Assembly (NCBI RefSeq): GCF_001687605.2
Contig: NZ_CP016539.2
Span: 2,510,501-2,574,500 of the forward strand
Direction: 5' to 3'
Length of the DNA: 64,000 nt
From: Planococcus plakortidis
Lineage (GTDB): Bacteria > Bacillota > Bacilli > Bacillales_A > Planococcaceae
This document shows, in pieces, positions 1 through 64,000 of this stretch (position 1 is the first letter of the stretch; the number at the start of each line of letters is the position of its first letter). The notes under the pieces are model-generated. The model was not told the DNA's origin. It saw only the letters and a program-made list of their open reading frames with translations, and did no database searches. A program made the translations under genes and the position numbers.

Positions 1-286
1 CCGCTATGTACAGATGGAAGCTCAAATACAAGCCCCCCCATAGCAATGTGCCGGCAAGCGAAGTCCAGCGTGCGAGTGTGTATCCGTCGAACATGCCTGC
101 CGCAAGCAGCGGCGTCAGCGACCCAGTGTTCATGCCCCATATTTCAGGCAAGGCGAACACGATCAGGCCGAGTACAAGAATCACGGCCAGCCGCTTATTG
201 ATCTGCCTCATTTCGGTGTTGCGTAAATTATGTATGAGTTGGCCTTGGTTCAGGAAGAAATGCCAAAATTTAAAATCAGATATCAT
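1..286 (-). CDS. membrane protein, N-terminal part only
   Basis: The frame opens at an ATG at 286 behind a good ribosome site (GAAAGGA, about 9 bases upstream) and runs off the left edge after 95 codons without a stop. The visible part has a polar N-terminus with many aromatic residues (DFKFWHFFLN), a hydrophobic helix at about residues 33-52 (RLAVILVLGLIVFALPEIWG) and a second one from about residue 76 (SLAGTLLWGGLYLSFHLYIA). It is therefore an integral membrane protein. The layout resembles Yip1-type bacterial membrane proteins, but I do not recognise the family with confidence and give no function. Confidence 0.6.
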   Translation of the reverse strand, partial: MISDFKFWHFFLNQGQLIHNLRNTEMRQINKRLAVILVLGLIVFALPEIWGMNTGSLTPLLAAGMFDGYTLARWTSLAGTLLWGGLYLSFHLYIA

Positions 287-465
287 GCGTCTAAGTCCTT
301 TCAGGCAAATGGCGTTCTGCTTAGTTTTACTTTACCAAAAAACCATACGCTTTGAAACGAATTCTCTGCCACAATTTTCAATATTTGGTGGCTTTGAGAC
401 GAATGGCACAGGATTGTGGTGAATTTCAAAATAGTAAAGGGTGAAGTAATGAAAAAGAAGTGATT

Positions 466-621
466 GGAAAAGCTTCCGCTTTTCGACTGCGCTCCAATGG
501 CTGCTTTCCGGGGGGCGGGTGTTGAGCCAACGTCCCGCAAAAAACGCGGTACGTTTGTCTCGCCAGCCCGCTCGGTCCCACAGGAGTCAGCCATTTCCGC
601 TCCGTCTCTAGTTTTAGAGCA
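466..621 (-). repeat. R2 intergenic repeat, copy a
   Basis: This GC-rich intergenic element belongs to the R2 family (other copies at 20352, 38620, 42024 and 52643). Read on the minus strand it starts with CTCTAAAACTAGAGACGGAGCG, as does the 38620 copy on the plus strand. Its core can fold: AACGT pairs with ACGTT and CCGC with GCGG around a T-rich loop, inside an outer GCGGG/CCCGC pair. Short open frames across it have no ribosome sites and are not taken as genes. Confidence 0.75.
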
Positions 622-775
622 GAAGAAAACTTCTTCTTTCCACTCATTATTATATGTGAAATTGCGTCATGTACTATAGCCTGTATCTTTTGGAACAAAG
701 ACAATACAATTATGTGTGCTAATTCACCACAAGCTTTTCGAATCAAATAGTACAGCACCAGACGTCGTGTTCCGG

Positions 776-958
776 GAAGCGATTCCCCCACTAGCCGGCA
801 ACTGGATAAAGAAGCAGTTCTATCTAAAGCATCTTGCCAACGAAATCTCCAAGCTGCCGAGCGCCAAGGGTGAGCCGACGCCGTAAGACAGGTGCTCTTC
901 CTGGCTTATGGCAAGAGGCCAACCCAAGCAGGGCGGCGGCTGCCAAGGCAAAGCTTAG
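776..958 (-). repeat. R3 intergenic repeat, copy a
   Basis: Read on the minus strand, this stretch matches the two tandem R3 units at 38090-38530. Shared blocks are GCCTCTTGCCATAAGCCAGG, a CTGTCTTACGGCGTCGGCT block, a GATTTCGTTGG block and a CCGGCTAGTGGGGG end. The inner arms GCCATAAG and CTTACGGC pair with one mismatch. As at two other places in the window, an R2 element lies next to it. Nothing else is visible between it and the DUF2187 gene except the terminator at 1019. Confidence 0.65.
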
Positions 959-1018
959 ATGGAAAATAGAAAGATTTCCACACCCAAACACTCGCTATCT
1001 TCACTTAATTTCATACAA

Positions 1019-1048
1019 TAAAAAACCTCCGCGGCTGCGGAGGTTTCA
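1019..1048 (-). terminator. intrinsic terminator after DUF2187 gene
   Basis: A ten-base inverted repeat (AAACCTCCGC / GCGGAGGTTT) with a four-base loop GGCT is followed on the minus strand by a run of T. It overlaps the last codons of the gene that starts at 1280. Confidence 0.85.
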
Positions 1049-1049
1049 T

Positions 1050-1280
1050 TTATTGATCTGCGACAACTTTGTATTTCTTATGTGAAATTACGGTCATGTT
1101 GGAAGCAGCGCCGATTTCCTTGGCGTCTTCTGGTGAAATCTCGACGATCACCGAGTTGTCCATAATTTTGAAGATGGTTCCGTTAACGTCGACGCCATTG
1201 CGGGTGAATGAAATCCATTCGCCGATTTTGCGGGCCGCTACAAATTCAGATACTTCTTTTTCATGGGGTTGAAATGCCAT
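1050..1280 (-). CDS. DUF2187 (YkvS-like) small protein
   Basis: This 76-residue cytoplasmic protein matches the DUF2187 family of small Bacillales proteins. Its centre (residues 20-70) is a small beta-rich domain with the signature GEWISFTRNGVDVNG and the later VIVEISPEDAKEI, recalling an SH3/KOW-like barrel. No function is established for the family. The ATG at 1280 follows a GAGAGG ribosome site, and the gene has its own extended -10 promoter at 1321-1349 and a terminator, so it appears monocistronic. It lies downstream of ykfD but is not part of that operon. Confidence 0.8.
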   Translation of the reverse strand: MAFQPHEKEVSEFVAARKIGEWISFTRNGVDVNGTIFKIMDNSVIVEISPEDAKEIGAASNMTVISHKKYKVVADQ

Positions 1281-1320
1281 AGTTATCCACGCCTCTCTAT
1301 AATGAAAACATTATCTTTTT

Positions 1321-1349
1321 ATTATAGCATAAATTTATGGTAATTTCAC
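1321..1349 (-). promoter_or_regulatory. promoter for DUF2187 gene
   Basis: On the minus strand GTGAAA (1349-1344) and TATAAT (1326-1321) are separated by 17 bases, and the -10 box is extended by an upstream TG (TGCTATAAT). It lies about 40 bases before the start codon. Confidence 0.65.
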
Positions 1350-1358
1350 CTGTTTCAC

Positions 1359-2321
1359 TTACTCATACAAATGACAGGCGACGTAATGGCCGGGCTCTTT
1401 TTCCTGCCACGCCGGCTTTTTCTCCGCGCAGATGCTCATCGCATGCGGGCAGCGCGTCCGGAACACACAGCCGCTCGGCGGATCGATCGGGCTTGGCAAT
1501 TCGCCTTCCAAAATGACGCGCTCGCGGGCTTCTTCGATATCCGGGTCCGGGATCGGAATCGCAGACAGCAGCGCTTCCGTATAAGGATGAAGCGGCTTCT
1601 CATACAACTGGTCGGCCGTCGTCAATTCCACCATATGCCCGAGGTACATGACGCCGATGCGGTCTGATATGTATTTGACCATGCTTAGGTCATGGGCGAT
1701 GAACAAATACGTCAAGCCCTTTTCCTTCTGCAGTTTCTGCAGGAGCATGACGACTTGCGCTTGGACCGATACATCGAGTGCCGAGATCGGTTCATCCGCA
1801 ATGATGAAATCCGGGTCGAGCGACAAGGCGCGCGCGATGCCGATGCGCTGCCTTTGCCCGCCGGAGAATTCATGCGGATAGCGGTTCGCATGGTCGCGGT
1901 TCAACCCGACATCTTCCAGCAATTGATGGACGCGGGCCTGCAATTCCTTTTTATTTTTATACAGCCCATGGACTTGCATCGGTTCGGCAATGATTTCGAA
2001 GACGGTCGAACGCGGATTAAGCGACGCGTATGGATCCTGGAAAATCATTTGCATATTGCGCAGGTAATCGAAGCGGTCCTTGTCTGACATTTTGTGGATA
2101 TCGACGCCGTCGTATTCGACTTTGCCGTCGGTCGAGCCGTATAAGCCCATAATCGTCCGTCCCGCTGTCGATTTGCCGCAGCCAGATTCCCCGACGAGCC
2201 CAAAGGTTTCGCCGCGTTTGATATCAAATGAAATGCCATCGACCGCTTTTAGAGTCGTGTCTTTGCCGAGATCGAAATGGCGCTTGAGTTCCTGTACAGA
2301 CAATAAAGTTTCGTTCGTCAT
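1359..2321 (-). CDS. ykfD: dipeptide ABC transporter ATPase (YkfD/OppF type)
   Basis: This 320-residue ATPase would energise a peptide importer together with DppD. Walker A GESGCGKST is at 44-52, the ABC signature SGGQRQR near 153, Walker B FIIADEP near 172 and the switch histidine in FIAHD at 210. The C-terminus is the oligopeptide/dipeptide extension with the conserved cysteine pattern CVFRTRCPHAMSIC. A longer frame exists, but the ATG at 2321 is chosen because AGGAGG precedes it and because it overlaps the ykfC stop as ATGA, suggesting translational coupling. It is the last gene of the dpp-ykf operon, as in B. subtilis. Confidence 0.93.
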   Translation of the reverse strand: MTNETLLSVQELKRHFDLGKDTTLKAVDGISFDIKRGETFGLVGESGCGKSTAGRTIMGLYGSTDGKVEYDGVDIHKMSDKDRFDYLRNMQMIFQDPYASLNPRSTVFEIIAEPMQVHGLYKNKKELQARVHQLLEDVGLNRDHANRYPHEFSGGQRQRIGIARALSLDPDFIIADEPISALDVSVQAQVVMLLQKLQKEKGLTYLFIAHDLSMVKYISDRIGVMYLGHMVELTTADQLYEKPLHPYTEALLSAIPIPDPDIEEARERVILEGELPSPIDPPSGCVFRTRCPHAMSICAEKKPAWQEKEPGHYVACHLYE

Positions 2322-3256
2322 GTTGTTTCCTCCTGTGTGAATCTGCGGACTGCACATAATTCCTTGTCGTAGACCGTGCCTTCGAGGCGGATGATTTCAA
2401 TGGCTTTGCCCGATGTCGGCGAATGGATCATCAGGCCATTGCCGCAGTAAATGCCGACATGGTGAAGTTCGCCTTTTCCTTCTTCATAGGCGAAGAACAA
2501 CAGGTCGCCTGCTTTCCAGACATCGGAATCGAGCCGGTCGATTTCTGCGCCTTCTTTGGACTGGTCCCCTGCATCCCGTGATATGTATAGGCCGTTCGCT
2601 TTCAGCATGTGATGGGAGAATCCGGAACAGTCATAGCCGAAGCTCGACATGCCGCCCCAGAAATACTGCAATCCCAAAAAGCGCTCCGCTTCACCCACAA
2701 TGGCCTGCGCGCTTCCGGATGGGATCTGGTCAGGCGCTGGGACGAGCTGGACGTGATGTGCTTTGAGATAAGCATCGCCATCCGGGGTATGGACATGGAT
2801 ATGGGTTTCGCCTGCATCTATGACCGGCAGCAAGCTGTTGAAAGGCAGCTGGGCGACCGGCCGGTGGTCTCGCGTCCATAATTGCGCTTTGTCGGCAGTG
2901 ACGCGCGCGTAGCTTCGATCTGTAACGGAACTGATTTCTTTCAGATGCGCTAAAGGCACCCAGCCCGGATAGCCGCGTTCGTCTTTATGGGTCGGCTGCC
3001 AAGGCGCGATGATTTTCGCCCAAGTGCCGTCGGTTTCTTCTATTAAGACAGGTTCGCCGTATAGCAGTTGCGTTTGAAGCCGGTTGCTTTCGGTGAGGTC
3101 CTTCGTTTCCTGCCGGTTCATCGCTTCACGCCATTTATTGATATCGGGCTGATCCGCCACGCCTTGAGCGTCCACTTCCCGCACTTTATCAGGATGGGTC
3201 CAGACGCTCGTCACCGGAACGCGGCAGACCCATGTCGTCGGTTCTGGCTGTGCCAT
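2318..3256 (-). CDS. ykfC: gamma-D-glutamyl-L-diamino acid endopeptidase
   Basis: This 312-residue NlpC/P60 cysteine peptidase is of the YkfC/dipeptidyl-peptidase VI type, which cuts L-Ala-gamma-D-Glu from murein peptides. The first 180 residues form SH3b-like domains that restrict the site to peptides with a free N-terminus. The catalytic Cys is in GYDCSGFS (about 210) and the His in HHVGIYCG (about 266). There is no signal peptide, so it acts in the cytoplasm on imported peptides. The ATG at 3256 follows GGAGAGG and lies one base from the ykfB stop. Its product L-Ala-D-Glu is the substrate of YkfB next door. Confidence 0.93.
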   Translation of the reverse strand: MAQPEPTTWVCRVPVTSVWTHPDKVREVDAQGVADQPDINKWREAMNRQETKDLTESNRLQTQLLYGEPVLIEETDGTWAKIIAPWQPTHKDERGYPGWVPLAHLKEISSVTDRSYARVTADKAQLWTRDHRPVAQLPFNSLLPVIDAGETHIHVHTPDGDAYLKAHHVQLVPAPDQIPSGSAQAIVGEAERFLGLQYFWGGMSSFGYDCSGFSHHMLKANGLYISRDAGDQSKEGAEIDRLDSDVWKAGDLLFFAYEEGKGELHHVGIYCGNGLMIHSPTSGKAIEIIRLEGTVYDKELCAVRRFTQEETT

Positions 3257-3257
3257 A

Positions 3258-4364
3258 TTATCCTCTCCATTCACGTAAAGTCTCCAGGAATCTCTCTGCA
3301 TCGATGCCAAGCCCCGGTTCTTCTGAAAAACGGACGGTTTTGCCGCAGTACTGGATGCCTCCTGGCAGGATGTCTTCTTTCAGCATGAGTGGCGCATCAA
3401 AATCAAAGCGCGTCACATTCGGCTGGCTCGCTGCAAAATGGGCAGCGGCAGACAGGCCGAGTTTCGTTTCGATCATGCTGCCGGTCATGCACGGTACGCC
3501 GAAGGTTTCAGCAAGGGCATTGATTTTCAATGCCTTGTGGATGCCGCCCGCTTTCATCAATTTGATATTGATTAAATCCGCCGCGCGCATTTCCAGCACA
3601 CGCTTCGCATCAACTGGGGAGAAAACGCTCTCGTCCGCCATGATCGGAGTCATCGTCTGTTCCGTGACGAATCTCATTCCTTCGATGTCATTCGCCGGAA
3701 CCGGCTGTTCGATCAACTCGATACCGTATCCGGCGTCTTCCATCTTCCGGATGGTGCGCACCGCCGATTTCGGATCCCAGCCTTGGTTGGCGTCCAGGCG
3801 CAACGTCACTCGATTGCCGACACGGTCCCGGATTGCCTGGATCCGCCTCAAATCCTGTTCAGGCGTATCGATGCCGACTTTCACTTTCAATACCGTAAAG
3901 CCATCCTGTTCGTAATCCGCAGCATCCTGGGCCATTTCTTCCGGGGCATTGACCGAAACCGTGTAATCGGTCTCGATCGATTCCCGGTAGCCGCCAAGAT
4001 ATTGAGTCAAGGGCATGCCCGCTTGTTGTGCGATTAAATCATAGAGTGCCATATCGACTGCCGCTTTGGCACTGGTGTTGCCGACGATGGTCTTATGGAG
4101 CTTGTCAAACAGCTGTTCATGCCGCCGGATGTCCATGCCGATCAACCCGGCGCCAATCAGCTGGGCGGCGCGTTCGATTCCATCCAGTGTATCGCCCGTG
4201 ATGACATGGGTCGGCGGCGCTTCCCCGAAACCGGAGCGGCCGTCTTGTGTCGCCAGATGGACAATGATCGCTTCAGCCGCTTCCACGGTCCGGAGTGCCG
4301 TCTTGAATGGCTTTTTTAAAGGAACGGCAACCCGGAATGTCTCGATAGACGATAGAATGGGCAT
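3258..4364 (-). CDS. ykfB: L-Ala-D/L-Glu epimerase
   Basis: This enolase-superfamily enzyme of 368 residues epimerises L-Ala-D-Glu to L-Ala-L-Glu so that the murein dipeptide can enter normal metabolism. The catalytic lysine pair is in LKVKVG (160 and 162), the magnesium ligands are in LRLDANQG (Asp191), LIEQP (Glu219) and MADES (Asp244), and the second-face lysine is in INIKLMKAGG (268). The N-terminal capping domain covers about residues 1-125. It is packed with one-base gaps between ykfA and ykfC. Confidence 0.94.
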   Translation of the reverse strand: MPILSSIETFRVAVPLKKPFKTALRTVEAAEAIIVHLATQDGRSGFGEAPPTHVITGDTLDGIERAAQLIGAGLIGMDIRRHEQLFDKLHKTIVGNTSAKAAVDMALYDLIAQQAGMPLTQYLGGYRESIETDYTVSVNAPEEMAQDAADYEQDGFTVLKVKVGIDTPEQDLRRIQAIRDRVGNRVTLRLDANQGWDPKSAVRTIRKMEDAGYGIELIEQPVPANDIEGMRFVTEQTMTPIMADESVFSPVDAKRVLEMRAADLINIKLMKAGGIHKALKINALAETFGVPCMTGSMIETKLGLSAAAHFAASQPNVTRFDFDAPLMLKEDILPGGIQYCGKTVRFSEEPGLGIDAERFLETLREWRG

Positions 4365-4365
4365 C

Positions 4366-5289
4366 TCACTCGACCCCCGGCAGGATGGTCAAGGTTTTCG
4401 CGTCAGCATCAAGACGCGCTTTGACGCCGAGCGGTACAGAGAAATGCGGTTCGCAATGGCCGATCTTAAAGCCTTTGACGACCGGGATGCCCATGTCCTT
4501 GAAATAATCATCCAGCACTTGGTCAAGCGTCCATGATTGCTCCGGCTTTTTCGGTTCAGCGTTTTTGAAATCGCCGACGACGATGCCGGCCACTTCCTCG
4601 AATTTGCGGGCTTGCTTCAATTGGTTGAGCATTTCATCGACCTGATATGGTTCTTCTCCGGTATCTTCAATCAGCAGGATCTTGCCTTTCGTATCGAGTT
4701 CGAATTTGGTGCCGATGCCGCCGCGGATCAACGATAGATTACCGCCGACCAATTCTCCGTCCGCCATCCCGCCTGATAAGGTTTCCAATTCCGAAACAGA
4801 CTCATCGTAATGCAATTCAAACGGCTGGAACAATTGGCCGAACATGCGGCCGCTGCGTTCATGGAATTCGGGTTTGCCGACATCAGACGCCAGCATCGGC
4901 CCATGGAACGTCACTAGGTCCGCATACATGCCGAGTGCATTATGCAGGAATGTCACGTCTGAATATCCCCAGAAGACTTTCGGATTTTCCTTGATCATGC
5001 CGTAGTCGATCCGGTCTGCATAGCGCGCAGCCCCGTATCCCCCTCCAGCGCAGATGATGCCCTTCACTTCCGGGTCTTCGAACATGGCATGCAGATCCGC
5101 TAAGCGTTCGTCATCCGTACCTGCGAGATAACCGTTTTTCGCTTCGACCGATTTCCCCATTTTTATGTTCAAGCCCAGTTCTTCCAAGAACGGCAAAGCT
5201 TTTTTCAAATTCTCTAAGTTCGGCGGGCTAGATGGCGAGATGATGCCTACCGTGTCCCCTTTTTGCAATCGTTTTGGCATTGTGCGCAT
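4366..5289 (-). CDS. ykfA: LD-carboxypeptidase, peptidase S66
   Basis: This 307-residue serine peptidase of family S66 removes the terminal D-Ala from murein tetrapeptide in the cytoplasm. The nucleophile lies in WGYSDVT (Ser110). The Glu in LIEDTGEEP and the His in GHCEPHFSVP complete the family's Ser-Glu-His triad. A longer frame to 5325 has no ribosome site, whereas the ATG at 5289 follows GAGGAG at good distance. It is the first gene after the terminator and R1 repeats that separate the ykf half from the dpp half of the operon, and no separate promoter is obvious. Confidence 0.93.
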   Translation of the reverse strand: MRTMPKRLQKGDTVGIISPSSPPNLENLKKALPFLEELGLNIKMGKSVEAKNGYLAGTDDERLADLHAMFEDPEVKGIICAGGGYGAARYADRIDYGMIKENPKVFWGYSDVTFLHNALGMYADLVTFHGPMLASDVGKPEFHERSGRMFGQLFQPFELHYDESVSELETLSGGMADGELVGGNLSLIRGGIGTKFELDTKGKILLIEDTGEEPYQVDEMLNQLKQARKFEEVAGIVVGDFKNAEPKKPEQSWTLDQVLDDYFKDMGIPVVKGFKIGHCEPHFSVPLGVKARLDADAKTLTILPGVE

Positions 5290-5349
5290 ATTGCTCACTC
5301 CTCTAGTTTTCTGTTCTTCACTCATTAAAACTACCAGTTTTCCTCAGTG

Positions 5350-5391
5350 AAAAACAGAAAAGCGCGGCGCCTGGCCGCGCTTCTGTTTTTT
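5350..5391 (-). terminator. strong hairpin between dppE and ykfA
   Basis: AAAACAGAAGCGCGG and its near complement flank a short loop, with T-runs on both sides, giving a strong intrinsic terminator. It sits inside what is a single operon in B. subtilis, so it probably lowers ykfABCD expression relative to dppABCDE. Confidence 0.85.
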
Positions 5392-5405
5392 CAAGTGATC
5401 AAGTC

Positions 5406-5797
5406 CGTTGAACGGGCGTGACCGCTTTTAGTCATATCCAGCTCTCACGCCCAACTCCTCGGGTCATAAGCCATCTTCCCTGTGCGGCAAAAAGCGCCGC
5501 TTCGGGAACTCGTCTTATGCCTGTCGAGCCAGAACGGCCGCTTCAGCTTTTATTCATATCCAGCTCCTCGCCCCCAACTCTTCGGGTCGTAAGCCAACCC
5601 AGCATTGCGGCAAAGAGCGCCGCATTGCTGGTCTGTCTTACGCCTGTCAGAGCTGAACGGGGGCAGTCGCTTTTATTTATATCCAGCTTCAGCGGCCTGT
5701 CTCTCGGGTCATAAGCCATCTTCCCTGTGCGGCAAAAAGCGCCGCTTCGGGAAGTCGTCTTATGCCTGTCGAGCCAGAACGGCCGCTTCAGCTTTTA
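5406..5797. repeat. R1 repeats, three tandem units plus a fragment
   Basis: Three head-to-tail units of about 125-130 bp (about 5423-5548, 5540-5674 and 5668-5797) follow a fragment of a fourth (5406-5430). Each holds GGGTCATAAG or GGGTCGTAAG, a GCGGCAAAnAGCGCCGC hairpin tip, and CTTATGCC or CTTACGCC. The arms change together (CATAAG/CTTATG, CGTAAG/CTTACG). The third unit has matching outer arms AGCGGCC/GGCCGCT and the second GCCCCC/GGGGGC, but the first has unmatched arms. The array abuts the dppE stop codon. Confidence 0.9.
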
Positions 5798-7432
5798 TTG
5801 TTTATCCGCTGTTTTCAGGTCGATGTATCCTACCGGGTGGCGGAGGATGCCTTCGACGCCTTCTTTTTGCAGCTGGACTTGGTTATAGAAATGGATCGGG
5901 AAGATCGGCATTTCGTCCATTAGGATTTTTTCTGCTTCGATGAGCATGTCCCAACGTGCTGCAGAGTCTGTTTCTGCTTTTGCGTCCGCGATGAGCTTAT
6001 CGAATTCTTCGTTGGACCATTGTGTGCGGTTCATGGAAGAATCGGTGATGAAGCTTTCAAGTGCGTTGACCGGGTCCGCATAGTCATGCAGGAATGAGCT
6101 GCGCGACAATTGGTATTTGAATTCCTTTTGCTCTGTCAAGAAGACGCTCGCTTCGACGTTTTGAAGTTCAACGTCTACATCCAAAGCGGTCTTGAACTGG
6201 TCTTGCAATGTTTCTGCGATGTTCTGGTGGGATTCGCTAGTCGAGTAGGAAATCGTCACTGGCGGCAATTCATCCCAGCCTTCTTCTTCCATTCCCTCTT
6301 CAAGCAATTGCTTCGCTTTGTCCGCGTCGAATTTCACCAATTCGCCCGCTTCGTCGCGGAATTCCTGGCCATTCGGGCCTTCAAATCCATAAGAGACAAA
6401 ACCGTAAGCCGGTTTTTCACCGTTTTTCGTCACGTATTGGACGATGTCATCCTGGTTCACCGCATAAGCGAATGCTTGGCGGACTTTTTTGTTCGTGAAT
6501 GGTTCTTCTTCAACATTGTAGCGGTAGAAATACGTGCCTGCCTGGTCCATCATGCTAAGTTCAGGAGAGTCCTGCAATTGCTCGGACATTTCTGCCGGCA
6601 CGCTGGATACATCCAGTTCGCCCGCTTCATACATTTGGTATTCCGTGTTCGGGTCATTGACCATAGCCCAGTGGACTTTATCCAATTTCACGTTTTCAGC
6701 ATCCCAATACTCTTCGTTCTTCTCGAAAACGAATTCCTCGTCGTGGCTCCAAGAAGCCAAGTTGAACGGCCCGTTTCCGACAAAGCTGTCCGCTTCTGTA
6801 TGCCAGTCCGGGTTTTCTGTTGCTGTCGCTTCGTGGATCGGGAAGAAGCTTGGGTTGGTGATGATGTTCAAGAACGCTTCTGTCGGTTCTGTCAATTTCA
6901 CGACGAAGGTCTTGTCGCCTTCTGCAGAAATCGCAATATCTTCTGCAGCGCCTTCTCCATTGTTATACGCTTCCGCGCCTTCAATGAAATAAGCGAGGAA
7001 CGCTGCCGGAGAAGCTGTTTCCGGGTCCAGCATATGTTTCCATGCATAGACGAAATCGCCGGCTGTGACCGGTTCGCCGTTAGACCAGTTAGCATCTTCA
7101 CGGATGTTGAATGTGTACGTCAACCCGTCTTCAGAGATGTCGATCGATTCAGCAGTCGCTTCGACCGGCTGGGATGATTCATCCAGGCGAGTCAAACCTT
7201 CCATCAAGTTATTCAAAGCGCCCCATGATACAGCGTTAAAGCCGATCGATGGGTCGAATGAAGTCGGTTCTTCCCCATTGTTCATATACAATACTTTCTC
7301 CCCGCCGGAATCAGCGGATCCTTCTTCTCCTGAATCGGTGCTTGTGTCTTCTCCCGCGTCTTCGCTTGCTGTACAAGCTGCGAGAACGAACACGAACATC
7401 GCCATCAGAAACAATACAAGCCATTTCTTCAT
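5795..7432 (-). CDS. dppE: dipeptide-binding lipoprotein
   Basis: This is a 545-residue extracellular solute-binding protein of family 5, the receptor of the dipeptide importer. The signal peptide MKKWLVLFLMAMFVFVLAAC ends in a lipobox LAAC, so the mature protein is a lipoprotein anchored outside the membrane. A short acidic linker rich in Asp, Ser and Glu follows, then the typical fold with NMMEGL-like and ANWSNGEPVTAGDFVYAWK blocks. The ATG at 7432 is used because GGGGGA precedes it; an upstream in-frame start lacks a site. The gene is followed at once by R1 repeats and a terminator. Confidence 0.94.
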   Translation of the reverse strand: MKKWLVLFLMAMFVFVLAACTASEDAGEDTSTDSGEEGSADSGGEKVLYMNNGEEPTSFDPSIGFNAVSWGALNNLMEGLTRLDESSQPVEATAESIDISEDGLTYTFNIREDANWSNGEPVTAGDFVYAWKHMLDPETASPAAFLAYFIEGAEAYNNGEGAAEDIAISAEGDKTFVVKLTEPTEAFLNIITNPSFFPIHEATATENPDWHTEADSFVGNGPFNLASWSHDEEFVFEKNEEYWDAENVKLDKVHWAMVNDPNTEYQMYEAGELDVSSVPAEMSEQLQDSPELSMMDQAGTYFYRYNVEEEPFTNKKVRQAFAYAVNQDDIVQYVTKNGEKPAYGFVSYGFEGPNGQEFRDEAGELVKFDADKAKQLLEEGMEEEGWDELPPVTISYSTSESHQNIAETLQDQFKTALDVDVELQNVEASVFLTEQKEFKYQLSRSSFLHDYADPVNALESFITDSSMNRTQWSNEEFDKLIADAKAETDSAARWDMLIEAEKILMDEMPIFPIHFYNQVQLQKEGVEGILRHPVGYIDLKTADKQ

Positions 7433-7489
7433 GTGATTTCCCCCTCGTGTTTTCTTTATGTGAATGCGCAAATGCGCCCCCAGCCAAAA

Positions 7490-8626
7490 TTATCTTGCAA
7501 AAGCCTGTTCATCGATCAGTTTTTGGGCCCGTGGATCCTGCAGCCAGCAATCCACTTTATGGGTCTCGGATAAAGCCGTCACTTCCGGATAGACATTCGT
7601 GCAGACATCCATCGAAAACGGGCAACGCGCGGCAAACGGGCAGCCAGTCGGCGGCGCGAACAGATCGGGCGGCGTGCCATCGATCGGCTGGAGTTCCCCG
7701 CCAGCAAGGTCGAGACGCGGCACGGAATTCAACAAGCCTTTTGTGTACGGGTGCTGCGGATGGTAGAAAATCTCGCGCTTATCGCCGGTTTCGATCACTT
7801 TGCCGGCGTACATGACCGCGATGCGATCGGCGATTTTTGCGACCACCCCGAGGTCATGCGTGATCAGGATGATCGAGACACCGGTTTTTGCCTGGATTTC
7901 TTCGAATAATTCCAGGATTTGCGCTTGGATGGTCACATCAAGCGCCGTCGTCGGTTCATCGGCAATCAATAATTCCGGCTCGCAGATCAAGGCGATCGCG
8001 ATGACGATGCGCTGGCGCATGCCCCCAGAAAATTGGTGAGGGTATTGCTTGAGCCGCTCATCCGGATTCGGGATGCCGACCAGCTTGAGCATGTCGATGG
8101 CGCGCTGTTTCGCTTCCGCCTTGCTCAAGTTCTTGTGCTGCTTGACGCCTTCTGTCAATTGCTCGCCGATGGTCAAGGTCGGGTTGAGTGCAGTCATCGG
8201 GTCCTGGAAAATCATCGAAATATCGACACCTTGGATTTTGCGCATTTCTTTCTTCGATAATTTCGTGAGGTCCTGTGACTTGAAATGGACGCCTTTGGAG
8301 CTGATCTTGCCGGGCGGCTGCTGTATCAAGCCCATGATGGCGTTCGAAGTCACCGATTTCCCGCAGCCCGACTCCCCGACGATTGCCAATGTCTCGCCTT
8401 TATACAGGTCGAAATTAACACCGCGCACGGCCTGTACGGTCCCTCCATAAGTCTTGAAGGTTACGTGCAGGTCCTGTACGGAAAGGATTTTCTCCCCCGT
8501 GACGGTTTTGCGTTTTTTCGGCTTTACGATTTTGCCGCGTTTGCCGCTATGGTCGAGCGCGTCCATTTCCGCACCCTCCTCCAGGCGGGTCCGCGCCAAC
8601 TCTTCAGCTATCTGCTTTCCTGTCAT
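7490..8626 (-). CDS. dppD: dipeptide ABC transporter ATPase
   Basis: This 378-residue ATPase pairs with YkfD. Walker A GESGCGKS is at 84-91, the signature FSGGMRQR and Walker B LIADEPTTALD follow, and the C-terminal peptide-transporter extension has the cysteine pattern CPFAARCPFSMDVC. The N-terminus is about 40 residues longer than usual, with a basic stretch (GKRGKIVKPKKRK). Two starts are possible: the ATG at 8626, four bases after dppC with GAGGAAG before it, and the ATG at 8566 with a better GGAGGG site. I keep 8626 but would not be surprised by 8566. Confidence 0.92.
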   Translation of the reverse strand: MTGKQIAEELARTRLEEGAEMDALDHSGKRGKIVKPKKRKTVTGEKILSVQDLHVTFKTYGGTVQAVRGVNFDLYKGETLAIVGESGCGKSVTSNAIMGLIQQPPGKISSKGVHFKSQDLTKLSKKEMRKIQGVDISMIFQDPMTALNPTLTIGEQLTEGVKQHKNLSKAEAKQRAIDMLKLVGIPNPDERLKQYPHQFSGGMRQRIVIAIALICEPELLIADEPTTALDVTIQAQILELFEEIQAKTGVSIILITHDLGVVAKIADRIAVMYAGKVIETGDKREIFYHPQHPYTKGLLNSVPRLDLAGGELQPIDGTPPDLFAPPTGCPFAARCPFSMDVCTNVYPEVTALSETHKVDCWLQDPRAQKLIDEQAFAR

Positions 8627-8630
8627 GTCT

Positions 8631-9550
8631 TCACTTCCTCATCTTCGGATCGAGCGCGTCCTGCAGCCCGTCTCCAAGTACATTAAATGCGAACATCGTC
8701 AATGAAATAAATAAGGCCGGGAAGAACAAGCGCCACCAGTCACCGGTAATGATGACCGGCAATGCATCGTTCGCCATGACGCCCCAACTTGCAAACGGTG
8801 CCTGGATCCCGAGGCCAAGGAAGCTCAGGAACGCTTCAGCAAAAATGGCGCTCGGTACGGTCAAGGTCATTTGCACGATGATCGGCCCCATCGAGTTCGG
8901 GATCAAGTTCTTGCGGATGATGCGCGGCGTCTTCGCCCCGAACGATTTCGAAGCGGTGACGAACTCGTAGTTTTTCACTTGCAGCACCTGTCCCTGACAA
9001 TCCGTGCCATGCCGACCCACCCGGTAATGGTGAGCGCCAGGATGATCGTCCATAAAGACGGCCCCATCACGACGAGCAGCAAGATAACCACAAGCAAATA
9101 CGGCAAGCCGTAAAGGATTTCGATGATGCGCATCATGATGCCGTCGGTTTTGCCGCCTTTGTATCCGGCGATGCCGCCGTAGACGATGCCGATGACAAAA
9201 TCGATCAATGCGGCCATCAAGCCGACGAATAAGGAAATGCGCGCGCCGTACCACGTCCGTGTAAAGACGTCGCGCCCTGCTTCATCGGTCCCGAACCAAT
9301 GCGTCGCACTTGGCGGCTGGTTTTGGTTCGGCAAGTCTTGCGTGGTGACGGAATGCGGCGAGAAAATCGGGCCGAATATCGCCATCACTGCGAGCAAAGC
9401 CAGGAAAATCAGCCCGAGCATCGCCAATTTATTTTGCTTCAGCCTGCGCCAAGCGTCTTTCCAATAGGAAAGCGACGGGCGGACGACGGCTTCTTTTTCA
9501 TCCGCACTGTTGTCAGATGGGCGGAACCATTCATCACGGACTTGAGTCAT
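8631..9550 (-). pseudogene. dppC: dipeptide permease subunit, frameshifted
   Basis: Two overlapping frames together make one complete BPD-type permease. The first 191 residues (from the ATG at 9550, TGATG overlap with dppB) end in GWVGMARIVRD and then run wrong. The second frame continues the family sequence with GQVLQVKNYEFVTASKSFG through to DALDPKMRK. Adding one G to the GGG at 8992-8994 restores the reading frame exactly at the conserved EAA-loop region. Without it the protein loses its last helices and the ATPase-coupling loop. It may be a real mutation or a sequencing error in a G run; all other operon members are intact. Confidence 0.88.
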
Positions 9551-10485
9551 CACACATCACCTTCTTTCTTGTGGAGCTTGATGCGCGGATCCAATATGCC
9601 GTAGACGATGTCAACCAGAAACAGCATGAAAATCAGGAACGCACTATAGAATACCGTGGTCCCCATGATGACCGGGTAATCGCGGTTATTGATCGAATCG
9701 ACAAAGTATTTGCCCATCCCCGGGATCGCAAAGATTTTCTCGATGACGAAAGTTCCCGTCAAGATCCCGGCGAGCAATGTCCCCATGATTGTCACGACCG
9801 GCATCAAGGCATTGCGCAGCGCATGCCGCAAGACGATCCGCATCGGCTTGATGCCTTTGGCGCGAGCCATCTTGATGTAATCCTGCGTCAGCACTTCGAG
9901 CATGCTCGAGCGCGTCAGGCGGGCGATGATCGCCATCGGCCCGGTCGCGAGCGCAAGCACCGGAAGCACCATGTGCATCGGGCTGGTCCAGGTCGCCGGC
10001 GGAAACAGATTCCAGTTGACCGCGAGCTGCTGGATGAGCACTGTTGCGAGCACGAAGTTCGGGATCGAGATGCCGACGACCGCAAAGGCCATGGCTGCGT
10101 AATCGATCATTTTATTATGCCGCAGCGCAGCCATCGTCCCGAGAATGATTCCCGAGACGACCGCAACGAGAATGGTGATGATCCCGAGTTCGAAGGATAT
10201 CGGGAAGCCTCTCGCCAATAGTTCATTGACCGTACGGTTCGGGTCTTTGATCGACGGCCCGAAATCGAAGGTGACGATCGATTGCATATAACTCAAGTAT
10301 TGGATATGTAATGGCTGGTCGAGCTTGTAGAAGCGCTCCAGGTTCGCCTGCACCGTCTCGTTTGTATTGCGGTCGCTTTCAAGCGGCGAACCTGGAACGG
10401 CGTGCATGAGGAAAAACGTCAGTGTCGCGATGATGAAGATCGTCACGAGCATCATCAAAAATCGTTTGAATATGTATTTGCCCAT
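9550..10485 (-). CDS. dppB: dipeptide ABC transporter permease
   Basis: This inner-membrane permease of 311 residues has about six helices. It opens with the typical KYIFKRFLMMLVTIFIIATL helix, has the DQPLHIQYLSYM periplasmic-loop motif and the EAA-type coupling loop RAKGIKPMRIVLRHALRNA. It would form the membrane pore with DppC. It overlaps dppC by one base and follows dppA by 12 bases. Confidence 0.94.
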   Translation of the reverse strand: MGKYIFKRFLMMLVTIFIIATLTFFLMHAVPGSPLESDRNTNETVQANLERFYKLDQPLHIQYLSYMQSIVTFDFGPSIKDPNRTVNELLARGFPISFELGIITILVAVVSGIILGTMAALRHNKMIDYAAMAFAVVGISIPNFVLATVLIQQLAVNWNLFPPATWTSPMHMVLPVLALATGPMAIIARLTRSSMLEVLTQDYIKMARAKGIKPMRIVLRHALRNALMPVVTIMGTLLAGILTGTFVIEKIFAIPGMGKYFVDSINNRDYPVIMGTTVFYSAFLIFMLFLVDIVYGILDPRIKLHKKEGDV

Positions 10486-10497
10486 TGTTTCTTCCCC

Positions 10498-11322
10498 CTA
10501 ACAGAACTTCGCTTGCATCGCCAGTTCTGTCATGACCAGCATGGCGCGATAAGCTTCCAGTATGTTTTGTGCTTCGTAGCGGACGATCGTCGTGCCTTCT
10601 TCAATGCGTGTGCCGGGCATCATCGCCGCGAGCTCCGCTTCGCCGTAATTGGTGAATTCCATGCGAAGCGTCGGTTGTTCCGGCGGCATGAGCGGCTTGA
10701 CGCGATCTTTGTGTTGGATCGCTTCCTGCGTTTTCTCACGCAGCAGCCGCTGTGCTTTTTTCGGATGCAGCGTCTTGACCGCGGAACGTGTCAAGGTCTC
10801 TTTGACCGCGACAGTCGTGACGCCGGGAATGAGCGCTTCCGCTTCCCGGCATGCGCAGTCATCTCCCGCCACCATCAACACCGGCACGCCGTGGTATCCG
10901 GCGACATACGCATTGAAGCCGAGCTCCCCGATTTCGACATCGTCGATCCACATCGACCGGACACCGAAAATCATGGCATGGGACATGACGCCTTTTTGGC
11001 CGGCGCGCGCATGATAGCCCGCAAAAAAGGCACCTGTAAAGCTATCGTCCAAACCTTCGACCATCGAAAACGCTTTGACGCCTCCCGTGATGAGTTCCGC
11101 TTCTTCGTGAAGGTCCTCAGCGATCAAATTGTTCATTTTGGAATGGGAGTCATTGATAAGGAACGCTTCTGCACCCGCATCGAACGCCCCGTGGATGATG
11201 GCATTGGCGTCGCCTGTCATGAGGCGGCGCCCCCTTTCATAATTCGCTTCTTTAGAATCCACATATGTATAATCCGGAAGTGCCGTCACGCCTTCCATGT
11301 CCATCGACAAGTAAAATTTCAT
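10498..11322 (-). CDS. dppA: D-aminopeptidase
   Basis: This zinc-dependent D-aminopeptidase of 274 residues (peptidase family M55) belongs to a self-compartmentalising decamer family that cleaves D-Ala-D-Ala and related peptides. The start MKFYLSMDMEGV carries the metal ligands Asp8 and Glu10, and the later NDSHSKMNNL carries a ligand histidine. AAGGGGAA precedes the ATG at 11322. As the first gene of the operon it links import of murein-derived D-peptides to their use. Confidence 0.93.
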   Translation of the reverse strand: MKFYLSMDMEGVTALPDYTYVDSKEANYERGRRLMTGDANAIIHGAFDAGAEAFLINDSHSKMNNLIAEDLHEEAELITGGVKAFSMVEGLDDSFTGAFFAGYHARAGQKGVMSHAMIFGVRSMWIDDVEIGELGFNAYVAGYHGVPVLMVAGDDCACREAEALIPGVTTVAVKETLTRSAVKTLHPKKAQRLLREKTQEAIQHKDRVKPLMPPEQPTLRMEFTNYGEAELAAMMPGTRIEEGTTIVRYEAQNILEAYRAMLVMTELAMQAKFC

Positions 11323-11381
11323 GCTGCATAATTCCCCTTTGTTTGTCTTATTCGGAATATTTTTGTAACTTGATATGTACT

Positions 11382-11410
11382 AATGTAGCAATATTGTAAG
11401 AATATTTCAA
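11382..11410 (-). promoter_or_regulatory. dpp operon promoter with AT-rich palindrome
   Basis: On the minus strand TTGAAA (11410-11405) and TACATT (11387-11382) are 17 bases apart. The spacer is an imperfect palindrome AATATTCTTACAATATT that matches 11 of 15 positions of the CodY box AATTTTCWGAAAATT. CodY control of dpp is known in B. subtilis; its action here is inferred. Confidence 0.55.
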
Positions 11411-11439
11411 TATAATTTTTTATTCTAAATGTTTCTTTC

Positions 11440-11682
11440 TTATGCATTCTGTGATGGAAACCGAAGCGGAGATGACGGTACTCCCGTACTTTTTCGCCTG
11501 TCATCCATAAACGATCTATGCATTTCAGTGAACAGACGTTGCAATCCGGTGGCACGCTGACAAATCGTGATTCGATTCAATCTGCTGATCCCGTCCATGG
11601 GTACAGCAACAATCGGTTCTACGCTCAGAATCTCTCTATTTATTTTAATTTTTAGAATATTTGGTAATTTAGTCTCATGCAT
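11440..11682 (-). CDS. possible small ORF, unrecognised
   Basis: This 80-codon frame begins with an ATG at 11682 behind AAGGAATTGGAAG and encodes a mixed basic peptide (centre PMDGISRLNRITICQRATG). Its middle is clearly richer in GC than the flanking AT-rich spacer, which could mean a degraded or transferred coding fragment. I recognise no domain, and no other gene depends on it. It lies between the dpp promoter and the small plus-strand ORF at 11788. It may be non-coding. Confidence 0.25.
   Translation of the reverse strand: MHETKLPNILKIKINREILSVEPIVAVPMDGISRLNRITICQRATGLQRLFTEMHRSFMDDRRKSTGVPSSPLRFPSQNA
11647..11661. promoter_or_regulatory. CodY-box-like sequence
   Basis: AATTTTTAGAATATT matches the CodY consensus AATTTTCWGAAAATT at 13 of 15 positions. 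It is about 325 bases upstream of dppA and about 130 bases before the small ORF at 11788, so its target is unclear. Confidence 0.35.
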
Positions 11683-11787
11683 TTTCTTCCAATTCCTTAT
11701 ACACTTTAATTAAGTTATAAATAGTTCAACCGAACACTATAACTGGCAAACAGGGTTTCCCGATAATCAGAGAAGGAGCGGATCATC

Positions 11788-11895
11788 ATGAATAATTTTG
11801 ACAAAGTACTGGAGATGCAATGGGGAGATCTTGCGCTGGGCGTGACGGGTTCTGCTATCGTGATGTTGGCACTCAATTACTTCATGCTCATGTAG
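11788..11895 (+). CDS. 35-residue putative membrane peptide
   Basis: The ATG at 11788 follows AAGGAG at an ideal distance and opens a 35-codon frame. A polar start (MNNFDKVLEMQWGD) is followed by one hydrophobic helix (LALGVTGSAIVMLALNYFML) ending at the stop, so the product would be a single-span membrane peptide with a negatively charged N-terminal segment. Fourteen bases after its stop, a second strong ribosome site (AGAAAGGAG) precedes a six-codon frame (MVSEHT, 11909-11929), and a terminator follows at once. The organised ribosome sites and terminator argue for a real transcript. I do not recognise the peptide. Confidence 0.6.
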   Translation: MNNFDKVLEMQWGDLALGVTGSAIVMLALNYFMLM

Positions 11896-11927
11896 AAAGG
11901 AGCACCATATGGTTTCCGAACATACGT

Positions 11928-11962
11928 AAAAACCCTTTTCCGATAGATGGAAAAGGGCTTTT
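11928..11962 (+). terminator. terminator after small ORF
   Basis: AACCCTTTTCC and GGAAAAGGGCTT pair around a seven-base loop and a T-run follows, ending the transcript that carries the 35-codon ORF. Confidence 0.85.
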
Positions 11963-11981
11963 CGCATGTTTCTTTCCATAT

Positions 11982-12019
11982 AAAAACGCCTGCTCTCCAA
12001 TTCACGGGCAGGCGTTCCT
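11982..12019 (-). terminator. terminator after IDEAL gene
   Basis: AACGCCTGC and GGCAGGCGTT form a stem on the minus strand followed by T residues, 25 bases after the stop of the IDEAL-domain gene. Confidence 0.75.
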
Positions 12020-12044
12020 TATCCATAGGCTGTTGTATGCTTCA

Positions 12045-12509
12045 TCATAGACCTCCATCGAGTAATTGTTTTTGCTGGGACAGCAGTTTCTCAAACAGTT
12101 CCTTATCCCCCGCGGCTAATGCCTGGTCGATCATGCGGTTGAAGTTTTCCTGCTCCAGGAACTGGATTGCTTCGGTCGCTTCTTTCTTTGTTTGTTCGTT
12201 CACTTCGATCAATTCCGCCCTTTCTTCCTTCAGTATGCTTTGAAGGTGTGTATGGATATCCGAGACCAGCAGCAATTGGTAGAGCGGCAAACGGATAAAG
12301 CGGTTCCCTTTCTGGAATACAAAGACTTCGGAAAGGTTTTCGACTTGGAAGGTATTCAAGTTGACGATGATTTCCTTGCCTTCGACAGGGATGAAATGGA
12401 ATACTTCATCGTCTTTCAGGATCGAAAAATATTGATAGGCGAACACAAACTTGATGCGGTGCCCTTCTCTCTTTGTATAAAACGGCTTCATCAATTTGAC
12501 ATGCAACAT
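12045..12509 (-). CDS. IDEAL-domain protein
   Basis: This cytoplasmic protein has 154 residues. Residues 1-95 form an unrecognised, probably beta-rich domain (FHFIPVEGKEIIVNL, FIRLPLYQLLLVSD). A charged helix follows, and then an IDEAL domain at about 118-145 (NRMIDQALAAGDKELFEKL), a short motif found in several Bacillales proteins of uncertain role. The ATG at 12509 is chosen because AAGGAGGGG lies before it; the frame itself is longer. An extended -10 (TGGTATGAT) lies upstream. The gene is divergent from ywqB. Confidence 0.75.
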   Translation of the reverse strand: MLHVKLMKPFYTKREGHRIKFVFAYQYFSILKDDEVFHFIPVEGKEIIVNLNTFQVENLSEVFVFQKGNRFIRLPLYQLLLVSDIHTHLQSILKEERAELIEVNEQTKKEATEAIQFLEQENFNRMIDQALAAGDKELFEKLLSQQKQLLDGGL

Positions 12510-12630
12510 CTGACTCCCCTCCTTATATTTCAGAATATTCTGCTTACATGAATCATACCATAAATTGGTCAAAACGGATAGAAATAAGTACGGGTCAGCC
12601 GAGGCATTTGCGCTTCTTTTTCCTTCTTCG

Positions 12631-12659
12631 TTTACTGTATTGCCACAAATGCGTATAAT
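12631..12659 (+). promoter_or_regulatory. promoter for ywqB-ywqA
   Basis: TTTACT (12631-12636) and a perfect TATAAT (12654-12659) are 17 bases apart. Transcription would begin near 12666, almost on the first possible ATG at 12668, which favours the later start at 12692. Confidence 0.7.
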
Positions 12660-12691
12660 AGAAGGAAATGTTTTTATTTGGGGCGATGCAA

Positions 12692-14224
12692 ATGGCTACG
12701 GTTTTATCCTTAGCGAAACAATACGAAGACACGATCCACAATTATATGGCTGCTATCGACAAGTCGCTTCACCCTGCACGTGCGCTGGATGAGGAAATGG
12801 TTCGAAAAGCAGTCTTTTTAGTGCGCCATGACGGTGTGCAAATCCATTCATTCAATGAAGAACGGCTGCTGCTCGAAGCGAGCGTGAAAGATGCCCATTC
12901 CGTGAAAGTGGTGCTCAATTTCGGGAAACTCACCGCCGTGTGCGCTTGCCCGCAGGAAACAAACTGCCGCCACCGCTTGGCGGTCATTTTTTCGCTCTAC
13001 CAGAAAATCGGCTCACTCTCCGAATGGGTCGCAAAATGGCGTGATAAGGAGAACGAGAAATTGGCGACCTTGAAGAACAAACGCTCACCCGATCAATGGG
13101 AAGCGCTGATCCGCAGCACGTGGCGCGAACCGATCAACGATTACGTCACGCGCAATTATTTCTATTTTGAGCAATTATACGAAGGCCGCTTGAAAAACGC
13201 CTTGTCCTTCATGCCGATCGAGCGTGAATGGAAAACTTTATATAAGACCTATGCCCATTTGATTTCATTGACAGAAGTATGGGAGACATTCAGTGCCGGC
13301 ACGAAAGAAGTTCACCATTCCTTCTTCAAGACCTGGTTTTCGGATGAGTTGCATGCTCTGCGTGATATGCTTGGCCAATTGCGCGGCTTGCACCGCACGT
13401 TCGAATCGGATGCTTTTTTCACACATTTACGTGAACTGGTCCGCGAATTTGCGGAAACGGATGATGATTCATTTTCGGAACGCTTCGACATCTACCAGCT
13501 ATTCTGGACTGAATTGTTCATCAGCAAGCGCGAACGGATGAGCGGGCTCGAGGAATTCCGCCGCCCGGACGAACGGGTCAAGGCCTTTTTCGCCTTGCTG
13601 CTCGGCAACGAGGTTTCGCTCGGCACCATTACGCCGGGGGCTGCAGCTGACTGGGTCAAACTTGCCGTACTCGCCGAAGAAGAGGGGCATCAGCAAGGGC
13701 TCACAGCCATCTTGATGGCCATCAAGCCGCATGTCCGCACATTCCTGTTTGACGGATTGTTTACGCAATACCGCCATCATTATGTGCGGGTATTGAGCCG
13801 CCTGTATTCATTGATCGATTTGACCGAAGACGATTGGGAAGATTTGTTTACGCAGTTCGGCCATTACGGCTTGCCTGCCTATTCCGCCTACCTCGTCGAA
13901 AAAGGCATGTACAAGCAATGGGCAGAACTTCACCAGTTGCATAATTCCCCACTGTATTTTGCAGAGGAATGCGGGTTGAAGGAAGTTCATAACGCCGCTC
14001 CGGACTATGCGTTGCCGCTATATCACCGCTATGCGCTGCAGCATCTCGAAGAACGCAGCCGGACGAGCTATAAACAGGCGGTACGCGTCTGGAAGAAGAT
14101 GAAATCCGCCTGCAAGAAAAGCGGGCAGATGCCGTTTTGGAACGATTATATGAAAGAGATCCAACATCGCTATAAACGCCTGCGCGCACTCCAGGAAGAG
14201 ATCGAGAAAGGAAAGCTGTTATGA
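12692..14224 (+). CDS. ywqB: SWIM zinc-finger protein (YwqB-like)
   Basis: This soluble protein has about 510 residues and a SWIM zinc finger near residues 83-95 (CACPQETNCRHRLAV, giving the CxC...CxH ligands). The remaining 400 residues are helical and unrecognised. SWIM proteins of this kind are paired with SNF2 ATPases in Bacillales and presumably help it bind nucleic acid or partners. The start at 12692 (MATVLSLA) is preferred over 12668 because the predicted transcript begins near 12666 and GGGG lies eight bases before it. It overlaps ywqA as ATGA. Confidence 0.82.
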   Translation: MATVLSLAKQYEDTIHNYMAAIDKSLHPARALDEEMVRKAVFLVRHDGVQIHSFNEERLLLEASVKDAHSVKVVLNFGKLTAVCACPQETNCRHRLAVIFSLYQKIGSLSEWVAKWRDKENEKLATLKNKRSPDQWEALIRSTWREPINDYVTRNYFYFEQLYEGRLKNALSFMPIEREWKTLYKTYAHLISLTEVWETFSAGTKEVHHSFFKTWFSDELHALRDMLGQLRGLHRTFESDAFFTHLRELVREFAETDDDSFSERFDIYQLFWTELFISKRERMSGLEEFRRPDERVKAFFALLLGNEVSLGTITPGAAADWVKLAVLAEEEGHQQGLTAILMAIKPHVRTFLFDGLFTQYRHHYVRVLSRLYSLIDLTEDDWEDLFTQFGHYGLPAYSAYLVEKGMYKQWAELHQLHNSPLYFAEECGLKEVHNAAPDYALPLYHRYALQHLEERSRTSYKQAVRVWKKMKSACKKSGQMPFWNDYMKEIQHRYKRLRALQEEIEKGKLL

Positions 14225-16944
14225 ATCAATTCCAAACCGAAGGAAGCCGTACGTATTATCTAAAAATCGACCAGTCGGACATGTTCCGGCTCCAGGCTTA
14301 TAACGACAGCGGCAATCGGATCCCGCCGGAAATCTGGTCCCCCTTCCTGTTTTTCGCCGATAAGGACAGCTTTTTCGGCATGAACGCCCAAACGGACGGG
14401 CTGGACTTGTTATTGACCCCGGCCGATTTTGTCCGATTGTTCCAGCAACCCCCGCATCATTATGTCCAGTTTTCAGGTCGCCGACTGCAAGATGAGACTT
14501 GGCTGAAACTCGCCCGCCGCGTTGCCGATTCCCTGAACGATTCTGCCTTGTGGCAGCACGTCCATGTCGAAGATGGCGTCATTTCCATCGATGCGGCATA
14601 TGGCGATGCGGAAATCCGCTCATTCTTGACCGATACCATCCAGCATCAGCTGCGCCAAAAAGGGCTCACTTCCGCCCACTTGCCGTACCTGTTGCATTTC
14701 GTCGAACATGCCGGCTGGGATGGTCTGGAACCTGCAGACGAATATGTGCTCGCGATGCAATTGACCGAGCCGGATGATAGCGGCCTTTGGACTTTCCGGA
14801 CAGCGCTGCGCACCAGACGCGGCAGTGCTTATTGGACGCCTTCGAAACGCCGTGAAAATGAAGTGATCGAGAAAGTATTGCCTGAAAAATGGCGTGCCCA
14901 TGCGCATGATATCAAGGAACGGCAAAGCCTTGTGCTCAGCCTATGCCCTTCTGTTGACCGTTATGAGGCTAACCAGATGTATATCACCCGGTGGACCGAC
15001 GCGGAAGTGTTGACCTTCCTCCGCAACGATGCCGATTTATTGCAGGCATTCGGCATTGAAGTGTCGATTCCTTCCTGGCTGCAAGCTGTCCAGGAATCGA
15101 AAGTGCGCGTCAAAGCGAACGTCACCTCGCCCGCGAAAAAAGCATCCGTCGTGGGCTTGGACCAGATCATCAGCTTCGACTGGAAATTCTCGCTCAATGG
15201 CGTTGAGTTGAGCATGCAGGATTTCGAACAGCTCGTGACGGAAAATCGCGAATTCATCCGTGTCGGCAACGAATGGGTGCGCGTCGACTCGAACCTGTTG
15301 ATGCAGCTTCGCCAGATGATCGAGGAAGCGGAAGACGCCGATTGGACGCTGAAAGATATGCTATTCCATAATGTGCCGGATGTCATGCTCGAAGAACCGG
15401 GCGAAGAAGACGATCCGCTTGTTGAATTCCGCTTGAACCAATCCTTGAAAATCCTGCTCGATAAATTGCTCGATAAGCGTGATTTGCCGGAGACGCCATT
15501 GCCTAAGAACTTGATGACCGAACTGCGCCCTTACCAGAAGACCGGTTTCGATTATTTGGCATTCATGCGCGGAGAAGGGTTTGGCTTATGCTTAGCGGAT
15601 GATATGGGGCTCGGCAAGACCGTTCAGCTGATCGCGTACTTGCTCCATGTCCACAATGAAAAAACGGAACAGCCATCGCTCATCATTTGCCCGACTTCCG
15701 TGCTCGGCAATTGGCAAAAGGAATTGGAACGTTTTGCGCCTGACTTAAAGGTCGTGACGCATTACGGCAGCAGCCGACCGAAAGGCCAGGCATTCCTCGA
15801 CTCGCTGTCAGCCCAGCAGCCGGATGTGGTGCTGTCGACTTACGGCATCGCTTCTTCCGACAGTGCGGAAATCCAATCCCTTACGTGGGCGAGTATCACG
15901 CTTGATGAAGCACAGAACATCAAGAATATGTACACGAAACAATCGCGGACGATCCGCAAGTTCAAAGGGCAGCATCACATCGCCCTGACCGGGACGCCGA
16001 TCGAGAACCGCCTGTCTGAACTGTGGTCGATCTTCGATTTCATCAATAAAGGCTACCTGTACCGCATCAAGCAGTTCCAGGAAGCCTTTATGGTGCCGAT
16101 TGAACGGGATGATTCCGAGCAGGCCAAAGAAAAGCTGCGGCAGCGCATCCAGCCGTTCCTGCTCCGCCGGACGAAAAAGGATCCCGAACTTCAGCTCAAT
16201 TTACCGGAAAAACTGGAGCAACTGGAGTATTGCCCACTCACGCCGGAGCAAGCCGCGCTGTATGAAGGGCTTGTCCAGGATACGGTTCAGAAGATGGGGA
16301 CGCTCACCGGTTTCGAGAAAAAAGGCCTCGTCCTGAAAATGCTCAGCAAGCTGAAACAGCTGTGCAATCACCCGTCCCTTTATTTGAAAGAGCCGTATAC
16401 GACTGCAGACGAGTTATTGCCCCGCTCCCAGAAACTTGAGCGTATCGTGACACTTGCGGGGGAGATCGCGGAACGCGGGGAACAATGCTTGATCTTTACG
16501 CAGTACATCGGAATGGGCCATCTGCTGCAACAGGCGCTGAATGAATTGTACGGCCATGAAGTGCCGTTCTTGACCGGCCATATGCCGAAACATCAACGCG
16601 ATTCACTTGTCGCCGCCTTCCAGAATGGCGAATTCCCGATATTCATCCTATCTTTGAAAGCGGGTGGCACCGGGCTCAACTTGACGGCTGCTACACATGT
16701 ATTGCACGCGGACCGCTGGTGGAACCCGGCAGTGGAAAACCAGGCGACCGACCGTGCTTACCGCATCGGCCAGACGCAATTCGTCCACGTCCATAAATTT
16801 GTGACCATCGGGACCATCGAAGAAAAGATCGATTCACTGCTTACGCAGAAGCAATCGATGTCAGATCAGTTTATCCAATCCAGCCAATGGATGACGGAAC
16901 TGTCTGATGATGAACTGAAAGAATTGTTTACGTATAGCTTCTAA
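14221..16944 (+). CDS. ywqA: SNF2-family DNA translocase/helicase
   Basis: This 907-residue protein has an N-terminal bacterial SNF2-associated region (about 1-430) and a two-lobe helicase core. Motif I is DDMGLGKTVQLIAYL, motif II LDEAQNIKN, motif III ALTGTPIENRLSELW, motif V GGTGLNLTAATHVLHADRWW and motif VI QATDRAYRIGQ. ATP-driven movement on duplex DNA is expected, but the biological role of this clade in Bacillales is not settled. It is co-transcribed with ywqB with overlapping stop and start codons and ends at a strong terminator. Confidence 0.93.
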   Translation: MNQFQTEGSRTYYLKIDQSDMFRLQAYNDSGNRIPPEIWSPFLFFADKDSFFGMNAQTDGLDLLLTPADFVRLFQQPPHHYVQFSGRRLQDETWLKLARRVADSLNDSALWQHVHVEDGVISIDAAYGDAEIRSFLTDTIQHQLRQKGLTSAHLPYLLHFVEHAGWDGLEPADEYVLAMQLTEPDDSGLWTFRTALRTRRGSAYWTPSKRRENEVIEKVLPEKWRAHAHDIKERQSLVLSLCPSVDRYEANQMYITRWTDAEVLTFLRNDADLLQAFGIEVSIPSWLQAVQESKVRVKANVTSPAKKASVVGLDQIISFDWKFSLNGVELSMQDFEQLVTENREFIRVGNEWVRVDSNLLMQLRQMIEEAEDADWTLKDMLFHNVPDVMLEEPGEEDDPLVEFRLNQSLKILLDKLLDKRDLPETPLPKNLMTELRPYQKTGFDYLAFMRGEGFGLCLADDMGLGKTVQLIAYLLHVHNEKTEQPSLIICPTSVLGNWQKELERFAPDLKVVTHYGSSRPKGQAFLDSLSAQQPDVVLSTYGIASSDSAEIQSLTWASITLDEAQNIKNMYTKQSRTIRKFKGQHHIALTGTPIENRLSELWSIFDFINKGYLYRIKQFQEAFMVPIERDDSEQAKEKLRQRIQPFLLRRTKKDPELQLNLPEKLEQLEYCPLTPEQAALYEGLVQDTVQKMGTLTGFEKKGLVLKMLSKLKQLCNHPSLYLKEPYTTADELLPRSQKLERIVTLAGEIAERGEQCLIFTQYIGMGHLLQQALNELYGHEVPFLTGHMPKHQRDSLVAAFQNGEFPIFILSLKAGGTGLNLTAATHVLHADRWWNPAVENQATDRAYRIGQTQFVHVHKFVTIGTIEEKIDSLLTQKQSMSDQFIQSSQWMTELSDDELKELFTYSF

Positions 16945-16985
16945 AAAATCCGGCCAGGACCCCACCTGGACGGATTTTTCCTTTT
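16943..16985. terminator. bidirectional terminator
   Basis: AAAAATCCG and CGGATTTTT enclose a second stem CCAGG/CCTGG. It serves ywqA and the convergent ssbB transcript. Confidence 0.85.
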
Positions 16986-16997
16986 GGACAGCGATGA

Positions 16998-17141
16998 TCA
17001 ATTTTTCTCGCCTGTGGCGAAGACCCGTTTCAGTTCTGACAGCTCCCGCTCTGCTTCAATCATGCGCTGATGGAGCGAAGCCGTCAGTTTGATCAATTGC
17101 TCCATATGGACTTCCAATTGGAGCTGAAGTTCTTTCGGCAT
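16998..17141 (-). CDS. 47-residue coiled-coil peptide downstream of ssbB
   Basis: The ATG at 17141 follows a perfect AAGGAGG and begins 20 bases after the ssbB stop, so the two are co-transcribed. The product (MPKELQLQLEVHMEQ at the start, ERELSELKRVF near the end) is almost entirely charged helix with heptad-like spacing of leucine, isoleucine and methionine, suggesting a small coiled coil. I do not recognise a family. Given its position it may work with the single-strand DNA-binding protein or the convergent SNF2 ATPase, but that is only context. Confidence 0.65.
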   Translation of the reverse strand: MPKELQLQLEVHMEQLIKLTASLHQRMIEAERELSELKRVFATGEKN

Positions 17142-17161
17142 TGCACTTGCCTCCTTATGCA

Positions 17162-17572
17162 TCAACTGTTCACCTGCTCAGTTTCGGGCGGCTGGAAATC
17201 GAACTCCGCATTCGGGTCCGTTTCCGTCCGCTTGGGGATGAGATCGTCTGAGGGCTTTCGTTTATCGAGGAAACGTACTTGGTCGCCGATTACTTCCGTT
17301 ACGTAGATACGGGTGCCATCTTCCTTATCGTAATGGCGCGATTGGATCCTTCCCGTAATGGCGACCTGCGAGCCTTTCATGCAATACTTCGCGACGTTCT
17401 GGGCGGTCCGTCCCCAGGTGGAACAAAGGACGTAATCGCTTTCAATTTCACCACGCTGATTCCTGTAGTTACGGGAAATGGCCACGACGAAGGTAGTATG
17501 TACGCGCCCTTCCCCCAGCACCCGCATCGACGGGTCTTTCGTTAATCGCCCTACAATGCCTACTTGATTCAT
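17162..17572 (-). CDS. ssbB: single-stranded DNA-binding protein, SsbB type
   Basis: This OB-fold protein has 136 residues and starts MNQVGIVGRLTKDP. Residues 1-105 match the SSB core (VVAISRNYRNQRGEIESDY, VAITGRIQSRHYD). The C-terminus ends in FDFQPPETEQVNS and lacks the acidic DDDIPF tail of the main replication SSB, which fits the secondary SsbB/YwpH protein used for DNA uptake in B. subtilis. GGGGGTGA precedes the ATG at 17572. It has its own promoter and is followed by a small coiled-coil gene. Confidence 0.9.
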   Translation of the reverse strand: MNQVGIVGRLTKDPSMRVLGEGRVHTTFVVAISRNYRNQRGEIESDYVLCSTWGRTAQNVAKYCMKGSQVAITGRIQSRHYDKEDGTRIYVTEVIGDQVRFLDKRKPSDDLIPKRTETDPNAEFDFQPPETEQVNS

Positions 17573-17647
17573 TCATTTCACCCCCTGCCGGATAGGCCGA
17601 TTCAGCTGCTGGCCTGGCCGCCTTTTAGCTGCCCTTCCGGTAATGAA

Positions 17648-17677
17648 AGCATACTAAGACCGCCATTTCCTTGGCAA
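17648..17677 (-). promoter_or_regulatory. promoter for ssbB
   Basis: TTGCCA (17677-17672) and TATGCT (17653-17648) on the minus strand are 18 bases apart, placing the transcript start about 70 bases before the ssbB ATG. Confidence 0.6.
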
Positions 17678-17903
17678 TGTGGGAAATTGCGGATTTGGAA
17701 GTTTTTCGGGTATCATTTGCCGGATTCCGAAATGGGCAAAAAATTTTTTCGGCGCCTGCGCCGCATAAAATATAGCATCGCTTGAATTGCTGGCGTGTGC
17801 GCAAAATCCCCATTTAATTGCCATTCACTTTTTTACCCGGACATTCGCCGGCCATTTCCCCGCTATGCTATACTGAAACAAAGCTGTGTCTGGAGGGAAT
17901 TGC
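17678..17903. other. spacer between ssbB promoter and ywpF
   Basis: I see no gene here; open frames on both strands lack ribosome sites. A TATACT at 17869-17874 may be the -10 of ywpF, without a convincing -35 box. Confidence 0.4.
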
Positions 17904-18344
17904 ATGAAAACCTTTAAAATGCTGTCACTCGCCGTTGTTGACGGGGATCAACTGGTAGATTACCCGCTCCATGATGGCCTGATCATCAACCAGGAAAATT
18001 CCCAGCGATCTTGGGTACTTGAAATGCTGGTGGAGCAAAAACATGAAGCAATCTTTCGTGAGATGAAACAAAATGGCAAAGTATACGATGTCAAAGTCGT
18101 CATTTCCTATCCCGGCAACGAACCGGCCACTTTCGAAGTGATCATCCACGCTGTCAAACCGATTGGCGGGCATGCCTCCGTGCTGATGAAAGGCACATTG
18201 AAACGGGCGCGCCGCAAATACGCCGAGACTTTATTGTCAGAGCTGCTCGAGGATGGGCTTGAAGGAGAGGAATTGCTTGAGCGCTTCGAAACGGATATGC
18301 GGGAACGCCCGGTATTGCGAAAAGACGAAACCAAATCCACATAA
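17904..18344 (+). CDS. ywpF: YwpF-like protein
   Basis: This 146-residue soluble protein matches the YwpF family, whose function is unknown. Its first 90 residues look beta-rich (MKTFKMLSLAVVDGDQLVDY, VKVVISYPGNEP) and its last 50 are charged helix (ELLEDGLEGEELLERFE). The ATG at 17904 is chosen because GGAGGG lies eight bases before it. It is monocistronic and convergent with fabZ across a shared terminator; the ssbB-ywpF neighbourhood is also found in B. subtilis. Confidence 0.82.
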   Translation: MKTFKMLSLAVVDGDQLVDYPLHDGLIINQENSQRSWVLEMLVEQKHEAIFREMKQNGKVYDVKVVISYPGNEPATFEVIIHAVKPIGGHASVLMKGTLKRARRKYAETLLSELLEDGLEGEELLERFETDMRERPVLRKDETKST

Positions 18345-18389
18345 AAAATGCCTCCCGCAGCTGATCCGGCTGCAGGAGGCATTTTTGCT
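18344..18389. terminator. bidirectional terminator ywpF/fabZ
   Basis: AAAATGCCTCC and GGAGGCATTTT form a long stem with an inner GCAGC/GCTGC helix. Confidence 0.9.
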
Positions 18390-18395
18390 TTCCAT

Positions 18396-18833
18396 TTATT
18401 TTTCCTGGACTGGCCCGAGCGCGAACAGGATATCGCATTCGCAAGCGATTACCCCATCCACTGTCGCGATGGCATGCCCTTTGCCCATGGAACCGCGCAA
18501 ACGCGTCAATTCCACTTCCAGGCGCAATTGGTCACCTGGCGTGACTTGGCGCTTGAAGCGGCAGTTATCGATGCCTGTGAAGAAAGCGAGGCGGCCTTTG
18601 TTTTCCTCCATCTGAAGCACCGCAGCCGCACCGACCTGTGCCAGCGCCTCTACGATCAAGACACCCGGCATGACCGGGTATCCCGGAAAATGGCCGTTAA
18701 AAAAGTCTTCATTGGCGGTGACGTTTTTCAGCCCGACCGCTTTTTTCCCCGCTTCGATTTCTGTGATCCGGTCGACCATCAAAAATGGATAGCGGTGAGG
18801 CAAAATTGCCTGTACTTGTTCTGTCGTCAACAT
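18396..18833 (-). CDS. fabZ: 3-hydroxyacyl-ACP dehydratase
   Basis: This hot-dog-fold dehydratase of 145 residues removes water from 3-hydroxyacyl-ACP in type II fatty acid synthesis. The active-site helix region [14 protein letters not shown] carries the catalytic His (about 48), and VLIVEALAQ carries the Glu (about 62). The ATG at 18833 ([16 protein letters not shown]) is used because AAGGGA lies upstream and the slightly longer frame lacks a site. It follows the EpuA-type gene and mbl in the same order as in B. subtilis, without the flagellar flhO-flhP pair found there. Confidence 0.95.
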
Positions 18834-18893
18834 ATAGTCCAATCCCTTCTTCACGTTCTGATTTGCTTGCTATCAACTGTTATCGCTGCGTGA

Positions 18894-19157
18894 TTAAGTG
18901 ACGCCGCGCATGATGTCAAGAATGTGCTGCCATGTTTCCCATTTCAGGGCATCTCCTGCATTGCCGTCTCCGATGACGCCGTATCCGACCATGGCGCCAA
19001 GCGCTGCCATGACGACGAGGATTGCGATTACCAGAAGAACCCGAAGCCAGATCGGAAACATGCGGATTTGCACCCAGCGCGTTTTCTTCTGCGGCTTCTC
19101 GGTTTGCGTATTCGGTTTATCTGGCTGGGTGGAGCCAGTTTTTCGTGATTGTGCCAT
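18894..19157 (-). CDS. EpuA-type membrane protein
   Basis: This 87-residue protein has a hydrophilic N-terminus rich in Lys, Thr and Gln (residues 1-35), one membrane helix (IWLRVLLVIAILVVMAALGA, about 36-57) and a short outer tail ending near WETWQHILDIMRGV. It matches the small family often named DNA-directed RNA polymerase subunit beta (EpuA), a name taken from a fused neighbour rather than a shown function. I would treat it as a single-span membrane protein of unknown role. It lies between mbl and fabZ. Confidence 0.75.
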   Translation of the reverse strand: MAQSRKTGSTQPDKPNTQTEKPQKKTRWVQIRMFPIWLRVLLVIAILVVMAALGAMVGYGVIGDGNAGDALKWETWQHILDIMRGVT

Positions 19158-19260
19158 TGCTATGTCAACCTTTCCTCTTTAAATGCCCACTGCCATTCAA
19201 GTTTCTTCACTATCTGCCATTATACTAAAAAGCTTGGGCTGTGGAACAAAAATTTGAATA

Positions 19261-20256
19261 TTATCTCCTCATACGGAAAATATCCTGTTTGGCTTCGAGC
19301 ATCTTCCCGGTTCCGAGAACGACGCATTCCTTCGGCTGGTCAGCGATGGCGATCGGTATGCCGAGACGCTCAGACAAAAGCCGGTCCAATCCGCCGAGCA
19401 AGGCTCCTCCGCCGGTCAACACGCCGCCACGGTCGATAATGTCCGATGCCAGTTCAGGAGGCGTTTGTTCGAGCACCACGCGTACGCCTTCTGCCACCAA
19501 CTCGACAGATTCCTTCAAAGCTTCCGTGATCTCCTGCACTTTCAAGCTGATCGTCCGCGGATAGCCTGTCAGTATATCCCGCCCCCGGATGTCCATCGTG
19601 GCTTGTTGGCCGTCGCTGAGCGTCCCGAATTCGACTTTCAATCTCTCCGCTGTCCGTTCACCGATCAGCAATCTGTAGTTTTTCTTGATGTAATGGAGGA
19701 TGTCCAGGTCAAAATGGTCGCCGGCCGTTTTCAAGGTGACGCTTTTGACGATCTCTCCCATCGACAGGACGGCAATATCGGAAGTTCCGCCACCGATATC
19801 GATGACGAGGCTCGCATCCGCCTGGTAGATATCAAGGCCTGCCCCGATCGCAGCCACTTTCGGCTCCACTTCGACGTAGACTTTCCTCGCCCCCGCTTTT
19901 TCCGCCACTTCCCGGATGGCCTTCTGTTCAATGCTCGTAATGTTCGCCGGGCAGCAGATGAGGATGCGCGGCTTCATCATGAAGCCTTTCAGTTTCAGTA
20001 TTTGAATGAAATGCTTAAGCATCAGTTCCGTAATATCGAAATCATGGATGACGCCGTCTTTTAACGGACGGATCACCGCTATATGCTGGGGTGTGCGGCC
20101 CATCATCTTCTGGGCTTCCGTCCCGACGGCGATCAGCTCATTGGATTTTTTATCGACTGCCACAACGGACGGCTCGTTTAAAATGATGCCTTTGCCTTTA
20201 ACATAAATCAGCACATTGGCTGTCCCGAGATCGATGCCTATATCTTTCGAAAACAT
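19261..20256 (-). CDS. mbl: actin-like cell-shape protein Mbl
   Basis: This MreB-family actin homologue has 331 residues and forms membrane-bound filaments that guide side-wall synthesis. The nucleotide-binding motifs are GIDLGTANVLIYVKG (phosphate 1), VIDIGGGTSDIAV (phosphate 2) and IDRGGVLTGGGALLGG (adenosine). The order murA-mbl-fabZ identifies it as Mbl rather than MreB or MreBH. The ATG at 20256 is set by AAAGGGGA before it; the frame is open for 32 more codons into the spacer. In B. subtilis spoIID, spoIIQ and spoIIID lie between murA and mbl; here there is only an R2 repeat. Confidence 0.93.
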   Translation of the reverse strand: MFSKDIGIDLGTANVLIYVKGKGIILNEPSVVAVDKKSNELIAVGTEAQKMMGRTPQHIAVIRPLKDGVIHDFDITELMLKHFIQILKLKGFMMKPRILICCPANITSIEQKAIREVAEKAGARKVYVEVEPKVAAIGAGLDIYQADASLVIDIGGGTSDIAVLSMGEIVKSVTLKTAGDHFDLDILHYIKKNYRLLIGERTAERLKVEFGTLSDGQQATMDIRGRDILTGYPRTISLKVQEITEALKESVELVAEGVRVVLEQTPPELASDIIDRGGVLTGGGALLGGLDRLLSERLGIPIAIADQPKECVVLGTGKMLEAKQDIFRMRR

Positions 20257-20351
20257 TACGCCGTCCCCTTTCTTTATTGTTCGATGTTGAGTGGAGTTCA
20301 GTTTTTTAAACAACTCAATAATACAAATATTATATATCAGATGAACAGCCA

Positions 20352-20640
20352 TGTATCAAAGAGTGGAAGGCGGCGAAGGGCAAAGATGTGCTCCCACATC
20401 GCTGCGCTACTGCGTCGCAAACGAATCGTGTCAGGCACGATTCGCTTCCTGCGGGAGCAGTGACGGAGCTTTGCGACGGAGCGACGCGAGCTGAAGACCC
20501 TGGACTGAGCGTGAGCGAGGGAAGCGGCTGAAGCCGTGCCCTGGCAGCTGGCGCGACGTCCTGTCGCGCCAGCTGCATGACCCACATCCTGTAGGCCCGA
20601 AAGCGTCCGTCTGGAGCGATTTTACCGTTCTTCACTCTTT
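20352..20640. repeat. R2 intergenic repeat, copy b (longest)
   Basis: This 290-base GC-rich element has strong internal hairpins: AGCTGGCGCGAC pairs with GTCGCGCCAGCT over a five-base loop, and CGAATCGTG pairs with CACGATTCG. It shares the loop GTCCT hairpin with the 38620 copy and the block GCTGAAGACCCTGGACTGAG (in complement) with the 52643 copy. It fills the mbl-murA gap. Open frames through it have no ribosome sites. Confidence 0.8.
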
Positions 20641-20737
20641 CTAATGTTCTAATTCAATTCGTCTAGTTAAAATCTTATCATAATCCTGCAACGGCTGACA
20701 AAATTCTCCGAAAATACTTTCAGCCCTTCATTTACGG

Positions 20738-20776
20738 AAAAAGCCTACCGCTTGATTGTGCGGCAGGCTTTTGATC
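20738..20776 (-). terminator. terminator after murA
   Basis: AAAAGCCTRCCGC-type arms (AAGCCTACCGC and GCGGCAGGCTT) pair around an eight-base loop, with T residues following on the minus strand. Confidence 0.85.
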
Positions 20777-20800
20777 TTATGAAGTATGAGTCCTGATGAA

Positions 20801-22099
20801 TTAAACCATTTGCTCTTCTTTTACTTCGCTTGTTTCGGTCGATACGCGTTCAATGTCGGCACCTAGAGCTTCAAGCTTCAGATGGAAATCAACATAGCCG
20901 CGATCCAGATGATAAAGTTCGTGTACACGCGTGACGCCTTCAGCAGCAAGCCCGGCGAGAATCAATGCAGCAGCTGCGCGGAGATCTGTCGCGGACACTT
21001 GGGCGCCTTGCAGTTTTGAAGGGCCTTCCATGATCACTGAACGTCCTTCAATCTTGACGGATGCATTCATGCGGCGGAATTCTTCAACGTGCATGAAGCG
21101 GTTTTCGAATACCGTTTCAGTCAAGATGCCGTTGCCTTGTGCAGTCAGCATCAATGACATCATTTGTGATTGCATATCTGTCGGGAACCCTGGGTGCGGC
21201 ATCGTCTTGATGTCGATCGAACGGAGTGGGCGTGTCGCGCGGACGCGCAAGCCTTCATCCGTTTCCTGGATATCGACTCCCATTTCGCCCATTTTCGAGA
21301 TCAAAGCAGCCATATGTTCCGGAACGGCGTTTTCAATGATGACATCGCCTTCTGTGATAGCAGCTGCTACCATGAATGTTCCAGCTTCCACACGGTCCGG
21401 AATGATCGAATGATGCGATCCGTAAAGTGTTTCCACACCTTCGATGCGCATGGTGTCTGTACCGGCACCTTTGACGTTTCCGCCCATTTCGTTGATATAA
21501 TTCGCAAGGTCAACGATTTCCGGTTCCTTCGCTGCGTTTTCGATGATCGTTACCCCGTCTGCAAGCGCTGCGGCTGACATGATGTTCTCTGTCGCACCGA
21601 CACTTGGGAAGTCGAGGTAGATCTTGGCACCGCGCAGGCGGCCGTCGGTTTTCGCTTCGACAAAACCGTTGCCGAATGTGATATTCGCTCCCATTGCTTC
21701 AAAGCCTTTCAGGTGCTGGTCGATCGGACGAGATCCGATGGCGCAGCCGCCTGGCAAAGCGACGCGGGCAAATCCGTTGCGCGCTAGCAGCGGGCCCATG
21801 ACCAGAATCGATGCACGCATTTTGCGGACATATTCGAACTGTGCTTCGCTCGATAATTGTGAAGATGCATCGATGTGCATCTCATTTTTTTCCGGGAAAT
21901 ACTCGATATCGACATTCAAGCTCTTGAGCACTTCCTGGATGGTGTAGACGTCCGCAAGATTCGGCACTTCCGTGATGGTGCTCTTGCCTTCACCTGCGAG
22001 AAGCGCACCGGCCAATACCGGCAGCACCGCATTCTTTGCTCCTTCTACCCGTACTTTCCCTGATAATTTTTTTCCGCCTTTAACGATGATATGATCCAA
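20801..22099 (-). CDS. murA: UDP-GlcNAc enolpyruvyl transferase, copy 1
   Basis: This enzyme of 432 residues catalyses the first committed step of murein synthesis, transferring enolpyruvate from PEP to UDP-GlcNAc. The PEP-binding, fosfomycin-target cysteine is Cys119 in [20 protein letters not shown]. An ATG-initiated frame from 22114 would place the ribosome site GGAGG inside the coding sequence, so the TTG at 22099 (reading [14 protein letters not shown]) is the likely start, with GGAGG seven bases before it. Its place between the atp operon/DUF1146 gene and mbl matches murAA of B. subtilis. A second copy lies at 45798. Confidence 0.94.
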
Positions 22100-22222
22100 A
22101 GCAAAGCCCTCCATGTGTTTAATAGTCCCTTATTTATACAGCTCTCAAGTATATTTTTCTCATTTAGTAATCTCTTAGTTTGATGGCAATTAAAAATGAA
22201 AACCTTATCTATAGTACCTTGT

Positions 22223-22265
22223 TTTTTGATAAGAAACAAGCATTACAGTGCATTCTTATCAAAAA
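22223..22265. repeat. 13-bp inverted repeat upstream of murA
   Basis: TTTTTGATAAGAA (22223-22235) and TTCTTATCAAAAA (22253-22265) are perfect complements around a 17-base loop. It can act as a terminator in either direction or as an operator for murA, whose start codon is about 125 bases away. Confidence 0.6.
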
Positions 22266-22392
22266 CTCAATATACTCCATGTTGTTCGCAGACATAGGTA
22301 TTTTTATGTCCGTCGTGAAAAAAGAAATATTACAAAATGATTACAGTTAATTGTTTCCCCACTTCAATGGAAATAAACCCTTAGACGGTGAA

Positions 22393-22408
22393 TATTTCCC
22401 GGGAAATA
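22393..22408. repeat. 16-bp perfect palindrome
   Basis: TATTTCCCGGGAAATA reads the same on both strands with no loop. Such a site is more typical of a dimeric DNA-binding protein than of a terminator. I know no regulator for it. Confidence 0.5.
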
Positions 22409-22414
22409 GTAAAT

Positions 22415-22473
22415 CATTGCCGATTTGCCATAGGAACGGCATGCATCCGCATTACCATGGCAAATCGGCAATG
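22415..22473. repeat. 16-bp inverted repeat after DUF1146 gene
   Basis: CATTGCCGATTTGCCA (22415-22430) and TGGCAAATCGGCAATG (22458-22473) pair perfectly around a 27-base loop, directly after the DUF1146 stop codon. No T-run follows, so it is not a standard terminator; it may protect the mRNA end or bind protein. Confidence 0.6.
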
Positions 22474-22707
22474 CTAGAACAGGTACGACAATTGCCTGGA
22501 CCACGCTGAGATATCCAAAAAGAAATTGGAGACAGCCGTCCCGATCACGATGCTCAAGAATATGTATAAAATCTGTGCCTGCAATACATGGTGTTTCGCG
22601 ATCCATTTATCGAACATGACAGCCCGTAATGCGTAAAATGAAACGCCGGTAAAAAAGATATGGCTGATGATCGAAATCAATGCCTGCTGGCCAATGTATA
22701 ATTCCAC
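22474..22707 (-). CDS. ywzB: DUF1146 membrane protein (YwzB)
   Basis: This 77-residue protein has two membrane helices (about 8-29 and 43-66; LQAQILYIFLSIVIGTAVSN) and belongs to the DUF1146 family of Bacillales, of unknown function. It starts with GTG at 22707 behind a strong AAGGAG. The gene lies between the atp operon and murA, its usual place in relatives, and is separated from atpC by a terminator. Confidence 0.85.
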   Translation of the reverse strand: MELYIGQQALISIISHIFFTGVSFYALRAVMFDKWIAKHHVLQAQILYIFLSIVIGTAVSNFFLDISAWSRQLSYLF

Positions 22708-22827
22708 TCTGCACGCTCCTTCCGTCTCATATCCTATTTGTTGAAACCCCTGCTGTTAGTATAGCTGAAAATATTTAATATGGTGGGAAACTTCATGATT
22801 TTTTCGTGAAATTTTATCCATTCCACA

Positions 22828-22871
22828 ATGAAAAAGGACGGACCGAAGCAATTCGCTTCTGTCCGTCCCAT
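22828..22871 (-). terminator. terminator of the atp operon
   Basis: GGACGGA and TCCGTCC, with an inner GAAGC/GCTTC stem, are followed by T residues a few bases after the atpC stop. Confidence 0.85.
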
Positions 22872-22875
22872 TTGA

Positions 22876-24756
<1,881 letters not shown>

Positions 24757-24794
24757 TTAAGCTCGAGCGGCTTTATCGGCCGCTTCCGCTTTTC

Positions 24795-25670
<876 letters not shown>

Positions 25671-25700
25671 TTATTTTTTCTTCCGATCCTTCCAGGGAGC

Positions 25701-27230
<1,530 letters not shown>

Positions 27231-27237
27231 TCATAAA

Positions 27238-27768
27238 TTAGCCGATCAATTGACGCTGCAGGCGGGCAAGTTTCGTGCTGACGCTGCTGTCATAGATGCG
27301 GTTCCCGATTTGAAGGCGCAATCCACCGATCAATGATGGGTCGATTACGTTTTCAATCCGTAAAGAATTCTTGCCGATGCTTTTCGCGAAAGCTGTGGAA
27401 AGGGATGCCGTTTCTTCTTCCGTCAATGGACGGGTGGAATAGACAGTTGCATCTTCAATTCCCTGCTCTTCGTTGGAAAGCTTGATATAGCTTTGGGTCA
27501 TATCACTGACTTCGTTCATGCGTCTGCGTTCACCGAGCATCTGAAGTGTATTCACGACATAAGGGTTAGCCCCTTGGAAAACTTCGTTGATGAGGTTGGT
27601 ACGCTTTTCAGCTGAAAGTTTCGGTGACACGATCAATTGGTATAGTTCAGGAGTCAGCTTGAATACTTTACGTACTTCACGGAGATCCTGTTCGATTTCC
27701 AAAGTCACATTATGTTCTTTGGCTACCTGGAATAATGCCGATGCGTAGCGCTCAGCGACTTGGCTCAT
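27238..27768 (-). CDS. atpH: ATP synthase delta subunit
   Basis: This peripheral-stalk subunit of 176 residues joins the b subunits to the top of F1. It has the family's N-terminal helical domain (AERYASALFQVAKEHN) and the C-terminal signature (IENVIDPSLIGGLRLQIGNRIYD). It overlaps atpF by four bases (ATGA type). Confidence 0.95.
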   Translation of the reverse strand: MSQVAERYASALFQVAKEHNVTLEIEQDLREVRKVFKLTPELYQLIVSPKLSAEKRTNLINEVFQGANPYVVNTLQMLGERRRMNEVSDMTQSYIKLSNEEQGIEDATVYSTRPLTEEETASLSTAFAKSIGKNSLRIENVIDPSLIGGLRLQIGNRIYDSSVSTKLARLQRQLIG

Positions 27769-28286
27769 TGCACTTCGCCTGCCTTCGCAATCGTTTCGTT
27801 AATCAACTGACGGTTGTCTTCCTCAGAGATTTCCTTGTCCAATACTTTCGTAGCTGCCAACAAGGACAGAGCTACAACTTCTTCGCGAACTGCTGCGATC
27901 GCTTTTTCGCGTTCGTTAGCAATTTCTGCCACTGCCGATTCTTTCATGCGGGCAGATTCAGCACGCGCTGTCGTAATGATTTCCTCACGAGAAACTTCGC
28001 CTTGCTTCTTGGCATTCTCAACGATTTCCTGCGCTTGGTTGCGGGCATCCTTCAAAAGGTTGCGCTGCTCCTCAAGCATTTGCTGTGATTCCTGACGGCT
28101 TTTTTCAGCAGTTTCGATCTCACTTGCGATCAGATCTTCACGCTGCTGCATAACGCCCATCAATGGACCCCACGCAAATTTCTTCAACAGGACCATTAGG
28201 AGCAAAAAGATGACCAATGTTGCGATGATGTCTCCAATATTCAAAAACTCCCCGGTTGCACCGAGTACGAGGTGATCAAAAAACAC
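27765..28286 (-). CDS. atpF: ATP synthase b subunit
   Basis: This 173-residue subunit has one N-terminal membrane helix (IIATLVIFLLLMVLLKKFAW, about 19-39) and a long charged helix that dimerises as the outer stalk. The start is a GTG at 28286 with AAGGGAG about ten bases upstream. The 315-base gap before it is unusually wide for this operon and contains an R1 repeat. Confidence 0.94.
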   Translation of the reverse strand: MFFDHLVLGATGEFLNIGDIIATLVIFLLLMVLLKKFAWGPLMGVMQQREDLIASEIETAEKSRQESQQMLEEQRNLLKDARNQAQEIVENAKKQGEVSREEIITTARAESARMKESAVAEIANEREKAIAAVREEVVALSLLAATKVLDKEISEEDNRQLINETIAKAGEVQ

Positions 28287-28453
28287 GATTGTTTCACTCC
28301 CTTCAAGAGCCTAAAATACTTTTTCTTCTATTATATATACTGCTTAAATCGTTAGATGTGCTGTCGAAATCCAAAATGCATCATACAAGCATAAATGGCG
28401 AAAAACATGCCGGAGCATTCTCGCCATTTAGCTTTTCAGTAATAAATTGCTTT

Positions 28454-28597
28454 GTCTAGTTCTTCCGCTTTTCGCGATGTCTAGACTCCAGTGCCTAGCT
28501 CTTCGGGACATAAGTCAACCCAGCTGTGCGGCAAAGAACGCCGCTTCGCTGGTTCGCCTTACGCCTGTCAGAGCTGAACAGGCACTTTCGCTTTTCG
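28454..28597. repeat. R1 repeat inside the atp operon
   Basis: One full R1 unit with part of a neighbour lies between atpE and atpF. Its outer arms AGTGCCT/AGGCACT and AGCTCT/AGAGCT pair perfectly, the CCAGC/GCTGG and GCGGC/GCCGC arms close the tip, and CATAAG/CTTACG pair with one mismatch. The rest of the gap (28287-28453) shows no gene. Confidence 0.88.
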
Positions 28598-28600
28598 AAA

Positions 28601-28828
<228 letters not shown>

Positions 28829-28870
28829 TCAGGATAATTGTTTTTTGTTTTGCCCGAAGGCAGTTTATAC

Positions 28871-29981
<1,111 letters not shown>

Positions 29982-29984
29982 TTT

Positions 29985-30206
29985 TCACATGTCTCCTGAT
30001 TCGAATTTTCGGACGGTCTGAAGCATCGCCCAGATCCCGGCACTAAGTCCGGTGAGCAGGCAGATGATCAAAAAGAGCGGGGCGGTTCCGAAGCGCTCAT
30101 CAAGCCACATCCCTGTAAAGACCCCGATTAGTACGGACCCGACAAGTTGCGAGAGAATGGCCGAATAAATCGCCATTGCTTGTAAGGGACTTTTTTTCGG
30201 GTGCAT
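29985..30206 (-). CDS. atpZ: AtpZ/AtpI-family protein
   Basis: This 73-residue protein has two membrane helices (MAIYSAILSQLVGSVLIGVF and APLFLIICLLTGLSAGIWAM) with the family's GMWLDERFG loop between them. AtpZ-type proteins sit first in atp operons and are proposed to form a small cation channel with AtpI. The ATG at 30206 is chosen for the GAGGGG before it; the frame extends further without a site. Confidence 0.85.
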   Translation of the reverse strand: MHPKKSPLQAMAIYSAILSQLVGSVLIGVFTGMWLDERFGTAPLFLIICLLTGLSAGIWAMLQTVRKFESGDM

Positions 30207-30324
30207 GATAAACCCCTCGAAATTCATAATGATTTGACATTCACGCCCATAAAAGAGCAGTCGCATCCGGCTTTCAATAGCACATCCATTATGTATGAAA
30301 ACCCTCTCATGCAGACCCTTTGTA

Positions 30325-30353
30325 AGCATACAATAGGGGTAAAATCATGTCAA
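30325..30353 (-). promoter_or_regulatory. atp operon promoter
   Basis: A perfect TTGACA (30353-30348) and TATGCT (30330-30325) are 17 bases apart on the minus strand, giving a leader of about 110 bases before atpZ. Confidence 0.85.
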
Positions 30354-30419
30354 TTACATGTAGTGAAAAACTTCACAAGCTAAAACCCGCCGACATACGA
30401 TTGACAAATTTGTTACAAG

Positions 30420-30803
30420 AAAAGCGAGAGCGGCCGATCTGGCTCGACAGGCGCAAGGCAGATTCCCGAAGCGGCGCCCTTTGCCGCACAGGGAAGTTGA
30501 CTTGCGACCCGAGAGCCAGGCCGCTCGAGCTAGACAATAAGAAAAGCGAGAGCGCCTGTCCAGCTCCGACAGGCATAAGACGGATCAGCAATGCGGCGCC
30601 CTTTGCCGCAATGCTGGAACGGCTTATGACCCGAGGAGCTAGGCGCTCGAGCTAGACACCAAGAAAAGCGGAGGCAGCCGTTTAGACCCGACAAGCACAA
30701 GACGATTTGCTGACGCGGCGCCTTTTGCCGCATAAGCAAAGTGGCTTGTGACCTCGAGGGTCTGGCTGCCGGAGCTAGACACCAAGAAAAGCGGAGGCAG
30801 CCG
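30420..30803. repeat. R1 repeats, three units plus a fragment
   Basis: Units at about 30420-30540, 30541-30658 and 30659-30780 are followed by a truncated unit to 30803. Each unit has different but self-complementary arms: GCGGCC/GGCCGC, GCGCCT/AGGCGC and GGCAGCC/GGCTGCC outside; TGGCTC/GAGCCA, AGCTCC/GGAGCT and AGACCC/GGGTCT next; CGCAAG/CTTGCG, CATAAG/CTTATG and CACAAG/CTTGTG further in. Constant parts are GAAAAGCG, GAGCTAGACA and the GCGGC/GCCGC tip. It fills the wecB-atp gap. Confidence 0.92.
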
Positions 30804-30859
30804 AATGGAAGCTAAGCTATGAACTCGACGTCCTTTGAGCTCTCCCCTCCCTTGCCTCC

Positions 30860-31978
30860 TTACAGCTCGCCGAAATACTTATGCAAAGCTTCCACGATCC
30901 GCTGGGATGCTTTCCCGTCGCCGTATGGGTTCGATGCTTGAGACATCGCTTCATAGGCAGCTTCATCCGTCAGCAATTCCTTGCCGAGGCGGTAAATCGT
31001 TTCTTCGTCCGTACCGGCAAGCTTCAAGGTTCCGGCATCGATGCCTTCCGGGCGCTCCGTCGTATCACGCAATACCAAGACAGGCTTTCCGAGAGACGGC
31101 GCTTCTTCCTGCACCCCGCCTGAATCGGTCAGGATGAAGTAAGACTGGGCGGCGAAGTTATGGAAATCCAATACTTCGAGCGGCTCGATCAAATGGATGC
31201 GCGGGTCGCGCCCGAGCACTTCATCCGCTACTTCACGGACGGCCGGATTCATATGGACCGGATAGACGACTTGGATGTCATCATGCTCTTCGGTCAGGCG
31301 CTTGATGGCACGGAACATATTGCGCATCGGTTCGCCGAGGTTTTCACGGCGGTGGGCGGTCAATAGGATCATGCGGTCGTTGCCGATTTTATCGAGCACC
31401 GGATGTTGGTAATTATCACGCACCGTGGTCTGCAAGGCATCGATCGCTGTATTGCCCGTAATATAGATGGTTTCTTCTTTTTTGTTTTCATCACGCAGGT
31501 TCTGCGCGGACTTTTCGGTCGGCGCAAAGTGGATGTCCGCCATGACGCCTGTCAATTGGCGGTTCATCTCTTCCGGGAAAGGAGAGTACTTATTGTGGGT
31601 CCGGAGCCCGGCTTCTACGTGCCCGATTGAGATTTGGTTATACAAAGCAGCCAAACTTGCCGCAAATGTCGTTGTCGTATCCCCATGGACCAGTACAATA
31701 TCCGGTTTCGCTTCCTTCATCACATCATCTAAGCCCTGCATGGCCCGTACGGTGACGTCACTTAAGGTTTGGCGGTCCTTCATGATGTTCAAATCAAAGT
31801 CTGGCGTGATGCCGAATGTTTCGAGCACCTGGTCAAGCATTTGCCGATGCTGCGCTGTCACGGTCACAAGCGGTTCAATCGTCTCTGGATGCTTCTGCAA
31901 TTCCAGAACGAGCGGCGCCATTTTAATCGCTTCCGGACGTGTACCGAAAATCGTCATCACTTTCCATTTTTTCGTCAC
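30860..31978 (-). CDS. wecB: UDP-GlcNAc 2-epimerase (non-hydrolysing)
   Basis: This 372-residue GT-B fold enzyme (also called MnaA) interconverts UDP-GlcNAc and UDP-ManNAc, which supplies linkage units for wall teichoic acid. The N-terminal motif TIFGTRPEAIKMAP, VHGDTTTTFAASLAA, GHVEAGLRTHNKYSPFPEE and the C-terminal TDSGGVQEEAPSLGKPVLVL are intact. It begins with GTG at 31978, only 19 bases after upp, with a weak ribosome site, so coupling to upp is likely. The order upp-mnaA-atp is also known from staphylococci. Confidence 0.93.
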   Translation of the reverse strand: MTKKWKVMTIFGTRPEAIKMAPLVLELQKHPETIEPLVTVTAQHRQMLDQVLETFGITPDFDLNIMKDRQTLSDVTVRAMQGLDDVMKEAKPDIVLVHGDTTTTFAASLAALYNQISIGHVEAGLRTHNKYSPFPEEMNRQLTGVMADIHFAPTEKSAQNLRDENKKEETIYITGNTAIDALQTTVRDNYQHPVLDKIGNDRMILLTAHRRENLGEPMRNMFRAIKRLTEEHDDIQVVYPVHMNPAVREVADEVLGRDPRIHLIEPLEVLDFHNFAAQSYFILTDSGGVQEEAPSLGKPVLVLRDTTERPEGIDAGTLKLAGTDEETIYRLGKELLTDEAAYEAMSQASNPYGDGKASQRIVEALHKYFGEL

Positions 31979-31997
31979 TGCTGATCAACCCGCTTTC

Positions 31998-32627
31998 TTA
32001 TTTTGTTCCGAACAAGCGATCTCCGGCATCGCCGAGGCCAGGTACGATATAACCTTTTTCGTTCAGCTTCTCATCAAGTGCCGCGATGTAGATATCGACA
32101 TCCGGATGCGCTTTTTGCAAAGCTTCCACGCCTTCCGGAGCTGCGATGATGCACATGAACTTGATTTTTGTCGCGCCACGCTTTTTCAAGGAATTGACAG
32201 CCTCAATCGCAGAGCCGCCTGTTGCAAGCATTGGATCGACAACGATCAATTCGCGCTCGGAAACATCGGATGGCATTTTGAAATAATATTCCACTGGCTG
32301 CAAGGTTTCGGGGTCACGGTACAAGCCGATATGCCCGACCTTCGCTGCCGGAATCAATTTCAGGACGCCGTCAACCATTCCGATCCCTGCACGCAAAATC
32401 GGCACGATGCCTAATTTTTTCCCGGCCAGAACGTTCGACTTGGCGACTTGCACTGGTGTCTCCACGTCGATTTCCTGAAGCGGAAGCTCGCGCGTGATTT
32501 CAAACGCCATCAATGTCGAAATCTCGTCGACCAATTCACGGAACTCCTTTGTTCCAGTCGATTTGTCGCGGATGTACGTCAGTTTATGCTGAATCAACGG
32601 ATGATCAAAAACGAATACTTTTCCCAC
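31998..32627 (-). CDS. upp: uracil phosphoribosyltransferase
   Basis: This salvage enzyme of 209 residues makes UMP from uracil and PRPP. The PRPP-binding loop is [11 protein letters not shown], and the C-terminal uracil-binding segment [14 protein letters not shown] is intact. The GTG at 32627 ([15 protein letters not shown]) after AAAGGAG gives the same length as in B. subtilis; the frame continues upstream only by chance. In B. subtilis upp follows glyA directly, but here a sensor gene is inserted between them. Confidence 0.95.
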
Positions 32628-32662
32628 AGTGTATCTCTCCTTTTTCATACATTTTCCTAAAC

Positions 32663-32671
32663 AGTATAACA
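32663..32671 (-). promoter_or_regulatory. extended -10 promoter for upp
   Basis: TGTTATACT on the minus strand fits an extended -10 element about 35 bases before the upp start. No good -35 box is visible. Confidence 0.5.
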
Positions 32672-32741
32672 GAAAATGAACCGCTTTAGAGCTTCCCCCC
32701 TGCATTAGGATTATTCAGTCAACTTCCATACGCAAATAAAA

Positions 32742-32764
32742 AACCAGGGCAGAGGCCCTGGTTA
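32742..32764 (-). terminator. terminator after EAL gene
   Basis: ACCAGGGC and GCCCTGGT pair around a four-base loop and a run of six T follows on the minus strand, overlapping the stop codon. Confidence 0.9.
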
Positions 32765-34936
32765 GAGGAGATGCGCTTCATCGAGCGGCATCGGCCGGTG
32801 GAACAGAAAGCCTTGGGCGATGGTACAGCCCATCTCGAGCAATAGCGTCCGGTCGCCTTCAGTTTCGACGCCTTCCGCGACTGCCCGAAGCCCCAGATTG
32901 TCCGCCAACTGGATGATCGTCCGGATGACCGCGCGCGTTCCGTGTTCATCCATATTGGAGACGAAGGAGCGATCGATCTTGATTTCTTCCACAGGCAGCT
33001 TCTGCAAATAGCTGAGCGACGAATAGCCGGTGCCAAAATCATCGATGGATGTCGCGAAGCCATATTTTTTCAGCTGGTTGAATACCGTCCCGGCCGTATC
33101 GATGTCGACGACGCCGATACGCTCGGTGATCTCCAGCTGGATCCATTTGGGGTCCACGCCGAATTTTTTCGCCTCGTCCACCAGATGCGGGACAAAGGAA
33201 TGGTGGAAAAAATGTTCAGCCGAAATATTGATTGCCACTTGGCGCAACTCAAGGCCTTGTTCCTGGCGTTTCTTCAGCCAGGCCAGGACTTGCTCGATGA
33301 TATGCTGCTCAAGCTGGCGGATCTTCCCGTTCTTTTCCGCTGCCGGAATGAAAATAGCGGGCGAAATCTCCCCGAGTTCCGGCGACTTCCAGCGGGCCAG
33401 CGCTTCAAATCCAAGGATGTTCCGGCTTTCGAGCGACACTTTCGGCTGCAGGAAGACACTGATTTCACTGCGTTTGAGCGCCACCGTCAGAGCATTGGCC
33501 ACGCGCAGGTCGCGCATCATCACTTCGTCTTGTTCATTCTCGAAATAACAGACAGCCTCGCCGATGCGCTCTTTCGCTTTCGATAAAGCGCTGTCGGCAC
33601 AGCGCACCAGCTCCTCTGCATTCTGCTGTGCCGGGGTGACGATCGCCACCCCCACTTTGACCGTCAGAAACAAATCCATTTCGCCAATCGACACCGGTTC
33701 CCGTAAGCTGCTTAAGATATCCTCCAGGAATTCAGGCGCACGCGTCAACGGAATGGTGCTGTAGAGTGACAGGCGCGAATCGGAAAAACGCGCGACCAGC
33801 TTTTCCCCGGCGCCTCCTGCCAGTACCAGTCGGCGGCCGAGCTCCCGGCACAAATCGTTGCCTGCCTTATGGCCATATTGGTCGCTGATTTTAATGAATT
33901 CATCCGCTGAGATAAACGCGACAAAACCTTCCTTCCCCTCCTGAAGCAACTCTTCCAGTTCGGTACGGAAATAATGGCGGTTCGGCAAGCCTGATTCCTC
34001 ATCAATATAAGCAAGGCGCAGGATCTCTTCCTGCTGGCGTGAAAACTTAACCGCCAACGAAACGATCGACGCAATTTCTTCCATGAAGACCAGGTCTTTT
34101 TCCGAAGGCTTGAATACCGAAGGGAAATAGATCCCGAACGTGCCGATAGTTTCTTCCTGGCCATTGGAAATGGGAACGGACCAAATCGCTTTGATGCCAA
34201 ATTCATCGAGAAGCTCCTGCAGGCTGCCAAGAAGCGCATCTTTTGCCACATCTTCGACAATGACGGGCTCCTGGCGCAGATAGGCCGCTCCGCACGGGCT
34301 GGCATCAGCCGCTACTTCCAAGCCGCGCATCCCTTGAGAGAATTCGTCCGGCATCGATTTCGCTGCGCCCACCTGGAAACGCTTCGCCTCGTCCACCAAG
34401 AGGACCGTACAGCGTGAACCGTCGAGGAAAAACGATTCAGCCGTTTCGCAGATGTTCTGAAGGAGCATGCCAAGCATATGGCCTTTTTCAATGCCTTTGT
34501 ACGTTTCCTTCTGCAGCTCAATCAAAGTTTCTGCCCGCCGGCGGTCGCTGATATCCCGTTGGAGCATTAAAGTGTAACGCAAAGATCGTTCGGGAAATGC
34601 CAAGGGCTGGACCGTGATCTCGTTCCAGAAAGGTGTCCCGTCTTTTCGGTAATTGACGATTTCAAAAATGCCTGGCTGCGACGAGGCTGTCGCTTCTCGG
34701 ATCCGGATTCCTGTGTCGGCATCAGTTTTTACGCCATGGAGGAATTTACCGTTTCTTCCGATAACTTCCTCTTCACTGTAACCGGTCATTTCAAAAAACG
34801 CCTCATTGGCATAAGCAATCGGATGATCGGGAATTTCAGGGTTCACGACGACAAAACTCGTGTGGAATTCGATCCCGAGACGGCGCAGCCAATCTATGAT
34901 CACTTTGCGGTCTTCCTGGATTTCATATTGATGCAT
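32762..34936 (-). CDS. LOV-like PAS-GAF-GGDEF-EAL protein, predicted c-di-GMP phosphodiesterase
   Basis: This cytoplasmic sensor has 724 residues. Residues 22-130 are a LOV-type PAS domain: PDHPIAYANEAFFEMTGY, NYRKDGTPFWNEI and LQRDIS are textbook, but the photoactive Cys of GRNCRFLQ is Gly63 here (GRNGKFLHG). The flavin-contact residues Asn62, Asn95, Asn105 and Gln126 remain. A GAF domain covers about 140-300. The GGDEF domain (about 315-460) has SDSRL where GGDEF should be, so cyclase activity is unlikely. The EAL domain (about 480-720) is intact: FEALARW, LEITER, IDDFGTGYSSLSYL, KIDRSFV and AEGVET. The ATG at 34936 follows GGGAGGG. The gene interrupts the usual glyA-upp order. Confidence 0.9.
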   Translation of the reverse strand: MHQYEIQEDRKVIIDWLRRLGIEFHTSFVVVNPEIPDHPIAYANEAFFEMTGYSEEEVIGRNGKFLHGVKTDADTGIRIREATASSQPGIFEIVNYRKDGTPFWNEITVQPLAFPERSLRYTLMLQRDISDRRRAETLIELQKETYKGIEKGHMLGMLLQNICETAESFFLDGSRCTVLLVDEAKRFQVGAAKSMPDEFSQGMRGLEVAADASPCGAAYLRQEPVIVEDVAKDALLGSLQELLDEFGIKAIWSVPISNGQEETIGTFGIYFPSVFKPSEKDLVFMEEIASIVSLAVKFSRQQEEILRLAYIDEESGLPNRHYFRTELEELLQEGKEGFVAFISADEFIKISDQYGHKAGNDLCRELGRRLVLAGGAGEKLVARFSDSRLSLYSTIPLTRAPEFLEDILSSLREPVSIGEMDLFLTVKVGVAIVTPAQQNAEELVRCADSALSKAKERIGEAVCYFENEQDEVMMRDLRVANALTVALKRSEISVFLQPKVSLESRNILGFEALARWKSPELGEISPAIFIPAAEKNGKIRQLEQHIIEQVLAWLKKRQEQGLELRQVAINISAEHFFHHSFVPHLVDEAKKFGVDPKWIQLEITERIGVVDIDTAGTVFNQLKKYGFATSIDDFGTGYSSLSYLQKLPVEEIKIDRSFVSNMDEHGTRAVIRTIIQLADNLGLRAVAEGVETEGDRTLLLEMGCTIAQGFLFHRPMPLDEAHLL

Positions 34937-34971
34937 ACGCGTCCCTCCCATTTTTCTTCGTTATGTATGGT

Positions 34972-35006
34972 GAAAAAAAGCCGCCTATGCATGCGGCGGC
35001 TTTATT
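34972..35006 (-). terminator. terminator after glyA
   Basis: AAAGCCGCC and GGCGGCTTT pair around a short loop containing ATGCAT, with T residues after the stem. Confidence 0.88.
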
Positions 35007-35037
35007 CATTTCTGTATTCATCTAGATAACCGGCTGC

Positions 35038-36273
35038 TTATTTATACAAAGGATGGGCAGCTGTCAATTTTGCTGTACGTTCAGCCGCTTCCTTCTTCAC
35101 GGCTTCATCTTCAGGGTTTTTCAATAGTAGCGCCATGATTGAAGCGATTTCCTTCATTTCTTCCTCTTTGAAACCGCGGGAAGTGACAGCTGCCGTTCCG
35201 AGACGGATGCCGGATGTGACGAATGGGCTTTCCGGATCGAACGGGATGGTGTTTTTATTGGTCGTGATGCCGACTTCATCCAACAGATGTTCCGCGACTT
35301 TGCCCGTCAGGTTAAGCGAACGGAGATCAAGCAACAATAAGTGGTTGTCTGTTCCGCCGGAAACGATATCAACGCCTTCAGCCGTTAAGCTATCAGCCAA
35401 GACATTCGCATTTTTGACGACCTGGTCGATGTAATCTTTGAACTCTGGCTGCTGGGCTTCGCCGAAAGCGACAGCCTTCGCCGCGATAACGTGCATCAAT
35501 GGGCCGCCCTGGATGCCAGGGAAGATGATTTTATCGATTTTCTTCGCAAATTCCTCTTTGCAAAGAATCAAGCCGCCGCGAGGGCCGCGTAACGTTTTAT
35601 GGGTAGTGGAAGTAACAAAATGTGCATGAGGCACTGGATTCGGATGGGCACCGGTTGCAACAAGCCCTGCGATGTGCGCCATGTCGACCATCAGATACGC
35701 GCCGACTTCATCGGCGATTTCACGGAATTTCGCAAAATCCAATGTACGTGAGTAAGCACTGGCGCCGGCGACGATCATTTTCGGCTTGTGCTCAAGAGCA
35801 GCCTGTCGAACCGCTTCGTAATCAAGCAATTGCGTCTCTTTGTCGACGCCGTATTCGACGAAATTATACTGCATGCCGCTGAAGTTGACTTTGCTGCCGT
35901 GCGTCAAATGCCCGCCGTGGTTCAAGTTCATGCCAAGGACGGTATCGCCTTGTTCAAGCATCGCTGTGTATACAGCCATATTCGCCTGTGAACCTGAGTG
36001 TGGCTGGACGTTCGCATGCTCTGCGCCGAAAATCTCTTTCAAGCGGTCACGTGCGATATTTTCCACTACATCTACAAATTCACAACCGCCGTAATAGCGT
36101 TTGCCCGGATAGCCTTCTGCGTATTTATTGGTCAACACGGACCCTTGTGCGTCCATCACTGCCTGGGATACAAAGTTTTCCGATGCGATCAACTCGATAT
36201 TCGCTTCCTGGCGTTCTTTTTCCGCATTCATTGCTTCATATACTGCCTGATCCTGAGCCTTAATCAATTCCAT
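35038..36273 (-). CDS. glyA: serine hydroxymethyltransferase
   Basis: This PLP enzyme of 411 residues makes glycine and methylene-tetrahydrofolate from serine. The PLP lysine lies in [15 protein letters not shown], and the N-terminal [12 protein letters not shown] and the [11 protein letters not shown] block are intact. The ATG at 36273 after GGGAGGG gives the normal length. It overlaps the end of ywlG by 14 bases. Confidence 0.96.
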
Positions 36274-36844
36274 CTGTCTTTCCCTCCCGTGATTGAAGAA
36301 CCTGGCGATCATAGCTCGCACGGATACCGCCGATCAATTTCGGCCGTGTCGTCGCACTCGATACGATCGCTTCCCCTATTAGTTTAACAGAAGTCCGCAC
36401 CGGAACGGCGACTCTTTTTAAATGCATGCCGATCATCGTCTGCCCGATGTCCACTCCGGCGTGGGCAGCTATTTCCTCGACGACGACCGGGTCGTTCATA
36501 GTCATGAAGGCGTAAGCACTCATCGAGCCGCCTGCTTTCGCCACAGGCACCACCGATACCGGCTCCAATCCATAGCGTTCGGCAGCTGCCCGCTCAATCG
36601 TCAGCGCGCGGTTGATATGCTCGCAACCTTGAAACGCCAAAAATAACCCATGCCGCTCTGCGAACACGCGCAGCGGCTCATATAAGCTTTCCGCTATATC
36701 GAGCCCGCCACCTGTGCCGATGCGCTCACCGGCCACTTCAGAAGTCGAGCAGCCGACGACGAATAATTGGCCTTCCTTGAACGCAATCTGTTGCTCCAAT
36801 TCGCTGAGAACTTCTTCAAGCTGCAACTGCCATAAGCTTTGCAT
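36260..36844 (-). CDS. ywlG: YwlG/DUF436-family protein
   Basis: This 194-residue protein is of the conserved TIGR01440 family next to glyA. It has [17 protein letters not shown] near residue 29, [14 protein letters not shown] in the middle and a C-terminal [13 protein letters not shown]. Function is not established; the fixed cysteines may be catalytic. AAGGAGGAG precedes the ATG. It is translationally linked to glyA by overlap and follows rpiB by 12 bases. Confidence 0.88.
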
Positions 36845-36856
36845 GCTTACTCCTCC

Positions 36857-37294
36857 TTAGTTTTCGAGTGCGCTGATTTTCTGGACGCGGTTTTCGTGGC
36901 GCCCGCCTTCAAAATCGGTCGTCAGCCATGTTTTCGCAATTTCTTTCGCGAGGCCCGGCCCGATGACACGCTCGCCCATCGCGAGGACATTCGAATCGTT
37001 GTGTTCACGCGTCGCTTTTGCGCTGAATACGTCATGGACGAGTGCACAGCGGATGCCTTTCACCTTATTGGCGGAAATCGACATGCCGATCCCTGTGCCG
37101 CAAATCAAGATGCCTTTATCGAACTCGCCGCTTGCGACACCTTCCGCTACCGGTTGTGCATAATCCGGATAGTCGACGGAATCGTCCGTCTGCGGGCCGA
37201 AGTCCTTGTATTCAATGCCCATCTCGTTCAGTAGATTGACAATTTCCTTGCGCAGGTTATTGCCGCCGTGGTCTGAAGAAATCGCTATTTTCAT
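36857..37294 (-). CDS. rpiB: ribose-5-phosphate isomerase B-type
   Basis: This RpiB/LacAB-family isomerase of 145 residues interconverts ribose 5-phosphate and ribulose 5-phosphate. Signature parts are ISSDHGGNNLRKEI at the start, the active-site ICGTGIGMSISANKVKGIR with its cysteine, and DSNVLAMGERVIG. The ATG at 37294 follows AGAGGG. It heads the rpiB-ywlG-glyA group. Confidence 0.93.
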   Translation of the reverse strand: MKIAISSDHGGNNLRKEIVNLLNEMGIEYKDFGPQTDDSVDYPDYAQPVAEGVASGEFDKGILICGTGIGMSISANKVKGIRCALVHDVFSAKATREHNDSNVLAMGERVIGPGLAKEIAKTWLTTDFEGGRHENRVQKISALEN

Positions 37295-37436
37295 GATTAA
37301 CCCTCTTTTCGTTTTCATTTAGCGGGCAGCACCCAAATCAGCGCAGCCGCTTTTATTTAATTCTAACATTTTTGAACAGTTCCATGTTACTTCCTCATGC
37401 CCGGTTTCTGCAACTGTCATCCTTTTGCCAGGCAAT

Positions 37437-37489
37437 CGAAAAAGAGCTGTCCCGAAGCACATGCATTTATGGCCTTGGTCAGCTCTCTT
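37437..37489 (-). terminator. possible terminator after ywlE
   Basis: AGAGCTGACC and its partial complement GGACAGCTCT enclose a long loop, with TTTTTC following on the minus strand. Confidence 0.5.
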
Positions 37490-37492
37490 CCT

Positions 37493-37927
37493 TCACGCGA
37501 TGCCTAATTGCTTTACCAGCTTATCGATCAATTGCTCCAGCTCCCGATATGTCCTGCGGTAATCATCGAGGGACCCGCCATATGGGTCGCTGATATCCCC
37601 CGTCGAGCCTTCCGCGAATTCCCTTACGGTGTGCAGCTTCGTCGCTACTTCCGGATAGTATTGCATGAGCGCCATCTTGTGTGAATGCGTCATCGTCAAA
37701 ATCAATTCCGCCCATTCCACATCGCGCGGGTCCAGCGGCTTCGATACATGGTCGAATTCGATGGATTGCTCGCTCAATACTTTCTGTGCATTGGCTGACA
37801 ACGGCGCTTGCCCAGCGAAAATCCCAGCCGAACGCGCTTCCACCCCGTCGATGGAACGGGTATGCACAATTGCTTCGGCCATCGGGCTGCGGCACGTATT
37901 CCCTGTGCAGACGAATAAAATCCTCAT
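37493..37927 (-). CDS. ywlE: protein-arginine phosphatase
   Basis: This low-molecular-weight phosphatase of 144 residues has the loop VCTGNTCRSPMAEAI. Cys7 is the nucleophile, and Thr11, where tyrosine phosphatases have Ile, is the residue known to select phospho-arginine. The general acid is in DISDPYGG (Asp114). It reverses McsB arginine phosphorylation that marks proteins for ClpCP. GGGGGGA precedes the ATG. B. subtilis has ywlD/mntP upstream; here that place is taken by repeats. Confidence 0.92.
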   Translation of the reverse strand: MRILFVCTGNTCRSPMAEAIVHTRSIDGVEARSAGIFAGQAPLSANAQKVLSEQSIEFDHVSKPLDPRDVEWAELILTMTHSHKMALMQYYPEVATKLHTVREFAEGSTGDISDPYGGSLDDYRRTYRELEQLIDKLVKQLGIA

Positions 37928-38089
37928 CCAATCCCCCCTTATCCAAGCTTCTGTGTCGCTGCCTTTTGCGTTCAGTGAACTCTCCAGATAGCGTGTGTCT
38001 GCCTATTATTATACCGCATTTCATCAAGCTATTGTATGGATGCGGATTGGGCTGTAATGTGCAGCAGTTTTTGTGGATAGCTGGACAGC
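37928..38089. other. spacer upstream of ywlE
   Basis: This stretch holds the upstream region of ywlE and the start of the repeat block. I see no gene, and the short open frames lack ribosome sites. Confidence 0.4.
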
Positions 38090-38530
38090 TGGACTTGAGA
38101 GTTTGACGGATTGCTCAATGAAATTCGCTTCGCCAAGTAGCCGCCTCCCACTTTGGGCATGCCTCTTGCAATAAGCCAAGAAGATCACTTGTCTTATTGC
38201 GTCGGCTAGCCCGTGTGCGCGGTTCGGCTTTTAAATTCCACTGGATATTGCGTGCGAAGACATGTCACTGTTAATTGTTTTCATCCGCTGGAGGAGACGC
38301 TTAATGGGGCTTGATAGCGAGATGTGTTGTCTATTAAACATTTCATCACGAACTAGCCGCCTCTCGCTTGGGGCTGACCTCCCGCCATGAGCCAAGAAGA
38401 ACACTTGTCTCATTGCTTCGGCTCGCCCTTGTGCGCGGTTCGGCTTTTAGATTTCATTGGATTTTTCATGTAAGAATTACCATTGTTAGTTGTTTTCATC
38501 CGCTGGTGGGGACGCCTAGCTAGACTTGAT
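38090..38530 (+). repeat. R3 intergenic repeat, two tandem units
   Basis: Two direct units about 216 bp apart share CTAGCCGCCTC-like, AGCCAAGAAGA, CACTTGTCT, TGTGCGCGGTTCGGCTTTTA and TTTTCATCCGCTGG blocks. The inner arms covary: GCAATAAG/CTTATTGC in the first unit, CATGAG/CTCATTG in the second. Spacing of the blocks is constant to within a few bases. The end GCCTAGCTAGACTTG resembles the boundary of the minus-strand copy at 53120. Confidence 0.88.
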
Positions 38531-38619
38531 AGTTGTTAAGTCGCCAGAGCTATTCAATTTGGGCTTACGAAGCAGAACAAAAGTATTCCCACTAATGCCA
38601 GCGCCAGATGCATTTGACT

Positions 38620-38825
38620 TACTTTCTAAAACTAGAGATGGAGCGAAAAGGGGACGACGCCGGAGGGACAGCGCGGGTCTGGCGAGACAAATGTGTCGCG
38701 CTCTTTGCGGCACATTGGCTCGACGCCCGCCCCATTCCCGGGCAGCTGATAACGCGACGTCCTGTCGCTTCAGCTACATGACTCGCATCCTGCGAGCCCT
38801 AAGCGTGGCCCTTGGAGCGGAATCT
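38620..38825 (+). repeat. R2 intergenic repeat, copy c
   Basis: This copy starts with CTAAAACTAGAGATGGAGCG, the same boundary as the 466-621 copy in complement. The core arm AATGTG pairs with CACATT where copy a has AACGT/ACGTT, so both sides changed. A second hairpin GCGAC-GTCCT-GTCGC is shared with the 20352 copy. It directly follows the R3 pair. Confidence 0.85.
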
Positions 38826-38867
38826 CAATTCCTTTCTTTTTTCCACTTCCTCTCCCCTCAATTTTAA

Positions 38868-38900
38868 ACAAAAAAACCACTGGAAATTTCCCAGTGGCCT
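38868..38900 (-). terminator. terminator after ywlC
   Basis: CCACTGG and CCAGTGG arms with an AAATT loop are followed by seven T on the minus strand. Confidence 0.9.
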
Positions 38901-38931
38901 TGCATGCTGTCATCTAATTCATTTGCTGGAG

Positions 38932-39921
38932 TCAGCTGAACCATTTATGGTCCGCCGCTTTTTCCAGGCGGTTCATCAGGGCAGCATCTTCATTTTCCGG
39001 CAATACGCAAGCCAAGATCAGATCAGCATCCGTCTGGTCACATTTCCGGAGGCTGTCGTATAACTTATCCACAGCGAGCGGGAAGCAATAATCCGCCGTT
39101 TCGAAATCTTCCCGGCTCAGTACGGCGATTTTCTTCTTCTTGCTATGGATATGGTCGATCGCTTTCTCGATCAGCTTCGTATTGTGCTCAATCAAGTAAA
39201 GTGGCGCTTGTGGTGCATAATGGGCATACTTCATGCCCGGTGATTTCGGTGTATTGCCTTTTGTCTCGGAAGATAGGCGGACAGTCCCGATCACTTCTTC
39301 CAATTGCTCTTTTGTCACTTGCCCAGGGCGCAAGATGACGGGAGGGGCGCTCGTCATGTCGAGCACCGTCGATTCGATGCCGACTTGTGTCGGCCCACCG
39401 TCCAGAATGAGCGGGATCTTGGTATTCATGTCAAAATAGACATGCTCAGCCAAGGTCGGACTCGGTTTTCCGCTCGTATTGGCACTTGGGGCTGCGACCG
39501 GCTGCTTCAAACGCTTCAATAAATTCAACGCAACGGGATGATTCGGCACGCGAATCCCTACCGTCGGCAAACCGGCTGTAACGTTAGAAGCAAAGGTATC
39601 CGGTTTCGCCTGCATGATCAACGTCAGTGCACCCGGCCAAAAAGCATCCATGCATTGCAGGGCTTTTTCCGGAACATCTTCGACATACTCCAAGGCGGTT
39701 TCTTTGGAATCCACATGAACAATCAATGGATTGTCGGTCGGTCGGCCTTTCGCTTCGAAAATTTTATCGACAGCGGTCGCGTTCATCGCATCCGCGCCCA
39801 AGCCGTAAACGGTTTCGGTCGGGAATGCCACGACTTCCCCTCCGCGGATGAAATCCACAGCTTGTGCATAACTTTCATCGTTGTTCACATGTTCATCCAC
39901 AAGAATTGTTTTCGTTTCCAC
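38932..39921 (-). CDS. ywlC: threonylcarbamoyl-AMP synthase
   Basis: This long-form Sua5/YwlC enzyme of 329 residues makes threonylcarbamoyl-AMP for the t6A37 modification of tRNAs that read ANN codons. The YrdC-like domain (about 15-205) has GGEVVAFPTETVYGLGADA, KGRPTDNPLIVHV and PVAAPSANTSGKPSPT. The linker SPGMKYAHYAPQAPLYL leads to the C-terminal Sua5 domain. The start is GTG at 39921 behind GGAG. In B. subtilis spoIIR lies between prmC and ywlC; here only 88 bases do. Confidence 0.94.
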   Translation of the reverse strand: METKTILVDEHVNNDESYAQAVDFIRGGEVVAFPTETVYGLGADAMNATAVDKIFEAKGRPTDNPLIVHVDSKETALEYVEDVPEKALQCMDAFWPGALTLIMQAKPDTFASNVTAGLPTVGIRVPNHPVALNLLKRLKQPVAAPSANTSGKPSPTLAEHVYFDMNTKIPLILDGGPTQVGIESTVLDMTSAPPVILRPGQVTKEQLEEVIGTVRLSSETKGNTPKSPGMKYAHYAPQAPLYLIEHNTKLIEKAIDHIHSKKKKIAVLSREDFETADYCFPLAVDKLYDSLRKCDQTDADLILACVLPENEDAALMNRLEKAADHKWFS

Positions 39922-40009
39922 CTAAACATCTCCAGTACAATAAGGTTTTGGCGATAATATCCACATTTTGTGGATAACACCCCTTAACATCAGGCGATTT
40001 ATACACAAA

Positions 40010-40885
40010 TTACTCTAAAATACAAAATACCATGCGGTCGTGTTTGTTGATATCTTTCTTGCAATAGACACGGGCATCAGGCAAAGCTTTTTGGAATAAT
40101 TCCGTGACAGCAGCGCCTTGGCTGCTGCCAATTTCCAACCCGATGATTCCTGGGCGGCTGATCAATCCTGGCACTTGCCCCGCCAATGTTTCATAGGCCG
40201 CGAGCCCGTTGCGATCCGCGAACAAAGCTTCATGCGGCTCGAATTCGCGGACAGTATCCGCTAGGCCTGAAGCTTCGTGATGCGCGATATACGGTGGATT
40301 GGACAGGATAATATCCCATTTTCTCCCCGCAAGCGGCGCCGCCATGTCCCCTTTCGTAAAATGGACATCCACATTCAAGATTTCGGCATTACGTTCAGCC
40401 ATAAACAAGGCTTCCTCGGAAATATCCGTTGCCATCACTTCCGCTTCAGGCAATTCGCATTTCAAGGTAATCCCGATGACTCCGCTGCCTGTTCCGATAT
40501 CAGCTGCCTGCACTTCTTCCGCGCCGAATAGCTCACGTTTTAACTTCAAGGTCTCTTCGATTAGTTCCTCTGTTTCTGGCCGTGGAATAAGGACGGCCGG
40601 CGAAACTTGGAAGGTTCTTCCATAAAACTGTTCAACGCCAGTTAAATGCTGTACCGGTACGCCTTCAATCAATTCTTCGATATTGGCCCAATAAGATGCA
40701 AATTGGCGATCCTCGATCTTATCGCGCATAGCAGCGACCAAACCGGAGTAATCCACTCCCAGTTCATGCTGCAGCAAAATGCGGGCAGGTGTTTCTTCAC
40801 GGCCGTATCGCTTTAAATAGCTGGCCGCTTGTTCCAAGGCTTGATAGACGAATTCCACTGTCGTTAAGGTCTCAACTTTGTTCAT
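40010..40885 (-). CDS. prmC: release-factor glutamine methyltransferase
   Basis: This SAM-dependent enzyme of 291 residues methylates the GGQ glutamine of release factors. The SAM site is [12 protein letters not shown] and the substrate motif is [18 protein letters not shown] precedes the ATG. It overlaps its substrate gene prfA by 14 bases, so the two are made together. Confidence 0.95.
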
Positions 40886-41951
40886 TGTTCAAGCTCTCCA
40901 TCCTCGTTGATTGTTCATCGATCACCAGGGCGTCAACAATTTCATCCATCTTGCCTTGCAGGATTTGGTCCAGCTTCTGGATAGTCAGTCCGATGCGGTG
41001 GTCCGTTACGCGGTTTTGGGGGAAGTTGTATGTGCGGATGCGCTCTGAACGGTCACCTGTACCGACAGCGGATTTACGCACGGAATCATACTCCGCCTGT
41101 GCTTCTTGCTGGAATTTTTCATAGACGCGGGCACGCAGCACTTTCATGGCGCTCGCTTTGTTCTTGATCTGGGATTTCTCGTCTTGGCAGGTAACGACAA
41201 TATTCGTCGGCAAATGCGTCAAGCGCACCGCTGACATCGTTGTATTGACCGACTGTCCCCCAGCCCCCGATGAGGCGTAGGTGTCGACACGGATGTCATT
41301 ATCGTGGATGTCGACTTCGACTTCTTCCACTTCCGGCAAACAAGCGACCGTCGCTGTCGAAGTATGGATGCGTCCGCCGGATTCGGTGGCAGGAACACGC
41401 TGTACGCGATGGGCACCGTTCTCGTATTTCAGTTTGGAATAAGCGCCTTTGCCGGTCACCATGAAGACCAGCTCTTTGAATCCGCCGATTTCCGTCGGGT
41501 TTGAGTCCATGATCTGGACTTTCCATCCATTGGCTTCCGCAAAACGCGAATACATCTTGAACAGGTCGCCTGCGAACAAGGCCGCTTCGTCGCCGCCCGC
41601 TGCTCCACGGATTTCCATGATGACGTTCTTATCATCGTTCGGGTCTTTCGGAATCAACAGGATGTGAAGGCGCTCTTCCAGTTCTTTTGAACGCCCTTCG
41701 AGTTCCGCGACTTCTTCTTTGACCATTTCACGCATATCGGCATCCATTTTTTCCTCAAACATGGCTTTGGAATCAGCCAACTGCGCCTGGACGTCCTTGT
41801 ATTCACGATAAGTTTCCACAGTTTCCTGCAGTTCGGATTGTTCTTTGGAGTAATCCCGCAGCTTATTTGTATCGCTGACGATATCCGGGTCACTCAACAT
41901 TTCGTTGAGACGGTCGTATCTGTCCTCGACAGACTGTAAACGGTCAAACAT
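40872..41951 (-). CDS. prfA: peptide chain release factor 1
   Basis: This class I release factor of 359 residues reads UAA and UAG. The GGQ loop is in [17 protein letters not shown], and the stop-codon recognition region carries [12 protein letters not shown], the PxT motif of RF1. The ATG at 41951 ([16 protein letters not shown]) after AGAGGTGA is preferred to a GTG three codons earlier. Confidence 0.95.
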
Positions 41952-42023
41952 TGTTTTCACCTCTAGTTTCTTCTATATAAAGTTGATAATTCTCTGCATA
42001 AGATTTCATTGTTCCCGATATTC

Positions 42024-42136
42024 CGCGAAATAGCTGGCTTTCCGGGGGTGCTTGCACTGAACTAATTCGGGCCAGGCGCCCGAATGGATTTCAGTACTTC
42101 GCTAATCCCCCAGGAGTCTGCACTATTTAGCTCCAT
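42024..42136 (-). repeat. R2 intergenic repeat, copy d (short)
   Basis: This short member has the R2 layout: on the minus strand a GACTCCTGGGGGA block near the left end and a CCCCCGGAAAGCCAGC block at the right, as in the 466-621 copy. Its arms are different but perfect: ATTCGGGC/GCCCGAAT at the tip and ACTGAA/TTCAGT below. It fills part of the tdk-prfA gap. Confidence 0.75.
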
Positions 42137-42204
42137 ATCTTTTATCAGTAGATCCAATAAAAGTTTAAGTCCATTAACTTCTCGACATTTATGATTTGTT
42201 TATA

Positions 42205-42238
42205 TAGAAAGCTCCTTTGCACCAATTGACGCTTTCTA
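42205..42238. repeat. 8-bp inverted repeat after tdk
   Basis: TAGAAAGC and GCTTTCTA pair around an 18-base loop just past the tdk stop. Without a clear T-run it is only a weak terminator candidate. Confidence 0.35.
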
Positions 42239-42246
42239 AAATTAAA

Positions 42247-42840
42247 TTATTCCGTAACCGTAACGCCGGCTGGGACTTCGTGGTGATGGCGGCAGCGCGG
42301 TTCGTAGGCTTCGGAAGCTCCGACTAGAATGATCGGGTCATCCGAACCGGCAGGCTTGCCGTCGATCAAGCGTTGCGTGCGGCTTGCGGGAGATCCGCAG
42401 ACTGTGCAGACGGCCTGCAGCTTGGTCACTTGCTCTGCAATCGATAGAAGGGACGGCATCGGTCCGAACGGCACGCCGCGGAAATCCTGGTCCAGGCCTG
42501 CGACTATGACACGGAAGCCGTGATCGGCTAATTTTTGCACATGGTCGACGATTTCCATATCGAAGAATTGCGCTTCATCGATGGCGATAATATCGAATTC
42601 GTCGGTTATATAATCTTTCATTTCGCCCGAATGCCCAATCGGCAAGGCAATGACAGTGGTCCCGTTATGGGAAACGACCGCTTCCTCGCTGTAGCGGTTA
42701 TCCAATTTCGGTTTGAATACCGCAATTTTCTGCTTGGCGAACTGCGCGCGGCGGATGCGGCGGATCAGTTCTTCCGATTTTCCGGAGAACATGCTGCCGC
42801 AGATCAACTCGACCCATCCGGTCTGTTTCATGACGTACAT
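42247..42840 (-). CDS. tdk: thymidine kinase
   Basis: This type II thymidine kinase of 197 residues phosphorylates thymidine in nucleotide salvage. The P-loop is [11 protein letters not shown] (15-25), the catalytic region [11 protein letters not shown], and the zinc lasso uses CTVCGSP and CRHHHEV. The ATG at 42840 follows AAAGGGG. It lies between rpmE and prfA as in relatives. Confidence 0.95.
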
Positions 42841-42943
42841 AGTGGAGACCCCTTTCAAACATTTGCTGTTAATATCATACCAAAAATAGCGGGTGTGCCT
42901 ATCATTTTTCTGCTATGTAATTGCTTTTTTCGGTTCCTTAACA

Positions 42944-42984
42944 AAAAAAATACCCATCCGGCGTTTTCGCGACGGACGGGTATA
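42944..42984 (-). terminator. terminator after rpmE
   Basis: ATACCCRTCCG-type arms (ATACCCATCCG, ACGGACGGGTAT) form a stem, followed by a run of eight T on the minus strand. Confidence 0.9.
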
Positions 42985-42992
42985 ATAGTGAC

Positions 42993-43208
42993 TTAGTTGT
43001 TGATTTCTTCTTTGAGGCCGTATTTTTTGTTGAAACGGTCTACGCGGCCATCTGCAGCTGCGAATTTTTGACGTCCAGTATAGAATGGGTGACATTCTGA
43101 GCAAAGCTCAACGTTGATGTTCTCTTTTACTGAACCTGTTTCGAATGAGTTGCCGCATGAGCAAGTCACTGTTGCTTTTTTGTACTCTGGGTGAATACCT
43201 GTTTTCAT
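42993..43208 (-). CDS. rpmE: ribosomal protein bL31, zinc form
   Basis: This large-subunit protein of 71 residues has the complete zinc set (Cys16 and Cys18 in TCSCGNSF, Cys36 and Cys39 in LCSECHPF), so it is the C+ type rather than the zinc-independent paralogue. GGGAGGAG precedes the ATG. It has its own promoter and a structured leader. Confidence 0.96.
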
Positions 43209-43262
43209 AATATTTTCTCCTCCCGCCCTGAACCATCTGGAACAGAGTTTAATCTATTTTGC

Positions 43263-43302
43263 CTATTGCCTTACACGGCTCGTTAGGCCGTATATGCAAT
43301 AG
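43263..43302 (-). promoter_or_regulatory. rpmE leader hairpin, possible L31 leader
   Basis: In the 110-base leader of rpmE, CTATTGC pairs with GCAATAG, and inside it ACGGC pairs with GCCGT around CTAACGA, with an unequal internal loop. No T-run follows, so it is not a terminator. Position and shape suit an autoregulatory ribosomal-protein leader; the assignment is inferred. Confidence 0.5.
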
Positions 43303-43325
43303 TACTATTTCGTTTCACTCTTATA

Positions 43326-43354
43326 ATCATATCAAAACCTGAAGTTCTTTGCAA
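43326..43354 (-). promoter_or_regulatory. rpmE promoter
   Basis: TTGCAA (43354-43349) and TATGAT (43331-43326) are 17 bases apart on the minus strand, ending just before the rho stop codon. Confidence 0.75.
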
Positions 43355-43358
43355 GCAA

Positions 43359-44642
43359 TCAAATCGACTTTCGCGGGGTGCGCGATGGTTTCCCATCTCT
43401 CGGCAATTGGCTGAAGAACTCTTCGTTGGTCTTCGAGTTGCCGAGCTTCTTCATGAAACGTTCCGTGAAGTCAGGGGAATCCGAAAAGGTTTTGCGGATT
43501 GTCCATAGTTTATCAAGTTGTTCCGGAGCCATCAACAATTCTTCCTTGCGCGTGCCCGAGCGGCGGATGTCGAGCGCCGGGAAAATGCGGCGCTCGGCTA
43601 AGCTGCGGTCGAGATGCAGCTCCATATTGCCGGTTCCTTTGAACTCTTCATAGATGACTTCATCCATGCGCGATCCCGTGTCGACAAGTGCTGTCGCAAG
43701 AATCGTCAAGCTGCCGCCTTCTTCAATATTGCGTGCGGCACCGAAAAAGCGTTTCGGGCGGTGGAATGCGGCAGGGTCAATCCCGCCGGACAGCGTGCGG
43801 CCGCTCGGTGGAATGACTAGATTATAAGCACGCGCCAGCCGAGTGATCGAATCCATCAAGATGACGACATCGCGTTTATGTTCGACAAGGCGCATGGCGC
43901 GTTCGAGAACCAATTCGGCCACTTTGACATGGTTTTCAGGAACTTCATCGAAAGTCGAAGACACTACATCGGCGTCGACCGAGCGTTCGATATCCGTCAC
44001 TTCTTCCGGCCGCTCATCGATCAATAGCACAATCAGTTCCGCTTCCGGATGGTTCGTCGTTACCGCATTGGCAATTTCCTTTAGCAACATCGTTTTTCCG
44101 GCTTTTGGCGGTGCAACAATCAAGCCGCGCTGGCCAAAGCCGACCGGGGATACGAGATCCATGATGCGTGTCGATAAATGTTCCGGCCCCGTTTCCAGGC
44201 GGATGTGGCGATCCGGATACAGTGGCGTCAAGCCTGGAAAATGGACGCGTTCTTTTGCGACTTCCGGGTCTTCGCCATTGACGGCTTCTACTTGGAGCAG
44301 CCCGAAATAGCGCTCATTCTCTTTTGGCGGTCGGACTTTCCCCGATACTTTATCGCCGTTTCTGAGGTCGAACCGGCGGATCTGGGAAGCGGAAATATAG
44401 ATGTCCTGGGAACTTGGGGAATAATTGATCGGGCGCAGGAACCCAAAGCCTTCCGATTGGATGATTTCTAGGACGCCTTCCATGAAAAAGAAGCCTTCTT
44501 GTTCCGCACGGGTTTTCAGAATGGCGAAAATCAATTCTTTTTTCGTCAGTTTGCTGTAATTGTTCAGCTTGTATTCTTTTGCCAGGTTATAAAGCTCTTT
44601 GAGCGTCATATTTTCCAATGCAGAGATTGTCATCGTTGCCAT
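43359..44642 (-). CDS. rho: transcription termination factor Rho
   Basis: This hexameric RNA helicase of 427 residues ends unstructured transcripts. It has an N-terminal helical domain, the cold-shock-like RNA-binding domain ([20 protein letters not shown]), the P-loop [13 protein letters not shown], Walker [18 protein letters not shown] and the Q/R loops near [19 protein letters not shown]. The ATG at 44642 has no clear ribosome site within 15 bases, which is unusual here. Confidence 0.95.
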
Positions 44643-44715
44643 CTAGTTGGACACCACACTTATCATTAGTTTCGAGATTTCTGGGGAATTTCACTTGTTC
44701 TGGAGTCATTAAAGA

Positions 44716-44746
44716 AGGAGCCCGGCATAATGCCGGACTCATTTTT
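44716..44746 (-). terminator. terminator after glpX
   Basis: GAGTCCGGCAT and ATGCCGGGCTC form a long stem followed by a T-rich stretch just after the glpX stop. Confidence 0.85.
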
Positions 44747-44758
44747 GGAGTATGGAAA

Positions 44759-45724
44759 TCAATCTTTCATGACGAGATCCGGTTTTTTCTTGAGGCTGTG
44801 GCGCCCTTCGACAAAACGAACCGTGCCGGATTTTGCACGCATGACCAAAGTATGGCTTTCAGCAAATGAACCTTTCAGCTGGACTCCGCGAAGAAGTTCT
44901 CCGTCCGTAATCCCTGTCGCCGCAAAGATGGCATCATCGCCTTTGACCAAATCATCCATCATCAATACTTTGTCGACATCAAGGCCCATATCGATGCAGC
45001 GCTGTCTTTCCTCTTCATCTTGAGGGACCAGCTTGCCTTGGAATTCACCGCCGAGGCATTTCAAGCCGACAGCAGAGATGACCCCTTCCGGAGCCCCGCC
45101 GATCCCGAACAGGATATCGACACCCGTTTGGTCGAAAGCCGTATTGATGGCGCCGGCGATATCACCGTCCGTAATCAATTTGATGCGTGCTCCCGCATCG
45201 CGGATTTCCTTGATGATCTGCGCGTGGCGCGGCCGGTCGATAATGGTGGCTACAACGTCTTCGATATCCTTGTTTTTCGCTTTAGCGACTGCGCGCAAAT
45301 TATCGATGACCGGTGCATTGATGTCAATTTTGCCGACAGCTTCGGGACCGACCGCAATTTTATCCATATACATATCCGGTGCATTGAGCAGATTGCCCCG
45401 ATCCGCGATGGCCAAAACGGCGATTGCATTCCAGCCGCCTGCAGCGACAATGTTCGTGCCTTCTACAGGGTCGACCGCAACGTCAACTTCAGGGCCATCG
45501 CCTGAACCAAGTTGCTCACCGATATAGAGCATCGGTGCTTCGTCCATTTCGCCTTCGCCAATGACGACGGTTCCACGCATCGGAATCGTGTCGAATACAG
45601 TGCGCATCGCTTCGGTAGCCGCATCATCCGCTTCATTTTTCAAACCGCGGCCCATCCACTTTGAAGAGGCGATTGCTGCCGCTTCTGTAATCCGCACTAA
45701 CTCCATCGAAAGACTTCGTTCCAT
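44759..45724 (-). CDS. glpX: fructose-1,6-bisphosphatase, class II
   Basis: This gluconeogenic phosphatase of 321 residues has the metal-site motifs [15 protein letters not shown] and [11 protein letters not shown], with [20 protein letters not shown] later. GGAGG lies about ten bases before the ATG at 45724. It stands between rho and the second murA, with its own terminator. Confidence 0.94.
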
Positions 45725-45797
45725 AATTCATTTTCCTCCGTTCAATCTTTGTATATGCCTTTTACATTGTAGCATATATGCAAATGCCGTTAGAGAG

Positions 45798-47096
45798 TCA
45801 ATTCACTTCGGAACTGAGGTCGGACTTCCCGCTCGCCACCGGGTCGATCGTTTCCCGACGGATGTCGGCGCCAAGCCCGCGCAGCTTTTCGATGATGTTC
45901 GAATAGCCGCGTTCGATGTGATAGATTTCCCGCACTTCCGTTTCGCCTTCCGCCAGCAATCCGGCGATCACAAGTGCCGCGCCTGCGCGCAGGTCGGAGG
46001 CGACAACGGTCGCCGCATTCAGCGGTGTCGGCCCGGTAAGGATTGCAGCACGCCCTTCGACGCGCCCGACCGCGTTCATGCGGCGCAACTCATCGATGTG
46101 CTTGAAGCGCGCCGAGTAAATGGTGTCGGTGATCATCGAAGAGCCATGCGCTTGTGTCATCAAGACCGAGAACGGCTGCTGCAGGTCGGTTGCGAACCCT
46201 GGATAGACGAGGGTTTTCACATCGATCGGCTGCAAGTTCTCGGTTTTCGGGATATAGATCGATTCCTCGTCTTCCTGGACATCGACGCCCATTTCACGGA
46301 GCTTCGCCGTCAAGGCCTCCATATGGAAAGGTATGACGTTATCGATCGTCACGCCGTCGCCTGCAGCGGCTGCCATGATCATGAATGTGCCCGCTTCGAT
46401 ACGGTCAGGGATGATTGTGTGATTGGTACCGTGCAATTCATCCACGCCTTCGATGCGGATGACATTGGTGCCGGCGCCTTTGATTTTCGCGCCCATATTT
46501 GTGAGGAGAGTCGCGACATCGATGATCTCCGGCTCTTTCGCCGCATTTTCGATGACGGTCTGCCCTTTCGCGCGAACGGCCGCGAGCATGATATTGATTG
46601 TCGCGCCTACGCTGACGACATCCAGGTAGATTTTCGCGCCGCGCAATTCATCGGCACGCAAATAAATCGCCCCATGCTCATTGGTCACTTTCGCGCCAAG
46701 CGCTTCGAAGCCTTTAATGTGCTGGTCAATTGGGCGCGGCCCAAGGAAGCAGCCACCCGGCAAGCCGATTGCGGCGTGTTTGAAACGGCCGAGCATCGCT
46801 CCCATCATATAATAGGAAGCCCGTAATTTCTTGACGTTGCCGTTCGGCAGCGGCATGTCGACCATGTCAGTCGGGTCAATTTGCATGACGCCGTCTTCGA
46901 ATGTGACGGAACCTCCAATTTCTTCCAAAATACTTTTCAATGTCCAAACATCGGAAATTTCCGGCAAGCCTTCAATCGATACTGGCGAATTCGCCAAAAT
47001 CGAAGCCGGGATCAAAGCGACGGCACTGTTTTTAGCGCCATTGACTTTAATCGTTCCGGACAGGCGTTTGCCGCCTTTGATTTTATAAACGTCCAT
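45798..47096 (-). CDS. murZ: UDP-GlcNAc enolpyruvyl transferase, copy 2
   Basis: This second MurA-family enzyme of 432 residues corresponds to MurAB/MurZ. The PEP-binding cysteine is Cys116 in [20 protein letters not shown]. The ATG at 47096 ([14 protein letters not shown]) after AAAGGAG is chosen over a longer frame. Low-GC Gram-positives commonly keep two copies; this one lies in the fba-tal-glpX-rho block as in B. subtilis and staphylococci. Confidence 0.94.
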
Positions 47097-47122
47097 TGTA
47101 TTTCTCCTTTTCCCTGTCAGCC

Positions 47123-47773
47123 TTATTTCACAGAGCGGGTTTCCCAATCGGCCAGGAATGCTTCGATGCCTTTATCCGTCAACGGATGCTTGAACATCAT
47201 TTCAAGCACTTTCATCGGCATCGTGCCGATGTGCGCGCCGTTAAGCGCTGCTTCCGTCACGTGCTGCGGGTGGCGGATCGAAGCGGCGATGATTTCTGAA
47301 TCGATGTCGTGGATCGCGAAAATCTCAGCGATCTGCGCAATCAAATCCATGCCGTTGTGCCCGATATCGTCCAGGCGCCCAAGGAACGGGGAAACATATG
47401 CTGCTCCGGCGCGTGCCGCTAGAAGTGCTTGGTTGGCGCTGAAGATCAAGGTGACATTGACTTTCTTGCCTTCGCCTGCAAGAACTGCACAAGCCTTCAA
47501 ACCTTCCGGCGTCATCGGCAATTTCACTGTGATGTTCGGCGCAAGTTCAGCCAGTTCGCGGCCTTCTTTTATCATGCCTTCTGCATCAAGTGCGATGACT
47601 TCGCCGCTGATCGATCCGTCGACAAGGTCGGCGATTTCTTTCAAACGGTCATGGAACGAGACATTTTTCTCTTTTGCGACTAATGATGGGTTGGTCGTCA
47701 CGCCCGAGAGAATGCCCCAGGAATGTGCTTCTTTAATTTCGTCAAAATTGGCTGTATCAATGAAAAATTTCAT
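47123..47773 (-). CDS. tal: transaldolase, small type
   Basis: This TalC-like enzyme of 216 residues moves dihydroxyacetone units in the pentose phosphate pathway. The start [29 protein letters not shown] and the Schiff-base lysine in [14 protein letters not shown] are typical, as is [11 protein letters not shown]. The ATG at 47773 after AGGAGG gives the family length. Confidence 0.93.
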
Positions 47774-47799
47774 CTGTGGTTTCCTCCTGTATGTGGAAA

Positions 47800-47822
47800 A
47801 AGAGACGGATTCGCCTCTCTTG
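47800..47822 (-). terminator. weak hairpin between fba and tal
   Basis: AGAGAGG and CCGTCTCT pair with one bulge around CGAAT, and five T follow on the minus strand. It may cause partial termination within the fba-tal-murZ group. Confidence 0.45.
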
Positions 47823-47828
47823 CCCGTT

Positions 47829-48692
47829 TTATGAATGTGCTTGCTGTGAACTTCCGAAATCGCGCATTTTCCCGATGACGGTCGCTTTGATCGCATCGCG
47901 CGCCGGCGTCAAGTATTTCCGTGGATCGTAGACATCTGCATCTGATGCCAATTTCTCACGGATTGCTTGTGTAGCGGCGATTTGGCTTTCTGTATTGACG
48001 TTGATCTTCGATGTGCCAAGTGACACCGCACGCTTGATGTCTTTCACCGGGATGCCCGTTCCGCCGTGTAAAACGAGCGGCACATCACAAAGCTGTGAAA
48101 TTTCTTCCATCTCGGTGAATCCAAGGTTCGGTTCCCCTTTATACGGTCCGTGAACCGAGCCAAGCGCCGGCGCCAGGCAATCGATGCCTGTCTGTTCGAC
48201 GAGCATCTGGCATTCTTTCGGATCTGCATAGATGACGCCTTCTGCGATAACATCGTCTTCCTGGCCGCCGACTATGCCCAATTCCGCTTCCACGGAAACG
48301 CCTCTAGCGTGTGCATACGCGACCACTTTCCGCGTAATTTCAACATTTTCTTCGAATGGATGATGCGAGGCATCGATCATGACCGATGTGAAACCTGCAT
48401 CGATCGCTTCTTTGCATTTTTCAAAGCTGGAACCGTGATCCAAATGGATAGCGACCGGAACTGTAATATTGTAATCGTGCATCAGGCCTTTCACCATATG
48501 TACAACTGTCGTAAATCCGCCCATATAGCGTGCTGCACCTTCTGAGACGCCGCAGATGACCGGGGATTTTTCTTCCTCCGCCGCCTGCAGGATCGCTTGC
48601 GTAAATTCCAGGTTGTTCAAGTTAAATTGCCCGATGGCATAACCTTTTTGCTTACCTTTTATCATCATGTCTTTCATCGAAACCAATGGCAT
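47829..48692 (-). CDS. fba: fructose-bisphosphate aldolase, class II
   Basis: This zinc-dependent glycolytic aldolase has 287 residues. Metal ligands and catalytic residues are in HLDHGSS (83-89), [17 protein letters not shown] and [11 protein letters not shown], with the phosphate site NVNTESQIA. Length is normal. It is followed by tal. Confidence 0.96.
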
Positions 48693-48745
48693 TACAATTC
48701 TTCCTCCTCAGGGTAGGCACAAGCCCAATATCTTTTTCACTATAT

Positions 48746-48768
48746 CAAAAATGGCGCTGTTTCGCCAC
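48746..48768 (-). terminator. terminator after spo0F
   Basis: TGGCG and CGCCA pair around AAACAG and five T follow on the minus strand, 10-30 bases after the stop codon. Confidence 0.65.
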
Positions 48769-48779
48769 TCAGTGCCTAT

Positions 48780-49139
48780 TTAACCGCCGATTGCCTCACG
48801 GACGGCATCGCGCAGTTCAAAAACATCGAAAGGCTTGGTGAAATAGCCCATGACGCCCCAGTTCATCGATTCTTCGATTACGCCCATTTCGCCGTAAGCC
48901 GTCATCATGATCACTTTACACTCATGATTGCGGCTCTTCAGCCGTTTCAGCAACTCGATACCGTCCATCCCGGGCATTTTCATGTCCATCAGCACGATAT
49001 CGGGGCACCTGCTTTCAGTGAGCTCCAGCGCTTCCTTGCCGCTGCCCGCAATCCAGGTTTCGTATCCATCCCTCTCGAAAACTTCCTTCAATAACAGGCG
49101 GATGCCTTGTTGATCATCGACTATTAGAATCTTTTTCAC
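48780..49139 (-). CDS. spo0F: Spo0F-like response regulator
   Basis: This is a single receiver domain of 119 residues without an output domain. Asp8 and Asp9 bind magnesium, Asp52 in VLMDMKMPGMDG accepts phosphate, and MTAYGE and TKPFD hold the switch Thr and Lys. The start is GTG at 49139 (read MKKILIVDDQQGI), placed by AAAGGAG eight bases upstream; a much longer frame has no support. In sporulators it relays phosphate from kinases to Spo0B. Here, where nearby sporulation genes are missing, it may feed another pathway. ywjG is divergent. Confidence 0.9.
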   Translation of the reverse strand: MKKILIVDDQQGIRLLLKEVFERDGYETWIAGSGKEALELTESRCPDIVLMDMKMPGMDGIELLKRLKSRNHECKVIMMTAYGEMGVIEESMNWGVMGYFTKPFDVFELRDAVREAIGG

Positions 49140-49208
49140 ATCTGCCACTCCTTTCCACCTTTTTCGAAGAGCAGCCCATCTGCTATACTCGTTTTGAGGT
49201 GAACCCAT

Positions 49209-49694
49209 TTGAAAATATTGACGACACAATTGACCGGCTTGTTCCAGCGCATCGCTAAAGACGAGGAAGCCCTGGAGGATACGGCGCGCCTTCTCGCGCA
49301 AGCCGTCATCGGCGAAGGCCGCATCCATCTGGCTGCTTTCGGCGAACTCGAAGCGGTCGCAGCCGCTGCGTTGAATGGTCCTGAAATGTTCGAATCCGCA
49401 GTACGCTTTGACCCAGCCGCTGAATTGTCGACGGCCGACCGGGTATGGATACTGGCCCGGAAAGACGAAGGCGATTCCTTGGCGCAGGAACTTGCTGGCC
49501 GTTCCATTCCTTTTGCGATGCTGACAGCTGAGAGCCACGCCAATGAAGCGGCCCACGCTTTTCTATCGCTGAACATCGACAAGGGCCTGCTGCCGGGCGA
49601 AGACGGCGGGCGCATCGTGATTCCCCATGGGCTTGGCGCTTTGTATGCCTATCACGCGGTTAAAATAACAATGGATGAAATGCTCGCGGATTGA
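49209..49694 (+). CDS. ywjG: DUF2529 protein (YwjG)
   Basis: This 161-residue protein belongs to DUF2529. It has an alternating Rossmann-like pattern resembling sugar-isomerase (SIS) folds (GRIHLAAFGELEAVAAAAL, DRVWILARKDEGD, IPFAMLTAES), but no catalytic role is known. It starts with TTG at 49209, seven bases after GAGGTG. It is divergent from spo0F and convergent with pyrG. Confidence 0.85.
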   Translation: MKILTTQLTGLFQRIAKDEEALEDTARLLAQAVIGEGRIHLAAFGELEAVAAAALNGPEMFESAVRFDPAAELSTADRVWILARKDEGDSLAQELAGRSIPFAMLTAESHANEAAHAFLSLNIDKGLLPGEDGGRIVIPHGLGALYAYHAVKITMDEMLAD

Positions 49695-49703
49695 CGAGCA
49701 GTT

Positions 49704-49739
49704 AAAAAGCCTTCCCTGGAATAGGGAAGGCTTTTTCCA
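49704..49739. terminator. bidirectional terminator ywjG/pyrG
   Basis: AAAAAGCCTTCCC and GGGAAGGCTTTTT pair around a short loop, giving T-runs on both strands. Confidence 0.92.
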
Positions 49740-49790
49740 TCTGACTCGATGCCTGCCTTCCAGGAAATGAAGCGGCTTTTCATGTGTGGA

Positions 49791-51527
<1,737 letters not shown>

Positions 51528-51530
51528 CTA

Positions 51531-51577
51531 AAAAAATAAAAAGCGCCCCTCCTGCAAAGCATGCAGGGGGAGCGCGT
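51531..51577 (-). promoter_or_regulatory. pyrG attenuator hairpin
   Basis: In the pyrG leader, GCGCTCCCCCTGCA pairs with TGCAGGAGGGGCGC and a T-run follows. The CTCCCCC stretch in its left arm can instead pair with extra G residues added at the 5' end of the transcript when CTP is low, preventing termination. This is the mechanism described for B. subtilis pyrG. Confidence 0.85.
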
Positions 51578-51613
51578 TAGCTATACGAATCATCTCTCCT
51601 ATTTTAAGGAGCC

Positions 51614-51649
51614 CAGTAAAATCTTATCCTGTACAGCCGTTTCCGTCAA
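51614..51649 (-). promoter_or_regulatory. pyrG promoter with GGGC start
   Basis: TTGACG (51649-51644) and TAAGAT (51626-51621) are 17 bases apart. Six bases after the -10 box the predicted start reads GGGCTCC, as needed for CTP-sensitive G stuttering. Confidence 0.85.
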
Positions 51650-51667
51650 GGTGAAAAAAAGTTCAGA

Positions 51668-52264
51668 CTACTTCAGCCCATCCTCATCTTCTTCGTCGTC
51701 TTCTTCATCGATGATATTGCCATCGAGGTCTTCTACGAGCACGCCGACATCTTCCACTTCGTCGACATCGTCATCGTCATCGGCTGCATCGTAATCCAGA
51801 TCAACGACCGGTGCTTTGACAGACGCTTCGTCGTCATCATCGTCGTCATCGTCATCATCCGAAGAAACGTCGCCATCATCTTCGCCGAAGTCTTCGAAGT
51901 CCAATTCATCTTCGAGTTCAAGGTCCAAGTCGTCGAAATCATCGTCTGCCGTTTTCGATTTCTTTTTCTTGCGGGCTTTGACCGTCGGTGCAGATTCTTC
52001 CTCAATCTGTTCTACCGGGTACCACTCGCGAAGGCCCCAGCGGTTTTCGCCAAGGATCAGGAAGCGGCCATCGATGTTCATGTCCGTATAGTACTGGGCA
52101 AGATGCGTTTTCATCTCTTCTTCGGAGAGGCCGATCAATTGCTGCAATTCAGCGACAAGCTCTGAAAAAGTTTTCGTTTCTTTCGTTTCTTCCAAAATGG
52201 CATATGTTAAGTCGACGAACGACTCTTCTAGCAATTCTTCTTTCGTTAATTCACGGATGTTCAT
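51668..52264 (-). CDS. rpoE: RNA polymerase delta subunit
   Basis: This Firmicutes-specific polymerase subunit of 198 residues has an N-terminal HARE-HTH domain (residues 1-90: ELTKEELLEESFVDLTYAIL, RWGLREWYPVE), a short basic stretch KARKKKKSK, and a long disordered tail made almost wholly of Asp and Glu, including ten Asp in a row. The tail is thought to displace RNA and speed recycling of polymerase. It lies directly upstream of pyrG. Confidence 0.95.
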   Translation of the reverse strand: MNIRELTKEELLEESFVDLTYAILEETKETKTFSELVAELQQLIGLSEEEMKTHLAQYYTDMNIDGRFLILGENRWGLREWYPVEQIEEESAPTVKARKKKKSKTADDDFDDLDLELEDELDFEDFGEDDGDVSSDDDDDDDDDDEASVKAPVVDLDYDAADDDDDVDEVEDVGVLVEDLDGNIIDEEDDEEDEDGLK

Positions 52265-52325
52265 TCGTGCACGTCCCTTCTTGTATCGTAACTCTATCCA
52301 TTATATACAAAGTCCTTGCTGTCCG

Positions 52326-52499
52326 CTACCGGGATTTCTTTTTTCTGCGCATAAGCTGGTCCCACCCGAAATAGAAGAAGTAGGCGGACAGGATTAAAAA
52401 CGGTATCGAGCCGAGCGCCCTGTTGTACAGGACAATAAGCAGCACGACCGCTACTATGATAATGGCGTAATGGGCAGCTTTGGGCATGGCGTCATCCAT
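52326..52499 (-). CDS. 57-residue membrane protein
   Basis: The ATG at 52499 opens a 57-codon frame behind AGAGAAAAGAG, a modest ribosome site. The peptide has two close hydrophobic helices (HYAIIIVAVVLLIVLYN and IPFLILSAYFFYFGW) and a strongly basic tail (MRRKKKSR) that should stay in the cytoplasm. It lies upstream of rpoE in the same direction. I do not recognise the family. Confidence 0.6.
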   Translation of the reverse strand: MDDAMPKAAHYAIIIVAVVLLIVLYNRALGSIPFLILSAYFFYFGWDQLMRRKKKSR

Positions 52500-52642
52500 C
52501 TCTTTTCTCTAGAGTTTCAACTTCTCTCATTATAACGGACTTGCACCGCCAAATCGACCGAAGTGCCGGATGATTCCATTTGTTGCTGTTGTGATGAATG
52601 AAATGTGTCGAGCACTGGATGTAGGAAATACTAAGTAGAAGA

Positions 52643-52779
52643 GATTGCGCTTCAAGGGGACGCTTTCTGAGGGAGCCGGCTTCAGCCGCTTCCCTCGCTA
52701 GCGCTCAGTCCAGGGTCTTCAGCTCGTCCTGATCCCTCCAGAGTCGCCCCTTTTCGCTCCATCTCTAGTATGAGAGAAG
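52643..52779 (-). repeat. R2 intergenic repeat, copy e
   Basis: On the minus strand it begins CTAGAGATGGAGCGAAAAGG, the R2 boundary also seen at 38620. It shares GCTTCAGCCGCTTCCCTCGC and CAGTCCAGGGTCTTCAGC blocks with the 20352 copy in complement. An R3 element follows about 110 bases away. Confidence 0.85.
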
Positions 52780-52885
52780 AATTGAAATTTGTCTCTCTAT
52801 GAATTAAGCTTCAACAACTTCAATCTACTTCGTAAATTCAAATTGAACAGATAAAAAGCATATCTGAAATTTTCAGGTCCAACTA

Positions 52886-53120
52886 AGCGTGGCCACCCGC
52901 GGATGAAGTCAACTAACAGCGACACTTCCTCGCATGCAAAGTATAGTGAAATCTATTAGCCGAACCGCGCACAAACCCGTGCTCAAGCATCGCAGAAAAA
53001 CCGTTGCTCCCACACCTGCGAGCAGATGAATGGGCTCATTGCGGGAGGCGGCTCATTCGTGATGAAACAATCAACGAACCACCCATCTCGCTCACTTCTC
53101 CACACCCAGTCTAGCTAAGC
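52886..53120 (-). repeat. R3 intergenic repeat, copy d
   Basis: Read on the minus strand it matches the 38090 units: GTTTCATCACGA, GAGCCGCCTCCCGC, TTTGTGCGCGGTTCGGCTAA, GATTTCACT and CTTCATCCGCGGGTGG. The tip between these blocks is of different sequence. It fills the gap downstream of icmF; no gene is visible in 52500-53187 apart from these repeats. Confidence 0.8.
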
Positions 53121-53147
53121 ACGAATGAAAGCTCATGCTCAAGCAAA

Positions 53148-53178
53148 AAAAATCCCCTTGCCCGGTTAAAGGCAAGGG
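53148..53178 (-). terminator. terminator after icmF
   Basis: CCCTTGCC and GGCAAGGG pair around an eight-base loop and eight T follow on the minus strand. Confidence 0.92.
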
Positions 53179-53187
53179 AATTGGAGC

Positions 53188-56100
53188 TTACATATTTCTG
53201 CGGTACTGGCCGCCTACTTCGTAAAGGGCTGAGGTGATCTGGCCAAGGCTTGCGACTTTGACGGTCTCCATCAGTTCTTCGAAGATATTGCCGCCTTCTT
53301 TCGCGACTTTCTTCAAGCGCTCTAACGCTTCGTCCGAAGGGTTGCGCTCCTGGAACGCGCGCAAGTTGTTGATTTGCGTTTCTTTCTCTTCTTTCGTTGC
53401 ACGGGCGATTTCCATCGCGTTGATGTCATCGTCCGATTGCGGGTTCGGGTTCAAATAGGTGTTGACCCCGATGATCGGCAATTCGCCGGTATGTTTCTTC
53501 ATTTCGTAATGCATGGATTCTTCCTGGATCTTGCCGCGCTGGTATTGGGTTTCCATCGCGCCCAGCACTCCGCCGCGGTCGTTAATGCGGTCGAATTCCG
53601 CCAAGACAGCCTCTTCGACAAGCTGCGTCAATTCTTCGACCACGAAAGCGCCTTGCAGCGGGTTTTCGTTTTTCGACAATCCGTGCTCTTTCGTAATGAT
53701 CATCTGGATGGCCATCGCGCGGCGTACGGATTCTTCTGTCGGCGTCGTGATCGCTTCGTCATATGCGTTCGTATGAAGCGAGTTGCAATTATCTTGAAGC
53801 GCCATCAAGGCTTGCAAAGTCGTACGGATATCGTTGAAATCGATTTCCTGTGCATGGAGGCTTCGGCCCGATGTCTGGACGTGGTATTTCAGTTTCTGGC
53901 TGCGTTCGTTTGCGCCGTATTTATCGCGCATGACAATTGCCCAAATGCGGCGAGCGACGCGCCCGATGACCGTATACTCCGGATCCAGACCGTTCGAGAA
54001 GAAGAACGATAGGTTCGGCGCGAAATCGTCGATGTGCATGCCGCGGCTTAAATAATACTCAACATAGGTGAAGCCGTTCGACAAGGTGAACGCCAATTGG
54101 GAAATCGGGTTCGCGCCAGCTTCTGCAATATGGTAGCCCGAAATCGACACAGAGTAGTAATTGCGCACTTTGTGGTCGATGAAGTATTGCTGGATATCGC
54201 CCATCATGCGCAGTGCGAATTCCGTCGAGAAGATGCATGTGTTCTGCCCTTGGTCCTCTTTCAGGATATCCGCTTGGACTGTTCCGCGGACCACTTGCAG
54301 CGTCCCTTCACGCACTTCGGTGAATTCTTCGACCGTCAATGTGCGGCCGAGTTCTTCTTCGCGTTTTTTCACTTGCTGGTCGATGGCCGTGTTCATGAAC
54401 ATCGCCAGGATGATCGGCGCCGGCCCGTTGATTGTCATCGAAACGGAAGTCGACGGCGCACACAGGTCAAAACCGTCATACAATTTCTTCATGTCTTCCA
54501 GTGTACAGATGGAAACGCCTGATTCCCCGACCTTTCCGTAGATGTCCGGGCGGTAATCCGGGTCTTCGCCGTACAGCGTGACGGAATCGAATGCCGTCGA
54601 TAAGCGTTTCGCTTCGTCACCTTTGGATAGGTAATGGAATCTTCTGTTCGTGCGTTCCGGCGTGCCTTCTCCCGCAAACTGGCGCTTTGGATCTTCACCC
54701 GCGCGTTTGAACGGGAAGACGCCTGCCGTATACGGGAACGAGCCCGGTACGTTTTCTGCATAGACCCAGCGGAGGATTTCGCCGTAATCCTTGAATTTCG
54801 GCAAGGCCACTCTCGGCACTTTGATGCCGGACAAGCTTTCTGTCCGCAGCAATGTGCGAAGTTCCTTGTCACGGACTTTCGTGACCAATTCATCGCCCGC
54901 ATAATCTTCCTGAAGGGAATTCCAGTTATCGAGGATGCGTTTCGATTCAGCCGTCAGTTCATCGCGCACGCCTTGTGCGAGCGATTCCAGGGACTGGACA
55001 AGTGCATCATCCGGCGCGTTTTTCCGGACTTCTTCAATCGCGCCTTCGAGCTGGAACAAACGGCGTGCGAATGCGGCCTGCTCTGCGCTTCTCGCATGGT
55101 AACCGCGAACGGAATCCGTAATTTCACGCAAATAATAGCGGCGGTCATTCGGGATGATGAGGTTTTCTTTCTGCGTCTTGGCGAAAGCTTCATAGCTCGT
55201 TTCCCAGTCCATGCCGCATTTCTTGTTGACGGTCGCAACGAGCGCTGCGAACAGGGCATTGGTGCCTTTGTCGTTAAACTGGCTTGCGATCGTGCCGTAG
55301 ACCGGCATGTCATCCAGATCGTTATCCCACAGGAGATGGCTGCGCTGGTATTGTTTTTGGACTTGGCGCAATGCATCTTCCGACCCTTTGCGCTCGTATT
55401 TATTGATGACAATCAAATCGGCGTAATCGATCATGTCGATTTTTTCGAGCTGTGTCGGCGCGCCGAATTCACTGGTCATGACGTACATCGACACATCGGA
55501 AATGCCGGCGATCTCTGCATCGCCCTGCCCGATGCCGCTCGTTTCCACGACGATCAAGTCGAATCCTGCCGCTCTTACGACATCGAGGACGTCGCCGATC
55601 GCAGCGGATAATTCCGTTCTGGAGCCACGCGTGGCCAGGCTTCTCATGAATACGCGCTTATTGAAGATGGCGTTCATGCGGATGCGGTCGCCAAGAAGTG
55701 CCCCGCCCGTCTTTTGTTTTGTCGGGTCGATCGACAGGATAGCGATTTTCTTGTCGGGAAGCTCAGTCAGGAAGCGGCGGATCAATTCATCCGTCAGGGA
55801 GCTTTTCCCGGCCCCGCCTGTTCCGGTAATCCCGAGAACCGGCGTGTTTTTCGATTTTTCGCGGACCGCTTTCATCAAGTCGCCCGTATCGAGATTTCGC
55901 GTATGCGCTTCTTCGGCTGTCGTGATGATGTTGGCTAGCGCCACCGGGTTTTCAGCCGATAACCCATCCAGCGATACATCTTCTTTCGCCGTCGAAAAAT
56001 CGCATTCCTCCACGATTTCCGCGATCATGCCCTGCAAGCCCTTTTTGCGGCCGTCTTCAGGAGAGAAGATGCCGGCAATTCCGTAATCTTCGAGTTCACG

Positions 56101-56439
56101 GATTTCACGCGGCAAGATGACCCCTCCGCCGCCGCCGTAAATGCGGATATGCCCTGCCCCGCGCTCTTGGAGCAAGTCGTACATGTATTTGAAATATTCC
56201 ACGTGGCCGCCTTGGTAAGAAGAAATCGCGATTCCCTGGACATCTTCCTGGATTGCCGCATTGACGACTTCCTCCACGGAACGGTTATGCCCGAGGTGGA
56301 TTACTTCGACGCCATTTGCCTGCAAGATCCGGCGCATGATATTGATCGATGCATCGTGGCCATCGAAAAGACTCGATGCCGTGACGAACCGGATATGGTG
56401 CTTCGGCTGATAAGTAGTGTTTTCCTGTATAGTAGCCAT
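53188..56439 (-). CDS. icmF: fused isobutyryl-CoA mutase IcmF
   Basis: This B12-dependent acyl-CoA mutase has 1083 residues. The order is B12-binding domain (about 15-150; [15 protein letters not shown] with the cobalt-ligand His28), a MeaB-like G-protein domain (about 195-500; Walker [10 protein letters not shown] at 206-214, [30 protein letters not shown]) and the TIM-barrel mutase domain (about 530-1083; [38 protein letters not shown]). It interconverts isobutyryl-CoA and butyryl-CoA, or related branched/linear pairs. The ATG at 56439 is five bases after tetR. Being last in the cluster, it would pass branched acids to beta-oxidation. Confidence 0.95.
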
Positions 56440-56444
56440 TATGG

Positions 56445-57086
56445 TCAAGCCCCCTGTATGGTGATTTTCTCCCCTGCCATCCCCTGCAGCAGAAACTTCG
56501 TTTGCATTTCGATAAATTCCCCAATAGTGAAATCATCCAGCGCCCAGCGCCTGAACGCCCACATCTGCCCTTGCACGAACAAATGATGGGAAGCCAGGAC
56601 GATTTCCTTTTGCGACAGCGACAATTCCCCTGACGCAGCGCATTTCGACAGAAGCCGCTCGAACAAGGCCGTCATTTCGATTTCCTTGTTCAGCACGTAA
56701 CGCAGCGCGTCTTTCGGCAAGGATTTGGATTCCTGGTACATGACGACAAATTCATCTTGCATATCGTCGATCAATGTATAGTATTGCTCGAGTGCTTTGA
56801 CCAGCGTCTCGAGCGACCCTTCCTCCAAATCCAGCCGGTCGAGCCGTGCGTTGACTTCGTCATAGATCGAGTCGCACACAAGATAGAGCACGTCTTCTTT
56901 GGTGCGGATGTATTCATATAATGTGCCGATGCTGAAACCGGCTGCTTTTGCAATTTCCCTCGTCGTCGTCCGGTGAAAGCCCTTTTCCTTAAAAAGCGTG
57001 ACAGCGCCGCGGATCATCTGTTCACGGCGCTTTTCAATCAGGCTTTCGTCTTTCACGGAGGACTGAATTTCACGCTTTTTCGCCAT
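56445..57086 (-). CDS. TetR-family regulator
   Basis: This 213-residue repressor has an N-terminal helix-turn-helix (residues 25-70: [38 protein letters not shown]) and a helical ligand-binding domain. It lies between an acyl-CoA dehydrogenase gene and icmF, so it probably controls this cluster in response to acyl-CoA, like FadR of B. subtilis. That is inferred from context. GGAGGG precedes the ATG. Confidence 0.9.
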
Positions 57087-57101
57087 AGGCCGACCCTCCG
57101 T

Positions 57102-58241
57102 TTATTTCGTGACCATACGGGAAATGACCAAACGCTGGATTTCCTGTGTGCCTTCATAGATTTGCGTGATTTTCGCATCGCGCATGAAACGCTCAACCGG
57201 GTAGTCTTTCGTGTAGCCGTAGCCGCCGAAGACCTGGACCGCTTCTGTCGTCACTTTCATCGCCGTATCACCGGCCATCAATTTCGCCATGGCCGACTCT
57301 TTGCTGTAGGACAGTTTGTTCGACTCGAGCCAAGCTGCTTGGTACGTCAATAGGCGTGACGCCTCGATCGATGTTGCCATGTCGGCAAGCTTGAAGGAAA
57401 TGCCTTGGTTCGCTGCAATCGGCTTGCCGAATTGCTCGCGCTCTTTCGCGTAATCGACCGCTGCGTCCATTGCGCCTTGAGCGATTCCGACAGCCTGGGC
57501 TGCGATTCCGTTGCGGCCGCCGTCAAGCGTCTGCATTGCGATCTTGAAGCCTTGGCCAAGTTCGCCAAGCACGTTTTCTTTTGGCACGCGGCAGTTGTCG
57601 AAGATGATTTCCGTCGTCGGGCTTGAACGGATTCCGAGTTTTTTCTCTTTCTTGCCGACAGAGAAGCCTTCGAAATCTTTCTCGACAATAAATGCGGTTG
57701 TGCCTTTATGCTTCGATTCCGGATCCGTTACCGCGAAGACGACATAGATGTCCGCGATGCCGCCGTTCGTGATGAAGATTTTCGATCCGTTCAAGACGTA
57801 ATGGTCACCGTCTTCTTTGGCAGTCGTCTTCATGCTTCCTGCATCTGAACCTGAAGCCGGTTCAGTCAAGCCGTATGCGCCGACTTTCGATCCTTCAGCC
57901 ATCGGGCGCAAGTATTTCTGCTTTTGCTCTTCCGTTCCGAATGTATACACCGGCCATCCCGCAAGCGATGTGTGGGCAGATAGGATAACGCCCACTGAAC
58001 CGTCCACGCGGGACAATTCTTCAACCGCGATGCAGTATGCCAAGTAATCGGAACCGATTCCGCCGTATTCTTCCGGCCATGGAATACCAGTCAGGCCGAG
58101 CTCTGCCATTTGGTGGAAGATTTTCATGTCGAAGCTTTCTTCTTCGTCACGCTGTTCTGCTGTCGGCGCCACTTCGTTTTTCGCGAAGTCGCGAACCATT
58201 TTACGGATCATTTTATGTTCTTCAGATAGTTGAAAGTTCAT
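57102..58241 (-). CDS. acdA: acyl-CoA dehydrogenase 1
   Basis: This FAD enzyme of 379 residues oxidises acyl-CoA to trans-2-enoyl-CoA. Signature regions are [30 protein letters not shown] and the C-terminal [20 protein letters not shown] followed by [15 protein letters not shown] with the catalytic Glu. It resembles AcdA/MmgC enzymes; the exact chain length is not evident. It lies 17 bases after the second dehydrogenase gene. Confidence 0.9.
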
Positions 58242-58258
58242 TGTTTAATTTCCCCCAA

Positions 58259-59395
58259 TTATTTTAGTAGTTGTTTGCTGATGACGATGCGTTGGATCTC
58301 ACTTGTGCCTTCATAGATTTCGGTCACTTTTGCGTCGCGGAACAAACGCTCGACCGGATATTCTTTCGTGTAGCCGTAGCCGCCGTAAACTTGGATAGCT
58401 TCTGTCGTGATATCCATCGCCGCTTTTGAAGCGAACAACTTCGCCATTGACGATTCCTTATTGCACTCGATGCCTTTAGCGTACATATCGGCTGCGTTAT
58501 AGACGAGCAATTTAGCCGCTTCGACTTGAGTCGCCATATCGGCAAGCTTGAATCCGATGCCTTGCTGCTGGGCGATCGGCTTGCCGAATTGCTCGCGTTC
58601 TTTGGCATAAGCGACCGCATATTCGTAAGCTGCTTCTGCGATGCCAAGCGCTTGCGCGGCGATGCCGATGCGGCCTGCATTCAAGTTCGCCATGGCGATC
58701 GAGAAACCTTTGCCTTCTTCGCCGAGCAGGTTCTCTGCCGGCACTTTCATATTATCGAAGGTCAATTGCACTGTACGGGAACCGTGAAGCCCCATTTTCT
58801 TCTCGTCTTTCCCGATGACCAGCCCGGGGAAATCCTTTTCAACGATGAACGCTGAAACGCCGCGGGCTCCGGCTTCGGGATTTGTGGAGGCGAAAACGAT
58901 GTATGTATCGGCTTCGCCGCCGTTCGTGATGAATACTTTCGAGCCATTGACTACATAATGGTCACCGTTTTTCACGGCTTTTGTCTTCAATCCCGCCGCG
59001 TCGGACCCGGCAGATGGCTCTGTCAGGCAGAATGCGCCCAAGTACTCGCCGCTCGCTAGCTTCGGCACGTATTTGGCGATTTGCTCTTCGGTCCCGAAAT
59101 TCATGATCGGGTTTGTGCCGACCGATGTGTGGACCGACAGGATGACGCCGATGACGCCGCTTGCTTTCGACAGTTCGTGGATGGCTGTGATATAGGATGT
59201 GAAATCCATTTCCGAGCCGCCGTATTTTTCAGGAGCGGTGATGCCCATCAAACCGAGGCCGCCCATCTTCTTGATGATTTCTGTCGGGAATTCGCCTTCT
59301 TCCATGCGTTCGATAAAAGGCATGATTTCCTCTTTAGAAAAATCGCGCACCATATTGCGCATCATTAATTGTTCATCTGTAAAATGCAGGTCCAT
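58259..59395 (-). CDS. mmgC: acyl-CoA dehydrogenase 2 (MmgC/Bcd-like)
   Basis: This paralogue of 378 residues has the same set of motifs: FCLTEPSAGSDAAG, KVFITNGGEADTYIVFAS, YGGYGYTKEYPVERLF and catalytic IYEGTSEIQRIVISK. It differs enough from its neighbour to be an old duplication rather than a recent one. Short-chain or branched-chain substrates are plausible given the icmF link. The order thiolase, hydroxyacyl-CoA dehydrogenase, dehydrogenase matches mmgABC. Confidence 0.9.
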   Translation of the reverse strand: MDLHFTDEQLMMRNMVRDFSKEEIMPFIERMEEGEFPTEIIKKMGGLGLMGITAPEKYGGSEMDFTSYITAIHELSKASGVIGVILSVHTSVGTNPIMNFGTEEQIAKYVPKLASGEYLGAFCLTEPSAGSDAAGLKTKAVKNGDHYVVNGSKVFITNGGEADTYIVFASTNPEAGARGVSAFIVEKDFPGLVIGKDEKKMGLHGSRTVQLTFDNMKVPAENLLGEEGKGFSIAMANLNAGRIGIAAQALGIAEAAYEYAVAYAKEREQFGKPIAQQQGIGFKLADMATQVEAAKLLVYNAADMYAKGIECNKESSMAKLFASKAAMDITTEAIQVYGGYGYTKEYPVERLFRDAKVTEIYEGTSEIQRIVISKQLLK

Positions 59396-59413
59396 TAAGG
59401 CTCCTCCTAGGTC

Positions 59414-60265
59414 TTAGTTGTATTCGTAGAAACCGCGTCCGGTCTTTTTGCCGAGCCAGCCGGCTTTCACGTATTGGCGCAGGAGCGGGCTTGGACGGTA
59501 TTTGCTGTCGCCGAAACCGTCATGCAGGACTTCCATGATGTAAAGGCAAGTATCCAGGCCGATGAAATCAGCCAATTGGAGCGGCCCCATCGGATGGTTC
59601 ATGCCGAGCTTCATCACTTCGTCGATCGCTTCTTTCGTTGCGACACCCTCTTGAAGCGTGAAGATCGCTTCGTTGATCATCGGCATCAAGATGCGGTTCG
59701 AGACGAATCCAGGGAAGTCGTTCACTTCGACTGGCGTTTTCGACAATTTCACCGTCATGTCTTCGACTGCCTGGTACACTTCGTCGGTTGTCGCCAGGCC
59801 GCGGATGATTTCGACCAATTTCATGACCGGTACCGGGTTCATGAAATGCATGCCGATGACTTGTTCCGGACGGGTGGTCGCCGCTGCGATTTCCGTGATT
59901 GGAAGCGAAGAAGTGTTCGATGCAAGAATGGCGTGCTTTGGCGCCACTTCATCCAAAGTCTTGAAGATCGTCGATTTGATTTCCATGTTCTCGACAGCCG
60001 CTTCGATGACGATGTCGACATCGTGTGCATCTTTCAGGTCCAACGAAGACTGGATGCGTCCGAGCACTTGCGATTTCTCATCTTCTGTCATGCGCCCTTT
60101 TTCGACATTACGTGATAGGTTTTTCGTGATGTTCGCGATGCCGCGATCATAGGCTTCTTGTTTCATATCGTTCAGTTTTACGTTAAATCCAGCTTGTGCG
60201 CAGACTTGCGCAATACCGGAGCCCATTTGGCCGGCTCCGATGACCATGACGTTTTGGATAGACAT
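59414..60265 (-). CDS. mmgB: 3-hydroxybutyryl-CoA dehydrogenase
   Basis: This NAD(P)-dependent enzyme of 283 residues has the Rossmann motif [20 protein letters not shown] at the start, the catalytic histidine in [17 protein letters not shown] and the helical C-terminal domain ([34 protein letters not shown]). It oxidises 3-hydroxyacyl-CoA. It starts two bases after the thiolase gene. Confidence 0.94.
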
Positions 60266-60267
60266 GT

Positions 60268-61461
60268 TTAGTTTTCCTCCTTCGGTACTTCGATCATCAC
60301 TGCATCGCCTTGCCCGCCGCCTGAACAGATTGCGGCAATCCCGATGCCGCCTCCGCGGCGTTTCAATTCGTAAGCGAGCGTCAAGATAATGCGCGCCCCG
60401 CTTGCCCCGATTGGGTGGCCAAGTGCGACGGACCCGCCGTTGACGTTGACTTTCTCTTCATCTAGCCCCGCAATTTTCGAACTTGCGAGCGCCACGGCAG
60501 CGAATGCCTCGTTGATTTCAAACAAATCGATTTCTTCCAATGTTTTGCCTGTTTTCTTCAGTAAATCGTTGATGACGATTCCTGGTGTTTCCGGGAAACG
60601 ATGCGGCTCGACCGCAACTTCTGTGTGTGCGATTACATGGGCCAATACGGATTTCCCGTCTTTTTGGGCGCGTTCTTCGCTCATCAACACAAGTGCTGCA
60701 GCCCCGTCATTGATGCCCGGTGCGTTCCCGGCTGTGATCGTTCCGTCTTTTCCGAATGCCGGACGGAGTTTCGCCAGCACTTCTGTAGTTGTCCCTTCAC
60801 GCGGCGCTTCATCCTGGTCGACGATGACCGGGTCGCCTTTACGCTGCGGCACTTCGATCGGCGTAATTTCCTCTGCGAAATGAGCGCGTGATTTCAATGC
60901 GCGTTCATGCGAGCGTGCTGACCATTCGTCTTGCCGTTCACGTGTCAATTCGAATTCTTCCGCTGTCGAGTTGCCGTAGGTGCCCATATGCACTTTGTCC
61001 GGATGGAATGAGCACGACAGGCCGTCGTGGACCATGCCGTCAATGACTTGTGAATCGCCCATGCGCAGGCCGAAGCGTGCTTTCGGCAAATAATACGGTG
61101 CGTTCGACATCGATTCCATGCCGCCTGCGACGATCAATTCCTCGTCTCCCAAGCGGATGATCTGGTCTGCTAGCGTGACAGAACGAAGGCCCGATGCACA
61201 GACTTTATTGATCGTTTCGGATTTCACATGATAAGGGATGCCGGCTTTATGGGCTGCTTGACGGGAAGGGATCTGCCCTTGGCCTGCCTGCAGGACGTTC
61301 CCCATGATGACTTCCTGTACATCTTCAGGATTTACTTGCGCCCGATTGAGTGCTTCCTTGATCGCCGCTGCCCCAAGGTCGCTTGCGGTGAATGAACTGA
61401 GTGCTCCGCCGAATTTCCCGAATGCTGTGCGTGCCCCGTCGATGATGACCGTTTTTGCCAT
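60268..61461 (-). CDS. mmgA: acetyl-CoA acetyltransferase (thiolase)
   Basis: This thiolase of 397 residues cleaves 3-ketoacyl-CoA or condenses two acetyl-CoA. The nucleophile is Cys88 in [12 protein letters not shown], the His is in [16 protein letters not shown], and the second Cys is in [11 protein letters not shown]. The ATG at 61461 follows GAGGAGG, and the longer frame is rejected. A perfect cre box sits 22-35 bases before the start, implying repression by CcpA when sugar is plentiful. Confidence 0.95.
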
Positions 61462-61482
61462 ATTGAATTCCTCCTCAATTTT

Positions 61483-61496
61483 TGAAACCGTTTTCA
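61483..61496. promoter_or_regulatory. CcpA cre box upstream of mmgA
   Basis: TGAAACCGTTTTCA fits the consensus TGWAANCGNTNWCA at every fixed position on either strand. CcpA control of the mmg genes is known in B. subtilis. Confidence 0.85.
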
Positions 61497-61514
61497 TAAT
61501 GCCTAAAATTTTTT

Positions 61515-61790
61515 CAGCCCTAACGGCTGGTTTTGCTTTTCTTGGTGTCTAGCAAATTCCAGCCAGGTTCTCGGGTCATAAGCCGTCCCGGCTGTGTGGC
61601 AAAGAGCGCCACTTCGCCGGTTCGTCTTATGCCTGTCGAACCTGATCGGCTGGTTTTGCTTTTCTTGGTGTCTAGCAAATTCCAGCCAGGTTCTCGGGTC
61701 ATAAGCCGTCCCGGCTGTGTGGCAAAGAGCGCCACTTCGCCGGTTCGTCTTATGCCTATCGAACCTGATCGGCTGGTTTTGCTTTTCTTA
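61515..61790. repeat. R1 repeats, two near-identical units plus a fragment
   Basis: Two units of 123 bp (61544-61666 and 61667-61789) differ at about one base, and a partial unit precedes them. Arms: CCAGCC/GGCTGG, AGGTTC/GAACCT, CATAAG/CTTATG, CCGGC/GCCGG, and a tip GTGGC/GCCAC where other loci have GCGGC/GCCGC. It lies between fadF and the thiolase gene. Translations of the array give a repetitive peptide but no ribosome site. Confidence 0.92.
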
Positions 61791-61819
61791 GTTGACTGAA
61801 CGCTCGCTCGGCTTAAATA

Positions 61820-61859
61820 CATAAGAAAAGGGAGTGTAGCACTCCCTTCTTTTTTCTCT
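61820..61859 (-). terminator. terminator after fadF
   Basis: AAGGGAGTG and CACTCCCTT pair around a three-base loop with T-runs on both sides. It separates fadF from mmgA. Confidence 0.9.
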
Positions 61860-61902
61860 ATGCTGTTATTCTACTCAATTTTCTGTCAGTTGGCAAATCT
61901 AT

Positions 61903-64000
61903 TTATTGAACGATTTCCTCAACTGGCGGTGCGTCTTTTCCGAGAACTGCCATCTCGAGAAGTTCAGAGACATCATAGGTGCCGACTTGCTCTTCGACTT
62001 CTTTCGCTTTCGTTCCATCTGACAGCATCGTCAGGCAGTACGGGCAGCCGGATGAAATCATGGTCGGGCTCACTTCAAGCGCCTGCTCCGTGCGGGCTAC
62101 GTTGACGCGGTGTCCGGCATCTTCTTCCATCCACATCAAGCCGCCGCCTGCACCACAGCACATGCCGTCCTGGCGATTGCGTTTCATTTCAACGAGTTCA
62201 ACGCCTTCGATCGCTTTCAAGATTTCACGCGGTGCATCGTAGACATCGTTGTAACGGCCGAGGTAGCAGGAATCGTGGAAAGTGATTTTCTCGTTCACTG
62301 CATGCTGCGGCTTCAGTTTGCCTTGCTGCACAAGGTCAAAGAGCATTTCCGTGTGGTGATAGACCTCAGCTTCAAAGCCGAAATCCGGGTATTCGTTTTT
62401 GAAGATGTTATAAGCATGCGGGTCGATCGTGACGATCTTGGTGACGCCAGCTTTTTCGAATTCCTTGATATTGGCAGCCGCGAGCTCCTGGAACAGGAAT
62501 TCGTTTCCGAGACGGCGCGGCGTATCGCCGGAGTTCTTTTCTTTGTTGCCGAGAATGGCGAATTTGACGCCTGCTTCATTCATCAAGCGTGCAAAGGAAA
62601 GCGCGATTTTCTGTGATCGGTTGTCGAATGAACCCATCGATCCGACCCAGAACAGGTACTCGAACTCTTCTCCCGCTTTGCTGACTTCTTTTACCGTCGG
62701 AATCGAGATATCCGGGCGAGCGTCTCTCCAGTTTTCTTTTTCCTTGCGGTTAAGGCCCCACGGATTGCCTTGCTTTTCGATGTTGGTCATTGCACGCTGT
62801 GCGTCTTTATCCATTTTCCCTTCCGTCATAACAAGGTAACGGCGAAGGTCGATGATTTTGTCGACGTGCTCGTTCATGACCGGGCATTGGTCTTCACAGT
62901 TGCGGCATGTCGTACAAGCCCAGATTTCCTCTTCCGTGATGACGTCGCCGATCAAGCTCGGGCTGTAGATATCCTCGATGACCGCGCCTTCAGCGCCAGC
63001 TGCCATCGCCAATTGGTTGCCTTGCGTATTGCCGAATGCCATTGCCGGCACCCACGGTTTTTTCTGGGTCATGACAGCTCCCGTATTGGTCAGGTTGTCA
63101 CGGAGTTTCGTGATCAAATCCATTGGTGACAGCATTTTGCCGGTTCCGGTGGCCGGGCACATATTCGTGCAGCGCCCGCATTCCACACAAGCGTAGAAAT
63201 CGATCATCTGGGCTTGCGTGAAATCGGTGATTTTCCCGACGCCGAATGTCGGCATGGCGTCAGGGTCTTCTTCGTTTTCTTCTTCCATATCCTCAAAATT
63301 GATCGGCTTCAGGCGGCCGACATGATCCAAACGGTGGAACCATGTGTTGACCGGCCCGAAGATCAAGTGCGCGTGCTTCGATTGCGGGACGTAGACCAAG
63401 AACGTCAATAGGAACAATAGATGCGCCCACCACATGATATAGAAGATGGCCGCCGCAGCCGTTTCCGGCAGCCAAGCGAATGCCGCTGCGATAACGCTTG
63501 CGACAGGTTCTGTCCAAGCTCCTTCGTGGCCGTGCCAGATCATGCTCATGCCGTTCCCGACAAGGACCGTGACCATCAAGCCGCCAATGAAGATCAAGAC
63601 GAGCCCCGATTTCCAGCCGCGCTTCAAACGGACCAATTTCTCGATATAGCGTCTGTAGAATGCCCATACGACAGCGACCAGGATCGTCAAGGTCACGAAT
63701 TCCTGGAACAAGGTGAATGCCGGATACAATGGGCCGAGCGGTAAATGCGAATCCGGCGACAAGCCTTTGATGATGAAATCGATGGCACTTGCCTGCACGA
63801 GCAGGAAGCCATAGAAGAACATCACGTGTATCGCGCCGCTCTTTTTGTCTTTCAATAATTTCTTCTGTCCAAACACATTGACCATCACTTTGCGGACCCG
63901 TTCATTGAAGTTTTCTTCAAATTCCACTTTTTTGCCGAGCTTGATATAGTCATAGCGCGACTTCAGCAAGTAGATGAACAAGTAAACGGCGTAAGCGGTT
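61903..64000 (-). CDS. fadF: Fe-S oxidoreductase of beta-oxidation, 5' end missing
   Basis: At least 698 residues of a YwjF/FadF-type membrane iron-sulphur protein are visible; the frame is still open at the right edge. An N-terminal region with several membrane helices (IHVMFFYGFLLVQASAIDFI, LVLIFIGGLMVTVLVGNGM, LLFLLTFLVYVP) is followed by two 4Fe-4S motifs (CVECGRCTNMCP, CTTCRNCEDQCP) and two cysteine-rich CCG domains (FHDSCYLGRYN, GMCCGAGGGLMW, SGCPYCLTML). It probably passes electrons from electron-transfer flavoprotein to quinone during fatty acid oxidation. A TTG at 63981 is only internal. Confidence 0.93.
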   Translation of the reverse strand, partial: TAYAVYLFIYLLKSRYDYIKLGKKVEFEENFNERVRKVMVNVFGQKKLLKDKKSGAIHVMFFYGFLLVQASAIDFIIKGLSPDSHLPLGPLYPAFTLFQEFVTLTILVAVVWAFYRRYIEKLVRLKRGWKSGLVLIFIGGLMVTVLVGNGMSMIWHGHEGAWTEPVASVIAAAFAWLPETAAAAIFYIMWWAHLLFLLTFLVYVPQSKHAHLIFGPVNTWFHRLDHVGRLKPINFEDMEEENEEDPDAMPTFGVGKITDFTQAQMIDFYACVECGRCTNMCPATGTGKMLSPMDLITKLRDNLTNTGAVMTQKKPWVPAMAFGNTQGNQLAMAAGAEGAVIEDIYSPSLIGDVITEEEIWACTTCRNCEDQCPVMNEHVDKIIDLRRYLVMTEGKMDKDAQRAMTNIEKQGNPWGLNRKEKENWRDARPDISIPTVKEVSKAGEEFEYLFWVGSMGSFDNRSQKIALSFARLMNEAGVKFAILGNKEKNSGDTPRRLGNEFLFQELAAANIKEFEKAGVTKIVTIDPHAYNIFKNEYPDFGFEAEVYHHTEMLFDLVQQGKLKPQHAVNEKITFHDSCYLGRYNDVYDAPREILKAIEGVELVEMKRNRQDGMCCGAGGGLMWMEEDAGHRVNVARTEQALEVSPTMISSGCPYCLTMLSDGTKAKEVEEQVGTYDVSELLEMAVLGKDAPPVEEIVQ

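Follow-up and report, generated by a model that had tools for sequence, protein, structure and literature searches.

What is conserved in three tandem repeats that adjoin the atp operon upstream region of Planococcus plakortidis, and that differ from each other in nearly every arm of the hairpin that each can form? The window in which they lie is a stretch of 64,000 nt, corresponding to positions 2510501-2574500 of the 3.26-Mb single-contig genome. A sequence-only reading had proposed that a fold, and not a sequence, is under selection. We call the repeat R1.

The R1 unit, its fold and the strand that carries it

The array comprises three complete units on the plus strand (30416..30537, 30538..30659 and 30660..30782), identified by their fold and by a covariance model with scores of 135.8, 130.3 and 124.4 bits, respectively. 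They are 122, 122 and 123 nt long and are arranged head to tail with start-to-start distances of 122 and 122. They are followed on the same strand by a partial fourth unit (30783..30803), which is the first 21 nt of unit 3 (100% over 21 nt), and by a decayed stretch (30804..30845) that resembles Bacillaceae-1 RNA by eye. Rfam gives no match for this stretch in the window; the corresponding family, RF01690, is found at the same place in several relatives. At its 5' end the array adjoins the conserved upstream region of the atp operon (30330..30415, minus strand), which was defined by comparison with relatives and includes a promoter-like TTGACA-17-TATGCT on the minus strand. This region also contains a putative Rex-like motif. 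A conserved GACAAATTTGT stretch in the same region ends beside the array.

Further copies occur in the window, all on the minus strand. A single unit detected with the R1 model lies between atpE and atpF (28477..28598), 5 nt past the atpE stop codon. An OppA-like gene (whose matches are below the curated cut-off) has a three-unit array (5434..5799) beginning at its stop codon, and a two-unit array (61545..61789, with a trailing partial unit at 61516-61544) lies 113 nt past the stop of the gene at 61903-63981. There is also a 43-nt remnant (24754..24796; 24.4 bits, E 0.00035) that retains the start and end of a unit and from which the hairpin is deleted.

Each unit folds as a single long stacked hairpin composed of a foot (AGC/GCT), P1, P2, an internal loop, P3 with one bulged A, P4 and a GCGGC/GCCGC tip. 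All arm pairs listed in the sequence-only reading are present and are formed in the minimum-energy fold of each of the three units. Its outer, second, third and tip stems stand; the four stems that it counted must be supplemented by the P4 helix and the foot, which is weak (3 bp, with 73.3% of cells paired and zero double changes in alignment A1, described below). The minimum-energy folds of units 1 to 3 reach -65.9, -64.2 and -55.7 kcal/mol. On the plus strand the corresponding z values are -7.80, -7.71 and -5.34, with none of 200 shuffles equally stable for any unit, and on the minus strand -5.36, -5.78 and -5.48. Across the family, units are about 122-126 nt long and typically end in GAGCTRGACA with no T run. 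Units in an array abut and leave no gene-sized room between them, whereas integron attC sites have gene cassettes between them. Although the GACA/CGA internal loop prompted us to consider a kink-turn, we make no claim for one.

A blastn search of the genome gives 15 R1 matches, and 20 units were aligned using MAFFT (alignment A1). The consensus structure was drawn from A1, and the covariance model built from these units recovers the same 20 places in the genome. Alignment A6, a MAFFT alignment that takes no account of structure, contains unit 1 of the window together with 55 units from other named genera. Alignments A2 to A5 are model-fitted and biased towards the structure, and the argument rests on A1 and A6. 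In A1, covariation is 0.460 compared with 0.214 ± 0.013 after shuffling, a value that none of 500 shuffles reaches, and 25 of the 36 pairs have changed on both sides. The compensatory changes noticed in the initial reading are thus confirmed. When the structure drawn from A1 is applied to A6, in which 55 of the 56 rows were absent from the drawing, covariation is 0.404 compared with 0.150 ± 0.007 and double changes occur in 27 of 36 pairs (for example, one pair is GC in 28 units, CG in 22, AU in 3 and UA in 3). Some inner A1 pairs fail in A6 (for example, 40 of 55 cells are unpaired at 53-80).

The balance between G-U and A-C mismatches distinguishes the strands: an excess of G-U over A-C implies that a single strand folds. 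In helices P1 to P5 the counts are 34 to 11 in A1 and 113 to 32 in A3, or 39 to 19 and 139 to 55 if the foot is included (units of 110-132 nt). In 385 distinct units of 105-135 nt they are 482 to 182. With the A1 structure moved over unchanged, A6 gives a count of only 126 to 88; restricted to the pairs supported by RNAalifold, it gives 60 to 4, or 16 to 4 when a constant G-U pair found at the same position in 44 of 56 units is removed. Within 22 clusters of close relatives (at least 92% alike) there are 27 changes to G-U, 7 to A-C, 18 double Watson-Crick changes and 15 others. The bias was also counted according to gene context in 240 arrays, with ortholog sets included: it is 189 to 67 for arrays at stop codons, 57 to 28 for sense arrays not at a stop, 165 to 63 for 87 arrays antisense to both neighbours and 46 to 18 for 21 arrays between divergent genes. 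The ratios therefore lie between 2.0 and 2.8 in all four contexts.

Compensatory change keeps the stacked helices of R1, and does so on one strand. Covariation above that of shuffled alignments and G-U above A-C are the behaviour of a structured RNA under selection, more weakly so with the A1 structure unchanged on A6. The proposal that the fold and not the sequence is selected is supported by the transfer of the A1 structure to A6 and by the G-U excess in the sets examined. That the selected molecule is RNA is what we infer.

Placement at stop codons and promoters

Genes were taken from ORF calls, not from annotation, and most loci are the best-scoring ones. A called ORF covers more than 30% of the array in 49 of 157 arrays; 41 of these 49 ORFs are shorter than 150 aa and are likely to be spurious. 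R1 arrays lie largely between called genes. Some are within operons (atpE-atpF and rpmI-rplT), and other 5' neighbours include the 3' ends of tRNA and 23S rRNA genes, and terminators.

In 72 of 137 cases, a co-directional ORF (60 aa or longer) ends within 120 nt of the array. Measured from the first A of AAAAGCG, the end of the stop codon in these 72 arrays lies at -6 to +2 in 53, at +9 in 2 and at -7 to -14 in none. For the placement counts, matches shorter than 60 nt, duplicate flanks and L009 (the same place as in the window) were removed. This left 217 arrays, of which 15 have no neighbour and 202 were classified; a co-directional 5' gene with a spacer of less than 600 nt is present in 111 (longer spacers, of 600 nt or more, were excluded for the expectation). 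The array starts between -12 and +6 nt from the stop of this gene in 82 of the 111, compared with an expected 23.2 and a maximum of 40 in 100,000 simulations under a null allowing the same 19 positions; the -12 to +6 interval was chosen after the spike had been seen. In the mirror case, with the 3' end of the array at the stop of a convergent gene, there is a single example in 115 (expected 17.9; lowest simulation 5). A narrower null gives expectations of 14.2 at stops and 8.9 in the mirror case. Orthologous sites in different species are counted separately in these totals.

The same rule is seen within individual genomes. In G014 (arrays other than the one at mnaA), 17 of 21 arrays are at a stop compared with 4.9 expected, and the mirror count is 0 of 14. 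For Planococcus sp. 107-1 (G577), which has 106 matches, the count covers those listed that lie below 2.6 Mb; here the figures are 15 of 22 compared with 3.9 expected, and 0 of 25. At 69 non-redundant flush sites the stop codon is TAA in 52, TGA in 10 and TAG in 7.

A sense terminator-like hairpin occurs within 250 nt on the 3' side of 75 of 84 at-stop arrays, compared with 39 of 65 among those antisense to both neighbours (counts made after removal of ortholog sets); with these sets included the figures are 89 of 99 and 40 of 87. Such a hairpin also follows 16 of 31 sense arrays that lie away from a stop, as well as 8 of 20 divergent arrays. Terminator-like matches inside the array itself occur in 17 of 99 at-stop arrays. 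An intrinsic terminator was considered as an identity for R1 and rejected: there is no U tract, and arrays lie inside operons with genes downstream.

Using approximate promoter weights, we find 21 promoter-like sites at the 5' edge of 84 arrays with an antisense 5' gene, compared with 5.0 in shuffles; in 10 of the 21 a distance of 0-9 nt separates the -35-like box from the array. At the 3' edge there are 9 in 196 arrays, compared with 10.0 in shuffles. Placement at stop codons is polar. Most arrays with a co-directional 5' gene begin at its stop, on the sense side only, and some other arrays begin against a -35-like box that faces away. The one-sided placement at stop codons was absent from the sequence-only reading and emerged during the follow-up.

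Host range, known families and turnover of sites

Genome searches score the best candidates in each genome, and the number of matches per genome is thus a lower bound. At the genus level, the R1 model, run on 40 relatives, detects matches in the window's own genome and in 23 others of the genus, with 8 to at least 90 matches each; there are none in 16 genomes of other families. In the family, 144 of 200 genomes and 16 of 19 genera have matches. In the class, the R1 model identifies 61 of 398 genomes (33 of 145 genera) and a second model (R2, built from the 56 units of A6) 61 of 398 (32 of 145 genera). Pattern matches (at least 120 stretches, of which 80 are listed) have among their named hosts Rossellomorea, Neobacillus, Cytobacillus, Mesobacillus, Siminovitchia, Sporosarcina, Planococcus, Jeotgalibacillus and Bhargavaea. 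The sequence-only reading was right in placing similar sequences in other Bacillaceae. A blastn search with one R1 unit at 1e-5 gives no match in 72,556 plasmid and 50,697 phage records, and a plasmid or phage origin was rejected on this basis. Five IMG/VR contigs contain an R1 16-mer; among the stretches examined only L378 matches the R1 model (79 bits, at the end of the stretch).

A comparison with Rfam, suggested at the outset as a check, reveals no family that covers R1. With Rfam 15 the best result for the window array has an E value of 0.75 and 20.2 bits compared with a gathering score of 67, no curated family matches R1 units in the window array or in the loci scanned, and none of the R1 units, whether of the window or of the 32 loci scanned, matches RF01690 above its gathering score. 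The only Rfam match above gathering score in the window is an L31-Firmicutes ribosomal protein leader (RF03156, 43217-43247, minus strand, 34.6 bits). Matches to RF01690 fall in inserts inside or behind R1 units. In these scans, the earlier statement that no named family is involved thus holds for the R1 unit itself and fails for what is nested inside some units.

We examined 26 RF01690 loci (27 were fetched, one being too short). By pattern, an R1 start lies just upstream in 20: in 18 of the 21 loci of at least 67 bits, the other three having a variant start by eye, and in two loci of 55 bits; the three weakest matches lie elsewhere. The insertion site is the P1/P2 junction (for example, L038 1292-1358, L039 1293-1359 and L383-L403), and in many cases the remainder of the R1 unit resumes beyond the insert. 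Six composites were folded: L395, L384 and L391 show a closed P1 from which the hairpins of Bacillaceae-1 and the R1 arm branch off, and L403, L394 and L399 do not have this closed-P1 branched form. Since G014 has 52 R1 matches and no RF01690 match, R1 does not require Bacillaceae-1. The Rfam model RF01690 may represent a branch of the larger element alone. A repeat-like GCGGCTGAAGCC...AAAGCGTCC..GAAGCG at 52606-52755 (minus strand) and in L407-L409 resembles the surroundings of the weak Bacillaceae-1 matches that are not in R1, and is possibly a second host scaffold for Bacillaceae-1.

R1 belongs to a kind, the structured intergenic repeat, that is already known. REP sequences can carry CGTC tags and have RAYT partners, and BOX elements have distinct A, B and C modules. 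REP/BIME and BOX resemble R1 in being palindromic, extragenic and often near gene ends or in tandem; they differ in that REP is short and tagged and BOX modular, whereas R1 is one unit of about 122 nt. REP is given as 20-40 bp with a GTAG tag (PMC3733652). Bacillaceae-1 is scored as RNA 'Y' and cis-regulatory 'n' in a table row of Weinberg et al. 2010 (PMC2864571). Like R1 it is structured, multicopy and found in Bacillaceae, and in this genus it is nested in R1; unlike R1 it has 67 positions and two hairpins, and it covers none of the R1 helices. According to PMC3446304, bcr1-bcr18 are families of the B. cereus group that are intergenic, multicopy and present in UTRs and operon spacers, as is R1, and bcr3 is reported with a longer mRNA half-life; the comparison with these B. 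cereus-group repeats is by description only. Bhal-1 of Bacillus halodurans (74 bp, 36 copies) is likewise an intergenic stem-loop family of a Bacillaceae genome according to PMC2267715; compared by description only, identity with part of R1 is neither shown nor excluded. A literature search, in which most subscription journals were outside the coverage, gave no recognised description of the R1 repeat among the papers listed. Placement at stop codons and the hosting of Bacillaceae-1 appear to be new within the Rfam scans and literature searched.

R1 sites differ between relatives both in presence and in unit number. In the atpE-atpF spacer, some close relatives have one unit, two units or a deleted form directly past the atpE stop and others are empty; a further 5 of the 30 loci have no R1 model match. 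The rplT stop runs straight into an array in three sets of genomes: G006/G566, G574 and the G014-G573 group, within which G020 and G214 have a partial unit only. G017 is masked beyond the array start, and the site is empty in G570, G008, G016, G005, G007 and others. A tree of infC-rpmI-rplT places G570 beside G006/G566 and G008 beside G574 (support 1.0), with the third group on its own branch; each branch with an array thus has an empty close relative or outgroup. Read from the tree together with the site comparison, this placement suggests that the array, or its start, would have arrived behind rplT three times in separate branches, or that there were more losses. Behind rplT in G566 (L376), a different insert, about 80 nt long, is nested in an R1 unit close to its P2/P3 internal loop.

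By eye, all mnaA-atpI arrays shown start behind the same conserved atp upstream region and contain few unit types, permuted among relatives; in G573, G020, G214 and G015 a partial unit alone remains. Unit types alternate in L239 (G012) and L242 (G002) at this site as a higher-order dimer repeat. Trailing partial units match the 5' arm of the last unit, which would fit looping-out of units between direct repeats. In multi-unit arrays the best match of a unit lies in another array for 30 of 34 units in G014 and 19 of 32 in G577. As regards the features of a MITE, the same sites are filled or empty and there is no clear target duplication; the rplT site of G006 has ACAAATAA on both sides.

The sequence-only reading had named one result that would count against it, that the copies are transposon ends with a known transposase; for Y1 (PF01797), the transposase family covered here, R1 shows no dependence on it. 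PF01797 is absent from 17 of 46 genus genomes, and the 12 of these 17 that were searched with R1 all have matches (at least 90 in G017). R1 units lie near 1 of 10 PF01797 loci scanned, and a RAYT/IS200 reading was rejected on these two counts. In the single case, L278 (G173), two R1 units have a gene for an IS200-like Y1 transposase some 0.3 kb away.

Function and mode of spread

Both function and mode of spread are matters that we infer. The reading that we prefer, tentatively and with a little less than even confidence, is that R1 has a mobile origin, is modular, is structured on one strand and acts as RNA at mRNA 3' ends. An array at a stop codon would then form the first part of the 3' untranslated tail. 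By analogy with REP/BIME it would probably serve as a 3' barrier, with a long hairpin just past the terminating ribosome that would block 3'-to-5' exonucleases, fix the mRNA end or uncouple the expression of operon neighbours (atpE|atpF and rpmI|rplT). Bacillaceae-1 RNA would be a plug-in branch at the P1/P2 junction of the R1 scaffold. What weighs most against an RNA 3' barrier is the very similar G-U bias (165 to 63) of arrays lying antisense to both flanking genes. Transcription from the flanking genes fails to account for antisense and divergent arrays unless divergent transcription from an abutting promoter is assumed. Such transcription, and equally an action of R1 as single-stranded DNA during spread, would explain the bias in antisense arrays. 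The empty or partial-only sites in many relatives also count against the preferred reading, as does the 126 to 88 count in A6.

A strand-specific selfish DNA element is a serious rival, although we think it somewhat doubtful. R1 would be non-autonomous mobile DNA whose single-strand hairpin is acted on by a transposase or recombinase that places it with its 5' end flush at gene edges; arrays would grow by recombination, and the fold would be kept because only foldable copies spread. This accords with the similar one-strand bias in all four gene contexts, with match numbers that range from 8 to 106 among genomes of the genus (lower bounds), with empty and filled sites among relatives, with the permuted and dimeric arrays seen by eye in close relatives, with the many units in G014 and G577 whose best match is in another array, and with an exact 5' edge and a shortened 3' partial unit (by eye, among the matches listed). 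It is less easily reconciled with the lack of dependence on Y1_Tnp, the failure of one unit to match plasmid or phage records by blastn at 1e-5, the absence of a fixed target sequence or clear target duplication, the bias of recent changes towards G-U in close clusters and the sense orientation at stop codons. A DNA-level boundary element of the BIME type, in which gyrase or a nucleoid protein binds a duplex or cruciform at gene ends, seems distinctly unlikely: R1 does adjoin gene ends and some promoters and forms tandem arrays, but a duplex or cruciform is strand-symmetric, whereas G-U exceeds A-C on one strand and orientation at stops is strict (82 of 111 compared with 1 of 115). The G-U asymmetry is equally not predicted by hairpin-directed template switching, in which one arm is copied onto the other and co-variation arises by mutation without selection. 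This would account for the 18 double Watson-Crick changes within close clusters; it provides neither the G-U excess nor the placement rule, and we give it almost no credence.

The 5' ends of arrays adjoin several kinds of functional edge, as would be expected from a ratchet in which arrays insert anywhere and deletions anchored at their exact 5' end strip non-functional DNA up to a stop codon, -35 box, tRNA or terminator. We consider this very improbable: in G219 compared with G007 (atpE-atpF) and in G006 compared with G570 (rplT) the array merely comes next after the stop and the hairpin or terminator downstream is retained, and arrays arrive at the same site in separate branches. A further reading, which we regard as unlikely but bolder, is that R1 represents a novel type of element that targets the precise point where translation ends. 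It would be a hairpin of one strand, either RNA or single-stranded DNA, that is installed behind stop codons and against -35 boxes, stays as a modular 3' cap and accepts other structured RNAs (Bacillaceae-1) as plug-in branches. A possible route would be the displaced strand of R-loops where translation stops or promoters fire divergently.

Bacterial interspersed repeats are often dismissed as junk, and R1 combines very strong covariation with a polar placement rule. In this genus, the Rfam orphan Bacillaceae-1 RNA gains a structural home. R1 makes it possible to test what recognises the fold and by what means the repeat reaches stop codons, and atpE|atpF and rpmI|rplT provide a ready system for studying 3' structures that set mRNA ends and protein ratios in Firmicutes.
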